Source: an uncultured Algibacter sp. (GTDB lineage Bacteria; Bacteroidota; Bacteroidia; Flavobacteriales; Flavobacteriaceae). From it: 42,649 bases of DNA. The position numbers and the translations under genes were made by a program. Below, piece by piece: positions 1 to 42,649 of the stretch; position 1 is the stretch's first letter, and each line of letters begins with the position of its first letter. Below the pieces are notes generated by a model. The model ran no database searches. It had not been told where the DNA came from and saw only the letters and a program-made list of their open reading frames with translations. Location of the stretch: assembly GCA_947502405.1 (NCBI GenBank), contig CANMZT010000022.1, forward strand, positions 1-42,649, given 5' to 3'.

Positions 1-30
1 ACATTTGTGGAAGAGTAGGTCGTCGCCTTT
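1..30 (+). rRNA. rrf: 5S ribosomal RNA, 3' end (partial)
   Basis: The first ~30 bases match the conserved 3' end of bacterial 5S rRNA (the GTGGAAGAGTAGGTCG block followed by the closing GCC). The rest of the gene, and probably the 16S-23S part of an rRNA operon, lies off the left edge. A strong terminator follows directly, which fits the end of an rrn operon. The exact 3' end is approximate because the 5' strand of the closing helix is not in the window. Confidence 0.75.
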
Positions 31-34
31 TTTG

Positions 35-68
35 AATCCTCAACATTTATTTGTTGAGGATTTTTTTT
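35..68 (+). terminator. Rho-independent terminator after 5S rRNA
   Basis: A perfect 11-bp stem (35-45 with 52-62, AATCCTCAACA) closes a 6-base loop and runs into eight T residues. It sits 5 bases after the 5S end and ends the rRNA transcript before the convergent lipoprotein gene. Confidence 0.9.
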
Positions 69-117
69 GTTGTATACTTTTCTCTAAAAATGGCTTATTA
101 TTTATGCAACAAAGAAT

Positions 118-606
118 TTATATTTGTTTAAAGCTTATTTTTTCAGTATCCAATTGCTCTTTTTTTGGTATGGCTGGAATAAGTGGTTTGGATTGTTGAT
201 TGAAAAATAGCTGCTGTATGGAATCCATACGCCTCATCATTTGCTCAATTTCTGTATTGTGATTACTAAAACCTTTTTGAAAGAAATCTTCTGGGTAAAA
301 GCCACCGCCTGATATGGAATCTTTTCCAAAAAAGTCAGAGAAAAAGGAGTTACTAAATAATGAATGGTTATTAAAATGTTTTTGGAATTGCAATTTTAAA
401 CTATCACTTAGTTTTCCGTTTGAAGAATAGCTATAAGAGTAAATGGAATCGTAACGTTTTAGATTGCCAAATTCGTCGTACTCTTTGTTAACAGTAATGT
501 TTTCATCAGGTTTGATGGTGTTGTTTTCTGTTTTTTCTGTTTTGTCTTGTCCTGAACAATTAAAAAATAAGAGACAAAACAATGTGATTAGATTCAATGT
601 TTTCAT
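118..606 (-). CDS. Hypothetical lipoprotein, 162 aa
   Basis: The start has a lipoprotein signal peptide: hydrophobic residues 4-16, then Cys17 in a lipobox-like FFNC. The mature part is hydrophilic and rich in Ser, Asn and Phe, with repeated FF/SFF clusters and an acidic start, so it is probably anchored in a membrane facing the periplasm. I recognise no domain. A YDEFGNLKRYDS stretch resembles short YD-type repeats seen in other surface proteins, but one copy is not enough for an assignment. The gene stands alone, convergent with the 5S rRNA terminator. Function unknown. Confidence 0.75.
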   Translation of the reverse strand: MKTLNLITLFCLLFFNCSGQDKTEKTENNTIKPDENITVNKEYDEFGNLKRYDSIYSYSYSSNGKLSDSLKLQFQKHFNNHSLFSNSFFSDFFGKDSISGGGFYPEDFFQKGFSNHNTEIEQMMRRMDSIQQLFFNQQSKPLIPAIPKKEQLDTEKISFKQI

Positions 607-910
607 CGTGTTTTATTTTTGAATTATACTTTTAAAACAATAAAGAATTTTCAAAAAATATACCAAATGGGAATATAGAATTGTTTTAGGTTTTTGAAAT
701 GTCAGATTGACAGAAAAAGGAGGTTTTAATGTAATTTGAATATTCGTTTAATATTTTACGGATGTGCTTCGTTTTAATATTAGAACACGTTTAGCACAAT
801 TAATTTATATTTGAGTTTAAATAAAAATAACTGAAGCTAACTAGAATATTAGTCTTTATAGTTTCTACATTTTTCAAATAAAGTTTTGAGGTTTAAAGCA
901 GTGTTAGCCT
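607..910. other. AT-rich intergenic stretch, no gene seen
   Basis: I find no convincing reading frame, RNA gene or hairpin here. It probably carries the promoter of the lipoprotein gene at its left end and runs into a family A repeat at its right end. Confidence 0.5.
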
Positions 911-1069
911 TTGCGTTAGGGATTGTAGAGGAAATCCTTTTTAAAAAAAGGTAAGCTATAATTTAGGTTTGAACTTGGTTTTGGCAGATTGCCAAGTCGA
1001 TTACTCCTTGTAAAGACGTATTTAAAAAGATTGTAACGTAAAGCCCGACCCTTGTGGTGACGCCCCAAA
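911..1069 (-). repeat. Dispersed repeat family A with nested family B, copy 1
   Basis: On this strand the element begins GCGTTAGGGAT (913-923) and ends AAGCCCGACC... GACGCCCC (1041-1066). These are degenerate versions of the two ends found at 10611-10713 and 33679-33834. A short A/T hairpin (936-951) follows the first end. A degenerate family B unit, GGCAGATTGCCA to AAAGACG (983-1018), lies inside. The element abuts the 3' end of corA and contains no ORF. Confidence 0.7.
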
Positions 1070-1081
1070 AATAAAAATGAT

Positions 1082-2149
1082 TTAGAGCCATTTTTTTTTG
1101 CGGAAATAATAGAGCATGCCGAGGAAAATTAAAATCATGACGCCCCAAGCAACGAAATACCCGTATTTGTATTGGAGTTCTGGCATGTTTTGGAAATTCA
1201 TGCCGTAAATGCCTGCGATGAAGGTAAGTGGTATGAAAATAGATGCCATTATGGTGAGGACTTTCATGACTTCGTTCATTTTATTACTAATGCTGGTCAT
1301 GTACATGTCCATTAAACTCCATATCATTTCGCGGTAGATATCTATGTTTTCTGTTACTTGTACGAGGTGATCGTAAATGTCGCGGTAGTAGGTGATTGTC
1401 TTTTGTTGTATAAGGTTGTTGTCGTTTTTTTCAATACGATTGAGGACTTCGCGTAAAGGAAAAATAGCACGACGTACTCTAAGGATTTCGCGTTTTAAAT
1501 CTTGTATATTTTTACTGGTATCATCATCTACCTTGTTGGAGAAAATGGCGGTTTCAAAATCTTCTACTTTGTCGCCTAAAATATCTATAACGCTAAAGTA
1601 ATGGTCTACAGTGGCATCGATGAGGGTGTATAGCAAATAATCAGCGGACATGCTTCTTATGCGTCCCTTAGCGAGCCTAATTCTATCTCTTACGGTATCA
1701 AACACATCGCCTTCGGATTCTTGAAAGGAGAGTACATAGTTTTTACCTAATACAAAACTGACTTGTTCTGAGACGATGTTTTTATCATCATTATAATACA
1801 GCATTTTTATAACTAGAAAGAGATAATCGTCGTACTCATCAATTTTTGGGCGTTGTGCGATGTTTACAATATCTTCTAAAACCAACGGATGAATATTGTA
1901 ATGTTGCCCAAGTTTCTCTATTTGTTTTACATGGTTGAGTCCGTTAATATTTATCCAAGATACTGTAGGGGTGTCTTTAAAATTGAATACATTTTCAACG
2001 CTTTCTAGTTGGGATTCGGTGCAGTTGTCTTTAGTAAAATCGAAGGCTTCTAGAAAGAGTTTATTTTTTACTTTTTCTCCGGTATATATAACACTTCCTG
2101 GAACTTGCCCTAGTTTCTTTTTGGAACGGTATACTCTTTTTTGTGGCAT
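1082..2149 (-). CDS. corA: Magnesium/cobalt transporter CorA
   Basis: CorA is a pentameric inner-membrane channel for Mg2+ (and Co2+). The 355-residue length is normal for the family. Residues 1-285 form the large cytoplasmic funnel. Two transmembrane helices close the protein; the first ends in the signature YGMNF with GMN at 316-318, the second is about 327-347, and a basic tail FRKKKW follows. It is the last gene of a tight minus-strand cluster, 32 bp after a small MscS-type channel, which suggests co-transcription of two ion/osmotic functions. The start ATG at 2149 gives the usual N-terminal length. Confidence 0.95.
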   Translation of the reverse strand: MPQKRVYRSKKKLGQVPGSVIYTGEKVKNKLFLEAFDFTKDNCTESQLESVENVFNFKDTPTVSWININGLNHVKQIEKLGQHYNIHPLVLEDIVNIAQRPKIDEYDDYLFLVIKMLYYNDDKNIVSEQVSFVLGKNYVLSFQESEGDVFDTVRDRIRLAKGRIRSMSADYLLYTLIDATVDHYFSVIDILGDKVEDFETAIFSNKVDDDTSKNIQDLKREILRVRRAIFPLREVLNRIEKNDNNLIQQKTITYYRDIYDHLVQVTENIDIYREMIWSLMDMYMTSISNKMNEVMKVLTIMASIFIPLTFIAGIYGMNFQNMPELQYKYGYFVAWGVMILIFLGMLYYFRKKKWL

Positions 2150-2181
2150 AATCTGTATTATACTTATAAAGATAAGATTAT

Positions 2182-2730
2182 TTATACGATATTGGCATCA
2201 TCATTGCCATGATCTATAGCGTCTTTCTCTACCAATGTTACTGCTTTTTGAAGTATAAGGTTATTGGGATAGGTTACCAAGTCGCCGTTGTCTAATCTTA
2301 GGTGCAATTGAAAGGCGCGAATGTCTTCAATGATTGCTTTTATGGGGAAATCCTTATCGTGAATTTCGATTTTATCACCTACTTTGTAGGGAAAATTGAA
2401 AAACATAATAATGCCCGAAGTTACATTACTTAAAATGGACCAGATTGCGAAGAGTGCAATACCTATAATGGCGAATACTGATGAAAATATTACTGCAATA
2501 TCTTCAAATTGTGCACCGAAAACAAATAACTCTATAAGTAAGGTGATTAGTAAAAGTGATACGGTTACATAGCGTTTCATTAAACGTACTCTTGCAACGT
2601 TAATATCATTCTTTTTTGCAATTTTACTTATTGTAAAATGAATGATAAATCGGATTATTAAGAATGATAGTAAAACAAAAGCTGTTACTAAAAGTTGGCT
2701 TCGGTGCATTTCAAAAAAGTCAGCAATCAT
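2182..2730 (-). CDS. Small MscS-family mechanosensitive ion channel
   Basis: Mechanosensitive channel of the MscS superfamily, 182 aa. The N-terminus is a membrane helix (about 12-33), a second is at about 50-70, and the pore-lining TM3-like segment is about 75-100, rich in Ala, Gly and Ser. The beta domain follows, with the typical FPYKVGDKIEI and a final YPNNLILQKAV motif (MscS consensus IPNxxxxxxx). It stops soon after the beta domain, so the C-terminal alpha/beta cage of E. coli MscS is absent; such minimal forms are common in Bacteroidota. It lies between the lipoprotein gene and corA in the same orientation. Confidence 0.85.
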   Translation of the reverse strand: MIADFFEMHRSQLLVTAFVLLSFLIIRFIIHFTISKIAKKNDINVARVRLMKRYVTVSLLLITLLIELFVFGAQFEDIAVIFSSVFAIIGIALFAIWSILSNVTSGIIMFFNFPYKVGDKIEIHDKDFPIKAIIEDIRAFQLHLRLDNGDLVTYPNNLILQKAVTLVEKDAIDHGNDDANIV

Positions 2731-2766
2731 AATTGTTGTTAATTATGATACAAAGATAATAGCTAA

Positions 2767-3678
2767 TTAGTTTAATTGTAGTGAGTCTCGTAAAATTTCA
2801 TCTTTATTATGATTTTTTTGCCAATATGGAGATTTTATGGTTTTTAGCTTTATAGCTTTTGTGGTTAATAGTTTATTACCGCTTTTAAAGGTTTCTTCCC
2901 AAGATTGTATGATATGAGGAAATTTAGGGTTGAAGTTGATGGCTAATGTTCTATCAAGATTTTTGTATTTGAGTACGTATTGGTCTTCGGTTAAAGTAGC
3001 TTCTGCTTGATATGCTTTTATTTTTTCATGCTTCATTCGGGTAAATTCAAGAGAAGGAATTATCGAAATAGTACCTATTGGTAATGATTTAGGATTAATG
3101 CGTAATTGGATCCACAATTCGTTTTCTAAAATGGTTTTGTTTACTTTAAAGTTTTCATCGGCTTCTCCTTGGAAGTAGGAGTGCGACATCACCTCAAATT
3201 GATTTCTGTTATTTAATTGCGCGTAAACATGACCACACCATTCTTGTATAGAACTAGATACTTTAAGAGCGTGTTGATTGTTAGCCACAGGGTAGAAGGA
3301 ACTTTGCATTATGGAATAAGGGTAAACTCCCGTATTGAAATTTTTGGTAGCATTTAATTTTAAAACAGGAACGTTAGTTTGGTTTTGATAATCGGCTTTA
3401 ACTTGTATATCTGGTAAAAAATCTTCAGTTACATAAACTAAAACAGCGTTGCCTTCTCGAATTTCGCCATAGCGTGCTTGTTCTAGTTTGTAGGATGAAA
3501 TTTCGGCTTCACCTGCATACCAGTAGTGCTTAAATGCATCTGATAGTGGATTTTTTTGAAAGGTTTTATAAACTGTTAATTTGTCTTCCTTATTATGAGC
3601 AATTTCTGTTGCTTTTTCTTTTTTACACGATACAAATATTAGACAGATAATAACAAATGTAGATGCTTTCATTTTCAA
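2767..3678 (-). CDS. Conserved flavobacterial lipoprotein next to maf
   Basis: A 303-residue secreted lipoprotein: short basic start, hydrophobic core 7-15 and lipobox VSC with Cys18. The mature part is beta-rich and begins with a YWYAGEAEISSYKLEQARYGE block that I recall from a conserved Bacteroidota family. Some databases label that family septum formation inhibitor Maf, probably only because it sits beside the true maf gene, as here (25 bp away). It has no Maf motifs and is not a nucleotide hydrolase by sequence. The role is unknown; an envelope location is inferred from the signal. Confidence 0.8.
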   Translation of the reverse strand: MKMKASTFVIICLIFVSCKKEKATEIAHNKEDKLTVYKTFQKNPLSDAFKHYWYAGEAEISSYKLEQARYGEIREGNAVLVYVTEDFLPDIQVKADYQNQTNVPVLKLNATKNFNTGVYPYSIMQSSFYPVANNQHALKVSSSIQEWCGHVYAQLNNRNQFEVMSHSYFQGEADENFKVNKTILENELWIQLRINPKSLPIGTISIIPSLEFTRMKHEKIKAYQAEATLTEDQYVLKYKNLDRTLAINFNPKFPHIIQSWEETFKSGNKLLTTKAIKLKTIKSPYWQKNHNKDEILRDSLQLN

Positions 3679-3703
3679 ATGGTTTAGTCATAAAATTACA
3701 AAC

Positions 3704-4297
3704 TTAAACGCCATCTGCAATGGTATTTAACGTTTTGTAAACACGATGCACTGGAAGTCCCATCACATTAAAATATGAGCCTTCTATTTTTGTTACAGCT
3801 ATTTGACCTATCCAATCCTGAATACCATATGCACCTGCTTTATCAAAAGGTTTATAGTGTTTTATGTAATAATGTATTTCATCATCAGCTAAATTTTTGA
3901 AAGTAACTTTTGTAATATCATGAAGTGTTTTTTCAAAATTTAAAGTTGTAAAACATACCGAAGTAATAACCTCGTGTGTTTTGCCGCTTAATTCTTTTAG
4001 CATACTAAAAGCGTCTTCTTCATTTCTGGGTTTGCCTAAAGCTTTTTGATTATGCCACACTATAGTATCACTGGTAATTAAAATATCTTTGTGTTGCAAC
4101 TCATTTTTAAACGGAAGCGCTTTTAATTGCGCGAGGTAATTACTGATTTCAAAATGTGTTAAACGAGGCGGATATTCTTCTTTAACAGGCTTGAGTTGAA
4201 TTTTAAAATTGAGTCCTAAGTTTTTGAAAAACTCTTGTCTTCTAGGTGAACCTGAAGCTAGAATTATATTATAGTTTTTGAGTTTTTCGTTAAGCAT
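3704..4297 (-). CDS. maf: Maf family nucleoside triphosphate pyrophosphatase
   Basis: Maf proteins hydrolyse non-canonical or excess nucleotides (typically dTTP/UTP or modified forms) to the monophosphate. The 197-residue protein starts MLNEKLKNYN and carries the diagnostic ILASGSPRR loop (12-20), followed by a SDTIV motif and KAGAYGIQ near the C-terminus. I chose the ATG at 4297: it overlaps the ubiA stop by one base (TAATG), a classic translational coupling. The longer frame to 4357 would add 20 residues that overlap ubiA and do not look like Maf. Confidence 0.93.
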   Translation of the reverse strand: MLNEKLKNYNIILASGSPRRQEFFKNLGLNFKIQLKPVKEEYPPRLTHFEISNYLAQLKALPFKNELQHKDILITSDTIVWHNQKALGKPRNEEDAFSMLKELSGKTHEVITSVCFTTLNFEKTLHDITKVTFKNLADDEIHYYIKHYKPFDKAGAYGIQDWIGQIAVTKIEGSYFNVMGLPVHRVYKTLNTIADGV

Positions 4298-5211
4298 TAA
4301 TTGAGAATTACATACTTGTATAAAAGTAATGAAAGCATCCCGAAAAGCATAATCCATTTATACATATTACTAATATGATGCATATCTTTTTTTGTTGAAG
4401 CACTAAAGGTTTTTATGCTTGTGTAGATATGTGGACCTAAAACAAATAATAAAAAATAGCCAACTGCAATAGGTTGTTTATACAAATCTGAAATTATATA
4501 ATAAATAATACCAAATAATGGAAAGAAATTTAAAACTGTTAAAATGTTTTTTGTGCGCGCTCTCCCAATAGCTATGGGTAAGGTATTCATACCAGCTTTA
4601 TAATCACCATCAATATCTTCAATATCTTTAGCTATTTCTCTTAACAGATTTATACTAAATGCAAAAAGCGCATAATCTAAAATAACTTTAAAAAACACCC
4701 ATTGTGTATCTTGATTTTGCGATGTCATGCTTGGGATTAATTCAAAAACACCAACTATAATTACTGATAGGGCTACTAATGCTGAAATCACTAGGTTTCC
4801 AACAAGCGCAGTGCGTTTTAAGTAAGAAGCATAGATGTAAAGTAGTATTGAAATAATAACAAACAAGGAAAAGAAAGGTGCTTTTCCAACCCGATGCGAT
4901 AGATAAAAGCCGATACCAACACCTATTAAATTAAGAATAATAAACTGATTATAGGCTACTTTTTCTGAGATGTATTGCCCAATTAAAACCTTTTTTGGTT
5001 TGTTAACATGGTCAGTTTCCACATCATAAATGTCGTTAATAATATTTCCAGCTGCGGCAATACATACTGTGGCTAAAATTAAAAGCAAAATACCAGTGTT
5101 GTCTAATGCGGTTTTTACTCCAAAAGGCTCTAATAATGCGTATTTAATTAGTAATTGCACAAGGGCAATCATTAAAAGGTTTTTCCAACGTATGAGTTTT
5201 AAGAACTTCAA
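4297..5211 (-). CDS. UbiA-family prenyltransferase (geranylgeranylglycerol-phosphate type)
   Basis: Integral-membrane prenyltransferase of 304 aa with about eight helices. The first Asp-rich motif is NIINDIYDVETD (N59, D60, D63, D67), which binds the Mg-prenyl diphosphate. The second is DIEDIDGDYKAGMNTLP around residues 195-210. Flavobacterial members of this clade are usually annotated as geranylgeranylglycerol-phosphate geranylgeranyltransferase; the actual acceptor cannot be read from sequence. Its stop overlaps the maf start, and it follows the KdsC-like gene by 19 bp. Confidence 0.88.
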   Translation of the reverse strand: MKFLKLIRWKNLLMIALVQLLIKYALLEPFGVKTALDNTGILLLILATVCIAAAGNIINDIYDVETDHVNKPKKVLIGQYISEKVAYNQFIILNLIGVGIGFYLSHRVGKAPFFSLFVIISILLYIYASYLKRTALVGNLVISALVALSVIIVGVFELIPSMTSQNQDTQWVFFKVILDYALFAFSINLLREIAKDIEDIDGDYKAGMNTLPIAIGRARTKNILTVLNFFPLFGIIYYIISDLYKQPIAVGYFLLFVLGPHIYTSIKTFSASTKKDMHHISNMYKWIMLFGMLSLLLYKYVILN

Positions 5212-5230
5212 GTATTCCGGTTTCTAACAA

Positions 5231-5761
5231 CTAGTCATATTTAGCACCAAAATTACCGCTCCATTTGTCTTGAACTTTTAAAACTTGCTCAATCACATCG
5301 CGTACAGCACCTTTACCACCTTTTTTATGAGATATATATTTTGAAATGCTCTTAATTTCAGGCACAGCATCTTGTGGGCAACACGGTAAACCAATACCTT
5401 TCATTACAGGGTAGTCAGGAATGTCATCACCCATATAAAGCACATTTTCAGATCTCACACCCTTTTTGGAAAAATAATCATTAAGCTGTTCAATTTTGTT
5501 ATGCGCTCCTAAATAAATATCTGTAATACCAAGTCCTTTTAAACGTAATCGTACCCCTTCGTTTGAGCCACCCGAAATAATACACACATTAAAACCAGCA
5601 TCAACAGCTGTTTTTAAGGCATAACCATCTTTAATATTCATGGTTCTTAGCATTTCTCCTGTGGTGGTAACGGTAACTGAACCATCGGTTAATACACCAT
5701 CAACATCAAAAATAAATGTGGTAATATGTTCTAGGTATTCCTTATAGCTTTTTGCTTCCAT
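5231..5761 (-). CDS. KdsC-like HAD phosphatase
   Basis: HAD-superfamily hydrolase of the KdsC class, which removes the 8-phosphate of KDO-8-P in LPS core synthesis. It is cap-less and about 176 residues long, typical of tetrameric KdsC. Motif I is FDVDGVLTDG (catalytic D19, D21), motif II is IISGG and motif IV is GDDIPD. I prefer the ATG at 5761 (MEAKSYKEY) to the one at 5794, because the shorter form has the normal KdsC length and overlaps the upstream DUF2520 gene by only 20 bp instead of 53. Kdo-8-P as substrate is inferred from the family. Confidence 0.87.
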   Translation of the reverse strand: MEAKSYKEYLEHITTFIFDVDGVLTDGSVTVTTTGEMLRTMNIKDGYALKTAVDAGFNVCIISGGSNEGVRLRLKGLGITDIYLGAHNKIEQLNDYFSKKGVRSENVLYMGDDIPDYPVMKGIGLPCCPQDAVPEIKSISKYISHKKGGKGAVRDVIEQVLKVQDKWSGNFGAKYD

Positions 5762-6509
5762 GGGTTTGTTGAATAGATTTTGTAAGCATCTCATAAATAG
5801 CTTTATGTTGCTCGTTTTCTAAAGTCTTTAAGTGTTTTTTTATAGTCTTTTTATCGTCTCGTAAAGCAGGACCAGTTTGTGCTTTGTAAGGCGATAGTTC
5901 TTGTACTTTTTTAGCAGTTTCTAAAATAAGTGGTTTCAGTAAATCAAACTCAGCACCTTCACTTTCTGTAATCTCATGCCCAATTCTGTAGAGTTGATTA
6001 GTAAAGTTATTAACAAAAACAGCAGCCAGATGTAGTACACGCCTTTGGTCGCTATTTATACGTTTGGTTGGGCTACCCAAACTAACCGCCACTTTTTTCA
6101 ATAAAGGATAACTCTTTTTATCAACCGTTTCAATACAAATCGGCACCTTAACAAAATCCATTTCCTTGGCTTTACTAAAACTTTGCAAAGGATATAAAAC
6201 GCCTCGTTTGTGTTTCATATCCAAATCGTAAATATTCGCACTGCCAGAGGTATGTGCTACCAATTTCCCCTCAAAAGGCAGTTGGCTAGATAGCACCGGA
6301 ATCACATCATCACTTACCGCTAAAATATAAATATCGGCATCTTTTAAAGCCTGTAAATCATCCGTAATATCAACCACGTTCTTGTACGGTTGAATAGTAG
6401 ATAAACTCCTGTTATACCATTGAATAACAGAAACATCCTCTGCCTTACTAAACCCTTTAAATAAATGTGTGCCAACATTGCCCGCACCAAGAATCACAAC
6501 TGAAATCAT
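5742..6509 (-). CDS. Rossmann-fold and DUF2520 domain protein
   Basis: 255 aa. The N-terminal nucleotide-binding fold opens MISVVILGAGNVGTH (GxGxxG variant at 8-13), as in NADP-dependent oxidoreductases. A DUF2520 domain of alpha helices follows (from about residue 125), with the conserved HLAAVFVNNFTNQL helix. The fold resembles 6-phosphogluconate-dehydrogenase-like enzymes, but the substrate is unknown. It is the first gene of the seven-gene minus-strand cluster; a family A repeat lies upstream. Confidence 0.88.
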   Translation of the reverse strand: MISVVILGAGNVGTHLFKGFSKAEDVSVIQWYNRSLSTIQPYKNVVDITDDLQALKDADIYILAVSDDVIPVLSSQLPFEGKLVAHTSGSANIYDLDMKHKRGVLYPLQSFSKAKEMDFVKVPICIETVDKKSYPLLKKVAVSLGSPTKRINSDQRRVLHLAAVFVNNFTNQLYRIGHEITESEGAEFDLLKPLILETAKKVQELSPYKAQTGPALRDDKKTIKKHLKTLENEQHKAIYEMLTKSIQQTHGSKKL

Positions 6510-6560
6510 ACCGCTAAAATACTAATGAAATATGAATTAAAACCATAGAATTATTAATTT

Positions 6561-6658
6561 TTGGGCGCATCCCAAAAGGGTCGGGCTATCCGTTGCAAGT
6601 CCTCGCAACCACACTAAGGTGTGTTTGCTGTGGGCTTTTCACTACTATCCCTTGCGCA
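6561..6658 (+). repeat. Dispersed repeat family A, copy 2
   Basis: Starts TTGGGCGCATCCC then AAGGGTCGGGCTATCCGTTGCAA, and ends with a degenerate CCCTTGCGC at 6649-6657. The middle holds a small hairpin around CACAC/GTGTG (6611-6624). It is the same element as at 26341 and 27811 but diverged, and it fills the gap between the DUF2520 gene and the globin gene. Confidence 0.7.
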
Positions 6659-6714
6659 AGTATCTGCAGTAGCTGTTTTTAATACATTTATGTAGTAAAT
6701 ATTTGTAAAAGTTA

Positions 6715-6748
6715 TTGCCAGTAATCATTTATAAAATAGTTAAATTTG
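6715..6748 (+). promoter_or_regulatory. Bacteroidota-type promoter of the globin gene
   Basis: TTG at 6715-6717 and TAAATTTG at 6741-6748, spaced 23 bases, fit the TTG/TAnnTTTG pattern used by the Bacteroidota primary sigma factor. The -7 box ends 6 bases before the ATG at 6755, so the transcript would be nearly leaderless. Confidence 0.5.
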
Positions 6749-6754
6749 TAATAC

Positions 6755-7153
6755 ATGAAGCAAGATATTCAAACCAGAGCAGATGTACATTTATTAGTAT
6801 CTTCATTCTACAAAAAAGTAAGAAGCGATAGTGTACTCGGACCTTTTTTTGAGCCTATAATAAAAGATTGGGATGCACATATTGAGCGCTTAACCACATT
6901 CTGGGAAACTAGCCTGTTTATGACACGTAAATTAGAACAGAAATATCATGGAGACCCATTGCAAGTTCATGTAAAAGTAGATAAAGATAATAATCAAAGT
7001 ATTACAGAGTTGCACTTTGGACTCTGGCTAAACCTTTGGTTTGAAACTATCGAAGAACTTTTTAAAGGTGAACATGCCGAAAACGCCAAACGACGCGCCA
7101 GAAAAATGGGAACGTTTCTATACCTAAAAATTTTTGAGGCAAGATCTCAGTAA
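6755..7153 (+). CDS. Group III truncated haemoglobin
   Basis: 132-residue truncated globin (trHb3 class), a haem protein with a 2-on-2 helical fold, likely involved in O2 or NO/redox chemistry in the cytoplasm. Visible signature: VSSFYKKVRSDSVLGPFF near the start, WDAHIERLTTFWETSLF in the middle, then a YHGDPLQVH stretch carrying the likely proximal His, and FGLWLNLWFETIEELF near the end. It precedes ccsBA with a 200-bp gap in the same direction; both concern haem, but co-transcription is not clear. Confidence 0.9.
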   Translation: MKQDIQTRADVHLLVSSFYKKVRSDSVLGPFFEPIIKDWDAHIERLTTFWETSLFMTRKLEQKYHGDPLQVHVKVDKDNNQSITELHFGLWLNLWFETIEELFKGEHAENAKRRARKMGTFLYLKIFEARSQ

Positions 7154-7317
7154 ATACTGTGCAGTAAGCTACTTTTCTATATCAATAACTTGTCAATTTT
7201 GCTTTGCTCATTTTCTGTAAAAACTCTTTGAATCTCAGCGTAAGACTTCCGTCTTCTGTCATTGACCATCTGTCATTTTTTTCAATACTTTAACACTTCC
7301 AAATAAACATTAATCCG

Positions 7318-7325
7318 TAAATTTG
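7318..7325 (+). promoter_or_regulatory. -7 box (TAAATTTG) before ccsBA
   Basis: Exact match to TAnnTTTG, 27 bases before the ATG at 7352. No TTG lies at the ideal spacing upstream, so this is a moderate prediction. Confidence 0.35.
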
Positions 7326-7351
7326 CAAAACCTTTTAAAAGGCTTCAAATT

Positions 7352-10300
7352 ATGCAGAAAAAGCTCGCAAACATTTTCTTTTCAACAAAACTTACTGCTG
7401 TTTTATTTATCCTTTTTGCCGCTGCAATGGCAACAGGAACTATTTTAGATGCAGGACAAGATACATCGCCAACACCATACACAAGAAACTTAATATATAA
7501 CGCTTGGTGGTTTGAGGCTATTATGGTGTTTTTTATTATAAACTTTACAGGAAATATTTTCAGGTATAGACTCTACAAAAAAGAAAAGTGGGCCACATTT
7601 ATACTGCACATAGCATTTATTTTTATTCTTTTAGGAGCTTTTATAACCAGATACGCCAGTTTTGAAGGCATGATGGCTATAAGAGAAGGCGCTACTGAAA
7701 ACACGTTCCTTTCTCAAAAAACATACATTACAGCTTATATTGATGGAGACTATGAAGTTAACGGACAAGTACAACAGCGTTTTATAGAAAGCGAAGTAGA
7801 CTTTTCGGGACGTATGGAAAATGACTTTACAGTAAACACTGAATATGGAGGTCAACCTGTAAGCATAGCATTAGAAAAATTTATTGTTGGAGCAGAAGAA
7901 GATATTATTCCAGATAATAATGGCGAAGAATATTTAAAAATAGTGGAAGCTGGTGGAAACGGTGCTCATAATCATTTTCTTAAAGTAGGTCAGGTATCTA
8001 GTATTCATAACATTCTTTTTGCTTTAAATAAACCAACAGAAGGCGCTATAAATATTACGTTTCAAGGCGATTCTTTAACTATAAAATCTCCCTTTGAAGG
8101 CAGTTACATGACAATGGCTACCAAAGCACAAGGAAAACTCTTTAAAGATAGTTTGCAACCTTTGGCTTTACGCTCGCTTTATAAAATTGGTAACATGCAA
8201 ATGGTATTTCCAAAGCCTGTGGTAAAAGGTGTTTTTGATGTGGTTCAAAAATCAGAAATACTAAAAAATGATGAAGATGGTGTGGTGTTAAATGTTACTA
8301 CAAACGGAGAAACTCAGCGTGTAGGTCTTTTAGGAGGCAAAGGGACTAATAGTAATTTTAAACAGGTGAAAATAGGTGGTTTGGATTTTGCTTTTAAATA
8401 TGGCTCTAAAGTTTTAGAGTTACCATTCTCTTTAAAATTAAATGATTTTGAAGCAGAGCGTTATCCGGGGACCGAACGTGGTTATTCTGCTTACTCCAGT
8501 GAGGTAACAGTTTTAGATAAAAGATCTGAAGATTATGATTATAAAATTTACATGAATAATATTCTAGATCATGATGGGTACCGTTTTTTTCAATCTGGTT
8601 TTGATCCTGATGAAAAGGGAACCATACTTTCTGTAAATCATGATTTTTGGGGAACCTTAATTACCTACATTGGCTATTTTATGCTGTATTTTGGTTTGAT
8701 GGCTATATTGTTTAGCAAACATTCACGCTTTGGCGATTTAAAACGTTATTTGGAAAAGGTAAAAGTTAAAAAAGCCAAATTACTAACAGTATTTTTACTT
8801 TGTTTTGGCTTAAGTGGTGTTTCTCAAGAGCATTTTGAAGGTGATGGACATGATCATTCTAAACCTACAAAATCTCAAATTGATTCTATTTTAAAAGCCA
8901 ATATAGCACCAAAAGCTCATGCAGATAAATTTGGGCATTTGGTAATACAGGATTTAAGTGGGCGTATGATGCCAGTTAATACCTATGCATCAGAAATGCT
9001 ACGTAAATTAAGTAAAAGTGATACTTATGAAGATTTTGATGCTAACCAGGTGTTTTTATCAATCCAAGAAAGTCCTATGCTTTGGTATAATGTGCCAATT
9101 ATTTATTTAAAACGCAAAAAAGCGGATTCAATACGACGTTTAATAGGTGTTAGTAAAGATGAAAAATATGCCACACTAGCAGATTTTTTTACCCAACGCG
9201 GAGAATATAAACTATCTCCTTTTTTAGATGAGGCTTATAAAGCGCAAATACCAAATGGTTTTCAGAAAGAGTTTAAAGAAACCGACCAACGTATAAGCTT
9301 ATTATATAATACTATTGAAGGTAGATCACTAAAAATTTTCCCAATTCCAAATGATGAAAATAATAAGTGGGTTTCTAATTATGATTTTAGAGAAAATCCA
9401 TCGATTGTTAAAGATTCATCTTATGCCAATTTTATTAAAAATGGGTTTAGTTATTATTTAATGACCTTAAATAATGCAAAAAAATCTGGTGATTTTACTA
9501 ATGCTGAAAAATTATTAAAATCATTTAAAAAGACCCAGCATAAGTATGGTGGTGAAGTAATGCTAAGTGATGATAAAGTGAAAACAGAAGTACTTTACAA
9601 CAAGTATGACATTTTTAAAAAACTGTTTAGTTGGTACATGTATGCAGGTAGCTTATTATTTGTGCTTTTAATTGTTCAGATTTTTAATGATAAAAACAAA
9701 GTTTTAAACGTATCTGTAACTGTTTTTAAGTTTGTTATTCTGGGATTATTCTTATTACACACTGCAGGCTTGATTGTAAGATGGTATATTTCTGGGCACG
9801 CACCTTGGAGTGATGCATACGAATCTATGATATATGTAGCCTGGGCTACTATGTTTTTTGGTTTAGCCTTTGGAAGAAAGAGTGATTTAACTATTGCATC
9901 AACGGCGTTTGTTACCTCAATGATTTTGATGATTGCACATTGGAATTGGATGGACCCCGCTATTGCAAATCTGCAACCTGTTTTAAATAGTTATTGGTTA
10001 ATGATTCATGTAGCAGTAATTGTAGCTAGTTATGGGCCTTTTACTCTAGGAATGATTTTAGGAATAGTATCCTTATTACTCATGATATTTACTACCAAAG
10101 CTAATAAACCAAAAATGGATTTGAATATTAAAGAGCTTACTACCATAAACGAAATGGCTTTAACCGTTGGCTTAGTTATGCTTACCATAGGAAACTTTTT
10201 AGGCGGTATGTGGGCTAATGAGAGTTGGGGGCGCTATTGGGGATGGGACCCAAAAGAGACTTGGGCACTTATTAGCATTATGATTTATGCTTTTGTAATA

Positions 10301-10537
10301 CACATGCGCTTGGTACCTGGCCTTCGAGGTCGTTGGTTTTTTAACCTGATGTCTATTGTGGCATTTACCAGTATTTTGATGACGTATTTTGGAGTAAATT
10401 TTTACTTAGCAGGTTTACATAGTTATGCTAGTGGCGACCAAATTGTGAGTGTGAAGTTTATATCTATTGCCTGTGCTATTGTAGCTATTTTAGCTTTTTT
10501 TGCATATCGTGGGTATGCTAGGTTTTATAAAAAATAA
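7352..10537 (+). CDS. ccsBA: Fused cytochrome c biogenesis protein CcsBA (ResB-CcsA)
   Basis: Single-chain system II cytochrome c synthase of 1061 aa, which carries haem across the inner membrane and attaches it to CxxCH apocytochromes. The N-terminal ResB/CcsB part has helices near 13-30, 52-68 and 80-100, a long periplasmic region to about 430, and another helix around 435-455. After a second soluble segment (about 490-755), the CcsA part has roughly eight helices. It carries the haem-binding WWD signature NESWGRYWGWDPKETW at 956-971 (W959, W963, W965, D966), and His residues in HTAGLIVRWYISGHAPW and in AGLHSY. The fusion is the normal form in Bacteroidota. A c-type cytochrome in this window (25359) is a possible client. 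Confidence 0.95.
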   Translation: MQKKLANIFFSTKLTAVLFILFAAAMATGTILDAGQDTSPTPYTRNLIYNAWWFEAIMVFFIINFTGNIFRYRLYKKEKWATFILHIAFIFILLGAFITRYASFEGMMAIREGATENTFLSQKTYITAYIDGDYEVNGQVQQRFIESEVDFSGRMENDFTVNTEYGGQPVSIALEKFIVGAEEDIIPDNNGEEYLKIVEAGGNGAHNHFLKVGQVSSIHNILFALNKPTEGAINITFQGDSLTIKSPFEGSYMTMATKAQGKLFKDSLQPLALRSLYKIGNMQMVFPKPVVKGVFDVVQKSEILKNDEDGVVLNVTTNGETQRVGLLGGKGTNSNFKQVKIGGLDFAFKYGSKVLELPFSLKLNDFEAERYPGTERGYSAYSSEVTVLDKRSEDYDYKIYMNNILDHDGYRFFQSGFDPDEKGTILSVNHDFWGTLITYIGYFMLYFGLMAILFSKHSRFGDLKRYLEKVKVKKAKLLTVFLLCFGLSGVSQEHFEGDGHDHSKPTKSQIDSILKANIAPKAHADKFGHLVIQDLSGRMMPVNTYASEMLRKLSKSDTYEDFDANQVFLSIQESPMLWYNVPIIYLKRKKADSIRRLIGVSKDEKYATLADFFTQRGEYKLSPFLDEAYKAQIPNGFQKEFKETDQRISLLYNTIEGRSLKIFPIPNDENNKWVSNYDFRENPSIVKDSSYANFIKNGFSYYLMTLNNAKKSGDFTNAEKLLKSFKKTQHKYGGEVMLSDDKVKTEVLYNKYDIFKKLFSWYMYAGSLLFVLLIVQIFNDKNKVLNVSVTVFKFVILGLFLLHTAGLIVRWYISGHAPWSDAYESMIYVAWATMFFGLAFGRKSDLTIASTAFVTSMILMIAHWNWMDPAIANLQPVLNSYWLMIHVAVIVASYGPFTLGMILGIVSLLLMIFTTKANKPKMDLNIKELTTINEMALTVGLVMLTIGNFLGGMWANESWGRYWGWDPKETWALISIMIYAFVIHMRLVPGLRGRWFFNLMSIVAFTSILMTYFGVNFYLAGLHSYASGDQIVSVKFISIACAIVAILAFFAYRGYARFYKK

Positions 10538-10610
10538 CAGTTTTATTTATAGCTGTGGCTAATAAATATTTTTAAGCTTCTGATTAATTACTGACTTTTG
10601 CAGACTTACC

Positions 10611-10713
10611 CGCGTTAGTCCCGATAGCTATAGGGAGAAGAGGCATCCTTTTTTGCTTTTTCTGCAAAAAAGATATTGCGGAAAGCCCGACCCCTTGAGG
10701 GTAACGCCCAAAT
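10611..10713 (-). repeat. Dispersed repeat family A, copy 3
   Basis: CGCGTTAGTCCCGATAGC at one end and AAGCCCGACCCC...GGGTAACGCCCAAAT (10683-10713) at the other. The middle has a 9-bp hairpin CTTTTTTGC/GCAAAAAAG. This copy keeps both ends well and has no nested family B unit, so it shows the simple form of the element. It sits between the convergent ccsBA and DUF3307 genes. Confidence 0.8.
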
Positions 10714-10716
10714 TTA

Positions 10717-11436
10717 TTATTCTATTATACTTGATATGTACTCGTAGCCCAAGCCAAATGCAATGGCTAAACCGAAACTTATTAAGGTACCAATTAAGAT
10801 GTACTCGGTGAGTTTGCGGTCTTTGGCTTTGGATAAATCGCTGAAGCGGAAAACGGATTTTGCGGTTATGAGGAAACCTACGCCTTCCCAATGGTTGGTG
10901 ATGATAAACATGAATACGAAAAGGCGTTCTAGTATCCCGATGTAGGCGCCGGCATCTTCAAGGGTGGTGTCTTTGTTATATTCTGATAAATCCCATTTGG
11001 ATATAATGGTTCTCATGACTATGGATGATGCTTTTGTTACGCCTAATAAGCAGGTTAGAAATAATAAGGTTTTGGGTTGGAAAAGTAGTGAGATACTAAC
11101 CATGTAGGGCTGATAAATTTTAACAACCAAAGCAATAATGATAAGGTGTGCGAGTTGATCTAAACCAAATAACAGCCTTGGATTCATTTTGGTATTCAAA
11201 TGCAGTTTTATAACGTCGATTATATAATGTGAAACGGGTATGATGATGAGTGCTAACCAATATTGAAAATTGAATTGCAATACTACAATAAGTGCCACAA
11301 TATGTATTAAAATGTGCCAATATAGGTACTTAGATTTATGTTTATGGGTTTCTTTATGTTGTACCCATGTGTAGGGTTGAAACAAAAAATCGCCTATGGC
11401 GTGTGCAAGTACAAGTTTTATAGCTAAAGCTAACAT
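10717..11436 (-). CDS. DUF3307 integral membrane protein
   Basis: 239 aa, all-helical membrane protein. The start MLALAIKLVLAHAIGDFLFQPYTWVQHKE carries the HAIGDF and HWILIH-type His-rich helix typical of DUF3307. About six membrane segments follow, ending near 215-235. Function unknown. Its start overlaps the end of the satD-like gene by 7 bp; a DUF3307 protein paired with a SatD-like regulator recurs in other bacteria, so the two probably act together. Confidence 0.85.
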   Translation of the reverse strand: MLALAIKLVLAHAIGDFLFQPYTWVQHKETHKHKSKYLYWHILIHIVALIVVLQFNFQYWLALIIIPVSHYIIDVIKLHLNTKMNPRLLFGLDQLAHLIIIALVVKIYQPYMVSISLLFQPKTLLFLTCLLGVTKASSIVMRTIISKWDLSEYNKDTTLEDAGAYIGILERLFVFMFIITNHWEGVGFLITAKSVFRFSDLSKAKDRKLTEYILIGTLISFGLAIAFGLGYEYISSIIE

Positions 11437-12032
11437 AAGGATTGTATTTGGGTTTGGTAATAGTGTAATAGTTTTGATATTTCATCAAACCCCGCTCTTT
11501 TTAAACCTTGGCTAATGTTGCCTTGTGTACGATTTAAAATTTTAGCTATTTGGTTTTGCTTTAAATCGGGGTTTTCTAATGTTGTTTTTACTAAAGTTGC
11601 TGTGGTGCTAGACCAATTGTTTATAGTTAATTGCGCTAAGTCTAGCATGATGTTTACAGCGGTATCAAACGGCTCAAAAGATGATTTTATAGCTAGTGTT
11701 GTTTTGTCAAGATTTTCAAAACACTCACCAGAATTTACAAAGGCGCTCCCGTTTGATTCTGTGATGTTTTCAGATTTATATGTTTTTTCGCCAATACCAA
11801 TAGCAAGACGCACATCTAAATCGTCAAAACGCTTTATTGTAGCTTTTATAAGCAGGCATGCACGTAATGCTTGTTCCGGGGTAACCTCCAGTTGAAAACT
11901 ATCGCCTCGATACACCTCCCATGTTTGTGGGGTTTTGCCAAAACTATTTAATATAGATTTTAATGCTTCTAACCAATGTTTTGGAGAGCTTTTTTTGGAG
12001 TTTATAATATCACCTGTGATGATGCTTGTCAT
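11430..12032 (-). CDS. SatD-family protein with C-terminal HTH
   Basis: 200 aa. The N-terminus MTSIITGDIINSKK and the later YRGDSFQLE and AIGIGEK motifs look like a divergent nucleotidyl-cyclase-like fold of the SatD family. The C-terminus (about 148-180) is a helix-turn-helix: LKQNQIAKILNRTQGNISQGLKRAGF. I chose the ATG at 12032: the alternative TTG at 12056 falls inside the -7 box of a perfect promoter, so it cannot be translated from that transcript. It is the first gene of a two-gene operon with the DUF3307 membrane protein. It could be an autoregulator sensing a nucleotide; that is inference. Confidence 0.82.
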   Translation of the reverse strand: MTSIITGDIINSKKSSPKHWLEALKSILNSFGKTPQTWEVYRGDSFQLEVTPEQALRACLLIKATIKRFDDLDVRLAIGIGEKTYKSENITESNGSAFVNSGECFENLDKTTLAIKSSFEPFDTAVNIMLDLAQLTINNWSSTTATLVKTTLENPDLKQNQIAKILNRTQGNISQGLKRAGFDEISKLLHYYQTQIQSLC

Positions 12033-12053
12033 ACTATGTTGTAAAATATAACG

Positions 12054-12084
12054 CAAATGTATAGATATTTATCTAAAACAACAA
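12054..12084 (-). promoter_or_regulatory. Promoter of the satD-DUF3307 operon
   Basis: Read on the minus strand: TTG (12084-12082), 20 bases, TACATTTG (12061-12054). This is an exact Bacteroidota consensus. Transcription would begin near 12047, about 15 bases before the ATG at 12032. Confidence 0.7.
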
Positions 12085-12253
12085 AATATTAGCTAAAAAA
12101 CTAATAAATTAAAATATTAGTTAATTAGTTAATAATTATTAATATTAGTTTTATGGATAATAATTTGATTTATTTGAAAATGGAATGATATTATTTTACT
12201 GTGCATGAAAACATTTTCTTTAGTGAGCAATCATACAAAGTATTTCAATCCAA

Positions 12254-12261
12254 TATCTTTG
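12254..12261 (+). promoter_or_regulatory. -7 box (TATCTTTG) before mscL
   Basis: TAnnTTTG match 28 bases before the mscL ATG. No clear TTG at the expected distance. Confidence 0.35.
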
Positions 12262-12289
12262 CATATGAAAAACATAAATATTGAAAAAG

Positions 12290-12733
12290 ATGAAACTATT
12301 TAAAGAGTTTAAAGAATTTGCAGTAAAAGGAAATATGATGGATATGGCAATAGGTATCATTATTGGCGCAGCATTCAATAAAGTTATTGATGTTTTGGTT
12401 AAGAAGGTGATGTTGCCACCGTTATCCTTACTTACGGATGGTGTTAATTTTCAGAATAAAAGAATTATTTTACAAGAAGCCTCAAAGGCATTGGATGGCA
12501 CAGTTATAACTGAAGAAGTAGCCATTGGATACGGTGCTCTAGCCGAAGCGTTTTTAGATTTTATGATTATTGGTTTAACCGTATTTATTGTGGTTAAGTT
12601 TATGAATAGACTTAAAAAGAAAGCTCAAGATACTAAGGATACTACAGTTGTAACACCTAAAGATATTGAATTGCTATCACGCCTTACAGAACTGATGGAA
12701 GAACAAAATACAATATTAAAGGCTGAAAACTAA
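12290..12733 (+). CDS. mscL: Large-conductance mechanosensitive channel MscL
   Basis: 147 aa, normal for the family. MscL is the pentameric inner-membrane emergency valve that opens under hypo-osmotic shock. Visible: the N-terminal amphipathic helix MKLFKEFKEFAVKGN, pore helix TM1 with DMAIGIIIGAAFNKVI (Gly/Ala constriction), a periplasmic loop around 45-80, TM2 (about 83-105, AFLDFMIIGLTVFIVVKFMN) and a charged C-terminal helix ending in ELMEEQNTILK. The ATG at 12290 is preferred to a TTG at 12281, which would add three residues. Confidence 0.95.
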   Translation: MKLFKEFKEFAVKGNMMDMAIGIIIGAAFNKVIDVLVKKVMLPPLSLLTDGVNFQNKRIILQEASKALDGTVITEEVAIGYGALAEAFLDFMIIGLTVFIVVKFMNRLKKKAQDTKDTTVVTPKDIELLSRLTELMEEQNTILKAEN

Positions 12734-12735
12734 TT

Positions 12736-12891
12736 ATGGCAAAAAAGGGTAGGGAGAAGAATACTAAAAATAAAGCGAAGCATTCTAAGTTAATAGCTCA
12801 GAAGAAAAATAAAAAGAAATCTGATGCAGCATTAAGGAAGCAAAGATTGAAGCAGATTATCGAAAAAATGAAAGAAAATACAGATAATTAA
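12736..12891 (+). CDS. Very basic 51-aa protein after mscL
   Basis: Starts 2 bases after the mscL stop (TAATT-ATG), so it is very likely translated from the same message. The product MAKKGREKNTKNKAKHSK... is about one-third Lys/Arg, has no hydrophobic core, and ends with a predicted helix LRKQRLKQIIEKMKENTDN. It resembles small basic nucleic-acid-binding or ribosome-associated proteins in composition only; I recognise no family. Confidence 0.65.
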   Translation: MAKKGREKNTKNKAKHSKLIAQKKNKKKSDAALRKQRLKQIIEKMKENTDN

Positions 12892-12940
12892 AAATAAAAA
12901 GTATTTTTGTTGGCACAAACCATAACTCATTACACTCAAA

Positions 12941-13840
12941 ATGATTAACAAACTTACTTTAGTCTTGCTATTGTTTTTTTCTATTCAAATGAATGCACAA
13001 CAAGAAGCGGACACTTTATCCTTTGATTTAGAAGCCTACCAAAAAGTGGTAGATAGCATTAATCACTCATTTACTTATCAACGTGGGGAAGTAAACCTTC
13101 ATAATGGTTTAGCTACCCTTCATGTACCAGAAGGCTTTAAATTTTTAAACAGCGAGCAAAGTAAGCGTGTATTAACTGATTTATGGGGAAACCCACCAAG
13201 TGAGCCAATAGGGCTGTTATTTCCAGAGGATATGACGCCAATGCACGACAATTTTACTTACGCTGTTGAAATTGAATACTCTGAAGAAGGTTATATTGAA
13301 GATGAAGATGCAGAAGATTTAGATTACGATGACTTATTAGAGGAGATGCAGGAAGATATTAAGGCATCTAACCCAGAGCGTACTGCTCAAGGTTATCCAA
13401 CAATGGAGTTAGTAGGTTGGGCTTCTCAACCTTATTATGACCATGAGAATAAAAAGCTGCATTGGGCCAAGGAATTGAAGTTTGAAGATACAGAGATTAA
13501 TACGCTTAATTATAACATTCGCGTACTAGGGAGAAAAGGGTATTTGAATTTAAATGCTATAGGCGATATAAATATGCTAAGTACATTTAATGCTGATAGA
13601 GATAATATTTTACATAGTGTAGAGTTTACTCCAGGAAACCGTTATTCTGATTTTAATCCAGATATTGATAAAGTAGCGGCTTATGGAATAGGAGGATTAA
13701 TAGCTGGAAAAATTTTAGCTAAAGCTGGCTTTTTTGCTTTAATATTAAAATTCTGGAAGTTTATTGCAATTGGAGCTGTAGCTTTATTTAGTGGCTTTAG
13801 AAAGAAGTTGTTTGGAGGTGGCAAGAGTGATGATGCTTAA
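12941..13840 (+). CDS. DUF2167 membrane protein
   Basis: 299 aa. A signal peptide (1-19, ending SIQMNAQQ) leads into the DUF2167 region: GEVNLHNGLATLHVPEGFKFL, then WGNPPSEPIGLLFP and a very acidic stretch around 120-145. The C-terminus has two membrane segments (about 247-287) and a basic Gly-rich tail. The bulk is predicted periplasmic. Function unknown; the family is widespread in proteobacteria and Bacteroidota. A TATTTTTG box (12902-12909) may be its own promoter. Confidence 0.88.
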   Translation: MINKLTLVLLLFFSIQMNAQQEADTLSFDLEAYQKVVDSINHSFTYQRGEVNLHNGLATLHVPEGFKFLNSEQSKRVLTDLWGNPPSEPIGLLFPEDMTPMHDNFTYAVEIEYSEEGYIEDEDAEDLDYDDLLEEMQEDIKASNPERTAQGYPTMELVGWASQPYYDHENKKLHWAKELKFEDTEINTLNYNIRVLGRKGYLNLNAIGDINMLSTFNADRDNILHSVEFTPGNRYSDFNPDIDKVAAYGIGGLIAGKILAKAGFFALILKFWKFIAIGAVALFSGFRKKLFGGGKSDDA

Positions 13841-13865
13841 GAAGATAATAAAACTAAAAAAAATT

Positions 13866-13895
13866 AAAAAAGGAATGCGAAAGTGTTCCTTTTTT
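13866..13895. terminator. Bidirectional terminator between DUF2167 and HAD genes
   Basis: 10-bp stem AAAAAAGGAA (13866-13875) with TTCCTTTTTT (13886-13895). T-runs on both strands serve the two convergent genes. Confidence 0.85.
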
Positions 13896-14553
13896 AGTTT
13901 AAAAGGTTAACTGCCTTATCAAAATAAATATCCTTAAAATCTGTAATGACTTTATTTGCCTTTGAATAGTCTTGGTTTTTGGAATGAAAACTATCAAACC
14001 CTACGCAATAAATACCCGCAGCTTTTGCAGCTTCAATACCGTTTGTAGAATCTTCTATAACAATGCATTCTTCTATAGAAAAACCAGTGGCTTCAGCAGC
14101 TTTAATAAATATTTCTGGATGCGGTTTAGATTGCTTTAAATCGCCACCACTCAGTTTGGCAATAAAATATTGGTTCAAATCAAAACGATCAAAAATCTGA
14201 TTGATGCTGGTCATAGCTGCCGAAGAGGCAAGTACTAGTGTTAATCCATTAGTATAATAGTTTTTTATCAAATCTAGTACCCCATCAATGAGCCCTAAAT
14301 TAGAATTACTATCAAAAAATTGTTTATAATGCTTACGTTTTAAAGCTACTAAAGTTTCAGGTGCTTCCTTAAGATCAAAATGGTCACATAAGCGTTTGCA
14401 AATATTTATAGTAGATTGTCCTGTGAAAGATTCGTAAAGTTCTGAAGAAACGTCAATACCAACTTCATCAAACATATCATGGTAGGCTTTATTGTGCATA
14501 GGTTCACTATCAATAATAACACCATCCATATCAAAAATAACCGCTTTTAGCAT
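13894..14553 (-). CDS. HAD-superfamily phosphatase (beta-phosphoglucomutase-like)
   Basis: 219 aa, subfamily IA HAD hydrolase with a helical cap between motifs I and II. Motif I FDMDGVIIDSEP (nucleophile D8, acid D10), motif II LASSAA, motif III Lys in KPHPEIF, motif IV EDSTNGIEAAKAAG. The DGVIIDSEP form is typical of phosphoglucomutase- or 2-deoxyglucose-6-phosphatase-like members acting on small sugar phosphates. The exact substrate is not readable. Confidence 0.88.
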   Translation of the reverse strand: MLKAVIFDMDGVIIDSEPMHNKAYHDMFDEVGIDVSSELYESFTGQSTINICKRLCDHFDLKEAPETLVALKRKHYKQFFDSNSNLGLIDGVLDLIKNYYTNGLTLVLASSAAMTSINQIFDRFDLNQYFIAKLSGGDLKQSKPHPEIFIKAAEATGFSIEECIVIEDSTNGIEAAKAAGIYCVGFDSFHSKNQDYSKANKVITDFKDIYFDKAVNLLN

Positions 14554-14751
14554 CTGTAATTTTTTTTGCGAATATATGAGAATTGAGAAGAACAGGCTAA
14601 AAATCTATTTTGTAGTTTTCAATAATTTTTCCAATATTTGTTACTTATGATTGTTTAATTTGACTTCCGTATAGCATCGAGGTTCTCTCGAGCAAAACAA
14701 AAGCTAGATGTTATGTGCATTTGGCAATATTCTACATTTAATTAAATCAAA

Positions 14752-16158
14752 ATGCAATCAAATAAAATTTCATTAAAACAATTCATTCAATATTTTAAAA
14801 TAGCCGTAACTGGCAAGGAACAAGAGTTTACTACTGGTAGTATTCGAAGAGCGGTTTTTATGCTTTCCATACCCATGATTTTAGAGATGCTTATGGAGTC
14901 TATTTTTGCCTTGGTAGATATTCTATATGTATCTAAAGTTAGTGTAAATGCCGTGGCTACTATTGGTTTAACAGAGTCTGTAATTACTTTAGTATATGCT
15001 GTAGCTATAGGTTTAAGTATGGCGGCAACAGCTATTGTGGCAAGACGCGTAGGTGAAAAAGATTTAAAAGGTGCATCAAATGCTGCAGTTCAGGTGATAT
15101 TTCTGGGAGTATTTGTTGCATTAATAATTAGTGTGATTGGGATAATCTATCCGAAGGAAATATTAGGCTTAATGGGTGGCGCACCAGATTTGATAGAAGA
15201 GGGTTACGGATATACTCAAGTACTATTAGGAGGTAACGTGACTATTATGCTCTTGTTTTTAATCAATGCCATTTTTCGAGGTGCTGGAGATGCTTCAGTA
15301 GCCATGTGGGTCTTAGTACTTTCTAATGGATTGAATATTATTTTAGACCCGATGTTTATTTTTGGTTTTGGGCCTATTCCTGCTTTTGGCGTTGAAGGAG
15401 CTGCAATAGCCACAACTATTGGACGTGGTACTGCTGTTCTGTTTCAGTTGGGGATTTTATTCTTTGGGTTTAGTAAAATTAAGATAGCATTTAAAGATTT
15501 GGTACTCCAAGTTGGAGTTATGTTAAATTTAATAAAAGTGTCTATAGGAGGTATCGGCCAGTTTTTAATCGGTACATCGTCTTGGGTGTTTTTAATGCGT
15601 ATTATGAGTGAGTTTGGTAGTGAAGTACTTGCAGGTTACACAATAGCTATTAGAGTAATGATGTTTACTTTAATGCCAGCTTGGGGTATGAGTAATGCCG
15701 CAGCAACCTTGGTTGGGCAAAATTTAGGGGCAAAAAAACCAGATCGTGCAGAACAATCGGTTTGGAAAACAGGAAAGTTTAGTGCTATTTTTATGGGATT
15801 TGTTTCCATTATTTATTTAATTTTTGCACCTCAAATTATCGTATTGTTTAATGCAACTCCAGATGTTGTAAAGTATGGGAGTATATGTTTAAGGATTATA
15901 GCTGCGGGTTATATTTTTTATGGGTATGGTATGGTGGTTATTAATGCGTTTAATGGTGCTGGAGATACCAAAACACCAACCTATATTAATTTTATATGTT
16001 TTTGGCTGTTACAATTGCCATTTGCATACTTAATGGCAATTACTTTAGATTTTGGACCATCAGGTGTATTTTGGGCTATTACTTTAGCTGAAGTTTTAAT
16101 AGCTATTATGGCTATAATTTGGTTTAAAAAAGGCTATTGGAAAAAGACAGAAGTTTAA
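14752..16158 (+). CDS. MATE family efflux transporter
   Basis: 468 aa with 12 predicted helices in two related halves; exports cationic drugs or metabolites in exchange for Na+ or H+. N-terminal signature: GSIRRAVFMLSIPMILEMLMESIFALVDILYVSKVS. The second half repeats the pattern with AAATLVGQNLGAKKPDRAE after helix 8 and AFNGAGDTKTPTYIN after helix 10. The stop codon lies one base before the proposed ATT start of rlmF. Confidence 0.93.
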   Translation: MQSNKISLKQFIQYFKIAVTGKEQEFTTGSIRRAVFMLSIPMILEMLMESIFALVDILYVSKVSVNAVATIGLTESVITLVYAVAIGLSMAATAIVARRVGEKDLKGASNAAVQVIFLGVFVALIISVIGIIYPKEILGLMGGAPDLIEEGYGYTQVLLGGNVTIMLLFLINAIFRGAGDASVAMWVLVLSNGLNIILDPMFIFGFGPIPAFGVEGAAIATTIGRGTAVLFQLGILFFGFSKIKIAFKDLVLQVGVMLNLIKVSIGGIGQFLIGTSSWVFLMRIMSEFGSEVLAGYTIAIRVMMFTLMPAWGMSNAAATLVGQNLGAKKPDRAEQSVWKTGKFSAIFMGFVSIIYLIFAPQIIVLFNATPDVVKYGSICLRIIAAGYIFYGYGMVVINAFNGAGDTKTPTYINFICFWLLQLPFAYLMAITLDFGPSGVFWAITLAEVLIAIMAIIWFKKGYWKKTEV

Positions 16159-16159
16159 T

Positions 16160-17053
16160 ATTAAGAATAAAATTATCAAAACAAACTCAAAGCTACATTC
16201 AAGGAATAAACATAAATCTGGGTATGACTTAGAGGCTTTATACAATGTGTATCCAGATTTAAAACCTTTTGTTTTTGAAAATGAATATCAAATTAAAACT
16301 ATAAATTTTGCTAAGCCTAAAGCTGTTAAAGCTTTAAACACAGCATTACTGTATAAATACTATGGTATTAGTTTTTGGGAATTTCCAGATACCAATTTAT
16401 GTCCGCCAATACCCGGAAGAGTAGATTATATTCATCATATTGCTGACTTATTGAAAGATTCAAAAGTTAAAGGTAATATTAAAGTTTTAGATATAGGTAC
16501 TGGGGCTAGTTGTATCTATCCTATTTTAGGAGTAGCAGAATATAATTGGCGTTTTGTTGCAACCGATATTGATAAAATCTCATTAGAATCTGCTCAGAAA
16601 ATCATCGATAAAAACAACTTAGAGAATAGTATTGAATTAAGACATCAAAAAGAGCTTTCTCAAATTTTTAAAGGTGTTTTAAATGAAGAAGATTGTTTTT
16701 CGGTGTCTATTTGCAACCCGCCATTTTATAAATCTGAGGCTGATGCTCTAGAAGCGACTACTAGAAAGTTAAAAGGCTTAAATAAGGAAAGCTATAAACT
16801 GGTTAGAAACTTCTCTGGCACCCAAAATGAATTATGGTATAAAGGAGGAGAAAAAGCATTTATTCATAATTACCTTTATGAAAGTTCTTTATTTAAAGAT
16901 CAGTGCCATTGGTTTACAACATTGGTTTCAAAGAAGGATTTAGTAAAAGGTATTTATAAGTCTTTAAAGAAGTTAGGTGTAACAGATATTAAGACTATTA
17001 ATATGCGTCAAGGGAATAAAGCTTCAAGAATAATCGCTTGGACCTTTAAATAA
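16160..17053 (+). CDS. rlmF: 23S rRNA (adenine-1618-N6)-methyltransferase RlmF
   Basis: SAM-dependent methyltransferase for A1618 of 23S rRNA. Motif I is VLDIGTGASCIYPILG, motif IV is SICNPPFYKSEADA, and FSGTQNELWYKGGEKAFI near residue 215 is typical of RlmF. The usual family N-terminus (LHPRNKH..YD) is clearly present as LHSRNKHKSGYDLEALY, but it lies upstream of the only conventional start, GTG at 16247. No ATG, GTG or TTG exists in frame before it. The ATT at 16160, one base after the MATE stop, gives a normal 297-residue protein and is my proposed start. The alternative is a 268-residue protein from GTG 16247 lacking the conserved N-terminus. Confidence 0.85.
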   Translation: MKNKIIKTNSKLHSRNKHKSGYDLEALYNVYPDLKPFVFENEYQIKTINFAKPKAVKALNTALLYKYYGISFWEFPDTNLCPPIPGRVDYIHHIADLLKDSKVKGNIKVLDIGTGASCIYPILGVAEYNWRFVATDIDKISLESAQKIIDKNNLENSIELRHQKELSQIFKGVLNEEDCFSVSICNPPFYKSEADALEATTRKLKGLNKESYKLVRNFSGTQNELWYKGGEKAFIHNYLYESSLFKDQCHWFTTLVSKKDLVKGIYKSLKKLGVTDIKTINMRQGNKASRIIAWTFK

Positions 17054-17054
17054 A

Positions 17055-17098
17055 AAAAGGAATCAAAAACGGGTTGAACGTTTATTTTGATTCCTTTT
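17055..17098. terminator. Bidirectional terminator after rlmF
   Basis: 14-bp perfect stem (17055-17068 with 17085-17098, AAAAGGAATCAAAA) with A and T runs at the ends. It separates the convergent rlmF and DUF2490 genes. Confidence 0.9.
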
Positions 17099-17125
17099 GC
17101 ATTAACCACTACTAAAATTATAATT

Positions 17126-17809
17126 TTATTGCTCTTTTTTTCTTAAGTCTATTTTGTAGAATAGTCCCAATTGTAGCCTGTGAAGGTCTAATCCTTTTAT
17201 AGTTCTATTAAGATAACCAACCTGGACATTCACAGATTTAGAAACATTAATTCCTAAAGCGGTGTAAAGTCTATTTTCTGAAAATCCTATTACTTTCTTA
17301 GTTTGAATAGTTGTGAGATATTCATTGTGAATGCGAACAAAGAAAACATTATTAAGCTTTATTTTTGTGCCAATTCTGTACCGTAACCTATTATGCGTAA
17401 CATTTGGCCCAGATTTATTAAGGAATCGTTGTTCAATTCTAAACCTGTGGTCTATAGGCAGTTTAAATAATGCGTGCTTATAACCAATCTGTTCAGACAA
17501 ACGGTTTTCAAAGGTATGTGGGCCATTGGTTTCAAAACCACTATCAATATCAGCATATCCATAGGCTAATGTTGTCGTGAATTTTGGTGAGACTTTATAA
17601 TTTACTGAAAGATTATATAAAATAAAGTTGAAGTTATCCGCTATTTCATAATCCCATGCTTGGATTAAAGTGCTAAAACTAACTTTATCAGAAACCTTAT
17701 GACTGCCTACAAAAGTGAACCAAGACCCTAATTCATCTTCCACAGGAGCTTGGGAGAATGATGAATTAAAACCAAAGGCAAGGATTAGTATAGTTATATA
17801 ATATTTCAT
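17126..17809 (-). CDS. DUF2490 outer-membrane beta-barrel-like protein
   Basis: 227 aa. Signal peptide 1-19 (cleavage after FSQA). The body is a series of alternating beta strands (LYNLSVNYKVSPKFTTTLAYGYADI, ENRLSEQIGYKHAL, HRFRIEQRFLNKSG, NRLRYRIGTKI) with an aromatic-rich C-terminal strand LGLFYKIDLR, as expected of an outer-membrane barrel of the DUF2490 family. Function unknown; the SLC13 transporter is upstream in the same orientation, 43 bp apart. Confidence 0.85.
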   Translation of the reverse strand: MKYYITILILAFGFNSSFSQAPVEDELGSWFTFVGSHKVSDKVSFSTLIQAWDYEIADNFNFILYNLSVNYKVSPKFTTTLAYGYADIDSGFETNGPHTFENRLSEQIGYKHALFKLPIDHRFRIEQRFLNKSGPNVTHNRLRYRIGTKIKLNNVFFVRIHNEYLTTIQTKKVIGFSENRLYTALGINVSKSVNVQVGYLNRTIKGLDLHRLQLGLFYKIDLRKKEQ

Positions 17810-17852
17810 TTGAAAGTATTTAAAAAGTGTGAAATCTTTAGTTATGTTTTAT

Positions 17853-19694
17853 TTAAAAAGGCCAGATTATAGGCACTAGTATTAGTGAGATAATGAAAAA
17901 CAATAAAAGGAGCGGAGCACCAACTTTTAAGTAGTTCATAAATTTATATCCACCAGCCGTCATCACCATAGCATTTGTGGTTGTACCAATGGGTGTTAAG
18001 AATGCTGTTGATGCACTAATAGCTACTACAATCATAAATGGGGCAGGAGACAGGTTGAGTGAGTTAGCTGCAAGAATTGCAATTGGAGCCATTAATACCG
18101 CTGTAGCTGAGTTGTTAATAACCTGACTAAATGTTGTGGTTAATAAAAACACACCGCCCAATAATAGAATAGGGTGTATAGCTCCTAAATATTCAACCAA
18201 TGCATTTGCTATAAGTTGTGCAGTTCCTGTTTTTTGGAGTGCTATACCCATAGGAATCATTGCAGCAATCATAACAACACTTGTCCAACTAATGCCTTTA
18301 TAAGCTTTAGAAATTGGAACGCATCCTGTTAGTAATACAACACCAGCAGAAATTAAAGCAGCCATAGCACCTGGAACAATTTTGAAAACCATAAAGATTA
18401 TCATTAAAATCAATGCTCCTAACGCTATAAATGATTTATAATTTAGGTTTTCAACATTTTTAGCCATTCCTTCAGGACTACCAATAATTACTAAGTTTTC
18501 GTGTTGTTTTTTTAAGTCTTCAATATCTTCCCAAGTACCTCTTATTAAAAAAGCATCTCCAGCTTTAACAGTAATTTCTTTATCTAATATAGGCTGTCTG
18601 TTTCTAGACGCTGCTAATAGTTGTATGCCAAATCGTTTAAAGTAATCCCCTAATTTATAATGTCTTCCTACTAAAATTGAGTTAGGGTTTACAATAACTT
18701 CTGTCATACCCACCTCTTGATTAATAAGGTTGTTTTTAAGCTCATCTGCAATGGGTTCTAGAGGTAGAAGTCCTAGTCTGAATGTTATCATCAATTTATT
18801 AATAGCTTCTGTATCTCCTTTTACTGTGATAATATCATGGTATAAAAATTCTGTATTAGGATCAGGAAACTCAATAAAAGTAGGAACTTTTTTCAATAGA
18901 TTAGGATGCCTTCTTCTTATACGTATAATAGAAACATCATATTTTTTCTCAAACTGCCATTTTTGAATTTTTGTGTTTAAGAGCGGAGAAATTGAACGCA
19001 CACGTAATCTATAGTAACCGCTATCTACTTTATAAGCTTCAATCCAATTATGCAAAGTAGATTCAATATTTACAGGCTTGTTATTGGTTTTATTTTTAGG
19101 TAGAAGTTTATACCCAATGTATCTAAAATATAGCAATGCAATAATAAGTAACGGCAATCCAATTAAAGCAAATTCAAAGAATGAAAATCCTTCAAAACCA
19201 GCCTCTACTAAAGCATTGCTAGCAATAATGTTTGGAGGTGTCCCTGTAAGCGTTAAAAGCCCACCGGTATTAGAACCAAAAGCAACAGGCATTAGCATTT
19301 TAGAAGGTAGCGTACCAATACTCCATGCAGAAGAAATCGTTAAAGGCATCAGTGTTGCCACTGTACCTGTGTTACTTACAAATCCAGATAAAACACCTGC
19401 TCCAAATGTTATAATAACGAGTAGTTTAGGAACACTTTTACCTGCCCATTGTACAAATTTCTTACCAGCAAGTGCTGTCCAACCTGTTTGTGCTATGCCT
19501 TCACCTATAATAAACAATGCAGCAATCATAATAACTGTTGGGTTACTAAAACCACTTAAAGTTTCTGTAGCATCTAAAATCCCTGTTAAAAATAAACTCA
19601 GCATAGAAATCAGAGCAACAATGTCTGGTGTAAACTTTCCCCAAACAAAGAGACCAATGGTAATAACTAAAATGGTTAGCATTAAATAGATCAT
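17853..19694 (-). CDS. SLC13-family permease with two RCK_C domains
   Basis: 613 aa inner-membrane transporter of the divalent anion:Na+ symporter class (sulfate, phosphate or dicarboxylate). The N-terminal half has helices from residue 1 to about 195, with the characteristic NTGTVATLMP and SNTGGLLTLTGTPPNII blocks. A cytoplasmic pair of TrkA-C (RCK_C) domains covers about 215-395 (PLLNTKIQKWQFEKKYDVSIIRI and SILVGRHYKLGDYFKRFGIQLLAASR). The second membrane half repeats NNSATAVLMAP and TPIGTTTNAMVM. Sulfate is a guess from the family; the RCK_C domains suggest ligand gating. Confidence 0.9.
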   Translation of the reverse strand: MIYLMLTILVITIGLFVWGKFTPDIVALISMLSLFLTGILDATETLSGFSNPTVIMIAALFIIGEGIAQTGWTALAGKKFVQWAGKSVPKLLVIITFGAGVLSGFVSNTGTVATLMPLTISSAWSIGTLPSKMLMPVAFGSNTGGLLTLTGTPPNIIASNALVEAGFEGFSFFEFALIGLPLLIIALLYFRYIGYKLLPKNKTNNKPVNIESTLHNWIEAYKVDSGYYRLRVRSISPLLNTKIQKWQFEKKYDVSIIRIRRRHPNLLKKVPTFIEFPDPNTEFLYHDIITVKGDTEAINKLMITFRLGLLPLEPIADELKNNLINQEVGMTEVIVNPNSILVGRHYKLGDYFKRFGIQLLAASRNRQPILDKEITVKAGDAFLIRGTWEDIEDLKKQHENLVIIGSPEGMAKNVENLNYKSFIALGALILMIIFMVFKIVPGAMAALISAGVVLLTGCVPISKAYKGISWTSVVMIAAMIPMGIALQKTGTAQLIANALVEYLGAIHPILLLGGVFLLTTTFSQVINNSATAVLMAPIAILAANSLNLSPAPFMIVVAISASTAFLTPIGTTTNAMVMTAGGYKFMNYLKVGAPLLLLFFIISLILVPIIWPF

Positions 19695-19860
19695 ATCTTG
19701 TAATTCTTTAGTAGCTTTAGCACAATGTTTACTATGCTTGTTAATTATGATGTAAAATTACCGTTGAATACTACTAATTATTATGACGAAAGTCATGCTT
19801 TAAATTAATGCTTGATTTTTCAAGAATTGTTATATTTAATAGGTGAAAAATGAGAAAAAT

Positions 19861-19884
19861 TATAACGAATACGTTTTCGTTATA
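19861..19884. promoter_or_regulatory. Palindrome in SLC13-bshB1 divergent region
   Basis: Perfect 9-bp inverted repeat TATAACGAA/TTCGTTATA with a 6-base spacer, in the 274-bp gap between two divergent genes. It has no T-run after it, so an operator for one of the flanking genes is more likely than a terminator. No regulator identified. Confidence 0.4.
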
Positions 19885-19968
19885 TGGAGTTTTAAGGTAT
19901 TTTATATTTTGAATGCATTATGTAATTCATTTCAAGAATATATTAGTGATAATAATTAAAATTATAAT

Positions 19969-20685
19969 ATGAAATTAGATGTTTTAGCTTTTGGAGCTCA
20001 TCCAGATGATGTTGAATTAGGATGTGGAGGAACTATTGCAAAAGAAGTAGCCCAAGGTAAAAAAGTAGGTATTATAGATTTAACAAGAGGAGAATTAGGT
20101 ACAAGAGGAACTGCAGAAACCCGAGATGAAGAAGCATTTAACGCAGCAAAAATTTTAGGTGTTAGTTTGCGTGCTAATATGGCATTTTATGATGGTTTTT
20201 TTGTGAATGATAAAGAGCATCAATTAGCTATTATTAAAATGATAAGAAAATATCAACCAGAAATAATTCTATGCAATGCTGTTGACGACCGACACATCGA
20301 TCATGGAAAAGGTAGTAAACTAGTTAGTGATGCTTGTTTTTTAAGTGGATTACTTAAGGTTGAAACAAAAGATGATGGGGATATACAAAAACCTTGGCGT
20401 CCAAAACAAGTATATCATTATATACAATGGAAAAATTTAGAGCCAGACGTAGCTGTTGATATTTCAGGATTCATAGATAAAAAAATGGAAGCTGTTTTAG
20501 CTTATAAAACACAGTTTTATGACGCAAAGAGTAATGAACCTCAAACACCAATATCTAGCAAAAATTTCACGGATAGTATTCGTTATAGAGCTAGAGACTT
20601 AGGGAGATTAATTGGTGTTGAACACGCTGAAGGTTTTACTGTAGAACGTTACGCAGCTGTTGATAGTTTGTTTGATTTAAAGTAG
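19969..20685 (+). CDS. bshB1: Bacillithiol biosynthesis deacetylase BshB1
   Basis: 238 aa, Zn-dependent GlcNAc-malate deacetylase of the LmbE/PIG-L family, second step of bacillithiol synthesis in the cytoplasm. Zinc motif AHPDD (H11, D14) with the third ligand in RHIDH (H112). The RGELGTRGTAETRDEEA block and the FYDAKSNEPQTPISSKNF region are typical of the BshB1 clade. Bacillithiol is the expected low-molecular-weight thiol of flavobacteria. The other bsh genes are not in the window. Confidence 0.92.
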   Translation: MKLDVLAFGAHPDDVELGCGGTIAKEVAQGKKVGIIDLTRGELGTRGTAETRDEEAFNAAKILGVSLRANMAFYDGFFVNDKEHQLAIIKMIRKYQPEIILCNAVDDRHIDHGKGSKLVSDACFLSGLLKVETKDDGDIQKPWRPKQVYHYIQWKNLEPDVAVDISGFIDKKMEAVLAYKTQFYDAKSNEPQTPISSKNFTDSIRYRARDLGRLIGVEHAEGFTVERYAAVDSLFDLK

Positions 20686-20719
20686 TTATAAAAACTTAGT
20701 CAAAATATTAAAAAAGTCT

Positions 20720-20750
20720 TTGTAATAAAGATTGAAAACAATTACATTTG
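20720..20750 (+). promoter_or_regulatory. Promoter of tRNA-His
   Basis: TTG (20720-20722), 20 bases, TACATTTG (20743-20750): exact Bacteroidota consensus, 28 bases before the mature tRNA. Confidence 0.75.
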
Positions 20751-20777
20751 CACACGCATTACAAAATGCAGTTACAC

Positions 20778-20853
20778 GGTGGTTGTAGCTCAGTTGGTTA
20801 GAGCATTGGTTTGTGGTACCAAGGGTCGTGGGTTCGAATCCCATCATCCACCC
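20778..20853 (+). tRNA. tRNA-His (GTG)
   Basis: Full cloverleaf: acceptor GTGGTTG/CATCCAC, D-arm GCTC/GAGC, anticodon stem TTGGT/ACCAA with GTG at 20813-20815, T-arm around GGTTCGAATCCC. The extra 5' G (20778) can pair with discriminator C73, the hallmark of tRNA-His. CCA is not fully encoded. Oddity: acceptor position 5-68 is a U-U mismatch. Confidence 0.96.
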
Positions 20854-20860
20854 AAAAGTA

Positions 20861-20892
20861 AAAGCCTTTCAAGAGATTGAAAGGCTTTTTTT
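20861..20892 (+). terminator. Terminator of tRNA-His
   Basis: 12-bp stem AAAGCCTTTCAA with TTGAAAGGCTTT, GAGA loop, followed by T residues. It also faces the convergent peptidase gene. Confidence 0.9.
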
Positions 20893-20914
20893 GTTTTATT
20901 AAAAACCGAAAACT

Positions 20915-21928
20915 TTAATCTAATTTAATTCGTTCTTCTCTATTTGCAAGCTCCCAAGCGGTATGGAAAATAAGTCTTGTACGAGTTTCTAAGAATTCAT
21001 AATTTATTTTATCTGGCGTATCAGATGGTCTGTGGTAATCTGCATGCGTTCCATTAAAATAGAATATAACTGGGATATTGTTCTTGGCAAAATTATAATG
21101 ATCTGATCGGTAGTAGAATCGATTTGGGTCATTGTCATCATTATAAGTATAATCAAATTCTAAATTAAAATACTTTTGGTTTACAGCCTCTGATACATCA
21201 TGCAATTCTTTACTCAGTTTATCCGAACCAATAAGATAAAGGTAATTTTTTCCAGATTCTTCATGTTTTGGATCTACTCTACCAATCATATCAATATTCA
21301 AATTGGCAACCGTATTTTTTAATGGAAATATAGGATCTTCATCAGCATAGTAACGTGAGCCATAAAGCCCTATTTCTTCACCAGTTACATGTAAAAAAAC
21401 AATTGAGCGTTTTGGTCCGTTTCCATCTTTTTCAGCTTTTTTAAATGCTTCAGCAATTTCTAAGATCGCAACCGTTCCAGAACCATCATCATCAGCTCCG
21501 TTATTAATGTCTCCACTTTTATCAACACCAATGTGATCTAAATGCGCAGAAATAATAATGACTTCATCTGGTTTTTCACTTCCTTTAATAAAGGCAATTA
21601 CATTTTCTGAATCCTTTATACCGCTTCTAAAATAGCTTGAAGGAATTTCTTGAAAATAATCACCATCAGCAATTGGGGAAGGAATATTATTTGCTAAATA
21701 GTGGTTTTTTATAAATTCAATAGCTTTCTTTTGTCCAGGTTCACCTGTTTTTCTTCCTTCAAATTCATCTGATGAATAGGTATAAAGCATTTCTTTAAGT
21801 TCATCGGAAGTAATTGAAGCCGAATACACTTTACTATTTACCTCTTTACCATTTTTGTTTTTATTTTGAGAAGAACTACAAGATGTTAAAAATAGAGTTA
21901 TGCAAAAAAGAAGTGCTAAATTTTTCAT
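20915..21928 (-). CDS. M28 family zinc aminopeptidase lipoprotein (paralogue 1)
   Basis: 337 aa. Lipoprotein signal with lipobox TSC (Cys17), so exported and membrane-anchored. M28 catalytic set: SAHLDHIG (Zn His and catalytic Asp), NGADDDGSGT (bridging Asp), TGEEIGLYGS (catalytic Glu pair), NIDMIGR (Zn Asp) and HADYHRPSDTPDKI (Zn His). Probably removes N-terminal residues from extracellular peptides. It is followed on the genome by a close paralogue at 21993, clearly a tandem duplication. Confidence 0.92.
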   Translation of the reverse strand: MKNLALLFCITLFLTSCSSSQNKNKNGKEVNSKVYSASITSDELKEMLYTYSSDEFEGRKTGEPGQKKAIEFIKNHYLANNIPSPIADGDYFQEIPSSYFRSGIKDSENVIAFIKGSEKPDEVIIISAHLDHIGVDKSGDINNGADDDGSGTVAILEIAEAFKKAEKDGNGPKRSIVFLHVTGEEIGLYGSRYYADEDPIFPLKNTVANLNIDMIGRVDPKHEESGKNYLYLIGSDKLSKELHDVSEAVNQKYFNLEFDYTYNDDNDPNRFYYRSDHYNFAKNNIPVIFYFNGTHADYHRPSDTPDKINYEFLETRTRLIFHTAWELANREERIKLD

Positions 21929-21992
21929 GAGTCTAAAATTTTAATATCTGCTATATTACGAAATTGAACTTATAGATGAAGTAATATTGAGT

Positions 21993-23045
21993 CTATTTTA
22001 ACAGTTCGTGGTCTTTATCAGTAGCCAGACGATGCTCTTGATTTGCGATTTGCCATAAGGTTGCAAAAATAAGTTTTATACGTCTTTGTAATAACGGATA
22101 ATCAATTTTATCTGGCGTGTCACTTACTTGATGGTAATCCTCATGCTCACCGTTAAAATAAAAAATCACTGGAATATTGTGATAAGCAAAGTTATAATGG
22201 TCAGAACGTTCATAATAATCGTTAACATCACTTTCATCATTAAATCTATAGTCTAAGTCAATATTAAAAAAGCTATTATTTACTTTTTCAGAAATATAGT
22301 GCAACTCTTTACTTAACCTATCAGAACCAATTAAATATAAATAATCTCTGTTGTTCGAATGAAATTTATCAACCCTACCAATCATATCAATATTGAGGTT
22401 TGCAATAGTATTTTCAAGAGGAAAAACGGGATGTAGTGTGTAAAATTCTGAACCTCTTTTTCCAATCTCTTCAGCGGTAAGATGAAGGAATAAAATACTA
22501 CGTTTTGGCTTGTATCCAGCATTTGCTGCTAGCTTAAAAGCTTGTGCCATTTCCATTAACGCCACCGTTCCAGAACCATCGTCATCAGCACCATTAAATA
22601 TTAAACCATCTTTAGAAATACCCAGATGATCTAAATGAGCAGAAAGAATAATAACATCTTCAGGATATTCAGAACCTTCTATATATGCTAAAACATTTTC
22701 AGAATTTTTATATTTTTTATTAAAAAAATTAGAGGATATAGTTTGATAATAATTAGAGCCTCCGTAAGGGGATTCAATACCCTCGTTTTGATAATAGTTC
22801 TTTAAGAACTCTGCTGCCAGTTTTTGACCAGGTTCTCCAACTTGTCTTCCCAGAAATTCATTTGAAGAAAATTGGTATAGATGTTTTTTTAATTCTTCTA
22901 CAGTAATTGTATTTGCATATTGTAAAACAGCAGTTGTGTCTATTAGCTCTATACTATCTTTAACATCTTGTATTTTAGCTGTATATTTTTTTGAAGCACA
23001 AGTGCCAACCAAGGCAAATAATGAGAGAATATAAAAGGTTTTCAT
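21993..23045 (-). CDS. M28 family zinc aminopeptidase (paralogue 2)
   Basis: 350 aa, aligned with its neighbour along nearly the whole length (TVEELKKHLYQFSSNEFLGR in place of TSDELKEMLYTYSSDEFEGR). Complete M28 site: SAHLDHLG, NGADDDGSGT, LTAEEIGKRGS, NIDMIGR, HEDYHQVSDT. The N-terminus is a signal peptide with Cys16 that could be lipidated, though the residues before it (LVGTC) are a weaker lipobox. The 64-bp gap and same orientation suggest a shared operon after duplication, with some functional divergence. Confidence 0.92.
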   Translation of the reverse strand: MKTFYILSLFALVGTCASKKYTAKIQDVKDSIELIDTTAVLQYANTITVEELKKHLYQFSSNEFLGRQVGEPGQKLAAEFLKNYYQNEGIESPYGGSNYYQTISSNFFNKKYKNSENVLAYIEGSEYPEDVIILSAHLDHLGISKDGLIFNGADDDGSGTVALMEMAQAFKLAANAGYKPKRSILFLHLTAEEIGKRGSEFYTLHPVFPLENTIANLNIDMIGRVDKFHSNNRDYLYLIGSDRLSKELHYISEKVNNSFFNIDLDYRFNDESDVNDYYERSDHYNFAYHNIPVIFYFNGEHEDYHQVSDTPDKIDYPLLQRRIKLIFATLWQIANQEHRLATDKDHELLK

Positions 23046-23174
23046 GTATAATTAAGCAATTATTAATTACATGTAACTACAACCAAATCATTTCCTTTGG
23101 GAGCGGGTAATTATAGGTCTGCTAGTTGCATCTTAGTCAAGAGCAAATATAAACAAATTCTAAGAAGAAATTAC

Positions 23175-23540
23175 TTACTCGTCAAATGAAATGTCTTCTA
23201 ATTCTGATTCATCAATCTCAATATCAAGGCCTTCTAATTCTTGAATAGACTCTTCTTCTAGTTTCTCCTCTTTGGCTTCAATAGCATCAGTATTAGCAAC
23301 TTTAGTTTCTGTAAATATAGATTTATAGGTAGTAAGTAAAAGCGCAGCAATTGTTAAAAGGAAAGAAAACTGAATAATTTTTTTAACTTTTCCTGTTTTT
23401 TTTGATAAGTAAAAAGCAATTAATCCAAAAACTAATGCAGCAATAGCAGGAAATATAGCTAAGTTTGATATTGGTAAAACAGCAAAAATAATTGCAAAAA
23501 TTGATGCAATTAATGCCAGAATAGTGAATAGTTTTTTCAT
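23175..23540 (-). CDS. Small membrane protein with acidic tail
   Basis: 121 aa. Three hydrophobic segments (about 5-22, 28-46, 56-72) and a strongly acidic C-terminal third (EAKEEKLEEESIQELEGLDIEIDESELEDISFDE from about 88), so the tail is soluble and highly negative. No family recognised. It lies 12 bp after the DUF3108 gene in the same orientation, hence probably co-transcribed. Confidence 0.75.
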   Translation of the reverse strand: MKKLFTILALIASIFAIIFAVLPISNLAIFPAIAALVFGLIAFYLSKKTGKVKKIIQFSFLLTIAALLLTTYKSIFTETKVANTDAIEAKEEKLEEESIQELEGLDIEIDESELEDISFDE

Positions 23541-23552
23541 CTTAAAACAAAT

Positions 23553-24311
23553 TTAATTCTTTAAACCAGTAGCCGATTTTATTTTTAATTCTCCAGTTCC
23601 AACAGGAATTTTAAATTTTCCATAAACAGGAATTTTATTTTCATCTGCACTTAACCATAATGTTGCATTTACAGTGTTTGAATTAACAGAGCCTAGTGCT
23701 AATTTGTAACACGTTTTCTTTCCTAATGCTGTAGAAATGGTTTCTTTGCCTAAATAAGTTACTTTGGCTTTTACTTCTTCGCGATCAAATAAAATGGTAA
23801 ATACTTTGCTTGTACCAGAACTTAAATTTGACAAATCAAAAGTTCTTAAAGTATACAGCGTCGATATAATATCTTTAGTGTCCGATCCAATTGGAACTGT
23901 TTTTTTCTGAGTCCAATTACTCTTTTTCTTAGTCTGTACCGTTTTAACTGTTTTGGTTTTATGGCTAAATGTATATTTAACGCTTTTTTGATACCCACCT
24001 TCATTAATATCCCTGTTGTATAAATAAGGTTTAAGGCTTTTAGGGCTCACATAGCTTTCGTATAAGTCTCTTATTTTAAAAAAGTTATCCCATTTACTGT
24101 AAGTAGTAGCTTTACATTTTAAGCGTAACAAGGTGGCTTTAGAAGTCTTAACCGCACTAGTTTCCATGGTGATTTCTGCTAAATCATTTAAAATACCAGA
24201 CATGTTATAGGAAGCCGTATAAGTTAGCTTTTCACCAAAGCCAATAGCATTGTTTTGAGCTGAAAGTGAAATAGAAACTAAAAAAAGCAGACAAAAGTAA
24301 ATACGTCTCAT
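23553..24311 (-). CDS. DUF3108 periplasmic protein
   Basis: 252 aa. I chose the ATG at 24311 (MRRIYFCLLFLVSISLSAQN): it begins a clean signal peptide ending in SLSAQ, whereas the frame from 24341 adds ten unlikely residues. The mature part matches DUF3108: GFGEKLTYTASYNMSGILNDLAEITME at the start and DENKIPVYGKFKIPVGTGELKIKS at the end, a beta-sandwich-like envelope protein. Function unknown. Confidence 0.87.
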   Translation of the reverse strand: MRRIYFCLLFLVSISLSAQNNAIGFGEKLTYTASYNMSGILNDLAEITMETSAVKTSKATLLRLKCKATTYSKWDNFFKIRDLYESYVSPKSLKPYLYNRDINEGGYQKSVKYTFSHKTKTVKTVQTKKKSNWTQKKTVPIGSDTKDIISTLYTLRTFDLSNLSSGTSKVFTILFDREEVKAKVTYLGKETISTALGKKTCYKLALGSVNSNTVNATLWLSADENKIPVYGKFKIPVGTGELKIKSATGLKN

Positions 24312-24488
24312 AAAAAAGTGTTTTTGGTTATAACGTACCATTAATCATTTATTGTGCCGAAAATACAATGCTTAAAACTATTATGCTAATAATTATTGAT
24401 ATTGTATAGCCTATGTTTTACTGATTTATGTCATAGTATTTGCATAAAATTAGGTGTAAGTTTACTATATAAACTAAACTTACAAGCC

Positions 24489-25331
24489 GTGAATAACATC
24501 TTATTACCAACTGATTTCTCTAAAAATTCGATGAATGCCATTTATTACGCTATTGAGTTTTTAAAAAATCAAGAATGTGACTTTTATATATTGAATGTTC
24601 AGAAAGTATCTTCATTCATTACGGATGATATGATGGTAGTTAATTCATCTACAACTATTTATAAGACGTTAATTGATGCAGCGAAAAAGTCAATTGATAA
24701 TATTATCACAACATTAAACGACGAGTTTAGAAATAGTAAGCATAAATTTCATTCTATTGTTGATTATGATAATTTTATAGATTCCATAAACCAAGCTTGT
24801 AAAAAATATAGTATAGACTTAATAATCATGGGTACTAAAGGCGCATCAGGCTTGAAAAAAGTACTTTTTGGAAGCAATACCGTTAGGGTTATGCAACGCT
24901 GTAATGTTCCAGTTTTGGCAATACCAGAAGGGTGCAAATATGAAAACATTGAAAATTTAGCATTTGCAACCACAAACTCAAAACAGTTTAGTCAAGAAGA
25001 GTTAGTGGTTTTAAATGAAATACAAACATTAAATAAAGCATCAGTACAAATCTTACACCTCGCAGACCAAAACCATTTGGTTTACGATGCCCATGATAAT
25101 GTTGAGTTTTTAAACACTAATTTCTCAAATGCAAAGCATGAATTTATTGATGCTCCAAGTGATGATATGTATAATGTGGTACATAATTACATTGAAAAAA
25201 ATAATATTAACATGCTTGCCATTATGAATAAAAAACACTCGTTTCTAGAGCGCCTTTTCAATACACATACCGTAGAGCGGTTTGCCTTTAAAATTGACAT
25301 TCCGTTATTGGTTATGCAAATAAATTCTTAA
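24489..25331 (+). CDS. Tandem-domain universal stress protein
   Basis: 280 aa with two Usp domains. Domain 1 (about 3-145) begins NNILLPTDFSKNSMNAI and keeps the ATP-binding loop GTKGASGLKKVLFGSNT. Domain 2 (about 150-280) is degenerate, lacks the full loop and ends in IPLLVMQ. The GTG at 24489 is the most likely start, because the family begins right at the (N)NILLPTDFS strand; the longer frame to 24396 adds 31 unrelated residues. Cytoplasmic stress-response role by family. Confidence 0.87.
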   Translation: MNNILLPTDFSKNSMNAIYYAIEFLKNQECDFYILNVQKVSSFITDDMMVVNSSTTIYKTLIDAAKKSIDNIITTLNDEFRNSKHKFHSIVDYDNFIDSINQACKKYSIDLIIMGTKGASGLKKVLFGSNTVRVMQRCNVPVLAIPEGCKYENIENLAFATTNSKQFSQEELVVLNEIQTLNKASVQILHLADQNHLVYDAHDNVEFLNTNFSNAKHEFIDAPSDDMYNVVHNYIEKNNINMLAIMNKKHSFLERLFNTHTVERFAFKIDIPLLVMQINS

Positions 25332-25358
25332 AGCATAAATACATTAAAACCCTCAGTC

Positions 25359-25820
25359 ATGAAAAATGCCCTATACCTAAGCATTCTAATAGTTTTATTA
25401 CTCATTAGTTGTAATAATTCAAAAAACAAAATCTCGTATACAGTACAAAGTAATATTAAAAAAACCGATAGCATTCACCCAGGAAAAACACTCATGGAAA
25501 CTTACTGCTACGTTTGCCATAACCCAACAACAACAGAAGAAAACAGACTAGCACCACCCATGATAGCCATAAAAAAGCACTACATATCAAACACCACTAC
25601 CAAAGCAAAATTTATATCCAATTTACAAAACTGGATAGCTAATCCAAACCCAGAAGATGCAAAAATGTATGGTGCAGTAAAGCGTTTTGGTGTTATGCAA
25701 AAAATCTCATACCCAAAAGAAAGTATCCAGCAAATTGCCGATTATATCTACGATAATCAAATAGAAGAACCCGTATGGTTCAAAGACCATTACAAGCAAA
25801 GAGGCAAAAACAGAAAATAA
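25359..25820 (+). CDS. Monohaem cytochrome c lipoprotein
   Basis: 153 aa. Lipobox LISC with Cys18, so anchored in the envelope. One haem site CYVCH (C50, C53, H54) and a nearby RLAPPM that may give the distal Met. The C-terminal helix PKESIQQIADYIYDNQI is a typical class I cytochrome c ending. Maturation would need CcsBA (7352). It follows the universal stress gene by 28 bp; partners unknown. Confidence 0.9.
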   Translation: MKNALYLSILIVLLLISCNNSKNKISYTVQSNIKKTDSIHPGKTLMETYCYVCHNPTTTEENRLAPPMIAIKKHYISNTTTKAKFISNLQNWIANPNPEDAKMYGAVKRFGVMQKISYPKESIQQIADYIYDNQIEEPVWFKDHYKQRGKNRK

Positions 25821-25846
25821 ATTGTCCGCTCAAAATGTAACAATTC

Positions 25847-25871
25847 ATACTTATATGCGTCATATAAGTAT
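25847..25871. promoter_or_regulatory. Perfect inverted repeat before the DUF4870 gene
   Basis: ATACTTATATG - CGT - CATATAAGTAT, 11 bp per arm. It ends 20 bases before the DUF4870 ATG. No T-run follows, so it may be an operator or a structured leader rather than a terminator. Confidence 0.4.
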
Positions 25872-25891
25872 CAATCAATACATTAATCATC

Positions 25892-26230
25892 ATGAGACAA
25901 GACAATCAATTATTAGTCATCACACATTTAAGTCAGTTAATAACCTTAATAACAGGTTTCGGTAGTTTATTATTACCGCTTGTGTTATGGCTCACGCAAA
26001 AAGACAAAGTGTATCAAATGGATACCCACGGAAAAAACATCATAAACTTCCAGTTAAGTTTAATCGTGTATTGCCTCATCTGCATTCCGTTAATATTATT
26101 ATTCGGTTTAGGCCTTTTAGGCTTTATCGTTTTAGGTATCATCTCCGTTATATTTCCTATAGTAAATGCTATACGAGCAAGCCGAGGCGAAGCACCAACA
26201 TACCCTTTATCTCTTAATTTTATTAGTTAG
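25892..26230 (+). CDS. DUF4870 membrane protein
   Basis: 112 aa. Three hydrophobic segments (about 10-33, 52-72, 75-97) around the conserved HGKNIINFQLSLIVY motif of DUF4870. The start MRQDNQLLVITHLSQLITLITGFGSLLLPLVLWL matches the family. Function unknown; such proteins are often seen beside transport or envelope genes. Confidence 0.85.
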   Translation: MRQDNQLLVITHLSQLITLITGFGSLLLPLVLWLTQKDKVYQMDTHGKNIINFQLSLIVYCLICIPLILLFGLGLLGFIVLGIISVIFPIVNAIRASRGEAPTYPLSLNFIS

Positions 26231-26296
26231 TGAATTCTCGCGAAAGCGGGCATCTTTTAAGGCTAGTTCCTTATTAGATTTACGAGATAAACCTAA

Positions 26297-26325
26297 GCGC
26301 TCACTATTTTAGTGGGCGTTTTTTT
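26297..26325 (+). terminator. Terminator after DUF4870
   Basis: Stem GCGCTCACT with AGTGGGCGT (two G-T pairs), short loop, then seven T residues. Confidence 0.75.
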
Positions 26326-26340
26326 GTTTTATTAATGTTT

Positions 26341-26446
26341 TGGGCGTTACCCGCAAGGGGTCAGGCTTTCGGCAGTCGCTTTTTTGTGTTGCATAGGTGC
26401 AACAACACAAAAAGAGCTTCAACAAATGCCTCAATCCTTAACGCGG
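26341..26446 (+). repeat. Dispersed repeat family A, copy 4
   Basis: Begins TGGGCGTTACCCGC then AAGGGGTCAGGCTTTCGG and ends CAATCCTTAACGCGG (26432-26446). Its middle is a long hairpin (26378-26416; GTGTTG with CAACAC and flanking A/T arms). It marks the left edge of the accessory region that starts with the fic gene. Confidence 0.8.
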
Positions 26447-26532
26447 ACATGTTTACTAGAGTTTGAGCATTTCAACTATTAGTTTATAATTTCTAGAATG
26501 TTATTTTATGAGAATGTAAAAATTTTGTTTTT

Positions 26533-26568
26533 TTTGTGCCTCATATTTTTAAAAATATGAGGCACAAA
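26533..26568. repeat. 36-bp perfect palindrome 3' of fic
   Basis: Two 18-bp arms meet with no spacer (26533-26550 and 26551-26568): TTTGTGCCTCATATTTTT and its exact complement. The outer TTTGTGxCTCATA is the same motif as the operator half-sites upstream of fic. On RNA it could be a terminator-like hairpin; as DNA it is a very strong candidate protein-binding site. Confidence 0.75.
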
Positions 26569-26570
26569 TA

Positions 26571-26600
26571 ATTTTGTGACTCATAACAAGGTCACAAAAT
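26571..26600. repeat. Second inverted repeat 3' of fic
   Basis: ATTTTGTGAC (26571-26580) and GTCACAAAAT (26591-26600) are perfect inverted repeats separated by 10 bases. Same TTTGTGAC half-site as at 27698-27794. It ends 6 bases from the fic stop codon. Confidence 0.65.
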
Positions 26601-26606
26601 TACTTA

Positions 26607-27698
26607 TTAATCATTTACAATAGATAATAACCTTCTAAAGGCATAAATAGCTGGTCTTCTGCCAGCTCCAGCTTCGGCAATTTCAAGTACATTTTCTTTT
26701 ACCAAAATATCTAAAAGTCGAGTTACACTAGATTTAGGAATGCCTGAATTTCTTGAAAAATAATTAGTAGAAAAAATAGGTTGAATAAAAATAGTATCTA
26801 GACAATGAATAGCATATTGACTATGTGTACTTTCAGTTATTTCTTTCTTAACGGTTTCATATAAGTTAATAATGGCTCTTGTTTTAGTAATATTTTTTTC
26901 TGCTTGTACAATAATGGCATTCATAAAAAACCTGAGCCAATTAGTCCAGATGCCACTATCTGTAATATCTTTTAAAGCATCGTAATATTCCGTTCTATGG
27001 TTTTCTAAGTAATCACTCAAGTAAAAGACAGGTTCGTGAATAATTTTTTTATGATATAAAAACAAGGGTATTAATATTCTACCCATTCTACCATTACCGT
27101 CTAAAAAAGGATGAATAATTTCAAACTGCGCATGCACAATAGCCAATTGTACAATAACATCCAGTTCTTCATGATGCATATAGTTTTCCCAGTTGTTTAA
27201 AGCATCTTTCATTACTGGAACTGCTGGTGGTACAAACCTAGCATTATCTATAGTGGAACCTGGCGCACCTATAAAATTTTGAATACGCCTAAAGTTACCA
27301 GGGTCTGCACTATTACCTCTAACATCTTTCATTAAGGTTTCGTGCATTATACGAATAAGGTTTAAGGTTAGTGGCTTACTTTGCATTTGCTCTCTACCTT
27401 CCCTTAAAGCAATACGATAATTAATAACCTCATAAATATCTCCTTTTTTGTGGTCTTCAACATCTTGGTCGCCCTCATATTCTAATACGTCTCTTAAAGA
27501 AGCTTGTGTACCCTCTATTTTTGAAGACTGCACCGCTTCTTGAGTTCTCAAAGGCGCTAATAACACATCTGGATTAATTACAGATTGTAAAAGTCCATCA
27601 TAACGAGCTATATAACGATTTGCTTTACCCATAAGGTCAATAAGTTTAGACCAATCTATAGCTTCAAGTGGCAAATTATGCGGTAAATAAGGTTCCAT
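26607..27698 (-). CDS. Fic domain protein (AMPylase-like, class II) with C-terminal winged helix
   Basis: 363 aa. The active-site loop HPFLDGNGRMGR (H196-R207) is complete; Fic enzymes transfer AMP or a related group to Tyr/Thr/Ser of a target. An inhibitory helix lies N-terminal to the core, with the class II motif SSKIEG (S58-G63), so the enzyme is self-restrained. Residues 285-363 look like a winged helix-turn-helix (FSTNYFSRNSGIPKSSVTRLLDILVKENVLE), giving a DNA-binding tail. The protein could therefore repress its own gene through the palindromes around it; that is inference. Target unknown. Not paired with a small antitoxin, as expected for class II. Confidence 0.92.
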   Translation of the reverse strand: MEPYLPHNLPLEAIDWSKLIDLMGKANRYIARYDGLLQSVINPDVLLAPLRTQEAVQSSKIEGTQASLRDVLEYEGDQDVEDHKKGDIYEVINYRIALREGREQMQSKPLTLNLIRIMHETLMKDVRGNSADPGNFRRIQNFIGAPGSTIDNARFVPPAVPVMKDALNNWENYMHHEELDVIVQLAIVHAQFEIIHPFLDGNGRMGRILIPLFLYHKKIIHEPVFYLSDYLENHRTEYYDALKDITDSGIWTNWLRFFMNAIIVQAEKNITKTRAIINLYETVKKEITESTHSQYAIHCLDTIFIQPIFSTNYFSRNSGIPKSSVTRLLDILVKENVLEIAEAGAGRRPAIYAFRRLLSIVND

Positions 27699-27794
27699 TT
27701 TGTGACTTATGTATAAGTTATAAAATTATTTGTGACCCAAATATAGCAAAATATGAGTTACAAAACGATTTGTGGTTCATATATGAGTTACAAA
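27698..27794 (-). promoter_or_regulatory. fic promoter inside an array of operator-like palindromes
   Basis: Three imperfect palindromes built from TTTGTGACTCATA-like halves: 27698-27725 (overlapping the start codon), 27729-27764 and 27769-27794. The -7 box TATATTTG (minus strand, 27745-27738) lies in the middle palindrome, between its two arms. Binding there would block the promoter, consistent with autoregulation by the Fic winged helix. The same half-site recurs twice downstream of the gene. Confidence 0.65.
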
Positions 27795-27810
27795 TTTAAA
27801 TGTTAATGTT

Positions 27811-27990
27811 TTGGGCGTTACCCAGAAAAGGGATCAGGTTTGGAGTTTATCCTGAGCGGAGTGGAAGGGTTATATCTTTTTAAAAGTCATTGCGAAGGAG
27901 CAACGACTGTGGCAATCTGCCAAAACCTAGTTACCCACAAATTTATAGTTACCTTGTTTTTAAAAAGGATGCCACTGCAATCCTTAACGC
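27811..27990 (+). repeat. Dispersed repeat family A with nested family B, copy 5
   Basis: Left end TTGGGCGTTACCC (27811), right end GCAATCCTTAACGC (27977-27990). Inside are a CCTGAGCGGAGTGGAAGG block (also at 40489) and a family B unit GTCATTGCGAAGGAG...GGCAATCTG (27886-27919). Same A-B-A order as copies 1 and 7. Confidence 0.8.
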
Positions 27991-28013
27991 AGAAAGCACG
28001 TTACCATTTAAGT

Positions 28014-28298
28014 TTAATTGTAATTAATACGCTCGCGTATCCCACCACTAGCACGATGGATAATTACATCTGCATTATGGCGTTTAGCAATCACTTTGGC
28101 TTTGTTTATAGCTGTACTTTGCTTGCGGTGTTTAGAGGTAATACGCTTGTTACCCTCACGTCTTACAGCCCAACCATCTTCGTAAGGCACAACATGTTGG
28201 TGCCACGTTCTAGATTTTTTATTGGCGCTTTTAAAATAAGCGTCTATAAGGTCTTTTAAAACTTGAATCCAAGAGGTTGGTTTATTGCTTTTTGGCAT
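28014..28298 (-). CDS. DUF2188 domain protein
   Basis: 94 aa. The C-terminal 60 residues are a DUF2188 domain: WHQHVVPYEDGWAVRREGNKRITSKHRKQSTAINKAKVIAKRHNADVIIH, a small double-stranded-RNA-binding-like or YegP-like fold in which the query-like repeat ends in DVIIHRASGGIRERINY. The N-terminal 30 residues are basic. It lies downstream of the restriction enzyme in the same orientation with a 234-bp gap; function unknown. Confidence 0.82.
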   Translation of the reverse strand: MPKSNKPTSWIQVLKDLIDAYFKSANKKSRTWHQHVVPYEDGWAVRREGNKRITSKHRKQSTAINKAKVIAKRHNADVIIHRASGGIRERINYN

Positions 28299-28384
28299 AG
28301 TTTGCTTATCGTAAATCTTATATGTTGCTATTTAATGTGAGTTCGATATATTAATACTGATAGTCAATTATTTAATTTTTAATC

Positions 28385-28468
28385 TTGTCATTCCGAACGA
28401 GGTACGAGGAGGAATCTCACATAAATGAGATATCTCGTCTCTCGTTCCTCGCTCTGTCGATATGACAA
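28385..28468. repeat. Long imperfect hairpin (divergent family B)
   Basis: Outer arms TTGTCAT (28385-28391) and ATGACAA (28462-28468), inner arms ATCTCA/TGAGAT (28414-28419, 28426-28431), with GAGGTACGAGGAG against CTCGTTCCTCGCTC between. It fills the gap between the DUF2188 and restriction enzyme genes and resembles family B in its GTCATTxCGAxxGAGG start. Confidence 0.7.
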
Positions 28469-28532
28469 ACACTTGTTTTTCATGGTATTAAGTGCAAAAT
28501 TTTAAATAATAGTTATATCGAACTTACGTTAT

Positions 28533-31500
28533 CTAACTATTTTCAACAATAGCTATTTCCTCATCCGTTAAGCCATACAACTTATAAACCATTTGGTCTA
28601 TGTCTTTTTCGGTTTGGTTAATTTGGGTTTGTAGGACTTGGGCTTTTTGTTTGTTCTCTTCAAATAACTCTAACCACTCGAACTCATCTTTTTTGGTGAG
28701 TGTTGGTATAGCCTCTAAACCATCTTTAATACGTAATTTGTTATTTGCTTTTATGGCTTTATTCAACTCTTTTATAAACTCACTAAATTCTAATTCTTGC
28801 CAGTTTTGAAGTTTTTTAGTAAGTTTTTCAATTTTATTTTGCTCTTTATAATAAAGGGAAAATAAACTAACAGACTTATTATACTTACTATGTAGATTAA
28901 TTGCTTTATCAACAAAATGCGATAAATAATTTTCTGGAATATTTTTCTTAATAGGTATAGTATCTATTTTATCTCTTCTGAAGTCATAATATCCACCTTG
29001 TAGTGTAGTGCATATATTTTTTAAATAAAAATAAATTAGTTTTGAATTTAATAAACCCAACAAATCTTTACTATCACTTTTTATATAAAAGTTGTTATCT
29101 GACAGGTAATAACCATTTAAATCTAATTGAAAATTACATTGATTATTTGTTCGTGGATAAACAATTTTAACACCTTCAAAATCTTCATAGTAAGCAATGT
29201 TATCTTGTATTTCAAACCACTTATAAGGTCCAGCTTTTCTACCTATTTGTTCACCATTATTGCGAGGTTTTAAAACTTCATAGAAAGGCTCTAAATATTT
29301 AAGAATTGTTGGATATTGATAAATATTAAGACCTCTCCTTGTGAAAAGTAGATAATCATTGTTATTAGATATGTGATATCTTTTTATTGCTGAACCCAAT
29401 AATATGGGTTTGATTAATTCATTCGTTGCTCCTTCGGAAACTAATTGTTCTTTTTTTGATTCATCAAAAATAAACACTTCGTTTTTCCCTGTTAATACAC
29501 CTCTATTTATTTTACCTTCTACAAATTTAGACAAGCTAATAGTATCTATTTTAATTTTTTCAAGTACCTTTTGGTTGTTTAAAGGAACAAAATTCCACGA
29601 TTCATTTGTTAAAGAATCAAATAGTACTTCGACTTTGTTTATTTCAAGAGTATTAATTGGGTCTGTACTGCTTGTTCTTTTGTTTATTTCAGAATACAAA
29701 AAAGATTTTGCTTTATAATTTGGTTTTTTATTCAGCACATAAATGATGGGATAAGCTGTAGCATCAGAAAAAACTGGATAATCATCAAAATCTAATAATA
29801 ATTCTAAATTTGCTTGATTCTTTATAACTTTTCTTATGTTTTTACCATAAGTAGCTTTTAGAAATTTATTTGGCAGAATAAATGAGAATAAGCCTTTTCC
29901 ATTCATTAAACTTATTCCTTTTTCAATAAAATAAGTATATAAATCTGCAACACTATTGTAACATTTATAATGCTTTTCTAAATATGGCTTAATATCCTTA
30001 AAGAGTTCTTGCCTTACATAAGGCGGATTCCCAATCACCACATCAAAACCACCTTTGTATTGTGTAGCAAAAGCTTTTTTTGTTGTGCAACACATGCTAT
30101 CTATAAGGGTTTGTGTTGCTTTGTTGTGTGCTGGTAACTCGTGCTTATTCCTGTTGGTTTGTACGTATTTTATGGTGTTGTATAGCTGCTCTTCTGTGGT
30201 TATTTCTTTTGGCGGGCTGTACTTTTGTTGCCATAGGGGTTTGTTTTTCTTTTTATCAATGGGCTTAAGCCCATTGTAAGTCCCATTGTGTTGCTCATTA
30301 TTATATACAAATGCCGTGCGTCCTTTTATTTTCTGCATAATGGCTGGTATCTCTTCAATATCACACACCAATACCAAATGAATATGGTCTGCACAAATAT
30401 TATACGCCAGCAGGTTTAGATGGTCTTCTTTTACAATTTTAGAAATGGTTTTACTTATTATAAAATCGCTTTCTGGTGTAAAATAAATAACGTTAGGGTA
30501 TGGATTTGTTCCCAAATCTCTACGTTCTCTTACTTTGTATTTTACCATTCTTTTAGACGTTCTGCTGTCATGAATGGCGGTTGTAATATGGTAAGCTTTT
30601 TTGTGCTGTTCTTTAAATACTTTAGGAAACTGCTCTTGCCAGTTAAAGGCTTTATCGCCTGCTACTGCTTTACTATCTATTAGCGAGTTGCCACACTTTA
30701 TATTGGAACTTAAATCGTTTAATTTTCGGCGTGGTTGTGCGGTGCGTAACCAAAGGGAAAGTTTAGCTATTTCTACAGACTCTTCGTTAAGGTCTACGCC
30801 ATAAATATTGTTTTCTAAAATGGTGTTTTCTATGTCTGGGAATTGAAAACCACCACCTAATACTTTGGTTTTTAGCTCGTCTATATAATTATGTTCTTTT
30901 ATTAAAAAGTCTAATGCTTGGTTTAAAAATGCTCCAGAGCCACAAGCTGGGTCACAGATGGTGAGTTGTAATAACCAATCTCTATAAGTATCTAAAACTG
31001 AGACTAATTTTGTAATGGTACTTTTATTACGGTTCTTTCTGCCTTTAAAATACTCTTCTTCTTTAAAGCCTAATTCAGCTTTCTTTTCTTCACACAGTTT
31101 ACCAACTGTATTTTCTACAATGTATTTGGTAATGTATTTTGGTGTGTAGAAAACACCATCTTTTTTACGCTTCGATTTTTGTTTATCGAACTCACCACCT
31201 TCAATTTCGGCATTTACACTTTCAATTTCATTTAATGAATTTTCAAAAATGTGTCCTAATATGTTAACATCTACTTGACTTTCAAAATCATAGGATGCTA
31301 ACTTATAAGTGTGGTTAGACAATAACTCGTCATCTAACTCTAAGCTATCTAACAACGTATCTTCTTTAAATAAACCACCATTATAAGCATAGATTTCGGC
31401 TCTACTGCTTGTGCCTTTACGTCCTTGGTCTAAAAAATTAAAGTATTGCTTAAAGAGATTATACAATGGTCTTTCATCTCCAAAATCTATATCTGCTTTC

Positions 31501-32357
31501 CACTTATCAATTATTTGTATGGTACTGTTTGGTGGTAATAAACCTCTATCTTCTGCGAAGAAGATAAAAAGAAATCTATCAATTAATTTCTGTGATTTTT
31601 TAAATAAGGTAAGCTTTACATTTTTTTCTAGGCGCTGTTCTATATCAATATCTTCTTGAGACTTCTCGACGACGCTCGAAGTGACACCTTCGTTTTTTAA
31701 TCGCTTTGCATTTCGTTTTACTAAATCTCTGTATAATTCTCTTTTAAAGAGTGAGTAATCTTTATAAAACTGTTTTGTAATTTTTTCTTCTTCTACTAAA
31801 GATGCTTCCTTTAGCTTTAAAGGCATATTGTTTAAAATATTATCCTTTTGTAAGCATAAGTAGAATAATTCAAAACGTTCTTTTGTTAATTCAAATAAAT
31901 TAAATGCTTCAAACTCTGTGGCATCATTAATATAGAATCGTAATTTTTCAAAATTAGAAGTGATGACATAAACACACCCTTTTTGATTAGCCTTATAATC
32001 AAACGCTTGTTTGCGTATGCTTTCTAAATCTTTGGTATTTGTACCTTTTAATTCTATAACGCCAATAGCAATGTCGTTATTTAAAATGGCACCATCAGCT
32101 TTACGCGCATTATTTTGGTTTTTATATTCTGCTACAAGGTTAAAATCTGCTTTAGGTTTTAAGGTGTAACCTAAAATATTTACAAATAATTCTGTTAGAA
32201 AAATACCTTGATACTCTTCTTCTTTAGAACTTCTAATATTATCCTGTATGGTAGGGTTTAAAAAATACTTGGTATATTTTTTATAGGCTTTATCTAAAAC
32301 TTGTTGGTCTTGTAATTTTAATTGTTGTTTTAAGACTGATGGTTGATATAAAGCCAT
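28533..32357 (-). CDS. Type IIG restriction-modification enzyme with embedded Y1/HUH transposase domain
   Basis: 1274 aa, one polypeptide that cuts and methylates DNA. Order: N-terminal PD-(D/E)xK nuclease (D88, E102, K104 in ADGAIL...IELKG); helical linker with FFAEDRGLLP near 267 and DGVFYTPKYITKYI (400-413); gamma-class adenine methylase with motif I DPACGSGAFL (469-478) and motif IV NPPY (777-780); C-terminal TaqI/Eco57I-like specificity region to the end. Between FPKVF (577-581) and KGGFDVVIGNPPY lies an extra domain of about 185 residues (582-767). It has AYHITTAIHDSR, HUH motif HIHLVL (H658, H660), LWQQKYSPP and IKYVQTNRNKHEL with candidate catalytic Tyr731, matching REP-associated Y1 transposases. 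The frame is intact throughout. Confidence 0.9.
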   Translation of the reverse strand: MALYQPSVLKQQLKLQDQQVLDKAYKKYTKYFLNPTIQDNIRSSKEEEYQGIFLTELFVNILGYTLKPKADFNLVAEYKNQNNARKADGAILNNDIAIGVIELKGTNTKDLESIRKQAFDYKANQKGCVYVITSNFEKLRFYINDATEFEAFNLFELTKERFELFYLCLQKDNILNNMPLKLKEASLVEEEKITKQFYKDYSLFKRELYRDLVKRNAKRLKNEGVTSSVVEKSQEDIDIEQRLEKNVKLTLFKKSQKLIDRFLFIFFAEDRGLLPPNSTIQIIDKWKADIDFGDERPLYNLFKQYFNFLDQGRKGTSSRAEIYAYNGGLFKEDTLLDSLELDDELLSNHTYKLASYDFESQVDVNILGHIFENSLNEIESVNAEIEGGEFDKQKSKRKKDGVFYTPKYITKYIVENTVGKLCEEKKAELGFKEEEYFKGRKNRNKSTITKLVSVLDTYRDWLLQLTICDPACGSGAFLNQALDFLIKEHNYIDELKTKVLGGGFQFPDIENTILENNIYGVDLNEESVEIAKLSLWLRTAQPRRKLNDLSSNIKCGNSLIDSKAVAGDKAFNWQEQFPKVFKEQHKKAYHITTAIHDSRTSKRMVKYKVRERRDLGTNPYPNVIYFTPESDFIISKTISKIVKEDHLNLLAYNICADHIHLVLVCDIEEIPAIMQKIKGRTAFVYNNEQHNGTYNGLKPIDKKKNKPLWQQKYSPPKEITTEEQLYNTIKYVQTNRNKHELPAHNKATQTLIDSMCCTTKKAFATQYKGGFDVVIGNPPYVRQELFKDIKPYLEKHYKCYNSVADLYTYFIEKGISLMNGKGLFSFILPNKFLKATYGKNIRKVIKNQANLELLLDFDDYPVFSDATAYPIIYVLNKKPNYKAKSFLYSEINKRTSSTDPINTLEINKVEVLFDSLTNESWNFVPLNNQKVLEKIKIDTISLSKFVEGKINRGVLTGKNEVFIFDESKKEQLVSEGATNELIKPILLGSAIKRYHISNNNDYLLFTRRGLNIYQYPTILKYLEPFYEVLKPRNNGEQIGRKAGPYKWFEIQDNIAYYEDFEGVKIVYPRTNNQCNFQLDLNGYYLSDNNFYIKSDSKDLLGLLNSKLIYFYLKNICTTLQGGYYDFRRDKIDTIPIKKNIPENYLSHFVDKAINLHSKYNKSVSLFSLYYKEQNKIEKLTKKLQNWQELEFSEFIKELNKAIKANNKLRIKDGLEAIPTLTKKDEFEWLELFEENKQKAQVLQTQINQTEKDIDQMVYKLYGLTDEEIAIVENS
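30057..30614 (-). mobile_element. Y1/HUH (TnpA_REP-like) domain inserted in the restriction enzyme gene
   Basis: The segment coding residues 582-767 of the type IIG enzyme. It contains the HIH codons at 30378-30386 and Tyr731 at 30165-30167. The flanking enzyme reads through smoothly on both sides: FPKVF before, GGFDVVIGNPPY after. No separate start, stop or terminal repeats are visible, so it behaves as an embedded domain, not a free insertion sequence. Known REP transposases of this family make single-strand cuts in hairpin repeats; activity of this one is unknown. Confidence 0.7.
30258..30277. repeat. Perfect 20-bp palindrome inside the HUH domain
   Basis: CAATGGGCTT followed by its exact complement. 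It encodes YNGLKPI (residues 694-700) in a Lys/Asn-rich loop before LWQQKY that is longer than I expect for the family. It could be a REP-like unit captured in frame. Confidence 0.6.
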
Positions 32358-32555
32358 TTAATAATTTAATTGTTAGCCTTAAAAATATAAATCTTTTTTG
32401 TAGGAATTAGTGATTATAACAAGTAAATTTTAAATGGAATAGCTATTTTGGGTAATTAGGTTGATTTTTAAGTAGGACGGTGATTTATTTGTTTTAATAA
32501 CTTATTAAACTGAATTCTTGAAAATCATATATAATAAATATTTAGAAAAAAGATA

Positions 32556-32563
32556 TACATTTG
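32556..32563 (+). promoter_or_regulatory. -7 box TACATTTG before a 15-codon ORF
   Basis: Exact TAnnTTTG, 16 bases before the ATG at 32580. No TTG at the ideal distance. Confidence 0.4.
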
Positions 32564-32579
32564 TACTATAAAGCATCTT

Positions 32580-32627
32580 ATGGACACCGGCAGTGGTTTA
32601 AAAACTAAGAGAGGGCCACGTAAGTAA
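32580..32627 (+). CDS. Candidate 15-codon peptide or leader
   Basis: ATG to TAA encodes MDTGSGLKTKRGPRK. It stands out as a G+C-rich island in very AT-rich DNA and starts 16 bases after a TAnnTTTG box. GTGG (32592) and GGCCAC (32614) could also pair in RNA. It may be a tiny basic protein, a leader or part of a structured RNA. No longer gene follows it directly. I do not recognise it. Confidence 0.3.
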   Translation: MDTGSGLKTKRGPRK

Positions 32628-32828
32628 GGTGTTTTATTTGTTTTAAAAAAGTATCATACTAAATTCCTAATATCAATTTTAAAATTCAAAATTTCAATAG
32701 CTTTAATGAATACAGGTATTTATTTATACTTTTGTATTGGCTGTTTACGAATGGCCCTGAAACAAAGGGATGCTCTATATACTTGTTATATATCATCTCT
32801 TTACTTTTTTGAAATGAGTTCTACTTTT

Positions 32829-32932
32829 GCGTTAGGGATAGAAACGGCATCCTTTTTTAAGTGTGGGACTATAAACTTGTGGATAACTAGAATTTACAGA
32901 TTGCCACGTCGCTCACGCCTCGCAATGACGCT
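32829..32932 (-). repeat. Partial family A end and family B unit, copy 6
   Basis: GCGTTAGGGATAGAAACGGC (32829-32848), the A right end in minus orientation, then a family B unit CAGATTGCCACGTCGC...TCGCAATGACG (32898-32930). The other A end is missing. Apart from this and the small ORF at 32580, the 640-bp gap holds nothing recognisable. Confidence 0.7.
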
Positions 32933-32995
32933 TAAAATGATATGTTGAATTCAATAATTAAAATAGAAGTGCATGAAATAAAGCATTATTGATTT

Positions 32996-33298
32996 TTATT
33001 TCAATCGTTTTTTTATATCCATTCTTTGATTAAGTATTCTAACGATTTCTACAATATCATCCTCAACTTTTCGGTAGAATATTAAGTGCGATTTAATTTT
33101 TGCTACACGATAATTTTTTCGGGTGTCTTCTACAGATTTTCCATTCATGTAATTATCAGAAATAAACTCAATTTCTTCAATTATCAAATTGTAATATCTA
33201 TCTGCTTGCTTTTTTGACCATTTATCAAAGGTATAAATCCAAATATCATTTAAATCATCAATAGCTTGTTTGCTAATTCGATATTTGTTTTTACTCAT
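32996..33298 (-). CDS. parE: ParE/RelE-type toxin
   Basis: 100 aa, ParE-like toxin of a type II toxin-antitoxin pair. Typical pattern: MSKNKYRISKQAIDDLNDIWIYTFDKWSKKQADRYYNLI, then GKSVEDTRKNYRVAKIKSHLIFYR and a final IVEIVRILNQRMD strand. ParE proteins usually poison DNA gyrase; RelE relatives cut mRNA, and the KSHLIFYR form favours ParE. The start overlaps the antitoxin stop by 4 bp, the standard antitoxin-first order. Confidence 0.9.
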   Translation of the reverse strand: MSKNKYRISKQAIDDLNDIWIYTFDKWSKKQADRYYNLIIEEIEFISDNYMNGKSVEDTRKNYRVAKIKSHLIFYRKVEDDIVEIVRILNQRMDIKKRLK

Positions 33299-33537
33299 GA
33301 ATGTTGGCGATGTAATTCAGCTAGGTTTTGTTTTGAGTCAAAATTGTCAACAAATCCACTTTGTTCGCCAACTTCTAGAGCTTTAATTAATTCTTTTTCT
33401 TTTTTTTCTTCTCGTTCTAACAATCGTAATGCAGAACGTATAACTTCGCTAACAGAACCATATCTACCAGACTTGACTTCTTTTTTGATAAAATCTTCAA
33501 AATGATTTCCGAGCGATATTGATGTGTTTTTTCCCAT
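33295..33537 (-). CDS. parD: ParD-type antitoxin
   Basis: 80 aa. The N-terminal ribbon-helix-helix NTSISLGNHFEDFIKKEVKSGRYGSVSEVIRSALRLLE is the classic ParD DNA-binding fold; the C-terminal acidic tail (KALEVGEQSGFVDNFDSKQNLAELHRQ) wraps the toxin. It should repress its own promoter, where a fitting operator is visible (33562-33585). Confidence 0.92.
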   Translation of the reverse strand: MGKNTSISLGNHFEDFIKKEVKSGRYGSVSEVIRSALRLLEREEKKEKELIKALEVGEQSGFVDNFDSKQNLAELHRQHS

Positions 33538-33554
33538 TTCAAATGTAATTTACT

Positions 33555-33585
33555 CAAATATACCAAATCTTGGTAACGCAACCAA
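33555..33585 (-). promoter_or_regulatory. parDE promoter with embedded operator
   Basis: Minus strand: TTG (33585-33583), 20 bases, TATATTTG (33562-33555), an exact consensus. The spacer is filled by alternating half-sites ACCAA (33562-33566), TTGGT (33570-33574) and ACCAA (33581-33585), giving two overlapping inverted repeats between the boxes, as expected for ParD autoregulation. Confidence 0.7.
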
Positions 33586-33676
33586 ATTGCAAGTGCGAGT
33601 TAAAAATCATTTTAGAAAACTTACCAAGTTAGATAAACCAACCCATAGTTTTTAAGACAGACTTTAGCAGATTTGC

Positions 33677-33834
33677 CCGCGTTAGGGATAGAAACGGCAT
33701 CCTTTTTTAAAACCTTAAGGAAAATGACTTTCTTGGAAACTTTAATTTGAGAGATTGTTACGGTCGTTCCTCCCTCACAATGACGTTTTTAAAAAGATAT
33801 AGTGGATAGCCCGACCCCTTGGGGTAACGCCCAA
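33677..33834 (-). repeat. Dispersed repeat family A with nested family B, copy 7
   Basis: GCGTTAGGGATAGAAACGGC (33679-33698) to TAGCCCGACCCC...GGGTAACGCCCAAATG (33807-33836), with family B unit AGATTGTTACGGTCGTTCC...ACAATGACG (33752-33785) in the middle. The best preserved nested copy. Confidence 0.85.
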
Positions 33835-33896
33835 ATGATTCAGTTTGCAGTAGCGGTTTGCCATAAATACTTTGTGTCTTAGCGACTTTGCGCGAC

Positions 33897-33934
33897 AAAA
33901 AAAAGCAACAACCTTATTAAAGATTATTGCTTTT
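33897..33934 (-). terminator. Terminator of dnaN
   Basis: Minus strand: AAAAGCAA (33934-33927) pairs with TTGCTTTT (33908-33901), the loop may fold further, and a run of eight T follows (33904-33897). Confidence 0.7.
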
Positions 33935-33983
33935 GTATGATGAGATTCCTACCGATAAGTATCGGGCTTCACAGGAATGTGTT

Positions 33984-35102
33984 TTAGTTATTTAACATTA
34001 CTGGCATAACGAGCATGGTTACTTGTTCGCCATCGTCTAAACCATCTACGGGTGTTAAAATACCTGCTCTGTTGGGCATGCTCATTTCTAACTGTACATC
34101 ATTTGCATTTAAGTTATTTAACATCTCCGTTAAAAAACGCGAGTTGAAACCTATTTGCATATCGTCGCCTTGATAATCGCATGTTAAACGCTCTTCAGCT
34201 TTGTTACTGTAATCGATATCTTCTGCTGAAATATTTAATTCTGCGCCTGCAATTTTTAAACGTATTTGGTGTGTGGTTTTGTTAGAGAAAATACTAACAC
34301 GACGCACAGAGTTTAAAAATTGGTTGCGGTCTATTACTAATTTATTTGGGTTTTCTTTTGGGATAACGGCTTCGTAATTCGGGTATTTACCATCAATTAA
34401 ACGACATATAAGTACCGAATTTTCAAAGGTGAATTTGGCATTACTGTCGTTATACTCTATAGTCACATCATCTTCACTAGCTGCTAAAATACCTTTTAAA
34501 AGATTTAAAGGTTTTTTAGGCATAATAAATTCTGCGACTTGGTTTGCAGTAACATCTGCACGGGTGTACTTAACTAGCTTGTGGGCATCTGTAGCTACAA
34601 AGGTTAGACCTTCTGTAGAAAACTGAAAAAATACACCACTCATTACAGGGCGTAAATCATCATTTCCGGCAGCAAAAATGGTTTTGCTAATAGCAGTAGC
34701 TAACACATCACCAGTTACAACAGTTTTACTTGGGTCTTCTAAAGCTACGGCTTTTGGGAATTCTGCACCATCAGCATAAGCGAGCGCATATTTACCGTGG
34801 TTAGAGCTAATTTCAACGGTGTTATTGTCTTCAACAACAAAAGTTAAGGGTTGCTCTGGGAAGGTTTTTAAAGTATCTAGTAATAAACGTGCAGGAATAG
34901 CAACACTACCTTCGCTATCGCTTTCTACATCTAGGGTAGAAGCCATTGTGGTTTCTAAATCGCTAGCAGAAACGGTTAGCTTGCTGTTATCTAATTCAAA
35001 TAAAAAATTATCCAAAATAGGTAAGGTATTTGAGCTATTAATAACACCACCTAAAACTTGTAATTGTTTTAATAAATAAGTACTTGATACTATAAATTTC
35101 AT
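33984..35102 (-). CDS. dnaN: DNA polymerase III beta subunit (sliding clamp)
   Basis: 372 aa, three-domain ring subunit that holds the replicative polymerase on DNA. The start MKFIVSSTYLLKQLQVLGGVI and the end NRAGILTPVDGLDDGEQVTMLVMPVMLN are typical; the PVMLNN end is the usual clamp C-terminus. In this genome dnaN lies beside gldG, far from dnaA, an arrangement seen in flavobacteria. Confidence 0.97.
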   Translation of the reverse strand: MKFIVSSTYLLKQLQVLGGVINSSNTLPILDNFLFELDNSKLTVSASDLETTMASTLDVESDSEGSVAIPARLLLDTLKTFPEQPLTFVVEDNNTVEISSNHGKYALAYADGAEFPKAVALEDPSKTVVTGDVLATAISKTIFAAGNDDLRPVMSGVFFQFSTEGLTFVATDAHKLVKYTRADVTANQVAEFIMPKKPLNLLKGILAASEDDVTIEYNDSNAKFTFENSVLICRLIDGKYPNYEAVIPKENPNKLVIDRNQFLNSVRRVSIFSNKTTHQIRLKIAGAELNISAEDIDYSNKAEERLTCDYQGDDMQIGFNSRFLTEMLNNLNANDVQLEMSMPNRAGILTPVDGLDDGEQVTMLVMPVMLNN

Positions 35103-35141
35103 ATGTAAAATATGCGTTTAGTTTTCAAAAATCGCTTCTTA

Positions 35142-35149
35142 CAAATATA
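35142..35149 (-). promoter_or_regulatory. -7 box (TATATTTG) before dnaN
   Basis: Exact TAnnTTTG on the minus strand, 39 bases before the start codon, in the 86-bp gap between gldG and dnaN, so dnaN can be transcribed on its own. Confidence 0.5.
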
Positions 35150-35188
35150 TTCCAAACGGTCTATATTTGGAAACAAACTTATTAACAT

Positions 35189-36856
35189 TTAAGATGCGTA
35201 TTTTTTCTTTCTGAGGTAGTTGAAAGCAAAACCAAAGCCTGCAAGTAATACGAGTGGTAATAAGATGTTTATAAGTTGCCACTTGGTTTTTTCTGAGGCT
35301 ATTTTTTGCTGATTTAAGAAGGCTACAGCTATTTCTTTTGATCGAATGTTTATAAGTCCGTTATCGTCCAATAAATAATTAACGGCATTGAGTAAAAATT
35401 CTTTGTTGCCATAGGTTTGTCCTGTCCATCTATCAAAACCAAGTTCTTGTGGTTTGTTTCTAATAAAGTCGTTTTTAATCACATCGCCATCGGCAATTAC
35501 AATCATTTTTGTAGGCACACTTTTATTGACGCTTTTTGATATATTTAAAGGTTTTACACGATTTTCGTAAACCGAATTAAATTCGCCTTCTAACAAGACA
35601 GCTAGTGTTTGATTGCCTTTATTAAAAGTTTGTGGATTTTGCTCTTTGGTGACTAGCTCTAAACTGACTTCGCGTGGTGTGCCTTCCAATTTGGTAAGTG
35701 GCGCTGTTTCTAAAAGTATGGTTTTATTGATGTTGTTTTTAAGTGTGTCTATTTGGTTAGCAAAATCAAAACGTACCAAATTCAAATTATTAACAATAGG
35801 ATGGTTGCTACTAGAACCTGCTAATGGCGAATAGGGCCATTTTAAATGCTGAAATTGCGACTGACTACCTTCTCCCATCGCCAAAGTAATTGGCGCAGAG
35901 TAAAGCGTGCTTACCATGTAAGGATTAATACGAACACCGTATTTAAAAAAGAAATCGGTTAAATTTAAATCTCTAGACACCGCATAGTTTGTTCCTGAAG
36001 CATTGTATAAACTATCTTTTTCCATTGCTACCGCGTCAACTAACCAGAGACTTTTTCCACCATTCATGGTAAATTGGTCTAAGACTAATTTCTCTGCTTC
36101 TGAAAACGCTTCTGTAGGTTTTGCGGAAATAATTAAATCGTAATCCTGAATCGCTTTTAATGTTTGTTGCGGATTTGAAGCCACACTATCCAAGGTAAAA
36201 GGTGCGATGTAATAGTATGCTTTTAAGGTTTTTGCAAAGTCTACTAAATATTTGTCTTCTAACTGTTTGTTGCCTTTTAAAATGGCAATTTTTGCACGTT
36301 TGGGTTTGGTAAGTTTACTAAAGCCATCAGCAAATGCATATTCTAAATGCTGAACAGAATTGCTAACTAATTCTTGTTGTGATGCGCCAATTTTATTCTT
36401 AACCAAAGGAATAATTACCGTTTGTGCATTATAACTTGCCAATGCCCAAGGGAAAATAACCGCTTGAGAGGATTTACCCTTTTCTTGAACGCTAAGTTGC
36501 ATGGGGGTTAATCCGCGTTGGGTGAGTTGTTGGATATTACGCTCGCGCGTGGTTTCATCTTCTAACGGATTTATAAAATTGAAAACTATGTTGTTATTTA
36601 CCGCTGCAAATTCTTCTAATAATTGTTTGGTTTCATTTTGAAGTCTACGGAATTCCGAAGGGAAATCTTCACCTTCTAAAAACACATCAACTACTATTGG
36701 GGAGTTTACATCTTTTACAATGTCTTTAGCAGATGTGTTTAAGGTGTAACGATTATCTGAAGTTAAATCGAAACGCTTGTAAACCTTACTGCTAATAAAG
36801 TTTATTGCAATTAAAGCAATAACAAGGATTAATATGTGTTTTAAATACTTAGTCAA
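35189..36856 (-). CDS. gldG: Gliding motility ABC transporter subunit GldG
   Basis: 555 aa. An N-terminal membrane anchor (7-24) precedes a large periplasmic substrate-binding-like part; LTSDNRYTLNTSAKDIVKDVNSPIVVDVFLEGEDFPSEF at the start and SLWLVDAVAMEKDSL in the middle are typical. A second helix near 525-545 returns the C-terminus to the cytoplasm (RKKKYAS). With GldF and GldA it forms an ABC transporter needed for gliding in flavobacteria; gldA is not in this window. Confidence 0.93.
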   Translation of the reverse strand: MTKYLKHILILVIALIAINFISSKVYKRFDLTSDNRYTLNTSAKDIVKDVNSPIVVDVFLEGEDFPSEFRRLQNETKQLLEEFAAVNNNIVFNFINPLEDETTRERNIQQLTQRGLTPMQLSVQEKGKSSQAVIFPWALASYNAQTVIIPLVKNKIGASQQELVSNSVQHLEYAFADGFSKLTKPKRAKIAILKGNKQLEDKYLVDFAKTLKAYYYIAPFTLDSVASNPQQTLKAIQDYDLIISAKPTEAFSEAEKLVLDQFTMNGGKSLWLVDAVAMEKDSLYNASGTNYAVSRDLNLTDFFFKYGVRINPYMVSTLYSAPITLAMGEGSQSQFQHLKWPYSPLAGSSSNHPIVNNLNLVRFDFANQIDTLKNNINKTILLETAPLTKLEGTPREVSLELVTKEQNPQTFNKGNQTLAVLLEGEFNSVYENRVKPLNISKSVNKSVPTKMIVIADGDVIKNDFIRNKPQELGFDRWTGQTYGNKEFLLNAVNYLLDDNGLINIRSKEIAVAFLNQQKIASEKTKWQLINILLPLVLLAGFGFAFNYLRKKKYAS

Positions 36857-37334
36857 AATCTTTTTTTAATTGATAGGGTCTTACTGCCTTAACAGTTTTA
36901 TTTATAAATTGAAGTTCTAAACATTCTTGCATATCATTAAATGCACCAGGTTTAAAACCTAAATTGTAATTCCATTTTTGTTCCGAATTGGCTTTTAAAG
37001 TGTCGTCCCATCCAAACCATTCTGATTTTCCTAAAAGGGTTTCAATATCAGTTTTAGTTTTACCAATTAGCATGCTATCAGTAAGTATCTGATTTGCCAT
37101 TTCGTAACGTAATTGTGGTTTTGCTTCCCAAGCTTCAGCATCAAAATACTTTTCATGATGGTAACTGCTAAATATATTAAGCATTGGGTAAAATAAATAA
37201 AAATACACAATAGGCGTTAATACCAAGCTTACTAAAAACGTTAACCATTTGCGTTTATCAATGGTGTTTACAAATAGCCATACGAGTATAAAAACAACCA
37301 CTAGAAAAATGATAAATAAAGGTGTTATAATCAT
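36849..37334 (-). CDS. Small membrane protein with BamE-like domain between gldF and gldG
   Basis: 161 aa. Two membrane helices (3-23, 29-50) and a soluble C-terminal domain from about 85: MLIGKTKTDIETLLGKSEW, WNYNLGF, ECLELQFINKTVKAVRP. This fits the SmpA/OmlA (BamE-like) pattern: a Gly before a helix, then LLG, then strands ending in a V..V motif. It starts 1 base before the gldF stop boundary and overlaps gldG by 8 bp, so it is translationally coupled inside the gld operon. Its role in gliding is not known to me. Confidence 0.8.
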   Translation of the reverse strand: MIITPLFIIFLVVVFILVWLFVNTIDKRKWLTFLVSLVLTPIVYFYLFYPMLNIFSSYHHEKYFDAEAWEAKPQLRYEMANQILTDSMLIGKTKTDIETLLGKSEWFGWDDTLKANSEQKWNYNLGFKPGAFNDMQECLELQFINKTVKAVRPYQLKKDFD

Positions 37335-38051
37335 TTATTTCGCTTTGTTAATATTTAGTTTGGTTAGCATTAAAAAAAACAGCGTTACACTTAAAAAGTA
37401 GATGATATCTCGGGTATCTAAAACACCACGACTCATGCTTTTAAAATGTGTGTTCATGCTTAATTGTTCTATAAAATAACTTGAGGTAAACTCCGCAATA
37501 CCTTCAAAACCAATATAAAAGACAAAACAAATAAAAACAGCAGCTATAAACGCCACAATCTGATTATCTGATAATGTTGAGGCGAAAATGCCAATAGCGG
37601 TATAAGCTGCCACGAGAAACAATAAACCAAAATAAGAGCCCCAAATACTTCCCATATCTAGATTACCAACAGGGTTTCCTAATTGATAAACGGTGTATAC
37701 GTAAAGCAATGTTGGAACTAGAGCAATCAATATTAAAATGAGCGCTCCAAAATATTTTCCTAAAACAATATTAAAATGGGAGATGGGTTTTGTTAAAAGC
37801 AACTCTAAAGTGCCTTGTTTTTTCTCATCTGAAAAGCTTCGCATCGTTACCGCAGGAATCAAGAAAATTAAAATCCAAGGTGCTAATAAAAAGAATGAGG
37901 ATAAATCTGCAAATCCGTAATCTAAAATATTGAATTCGCCTTTAAATAGCCAAAGGAATAAGCCGTTTAAAACTAAAAAAATAGCAATAACCAAATACCC
38001 AATTGGTGATGCAAAAAACGAGTTTATTTCTTTTTTTAAAATTGCTAGCAT
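37335..38051 (-). CDS. gldF: Gliding motility ABC transporter permease GldF
   Basis: 238 aa ABC-2 type permease with six helices (first about 15-38). Typical blocks: LKKEINSFFASPIGYLVI at the start, RSFSDEKKQGTLELLLTKPISHFNIVLGKYFGAL in the cytoplasmic coupling loop. First gene of the gldF-x-gldG operon; a family B repeat lies upstream. Confidence 0.93.
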   Translation of the reverse strand: MLAILKKEINSFFASPIGYLVIAIFLVLNGLFLWLFKGEFNILDYGFADLSSFFLLAPWILIFLIPAVTMRSFSDEKKQGTLELLLTKPISHFNIVLGKYFGALILILIALVPTLLYVYTVYQLGNPVGNLDMGSIWGSYFGLLFLVAAYTAIGIFASTLSDNQIVAFIAAVFICFVFYIGFEGIAEFTSSYFIEQLSMNTHFKSMSRGVLDTRDIIYFLSVTLFFLMLTKLNINKAK

Positions 38052-38070
38052 TTATTTTTTTTGATATGTA

Positions 38071-38125
38071 CGTCATTACGAGGAGGTAACGACGTGGTAA
38101 TCTGTTTATTTGTTTTGCAATGACG
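38071..38125. repeat. Family B repeat, inverted pair
   Basis: CGTCATTACGAGGAGGTAAC...GTGGTAATCTG (38071-38104) followed by an inverted partial copy ending CAATGACG (38118-38125). Sits between gldF and the ABM gene. Confidence 0.75.
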
Positions 38126-38134
38126 GTTCATTTG

Positions 38135-38431
38135 TTACTCTAACGTTTCCAACTTATCAACACTCCAAGCTTCAGGTCTAATGCTAAAAAGTGGTTTTAC
38201 TTTACTCCAAACGGTATTAAATAACTCCGATTTTCTATAATTTTCTAGAGCTTCTTCAGATTCCCAATGGCTGTAAGTAAAAAAAACACTAGGGTCATTT
38301 TTATCTCTGTATAATTCTAAAAAAGTACAACCTTCAAAAGCTCTAATTCTAGTTTTAGTATTGTCAAAATTATCAAGAAATACCTCTACATTTTGTTTAT
38401 AGAACCCCATTTTTACTATTCTTACTAGCAT
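38135..38431 (-). CDS. ABM-domain (antibiotic biosynthesis monooxygenase-like) protein
   Basis: 98 aa. Ferredoxin-like alpha+beta fold with the ABM motif pattern: MLVRIVKMGFYKQNVEVFLDNF, CTFLELYRDKNDPSVFFTYSHWESEEALENYRKSELF. Members are small dimeric monooxygenases or binding proteins; YgiN-like quinol monooxygenase is the nearest characterised type. Reaction unknown. It lies 14 bp after the SAM hydroxide adenosyltransferase gene, same strand. Confidence 0.85.
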   Translation of the reverse strand: MLVRIVKMGFYKQNVEVFLDNFDNTKTRIRAFEGCTFLELYRDKNDPSVFFTYSHWESEEALENYRKSELFNTVWSKVKPLFSIRPEAWSVDKLETLE

Positions 38432-38445
38432 AAATAATTTTTAAA

Positions 38446-39339
38446 TTAGTAGTCCGCAGCTTTAGTTATACTTTGCGGAATTTCAATACCTTCAGGTGCA
38501 ATTGGTTTTGTAATAAAACTAATACTTACAGCATCCATTAACCCTAAACCTAAAAGCGTAGATGCGCTTCCAACGGTATCGCTATTACTTTTGTAAACAG
38601 CAATTTCTAAAAAATCTCCAGAATTAAAAACCACAAGTTTTCTCCCTTCATCATTTCGTTTGTTTTCTGGAATTTCAAAGTTTACAATATCACTATATTT
38701 ATTTAATATCTTTTTAAAAGTGTAATTACGAGCCGAAATTTCAAAATCGCGTCCTTTTTGTATGGTTTCAAAAAAGCTACGTTTAATATTGGTAACCACA
38801 TTACCATAATTATCAATGTAAATAACGCTACCTATAATTTGTGTTTTATCATCATTAACATAAGGTACAATATTTTTAATAGGTTTTATCTCAGAAATGG
38901 TTTTACCAATAACCTCTAAAGTACCACCACGAGCTATATGGCAGGCAACCTTTACAAACACATCTAAAACAGGAAAACTGGTTTGAATTTTATCATGGAT
39001 ATTGATTTCAACAATTTTCTCTGGCGCAATTTCAGAGCATATCATACTCATAATACCATTATTAGCACAAACAAAGTAATGCTCGTCTAATTTAATGGCA
39101 ATATGTTTATTCTCTGGATTGATTTCAGAGTCAATACCTATGATATGGATTGTGCCTTTAGGAAAACTATTATATGCATTTTGAATAATGTAAGCCGCTT
39201 CAGGAATATTAAAAGGCGAAACCGAGTGTGAGATATCAACAATTTTAACATAGGGTAGTTCACTATAAATAGCACCTTTTGTCGCGCCAGCAAAGTGATC
39301 TTTTTCCCCAAAATCAGTTGTTAAAGTTATAATTGCCAT
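38446..39339 (-). CDS. SAM hydroxide adenosyltransferase (DUF62 family)
   Basis: 297 aa. Family of S-adenosylmethionine chlorinase/fluorinase-like enzymes; the non-halogenating majority convert SAM and hydroxide to adenosine and methionine. Start MAIITLTTDFGEKDHFAGATKG is the family signature. Second block YIIQNAYNSFPKGTIHIIGID and the NNGIMS loop (substrate site) follow, then the C-terminal beta domain with IYIDNYGNVVTNI. I chose the ATG at 39339; the TTG two codons earlier is less likely. Divergent from phoH. Confidence 0.9.
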   Translation of the reverse strand: MAIITLTTDFGEKDHFAGATKGAIYSELPYVKIVDISHSVSPFNIPEAAYIIQNAYNSFPKGTIHIIGIDSEINPENKHIAIKLDEHYFVCANNGIMSMICSEIAPEKIVEINIHDKIQTSFPVLDVFVKVACHIARGGTLEVIGKTISEIKPIKNIVPYVNDDKTQIIGSVIYIDNYGNVVTNIKRSFFETIQKGRDFEISARNYTFKKILNKYSDIVNFEIPENKRNDEGRKLVVFNSGDFLEIAVYKSNSDTVGSASTLLGLGLMDAVSISFITKPIAPEGIEIPQSITKAADY

Positions 39340-39495
39340 GGGCAAAATTGTTGATATGTTTTTAATGTTAACTCACCCAAAATTATGTATTTTTGAGTTT
39401 GAGAGATGATATACAAAACTAATAAATCATTTTATCTAAGTAAACATTATTTCAATATATTATACTTGTAAATCTTTAAAACCTATAACACGCTT

Positions 39496-40449
39496 TTGAA
39501 CGAAATTATTATTGAACTTGAAGAAATAACTCCAAAAGAATTTTTTGGAGCTCAAAATGCAAACATAGAACTTCTTAAAAAGTACTTTCCTAAATTAAAA
39601 ATTGTAGCACGCGGAAACAAAATTAAAGCCTTTGGTGATGAGGAATTATTAGAGGAATTTGATAGACGTATTACCATGCTATTAAAACATTTTGGGAAGT
39701 ATAATAAGCTTGATGAAAACACCATAGAACGTGTGCTTACAAGCCAAAGTAGCGATGATTATACAACCTCTAAAGCTAGTGGAGAGACTATAGTACACGG
39801 TGTAGGTGGTAAATTGATTAAAGCACAAACGGCTAATCAACGCAGACTTGTGGATAGCATGCACAAAAACGATATGGTATTTGCTATAGGTCCAGCAGGT
39901 ACAGGAAAAACGTATACAGGTGTTGCCTTGGCAGTTCAAGCCTTAAAAAATAAAGAAGTCAAGCGTATTATTTTAACGCGCCCCGCTGTAGAAGCTGGTG
40001 AAAATTTAGGGTTTTTACCGGGCGATTTACAAGAAAAACTAGATCCTTATATGCAACCACTTTACGATGCATTGCGAGATATGATAGCACCAGAAAAATT
40101 GGCCAGTTACATAGAAAAGGGTACCATACAAATAGCACCATTAGCCTTTATGCGTGGTAGAACTCTAGACAATGCTTTTGTAATTTTAGACGAAGCACAA
40201 AACACCACCCATGCGCAAATGAAAATGTTTTTAACCCGTATGGGTAAGCATGCAAAGTTCCTATTAACAGGCGATCCTGGGCAAATAGATTTACCACGTC
40301 GTACCATTTCGGGTTTAAAAGAAGCTTTATTGATATTAAAAAATGTAGACGGTGTAGGCATTATATTTTTAGACGATAAAGATGTAATTCGTCATAAACT
40401 TGTAAAGAAAGTTATAGAAGCTTACAAAAGTATAGAAAATAGAGACTAA
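39496..40449 (+). CDS. phoH: PhoH family P-loop ATPase
   Basis: 317 aa. An N-terminal KH-like domain (1-75) precedes the helicase-like PhoH ATPase. Walker A GPAGTGKT (132-139), the TRPAVEAGENLGFLPGDLQEKLDPY block and Walker B FVILDEAQNTT are complete. Likely RNA-linked ATPase of the YbeZ type. The start is TTG at 39496; no ATG is nearby and the family begins with this MNE-IIIEL strand. Confidence 0.94.
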   Translation: MNEIIIELEEITPKEFFGAQNANIELLKKYFPKLKIVARGNKIKAFGDEELLEEFDRRITMLLKHFGKYNKLDENTIERVLTSQSSDDYTTSKASGETIVHGVGGKLIKAQTANQRRLVDSMHKNDMVFAIGPAGTGKTYTGVALAVQALKNKEVKRIILTRPAVEAGENLGFLPGDLQEKLDPYMQPLYDALRDMIAPEKLASYIEKGTIQIAPLAFMRGRTLDNAFVILDEAQNTTHAQMKMFLTRMGKHAKFLLTGDPGQIDLPRRTISGLKEALLILKNVDGVGIIFLDDKDVIRHKLVKKVIEAYKSIENRD

Positions 40450-40477
40450 TGTTCTTAGAAGCTATTTCCCGCTGAAG

Positions 40478-40556
40478 CCTGTCCTGAGCGTAGACGAAGG
40501 GCTATATCTTTTTTTTGTAGAAAAAAAAGGATGCCGTTTCAATCGGGGCTAGGGTT
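40478..40556 (+). repeat. Family A variant, copy 8
   Basis: GCCTGTCCTGAGCGTAGACG then an A/T hairpin, then GGATGCCGTTTCAATCGGGG. It shares CCTGAGCG...GAAGGG with copy 5 and GCCGTTTC (GAAACGGC on the other strand) with copies 6 and 7. Confidence 0.6.
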
Positions 40557-40576
40557 TTTTAGAATAAACAACGAAC

Positions 40577-40671
40577 CGTCATTGCGAATCACATTTTTTG
40601 GTGTGATGTGGCAATCTGTTAAAAAGGAAGAGATTACCACGTCGCAAAAAAATGCTCCTCGTAATGACGAT
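40577..40671. repeat. Two family B units in inverted orientation
   Basis: CGTCATTGCGAATCACA...GTGGCAATCTG (40577-40618) and AGATTACCACGTCGC...CGTAATGACG (40632-40670) face each other. They could pair into a 95-base hairpin. The left unit has its own inner hairpin ATCACATTTTTTGGTGTGAT. Lies between phoH and purC. Confidence 0.75.
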
Positions 40672-40720
40672 AACAAATAAACGAATCAACTCATAAACGA
40701 ATAAACAGTTTTTAAAAACA

Positions 40721-41668
40721 ATGAGTAACACAATAATAGACACAAATTTCAATTTCCCAGGACAAAAGAGTTTGTATAAAGGAAAAGTTCGCGCAGTATA
40801 TAACATTAACGATGAAGAATTGGTGATGGTAGCCACCGATAGATTATCTGCATTCGATGTTGTAATGCCAAAAGGTATTCCGTATAAAGGGCAAATTTTA
40901 AACCAAATTGCCACTAAAATGATGGCAGCAACTGAAGATTTAGTTCCCAATTGGCTAACCGCAACACCAGACCCTAACGTTGCTGTTGGGTATTTATGCA
41001 AACCTTTTAAAGTAGAAATGGTAATTCGTGGCTATATGTCTGGTCATGCAGCACGCGAGTATAAAGCAGGCAAGCGTATGCTTTGTGGTGTACCAATGCC
41101 AGAAGGTATGAAAGAAAACGATAAGTTTCCAGAACCCATCATCACACCAGCTACCAAAGCAGAAATGGGCGATCATGATGAGGATATTTCCAGAGAAGAC
41201 ATACTTGCAAAAGGTATAGTTTCAGAGGAAGATTATGTGGTTTTAGAAGATTACACGCGCAAATTATTTCAGAGAGGGTCTGAGATTGCAGCTTCAAGAG
41301 GTTTAATTTTAGTAGACACTAAATACGAATTTGGTAAAACCAAAGATGGTAAGATTGTATTAATTGATGAGATTCATACACCAGATTCCTCACGTTATTT
41401 CTATGCTGAAGGCTATCAAGACCGTCAAGATAGAGGTGAAGCGCAAAAGCAATTAAGTAAAGAGTTTGTACGCCAATGGTTAATTAGTAATGGGTTTCAA
41501 GGTTTAGAAGGACAAACTGTACCACATATGAGTGATGAATATATAGAATCAGTTTCTGAACGTTATATAGAACTTTACGAAAACATTACGGGTGAAACCT
41601 TTGTTAAAGCTGATGTAAGCAATATTCAAGAGCGCATAAAGAAAAATGTTTTGGCGTATTTAAAGTAA
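40721..41668 (+). CDS. purC: Phosphoribosylaminoimidazole-succinocarboxamide synthase
   Basis: 315 aa, SAICAR synthase of purine synthesis: joins aspartate to CAIR with ATP. Blocks seen: [39 protein letters not shown] (ATP loop), [25 protein letters not shown], and [29 protein letters not shown]. The length matches the longer Bacteroidota/yeast-like type. Ends at a strong terminator. Confidence 0.96.
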
Positions 41669-41685
41669 ATACTGCTATTGTATAT

Positions 41686-41724
41686 ACTAAAAAAGACCAT
41701 GCGCTACGCATGGTCTTTTTTAGT
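41686..41724. terminator. Bidirectional terminator after purC
   Basis: 18-bp perfect stem (41686-41703 with 41707-41724) with a 3-base loop; A and T runs at the stem base serve both convergent genes. Confidence 0.93.
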
Positions 41725-41749
41725 CATATGTGTTTCTAAACGTCAGTAA

Positions 41750-42151
41750 TTATACTTTTTGCCACGTTTGGTCCGTATTTAAATAAAAACTGCCTAAGGC
41801 ATTAAAGCTACACTCATCAGGTGCGATTAATGATAAAAACGTTTCGCCATTATCACGTTTGTATAAATGATATATTTCGCCAACAACAGGTTCAAACGTA
41901 AATTTAGCATCAAAAATAAGTTTGTTGTATTCAAACTCTTCCATCATCTTTTTGTATTCCGCTTGGAGTTCTAAATATTTAGTTTCTATTTTATGATTTA
42001 TTTTGGTAATGCTTCTATTTTTCCAAGGCGTGTTATCTGTAGTGCTAATAGTAGGTGCCCCAACCGAAGTTGCGTAAGGCTTTAGCGCAGCATCATAGGC
42101 TTCGGTTTCAGTATTAAACACAACGTTATCAGGCTTTTTGTCTGCTTTCAT
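41750..42151 (-). CDS. DUF2452 family protein
   Basis: 133 aa. MKADKKPDNVVFN start, then a polar stretch and the helical core NRSITKINHKIETKYLELQAEYKKMMEEFEYN, ending with strands EPVVGEIYHLYKRDNGETFLSLIAPDEC, the recognisable DUF2452 part. Cytoplasmic, no signal. I chose the ATG at 42151 over a TTG at 42160. Function unknown; 13 bp after the next gene. Confidence 0.82.
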   Translation of the reverse strand: MKADKKPDNVVFNTETEAYDAALKPYATSVGAPTISTTDNTPWKNRSITKINHKIETKYLELQAEYKKMMEEFEYNKLIFDAKFTFEPVVGEIYHLYKRDNGETFLSLIAPDECSFNALGSFYLNTDQTWQKV

Positions 42152-42164
42152 GGTAAACAAGGGG

Positions 42165-42329
42165 TTAGCCTAATTTTTCAATTTGTTTCATAATCTCATC
42201 AGCCTCATAGGCTTTTTGGTCGCTCATCTTTCTATTGGTAGTAGAAAGTTTGTGTGCCTCTTCCAAAAGCTTTTTGTATTGTTCTTGTAATTTTTCTTTC
42301 TCTGATTTCTTTTTGAATAATCCAAACAT
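42165..42329 (-). CDS. Lacal_2735-family small protein
   Basis: 54 aa: MFGLFKKKSEKEKLQEQYKK then a long helix LLEEAHKLSTTNRKMSDQKAYEADEIMKQIEKLG. Matches the Lacal_2735 family of flavobacteria. All-helical and highly charged, likely cytoplasmic. The ATG at 42329 is the natural start; the upstream frame to 42368 adds 13 residues unlike the family. Function unknown. Confidence 0.82.
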   Translation of the reverse strand: MFGLFKKKSEKEKLQEQYKKLLEEAHKLSTTNRKMSDQKAYEADEIMKQIEKLG

Positions 42330-42467
42330 ATATCGCTTTGCTAAATGATTTTTTAAGACTAAAATCATAGTTATTTACACAAAGATACAATTTTGTTTAA
42401 TTTTTATTTAATCAAGTTAAACAAAATTATTTTGGTGTTTGTTTTTTATAGCGCTTATCGGTTTGTG

Positions 42468-42568
42468 TATGGCTCGTTGCGGGAAAATCAGCTATGATTT
42501 TCCGCCGTAACCGAAAGATAGTCAATTGCAATGAATTCCGATTAGGAATTCAGACGCAATGAGCTATA
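42468..42568. repeat. Three-way-junction inverted repeat
   Basis: Outer arms TATGGCTCGTTGCG (42468-42481) and CGCAATGAGCTATA (42555-42568) pair over 14 bp with two G-T pairs. Inside are two perfect hairpins: GGAAAATCA/TGATTTTCC (42482-42503) and GAATTCC/GGAATTC (42533-42551). Two hairpins nested in an outer stem suggest a folded single-stranded DNA or RNA element (attC-like, MITE-like or structured RNA). No ORF inside. Confidence 0.65.
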
Positions 42569-42649
42569 AACGTCTTAACTTAGCAATTCACTAAATTTCA
42601 TATTTAATCATAAAGAACCAAAGAGAGGAATAAGGTTATGATATACGCA

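Follow-up and report, generated by a model that had tools for sequence, protein, structure and literature searches.

A Y1 domain of REP-transposase type, with an in-frame palindrome, embedded in a type IIG restriction-modification gene of an uncultured Algibacter

Introduction

Why should a type IIG restriction-modification (RM) enzyme carry, within a single open reading frame, the domain of a REP-type transposase, and what might such a domain act upon? The question is raised by a gene in a stretch of 42,649 nucleotides from an uncultured Algibacter sp., referred to here as the window, and it bears on two open problems, namely how REPs spread and why RAYTs are retained. A first-pass annotation described a full Y1 transposase signature at residues 582-767 of the enzyme and suggested that the inserted segment might be mobile as a domain, might sense single-stranded or hairpin DNA or might process REPs in connection with host restriction. 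The picture of an in-frame, conserved domain of Y1/RAYT type has held, and mobility and REP processing both remain in keeping with what was found, but nothing was found pointing towards the sensing of foreign single-stranded DNA. The features of the gene are collected in Table 1.

Table 1. Features of the RM gene and of the domain embedded in it, in window coordinates
Feature	Position	Strand	Basis or remark
Type IIG restriction-modification enzyme gene with embedded Y1 domain	28533..32357	-	Open frame, 1274 aa
Candidate PD-(D/E)xK nuclease motif, residues 88-104, DGAILNNDIAIGVIELK	32046..32096	-	Position read from translation
Putative methylase motif DPACGSGAF, residues 469-477	30927..30953	-	Translation
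Inserted RAYT-type Y1 HUH domain with linkers, residues 582-767	30057..30614	-	Pfam, NCBIfam, AF2, Foldseek, homologue gap
Subfamily signature YHITTAIHDSRTSKRM, residues 589-604	30546..30593	-	Conservation in embedded domains
HUH motif DHIH, residues 657-660	30378..30389	-	Conservation in embedded domains
Palindrome half copy ACAATGGGACTT	30278..30289	-	Just upstream of palindrome in reading direction
Perfect 20-bp palindrome CAATGGGCTTAAGCCCATTG, in frame through NGLKPI	30257..30276	.	Loop between helix C and strand 4 of Y1 domain
LWQQKY motif, residues 708-713	30219..30236	-	W709 71/71
Catalytic tyrosine helix YVQTNRNKH, residues 731-739	30141..30167	-	Conservation
Putative methylase motif GGFDVVIGNPPY, residues 769-780, immediately behind insert	30018..30053	-	Translation

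A Y1 HUH domain within a type IIG enzyme

The 1274-residue product of the gene is matched in Pfam by Eco57I (E 2.4e-43) and TaqI_C (E 7.8e-15), as well as by N6_Mtase and MmeI_Mtase, and in PADLOC by REase_MTase_IIG (PDLC03609, E 4.8e-284), so that an Eco57I-type methylase and a specificity domain lie in one chain, which is the arrangement of a type IIG enzyme. We take residues 88-104 to be the nuclease motif, by the general PD-(D/E)xK pattern, and DPACGSGAF and GGFDVVIGNPPY are presumably methylase motifs I and IV; read from the translation, the methylase motifs appear intact. That the nuclease, methylase and HUH motifs all look sound, in a frame without a stop, had been claimed at the outset, and the open 1274-residue frame, the matches to Eco57I, TaqI_C and Y1_Tnp and the invariant catalytic residues described below agree with it. 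At gathering score, Rfam gave no RNA family at the insert site; elsewhere in the window it found a tRNA and two Flavo-1 RNAs.

Residues 582-767, into which the nucleotides listed for the insert translate exactly, are matched by Y1_Tnp (PF01797) with an E-value of 9.3e-8 in the whole protein and of 8.4e-9 when the segment is searched alone, the latter scoring 36 bits against a cut-off of 23. The motifs noted in the first pass all lie where they had been placed (FPKVF at 577-581, YHIT from 589 and the remainder as in Table 1). REP_Tyr_transpos of NCBIfam also matches the domain (E 1e-11), but its 44.9 bits fall below the equivalog cut-off of 80. No intein or homing-endonuclease domain was found in the insert, Y1_Tnp being its sole Pfam match at E-values up to 1, and the embedded domain is likewise the sole Y1_Tnp match found in the genome of the window.

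Among aligned embedded domains, D657, H658, H660 and K678 are present in 76/76, the window's copy included, and W709, Y731, N735 and H739 in all 71 that cover those columns, which provides the HUH motif and the single catalytic tyrosine followed four residues on by Asn or Gln (here N735) that mark a RAYT. The residues of the subfamily signature are conserved in R599 (76/76), S601 and M604 (each 75/75), R603 (74/75) and S598 (73/76). For six pairs among four close genes, several of them with saturated synonymous distance, dN/dS is 0.14-0.23 in the Y1 domain versus 0.05-0.06 in the N-terminal part, and the domain appears to be under purifying selection.

The AlphaFold model of the domain has a pLDDT of 88.3 (55 alignment rows), and its 29 best PDB matches in Foldseek are IS608, ISDra2 and other IS200/IS605-type transposases, among them 4er8, a RAYT-REP complex. 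The same Y1 elements formed when part of the methylase was included in the model, and the best matches of this longer model were adenine methylases, with CamA and BrxX/PglX first. The first-pass annotation had looked to a clustering of H658, H660 and Y731 in a model; in the dimers of IS200/IS605 the tyrosine acts in trans, and for this reason a monomer is an unfair test of such clustering. Profile, motif and model evidence together indicate that residues 582-767 form a Y1 HUH domain of REP-transposase (RAYT) type, and the embedded DNA-nicking enzyme is apparently intact.

Empty sites and the spread of the domain

In an alignment of homologues the insert stands out as a sharp gap from 582 to 768. 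The flanks had been described as nearly adjacent in ordinary enzymes, and the spacing from GNSL to NPPY is indeed 36 residues in 18 of 20 Y1-less homologues, with 45 in one and 29 in one. Two observations had been named as speaking against the insertion, the lack of a Y1_Tnp match and the occurrence of the region as a normal part of methylase homologues; the match is present, and homologues without the region exist. The 20 genes combine five further Y1-less loci with those of a sample selected on the N-terminal part alone; of 395 genomes of the phylum searched in this way, 23 matched, the window's own included, and 20 of the 22 others were fetched. The domain is present in 5/20 loci of this sample. 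The cleanest pair, L086 and L049, has flanks with 80% and 81% DNA identity and 579 bp versus 3 bp between them.

A tree was built from the N-terminal part by a quick method and has several long branches; its 96 rows (76 carrying the domain, 20 lacking it) require 16 changes between presence and absence, and starred branches force 13 of these. With the labels shuffled the mean was 18.5 changes, and 20 of 500 shuffles needed as few as observed. The label changes and the scatter on this tree therefore indicate that the Y1 domain has been gained, lost or exchanged repeatedly at a single site. The proposal of domain-level mobility fits this scattered presence and absence at one exact position, and it also fits the finding that further restriction enzymes contain RAYT domains of a different type, to which we return below. 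Distances in the N-terminal part, the Y1 domain and the C-terminal part correlate weakly with one another (rho 0.12, 0.14 and -0.01; 102, 39 and 525 of 999 permutations at or above the observed value; 49 rows, some saturated). Co-inheritance of the three parts was rejected, the weak correlations being taken as discordance only.

Relatives of the insert were found in 7 of 397 genomes of the family, the window's own included, and the domain thus seems uncommon but not unique to this genome. A scan of genome_contigs with 11 domains returned 120 relatives, the best 80 of which were kept; these best 80 of 120 come from Bacteroidota, Chlorobiota, Ignavibacteria, a Neomarinimicrobiota MAG and a Gracilibacteria MAG. 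The Gracilibacteria locus forms one open frame only if read with code 25. Three of the best 80 are free-standing (L125, L129 and L141), and the other 77 lie in RM sequence, some of them on cut or broken ORFs. Pooled with loci from the G genomes and de-duplicated, the comparison set used hereafter contains 77 further Y1-bearing RM ORFs (62 from the best 80), mostly from Bacteroidota, and 21 Y1-less RM ORFs. No relative was found in the viral contig, phage and plasmid sets, and an origin in viruses, phages or plasmids was rejected.

A palindrome within the domain

The coding sequence of the domain contains a further element that is absent from the first-pass annotation, the perfect palindrome CAATGGGCTTAAGCCCATTG, which maps to a low-pLDDT inner loop of the Y1 model. 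None of 100 shuffles of the window holds such a palindrome. As single-stranded DNA, in an 80-nt stretch, it is predicted to form a hairpin of -8.3 kcal/mol, and 5 of 200 shuffles fold as well as this. With 20 bp, and with arms that covary among relatives, it falls in the 20-40 bp length range of REP palindromes. Half units are also seen: the window has one beside the palindrome (Table 1), and L040 has 48 nt more of similar half units than L041. REPs occur as many dispersed copies, and several relatives have 9-36, but the 3.79-Mb genome of the window has one at up to three mismatches, the copy in the gene itself. A dispersed REP family in this genome was accordingly rejected, and the single palindrome gives no sign of recent movement there.

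Palindromes of the CAATGGGCTTAAGCCCATTG kind, with several different arms and centres, were present in all of the first eleven relatives examined, nine times at the same place as in the window's domain, once behind the domain (L046) and once before it (L055), those of L053 and L055 being imperfect. A motif derived from the Y1-bearing genes, and compared with only 21 Y1-less genes, occurs in frame in 64/77 Y1-bearing RM ORFs versus 0/21 Y1-less ones, and as the window's gene has it too, this family shows the palindromic repeats in or next to the gene that are associated with RAYTs. The 77 ORFs contain 162 copies where codon shuffles predict 1.9. If every perfect palindrome of 16 bp or longer is admitted, the numbers become 68/77 Y1-bearing versus 4/21 Y1-less ORFs, with totals of 145 and 4 against 7.9 and 1.35 in codon shuffles. 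Eight of the 13 Y1-bearing ORFs that lack the motif have variant or shorter perfect palindromes (at least 14 bp), L276 has A/T-rich 14-bp palindromes only, and no palindrome of at least 14 bp was found in L086, L100, L130 and L146, of which L100 and L146 are partial ORFs.

The two column pairs left free in the search pattern are informative as to what is conserved. Columns 8 and 13 are paired in 162/162 copies, with all four pair types used and a shuffled mean of 43.6, and columns 10 and 11 in 123/162, with a shuffled mean of 66.5; 113/162 copies are perfect. The reading frames 0, 1 and 2 are used 6, 82 and 89 times among the 177 copies with enough flank (best 80 of 120 loci). A stop in frame 0 is present in 74/162 pooled copies, and the 88 stop-free copies use the three frames 5, 52 and 31 times, so a stop accounts for the rarity of frame 0 only in part. 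AA in front and TC or CC behind are the most frequent flanks and occur in both main frames. Covariation of the arms, and the use of different frames for the same DNA, indicate that the palindrome is kept as DNA and not as peptide. Among 152 distinct palindrome contexts no GTAG or GTGG foot was seen; A stands at -2 in 114 and at -1 in 125, T or C at +1 in 124, and C at +2 in 101.

Sixty-eight copies lie outside the Y1 domain, in variable loops and at a few recurrent sites. Mean column occupancy in Y1-less homologues is 0.38 for these copies versus 0.90 for random runs, and 21/68 occupy columns nearly absent from such homologues; since it is only these 21, not all copies outside the domain look like clean insertions. 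In the one close pair examined, L105 and L106, no insertion of a whole palindrome separates the two genes. None of the 57/77 ORFs kept by strict motifs has palindromes on both sides of the Y1 domain. Of seven ORFs inspected by eye, L105, L106, L108, L112, L147 and L149 have translated palindrome-like stretches upstream, and in these six they lie in the methylase loop and not at the domain edge.

Domain and palindromes across genomes

In a set of 25 genomes, the 11 with an RM-embedded domain have 22 copies, 17 of them in the RM gene (both pieces of broken genes are counted here, and G103, with its domain fused to CobB and 4 copies, is left out), and the 13 without an embedded domain have 2, both imperfect. 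Among 38 genomes of named loci, which we chose from the best 80 of 120 loci, 37 have copies, 271 in total, with 115 in the Y1-bearing ORF. Embedded domain and palindromes are strongly associated, though this falls short of proof, and some of the genomes are incomplete MAGs. The suggested role in REP processing is compatible with palindromes residing in the same gene.

Fourteen regions fetched from six genomes gave an impression of where else the copies lie, namely in intergenic DNA, within short ORFs of doubtful status, or inside other proteins in frame. The in-frame copies were seen twice in an MmeI-type enzyme, on one occasion in the loop that precedes its NPPF, and in SpoIIE-type phosphatases, of which Pfam identified two and inspection by eye a third. 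A related Y1 domain is also found outside RM sequence in L055, where it is fused to the end of a CobB-like protein and has a palindrome at each end. The free-standing Y1 domains of the Fluviicola loci L125 and L129 have one palindrome each, and that of L141 is degenerate, without the W and Y motifs. At L125, 16 of the 17 bases just past the stop resemble, by eye, the RM codons behind the insert; this is a hint only, and tblastn of the RM flanks at this locus gave nothing significant. RAYT domains of another type lie inside HsdR (L280) and inside a second type IIG enzyme (L281; Y1_Tnp 22.6 bits, just under the cut-off of 23), where inverted and direct repeats of its own flank the domain on both sides.

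What the embedded domain may do

On balance, we consider it probable that the locus is an in-frame REP-RAYT unit that occupies a tolerant loop of an RM enzyme and works on hairpins within its own gene and nearby. This reading builds on direct observations: a conserved domain with empty sites in homologues, and palindromes whose arms covary and which co-occur with the domain. From these we infer hairpin binding, cleavage and copying, and a reason for the persistence of the domain. The RAYT, a Y1 HUH nickase-ligase, would form a folded domain in a tolerant loop before methylase motif IV, with its palindromic substrate inside the coding sequence, here in the helix C-strand 4 loop of the RAYT domain. 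Whenever the gene is single-stranded, on the lagging strand or as taken-up DNA, the palindrome would fold into a hairpin, which the domain could bind and cleave beside its foot by means of Y731, rejoining the end elsewhere. Over time, palindromes would be copied into loops of the same gene, in any frame that stays open, and in some genomes to other places; the loop copies, open frames and covariation would then be the remainder after insertions had been filtered for a working protein. That the embedded domain may process the hairpin of its own gene is suggested by analogy with E. coli TnpA-REP, which processes single-stranded REP in vitro (PMC8266576, in excerpt), and with IS200/IS605 relatives, which act on the lagging strand (PMC6006769, in excerpt).

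As to persistence, we think that the RAYT is retained chiefly through its host, since an RM gene is not easily lost and spreads readily. Loss of an RM gene harms the cell, the phenomenon of RM addiction, and it is because of this harm, and because the gene moves between strains, that an RM gene may be a favoured home. RAYT domains occur in at least three different restriction genes, those of the window's type IIG family, the type IIG enzyme of L281 and the HsdR of L280. It is possible, although we do not quite lean towards it, that restriction enzymes are a recurrent home of in-frame REP-RAYT units, which would make the whole a composite selfish element in which nickase, hairpin substrate and hard-to-lose defence enzyme share one frame, RM addiction keeping the transposase and the HUH domain rewriting the gene that carries it.

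A different role, as a domesticated regulator or sensor, would have a non-moving Y1 domain bind a hairpin in its own gene, or in foreign single-stranded DNA, and so control the expression or action of the RM enzyme. Conserved catalytic residues and purifying selection speak for it, the window's genome has its single palindrome within the gene, and the helix C-strand 4 loop is the commonest site, with 64 mapped copies in one 25-residue bin. However, the number of copies per gene ranges from 0 to 11, some genomes have palindromes in other genes and between genes, and a role in binding alone needs no invariant tyrosine; we regard this explanation as unlikely.

Comparison of the window with L050, which differ by 4% in the N-terminal part, 21% in the Y1 domain and 68% in the C-terminal part, suggests another function, in which replacement of the C-terminal specificity half, directly behind the insert, is driven by the Y1 domain together with its hairpins, the insert sitting at the boundary of conserved and swapped halves. 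The same contrast is nevertheless seen in four of five domain-less pairs (71-85% identical in the N-terminal and 38-40% in the C-terminal part), and the fifth is 78% and 64% identical, respectively. Since domain-less pairs show it too, a swap of the C-terminal half needs no Y1 domain, and such module shuffling is improbable as the explanation of the insert.

More doubtful still is the view that other RAYTs of the cell move the palindromes and that the embedded domain is a bystander which merely offers a tolerant loop. In-frame REP insertions are known in RAYT genes and other genes (PMC6006769 and PMC3733652, both in excerpt), and several copy-rich genomes do have other Y1 genes. A PF01797 census of 43 chosen genomes and the window's genome nonetheless speaks for the embedded domain: palindromes are present in each of the 7 genomes with no Y1_Tnp match other than the embedded domain (1, 1, 2, 1, 9, 35 and 4), and among ten genomes with other Y1_Tnp matches and without an embedded domain, 8 have no copy, one of these 8 having 14 Y1_Tnp matches, and 2 have one imperfect copy each. 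None of the 21 Y1-less homologues has the motif. Finally, an assembly or frame artefact is effectively ruled out by the comparative data: in 57/77 Y1-bearing RM ORFs a strict test finds the full set of Y1 motifs and then NPPY within a single open frame, and many of the sequences are from named isolates.

Comparison with known systems

If the reading as an in-frame REP-RAYT unit is true, a single-strand nickase can be at work inside a defence enzyme, coding sequence, and not intergenic DNA alone, would be a main habitat of a REP-like family, and a defence gene would seem to serve at the same time as host to a mobile repeat system. With the enzyme and its candidate substrate in one gene, and with a single palindrome and a single Y1 domain in some genomes, both cognate recognition and copying are directly testable.

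The closest likeness is to RAYT/TnpA-REP and its REPs (the REPtron, e.g. 4ER8), with which the locus shares the Y1 HUH core, the DHxH, W and Y-x3-N motifs and the fold, as well as perfect palindromes like those of the second REP group (PMC8266576, in excerpt) and, in L055, palindromes at both ends. Unlike a free-standing RAYT, the window's domain and those of the 77 further RM ORFs are internal to a restriction enzyme, and many of the palindromes lie within coding sequence; a further difference is that no GTAG foot was seen here and that the Y motif is Y-x3-NR-x-KH instead of Y-x3-NP. Subclass 2.4 of TnpA-Y1, as excerpted from Quentin et al. 2018 (PMC6006769), has Bacteroidetes among its hosts, and in-frame REPs have been described in RAYT genes of this subclass. 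Its HuH motif is NHxH and its Y motif YIxNNP, whereas the window's domain has DHxH and YxxxNR, and its variable insertion lies between strand 3 and helix C, whereas that of the window's domain lies between helix C and strand 4. The same survey, again in excerpt, dropped a few unexpectedly long proteins as gene fusions or annotation errors.

Seen from the host, the protein resembles other type IIG enzymes (REase_MTase_IIG, Eco57I/TaqI_C) in its match over the whole length and its seemingly intact methylase motifs, and differs from the ordinary ones by 186 extra residues, the Y1 domain. Palindromic units in frame within genes are also a feature of the Rickettsia palindromic elements and of intragenic REPs (PMC3733652, in excerpt); palindrome and presumed enzyme here share one frame, an arrangement not described in that excerpt. 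No RAYT within a restriction enzyme was found among the literature titles and abstract beginnings listed. REPs lying in frame within RAYT genes, and within others, are already known, and what is apparently new, by the measure of those titles and abstract beginnings, is the placing of a RAYT inside a restriction enzyme as one of its domains.

Y1 domains within other proteins

The restriction-modification gene with an embedded Y1 domain found in a Gracilibacteria MAG reads as one frame of 1211 codons under genetic code 25, in which TGA encodes glycine; translation with code 11 leaves it fragmented. Y1 or RAYT-like domains also lie inside other restriction enzymes, namely a type I subunit, HsdR, where the Y1_Tnp domain occupies residues 730-813, and a second type IIG enzyme, whose RAYT-like domain scores just under the cut-off (22.6 bits against 23), is placed ahead of methylase motif I and is bordered on either side by REP-like repeats.

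Proteins unrelated to restriction carry the domain as well. Coproporphyrinogen III oxidase (HemF) lies C-terminal to Y1_Tnp within the same open frame in L282 and L283, two stretches from other genomes. Open frames of 490-542 amino acids with a Y1 match, comparable in length to these fusions, occur in further genomes of the PF01797 census.

Features in the window and in stretches from other genomes (L-handles, local coordinates)
Feature	Coordinates	Strand	Details
RM + Y1 gene, Gracilibacteria MAG	L128:951-4583
Second type IIG enzyme, RAYT-like domain	L281:2668-7038	minus	1457 aa
HsdR, Y1_Tnp domain	L280:2988-6869	plus	1294 aa
Y1_Tnp + HemF	L282:2360-3940; L283:2353-3831	plus	single open frame
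CobB-like protein	L055:6899-8761	minus	Y1 domain at C-terminus
MmeI-type enzyme	L247:2122-5022	plus	2 in-frame palindromes
Fic protein	26607-27698	minus	adjoins RM gene; PADLOC SoFic model, 1.5e-113
ParE toxin	32996-33537	minus	Pfam
Flavo-1 RNA (2 matches)	902-1054; 33670-33820	plus	score over Rfam gathering score

Neighbouring genes

Upstream of ParE, and overlapping it, is an ORF that by eye appears ParD antitoxin-like; the pair is located between dnaN and the restriction-modification gene.

Palindromes

Between the close relatives L040 and L041, both restriction-modification genes with the embedded domain, the Y1 loop is 48 nt longer in L040, the extra sequence comprising four half-palindrome units of 12 nt that adjoin the palindrome, the last of them varied. 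Two palindromes flank the Y1 domain of the CobB-like protein. One of the two in the MmeI-type enzyme falls in the loop preceding NPPF, and the SpoIIE-type phosphatases of L254 and L255 (further genomes) also contain in-frame palindromes, the majority within one linker.
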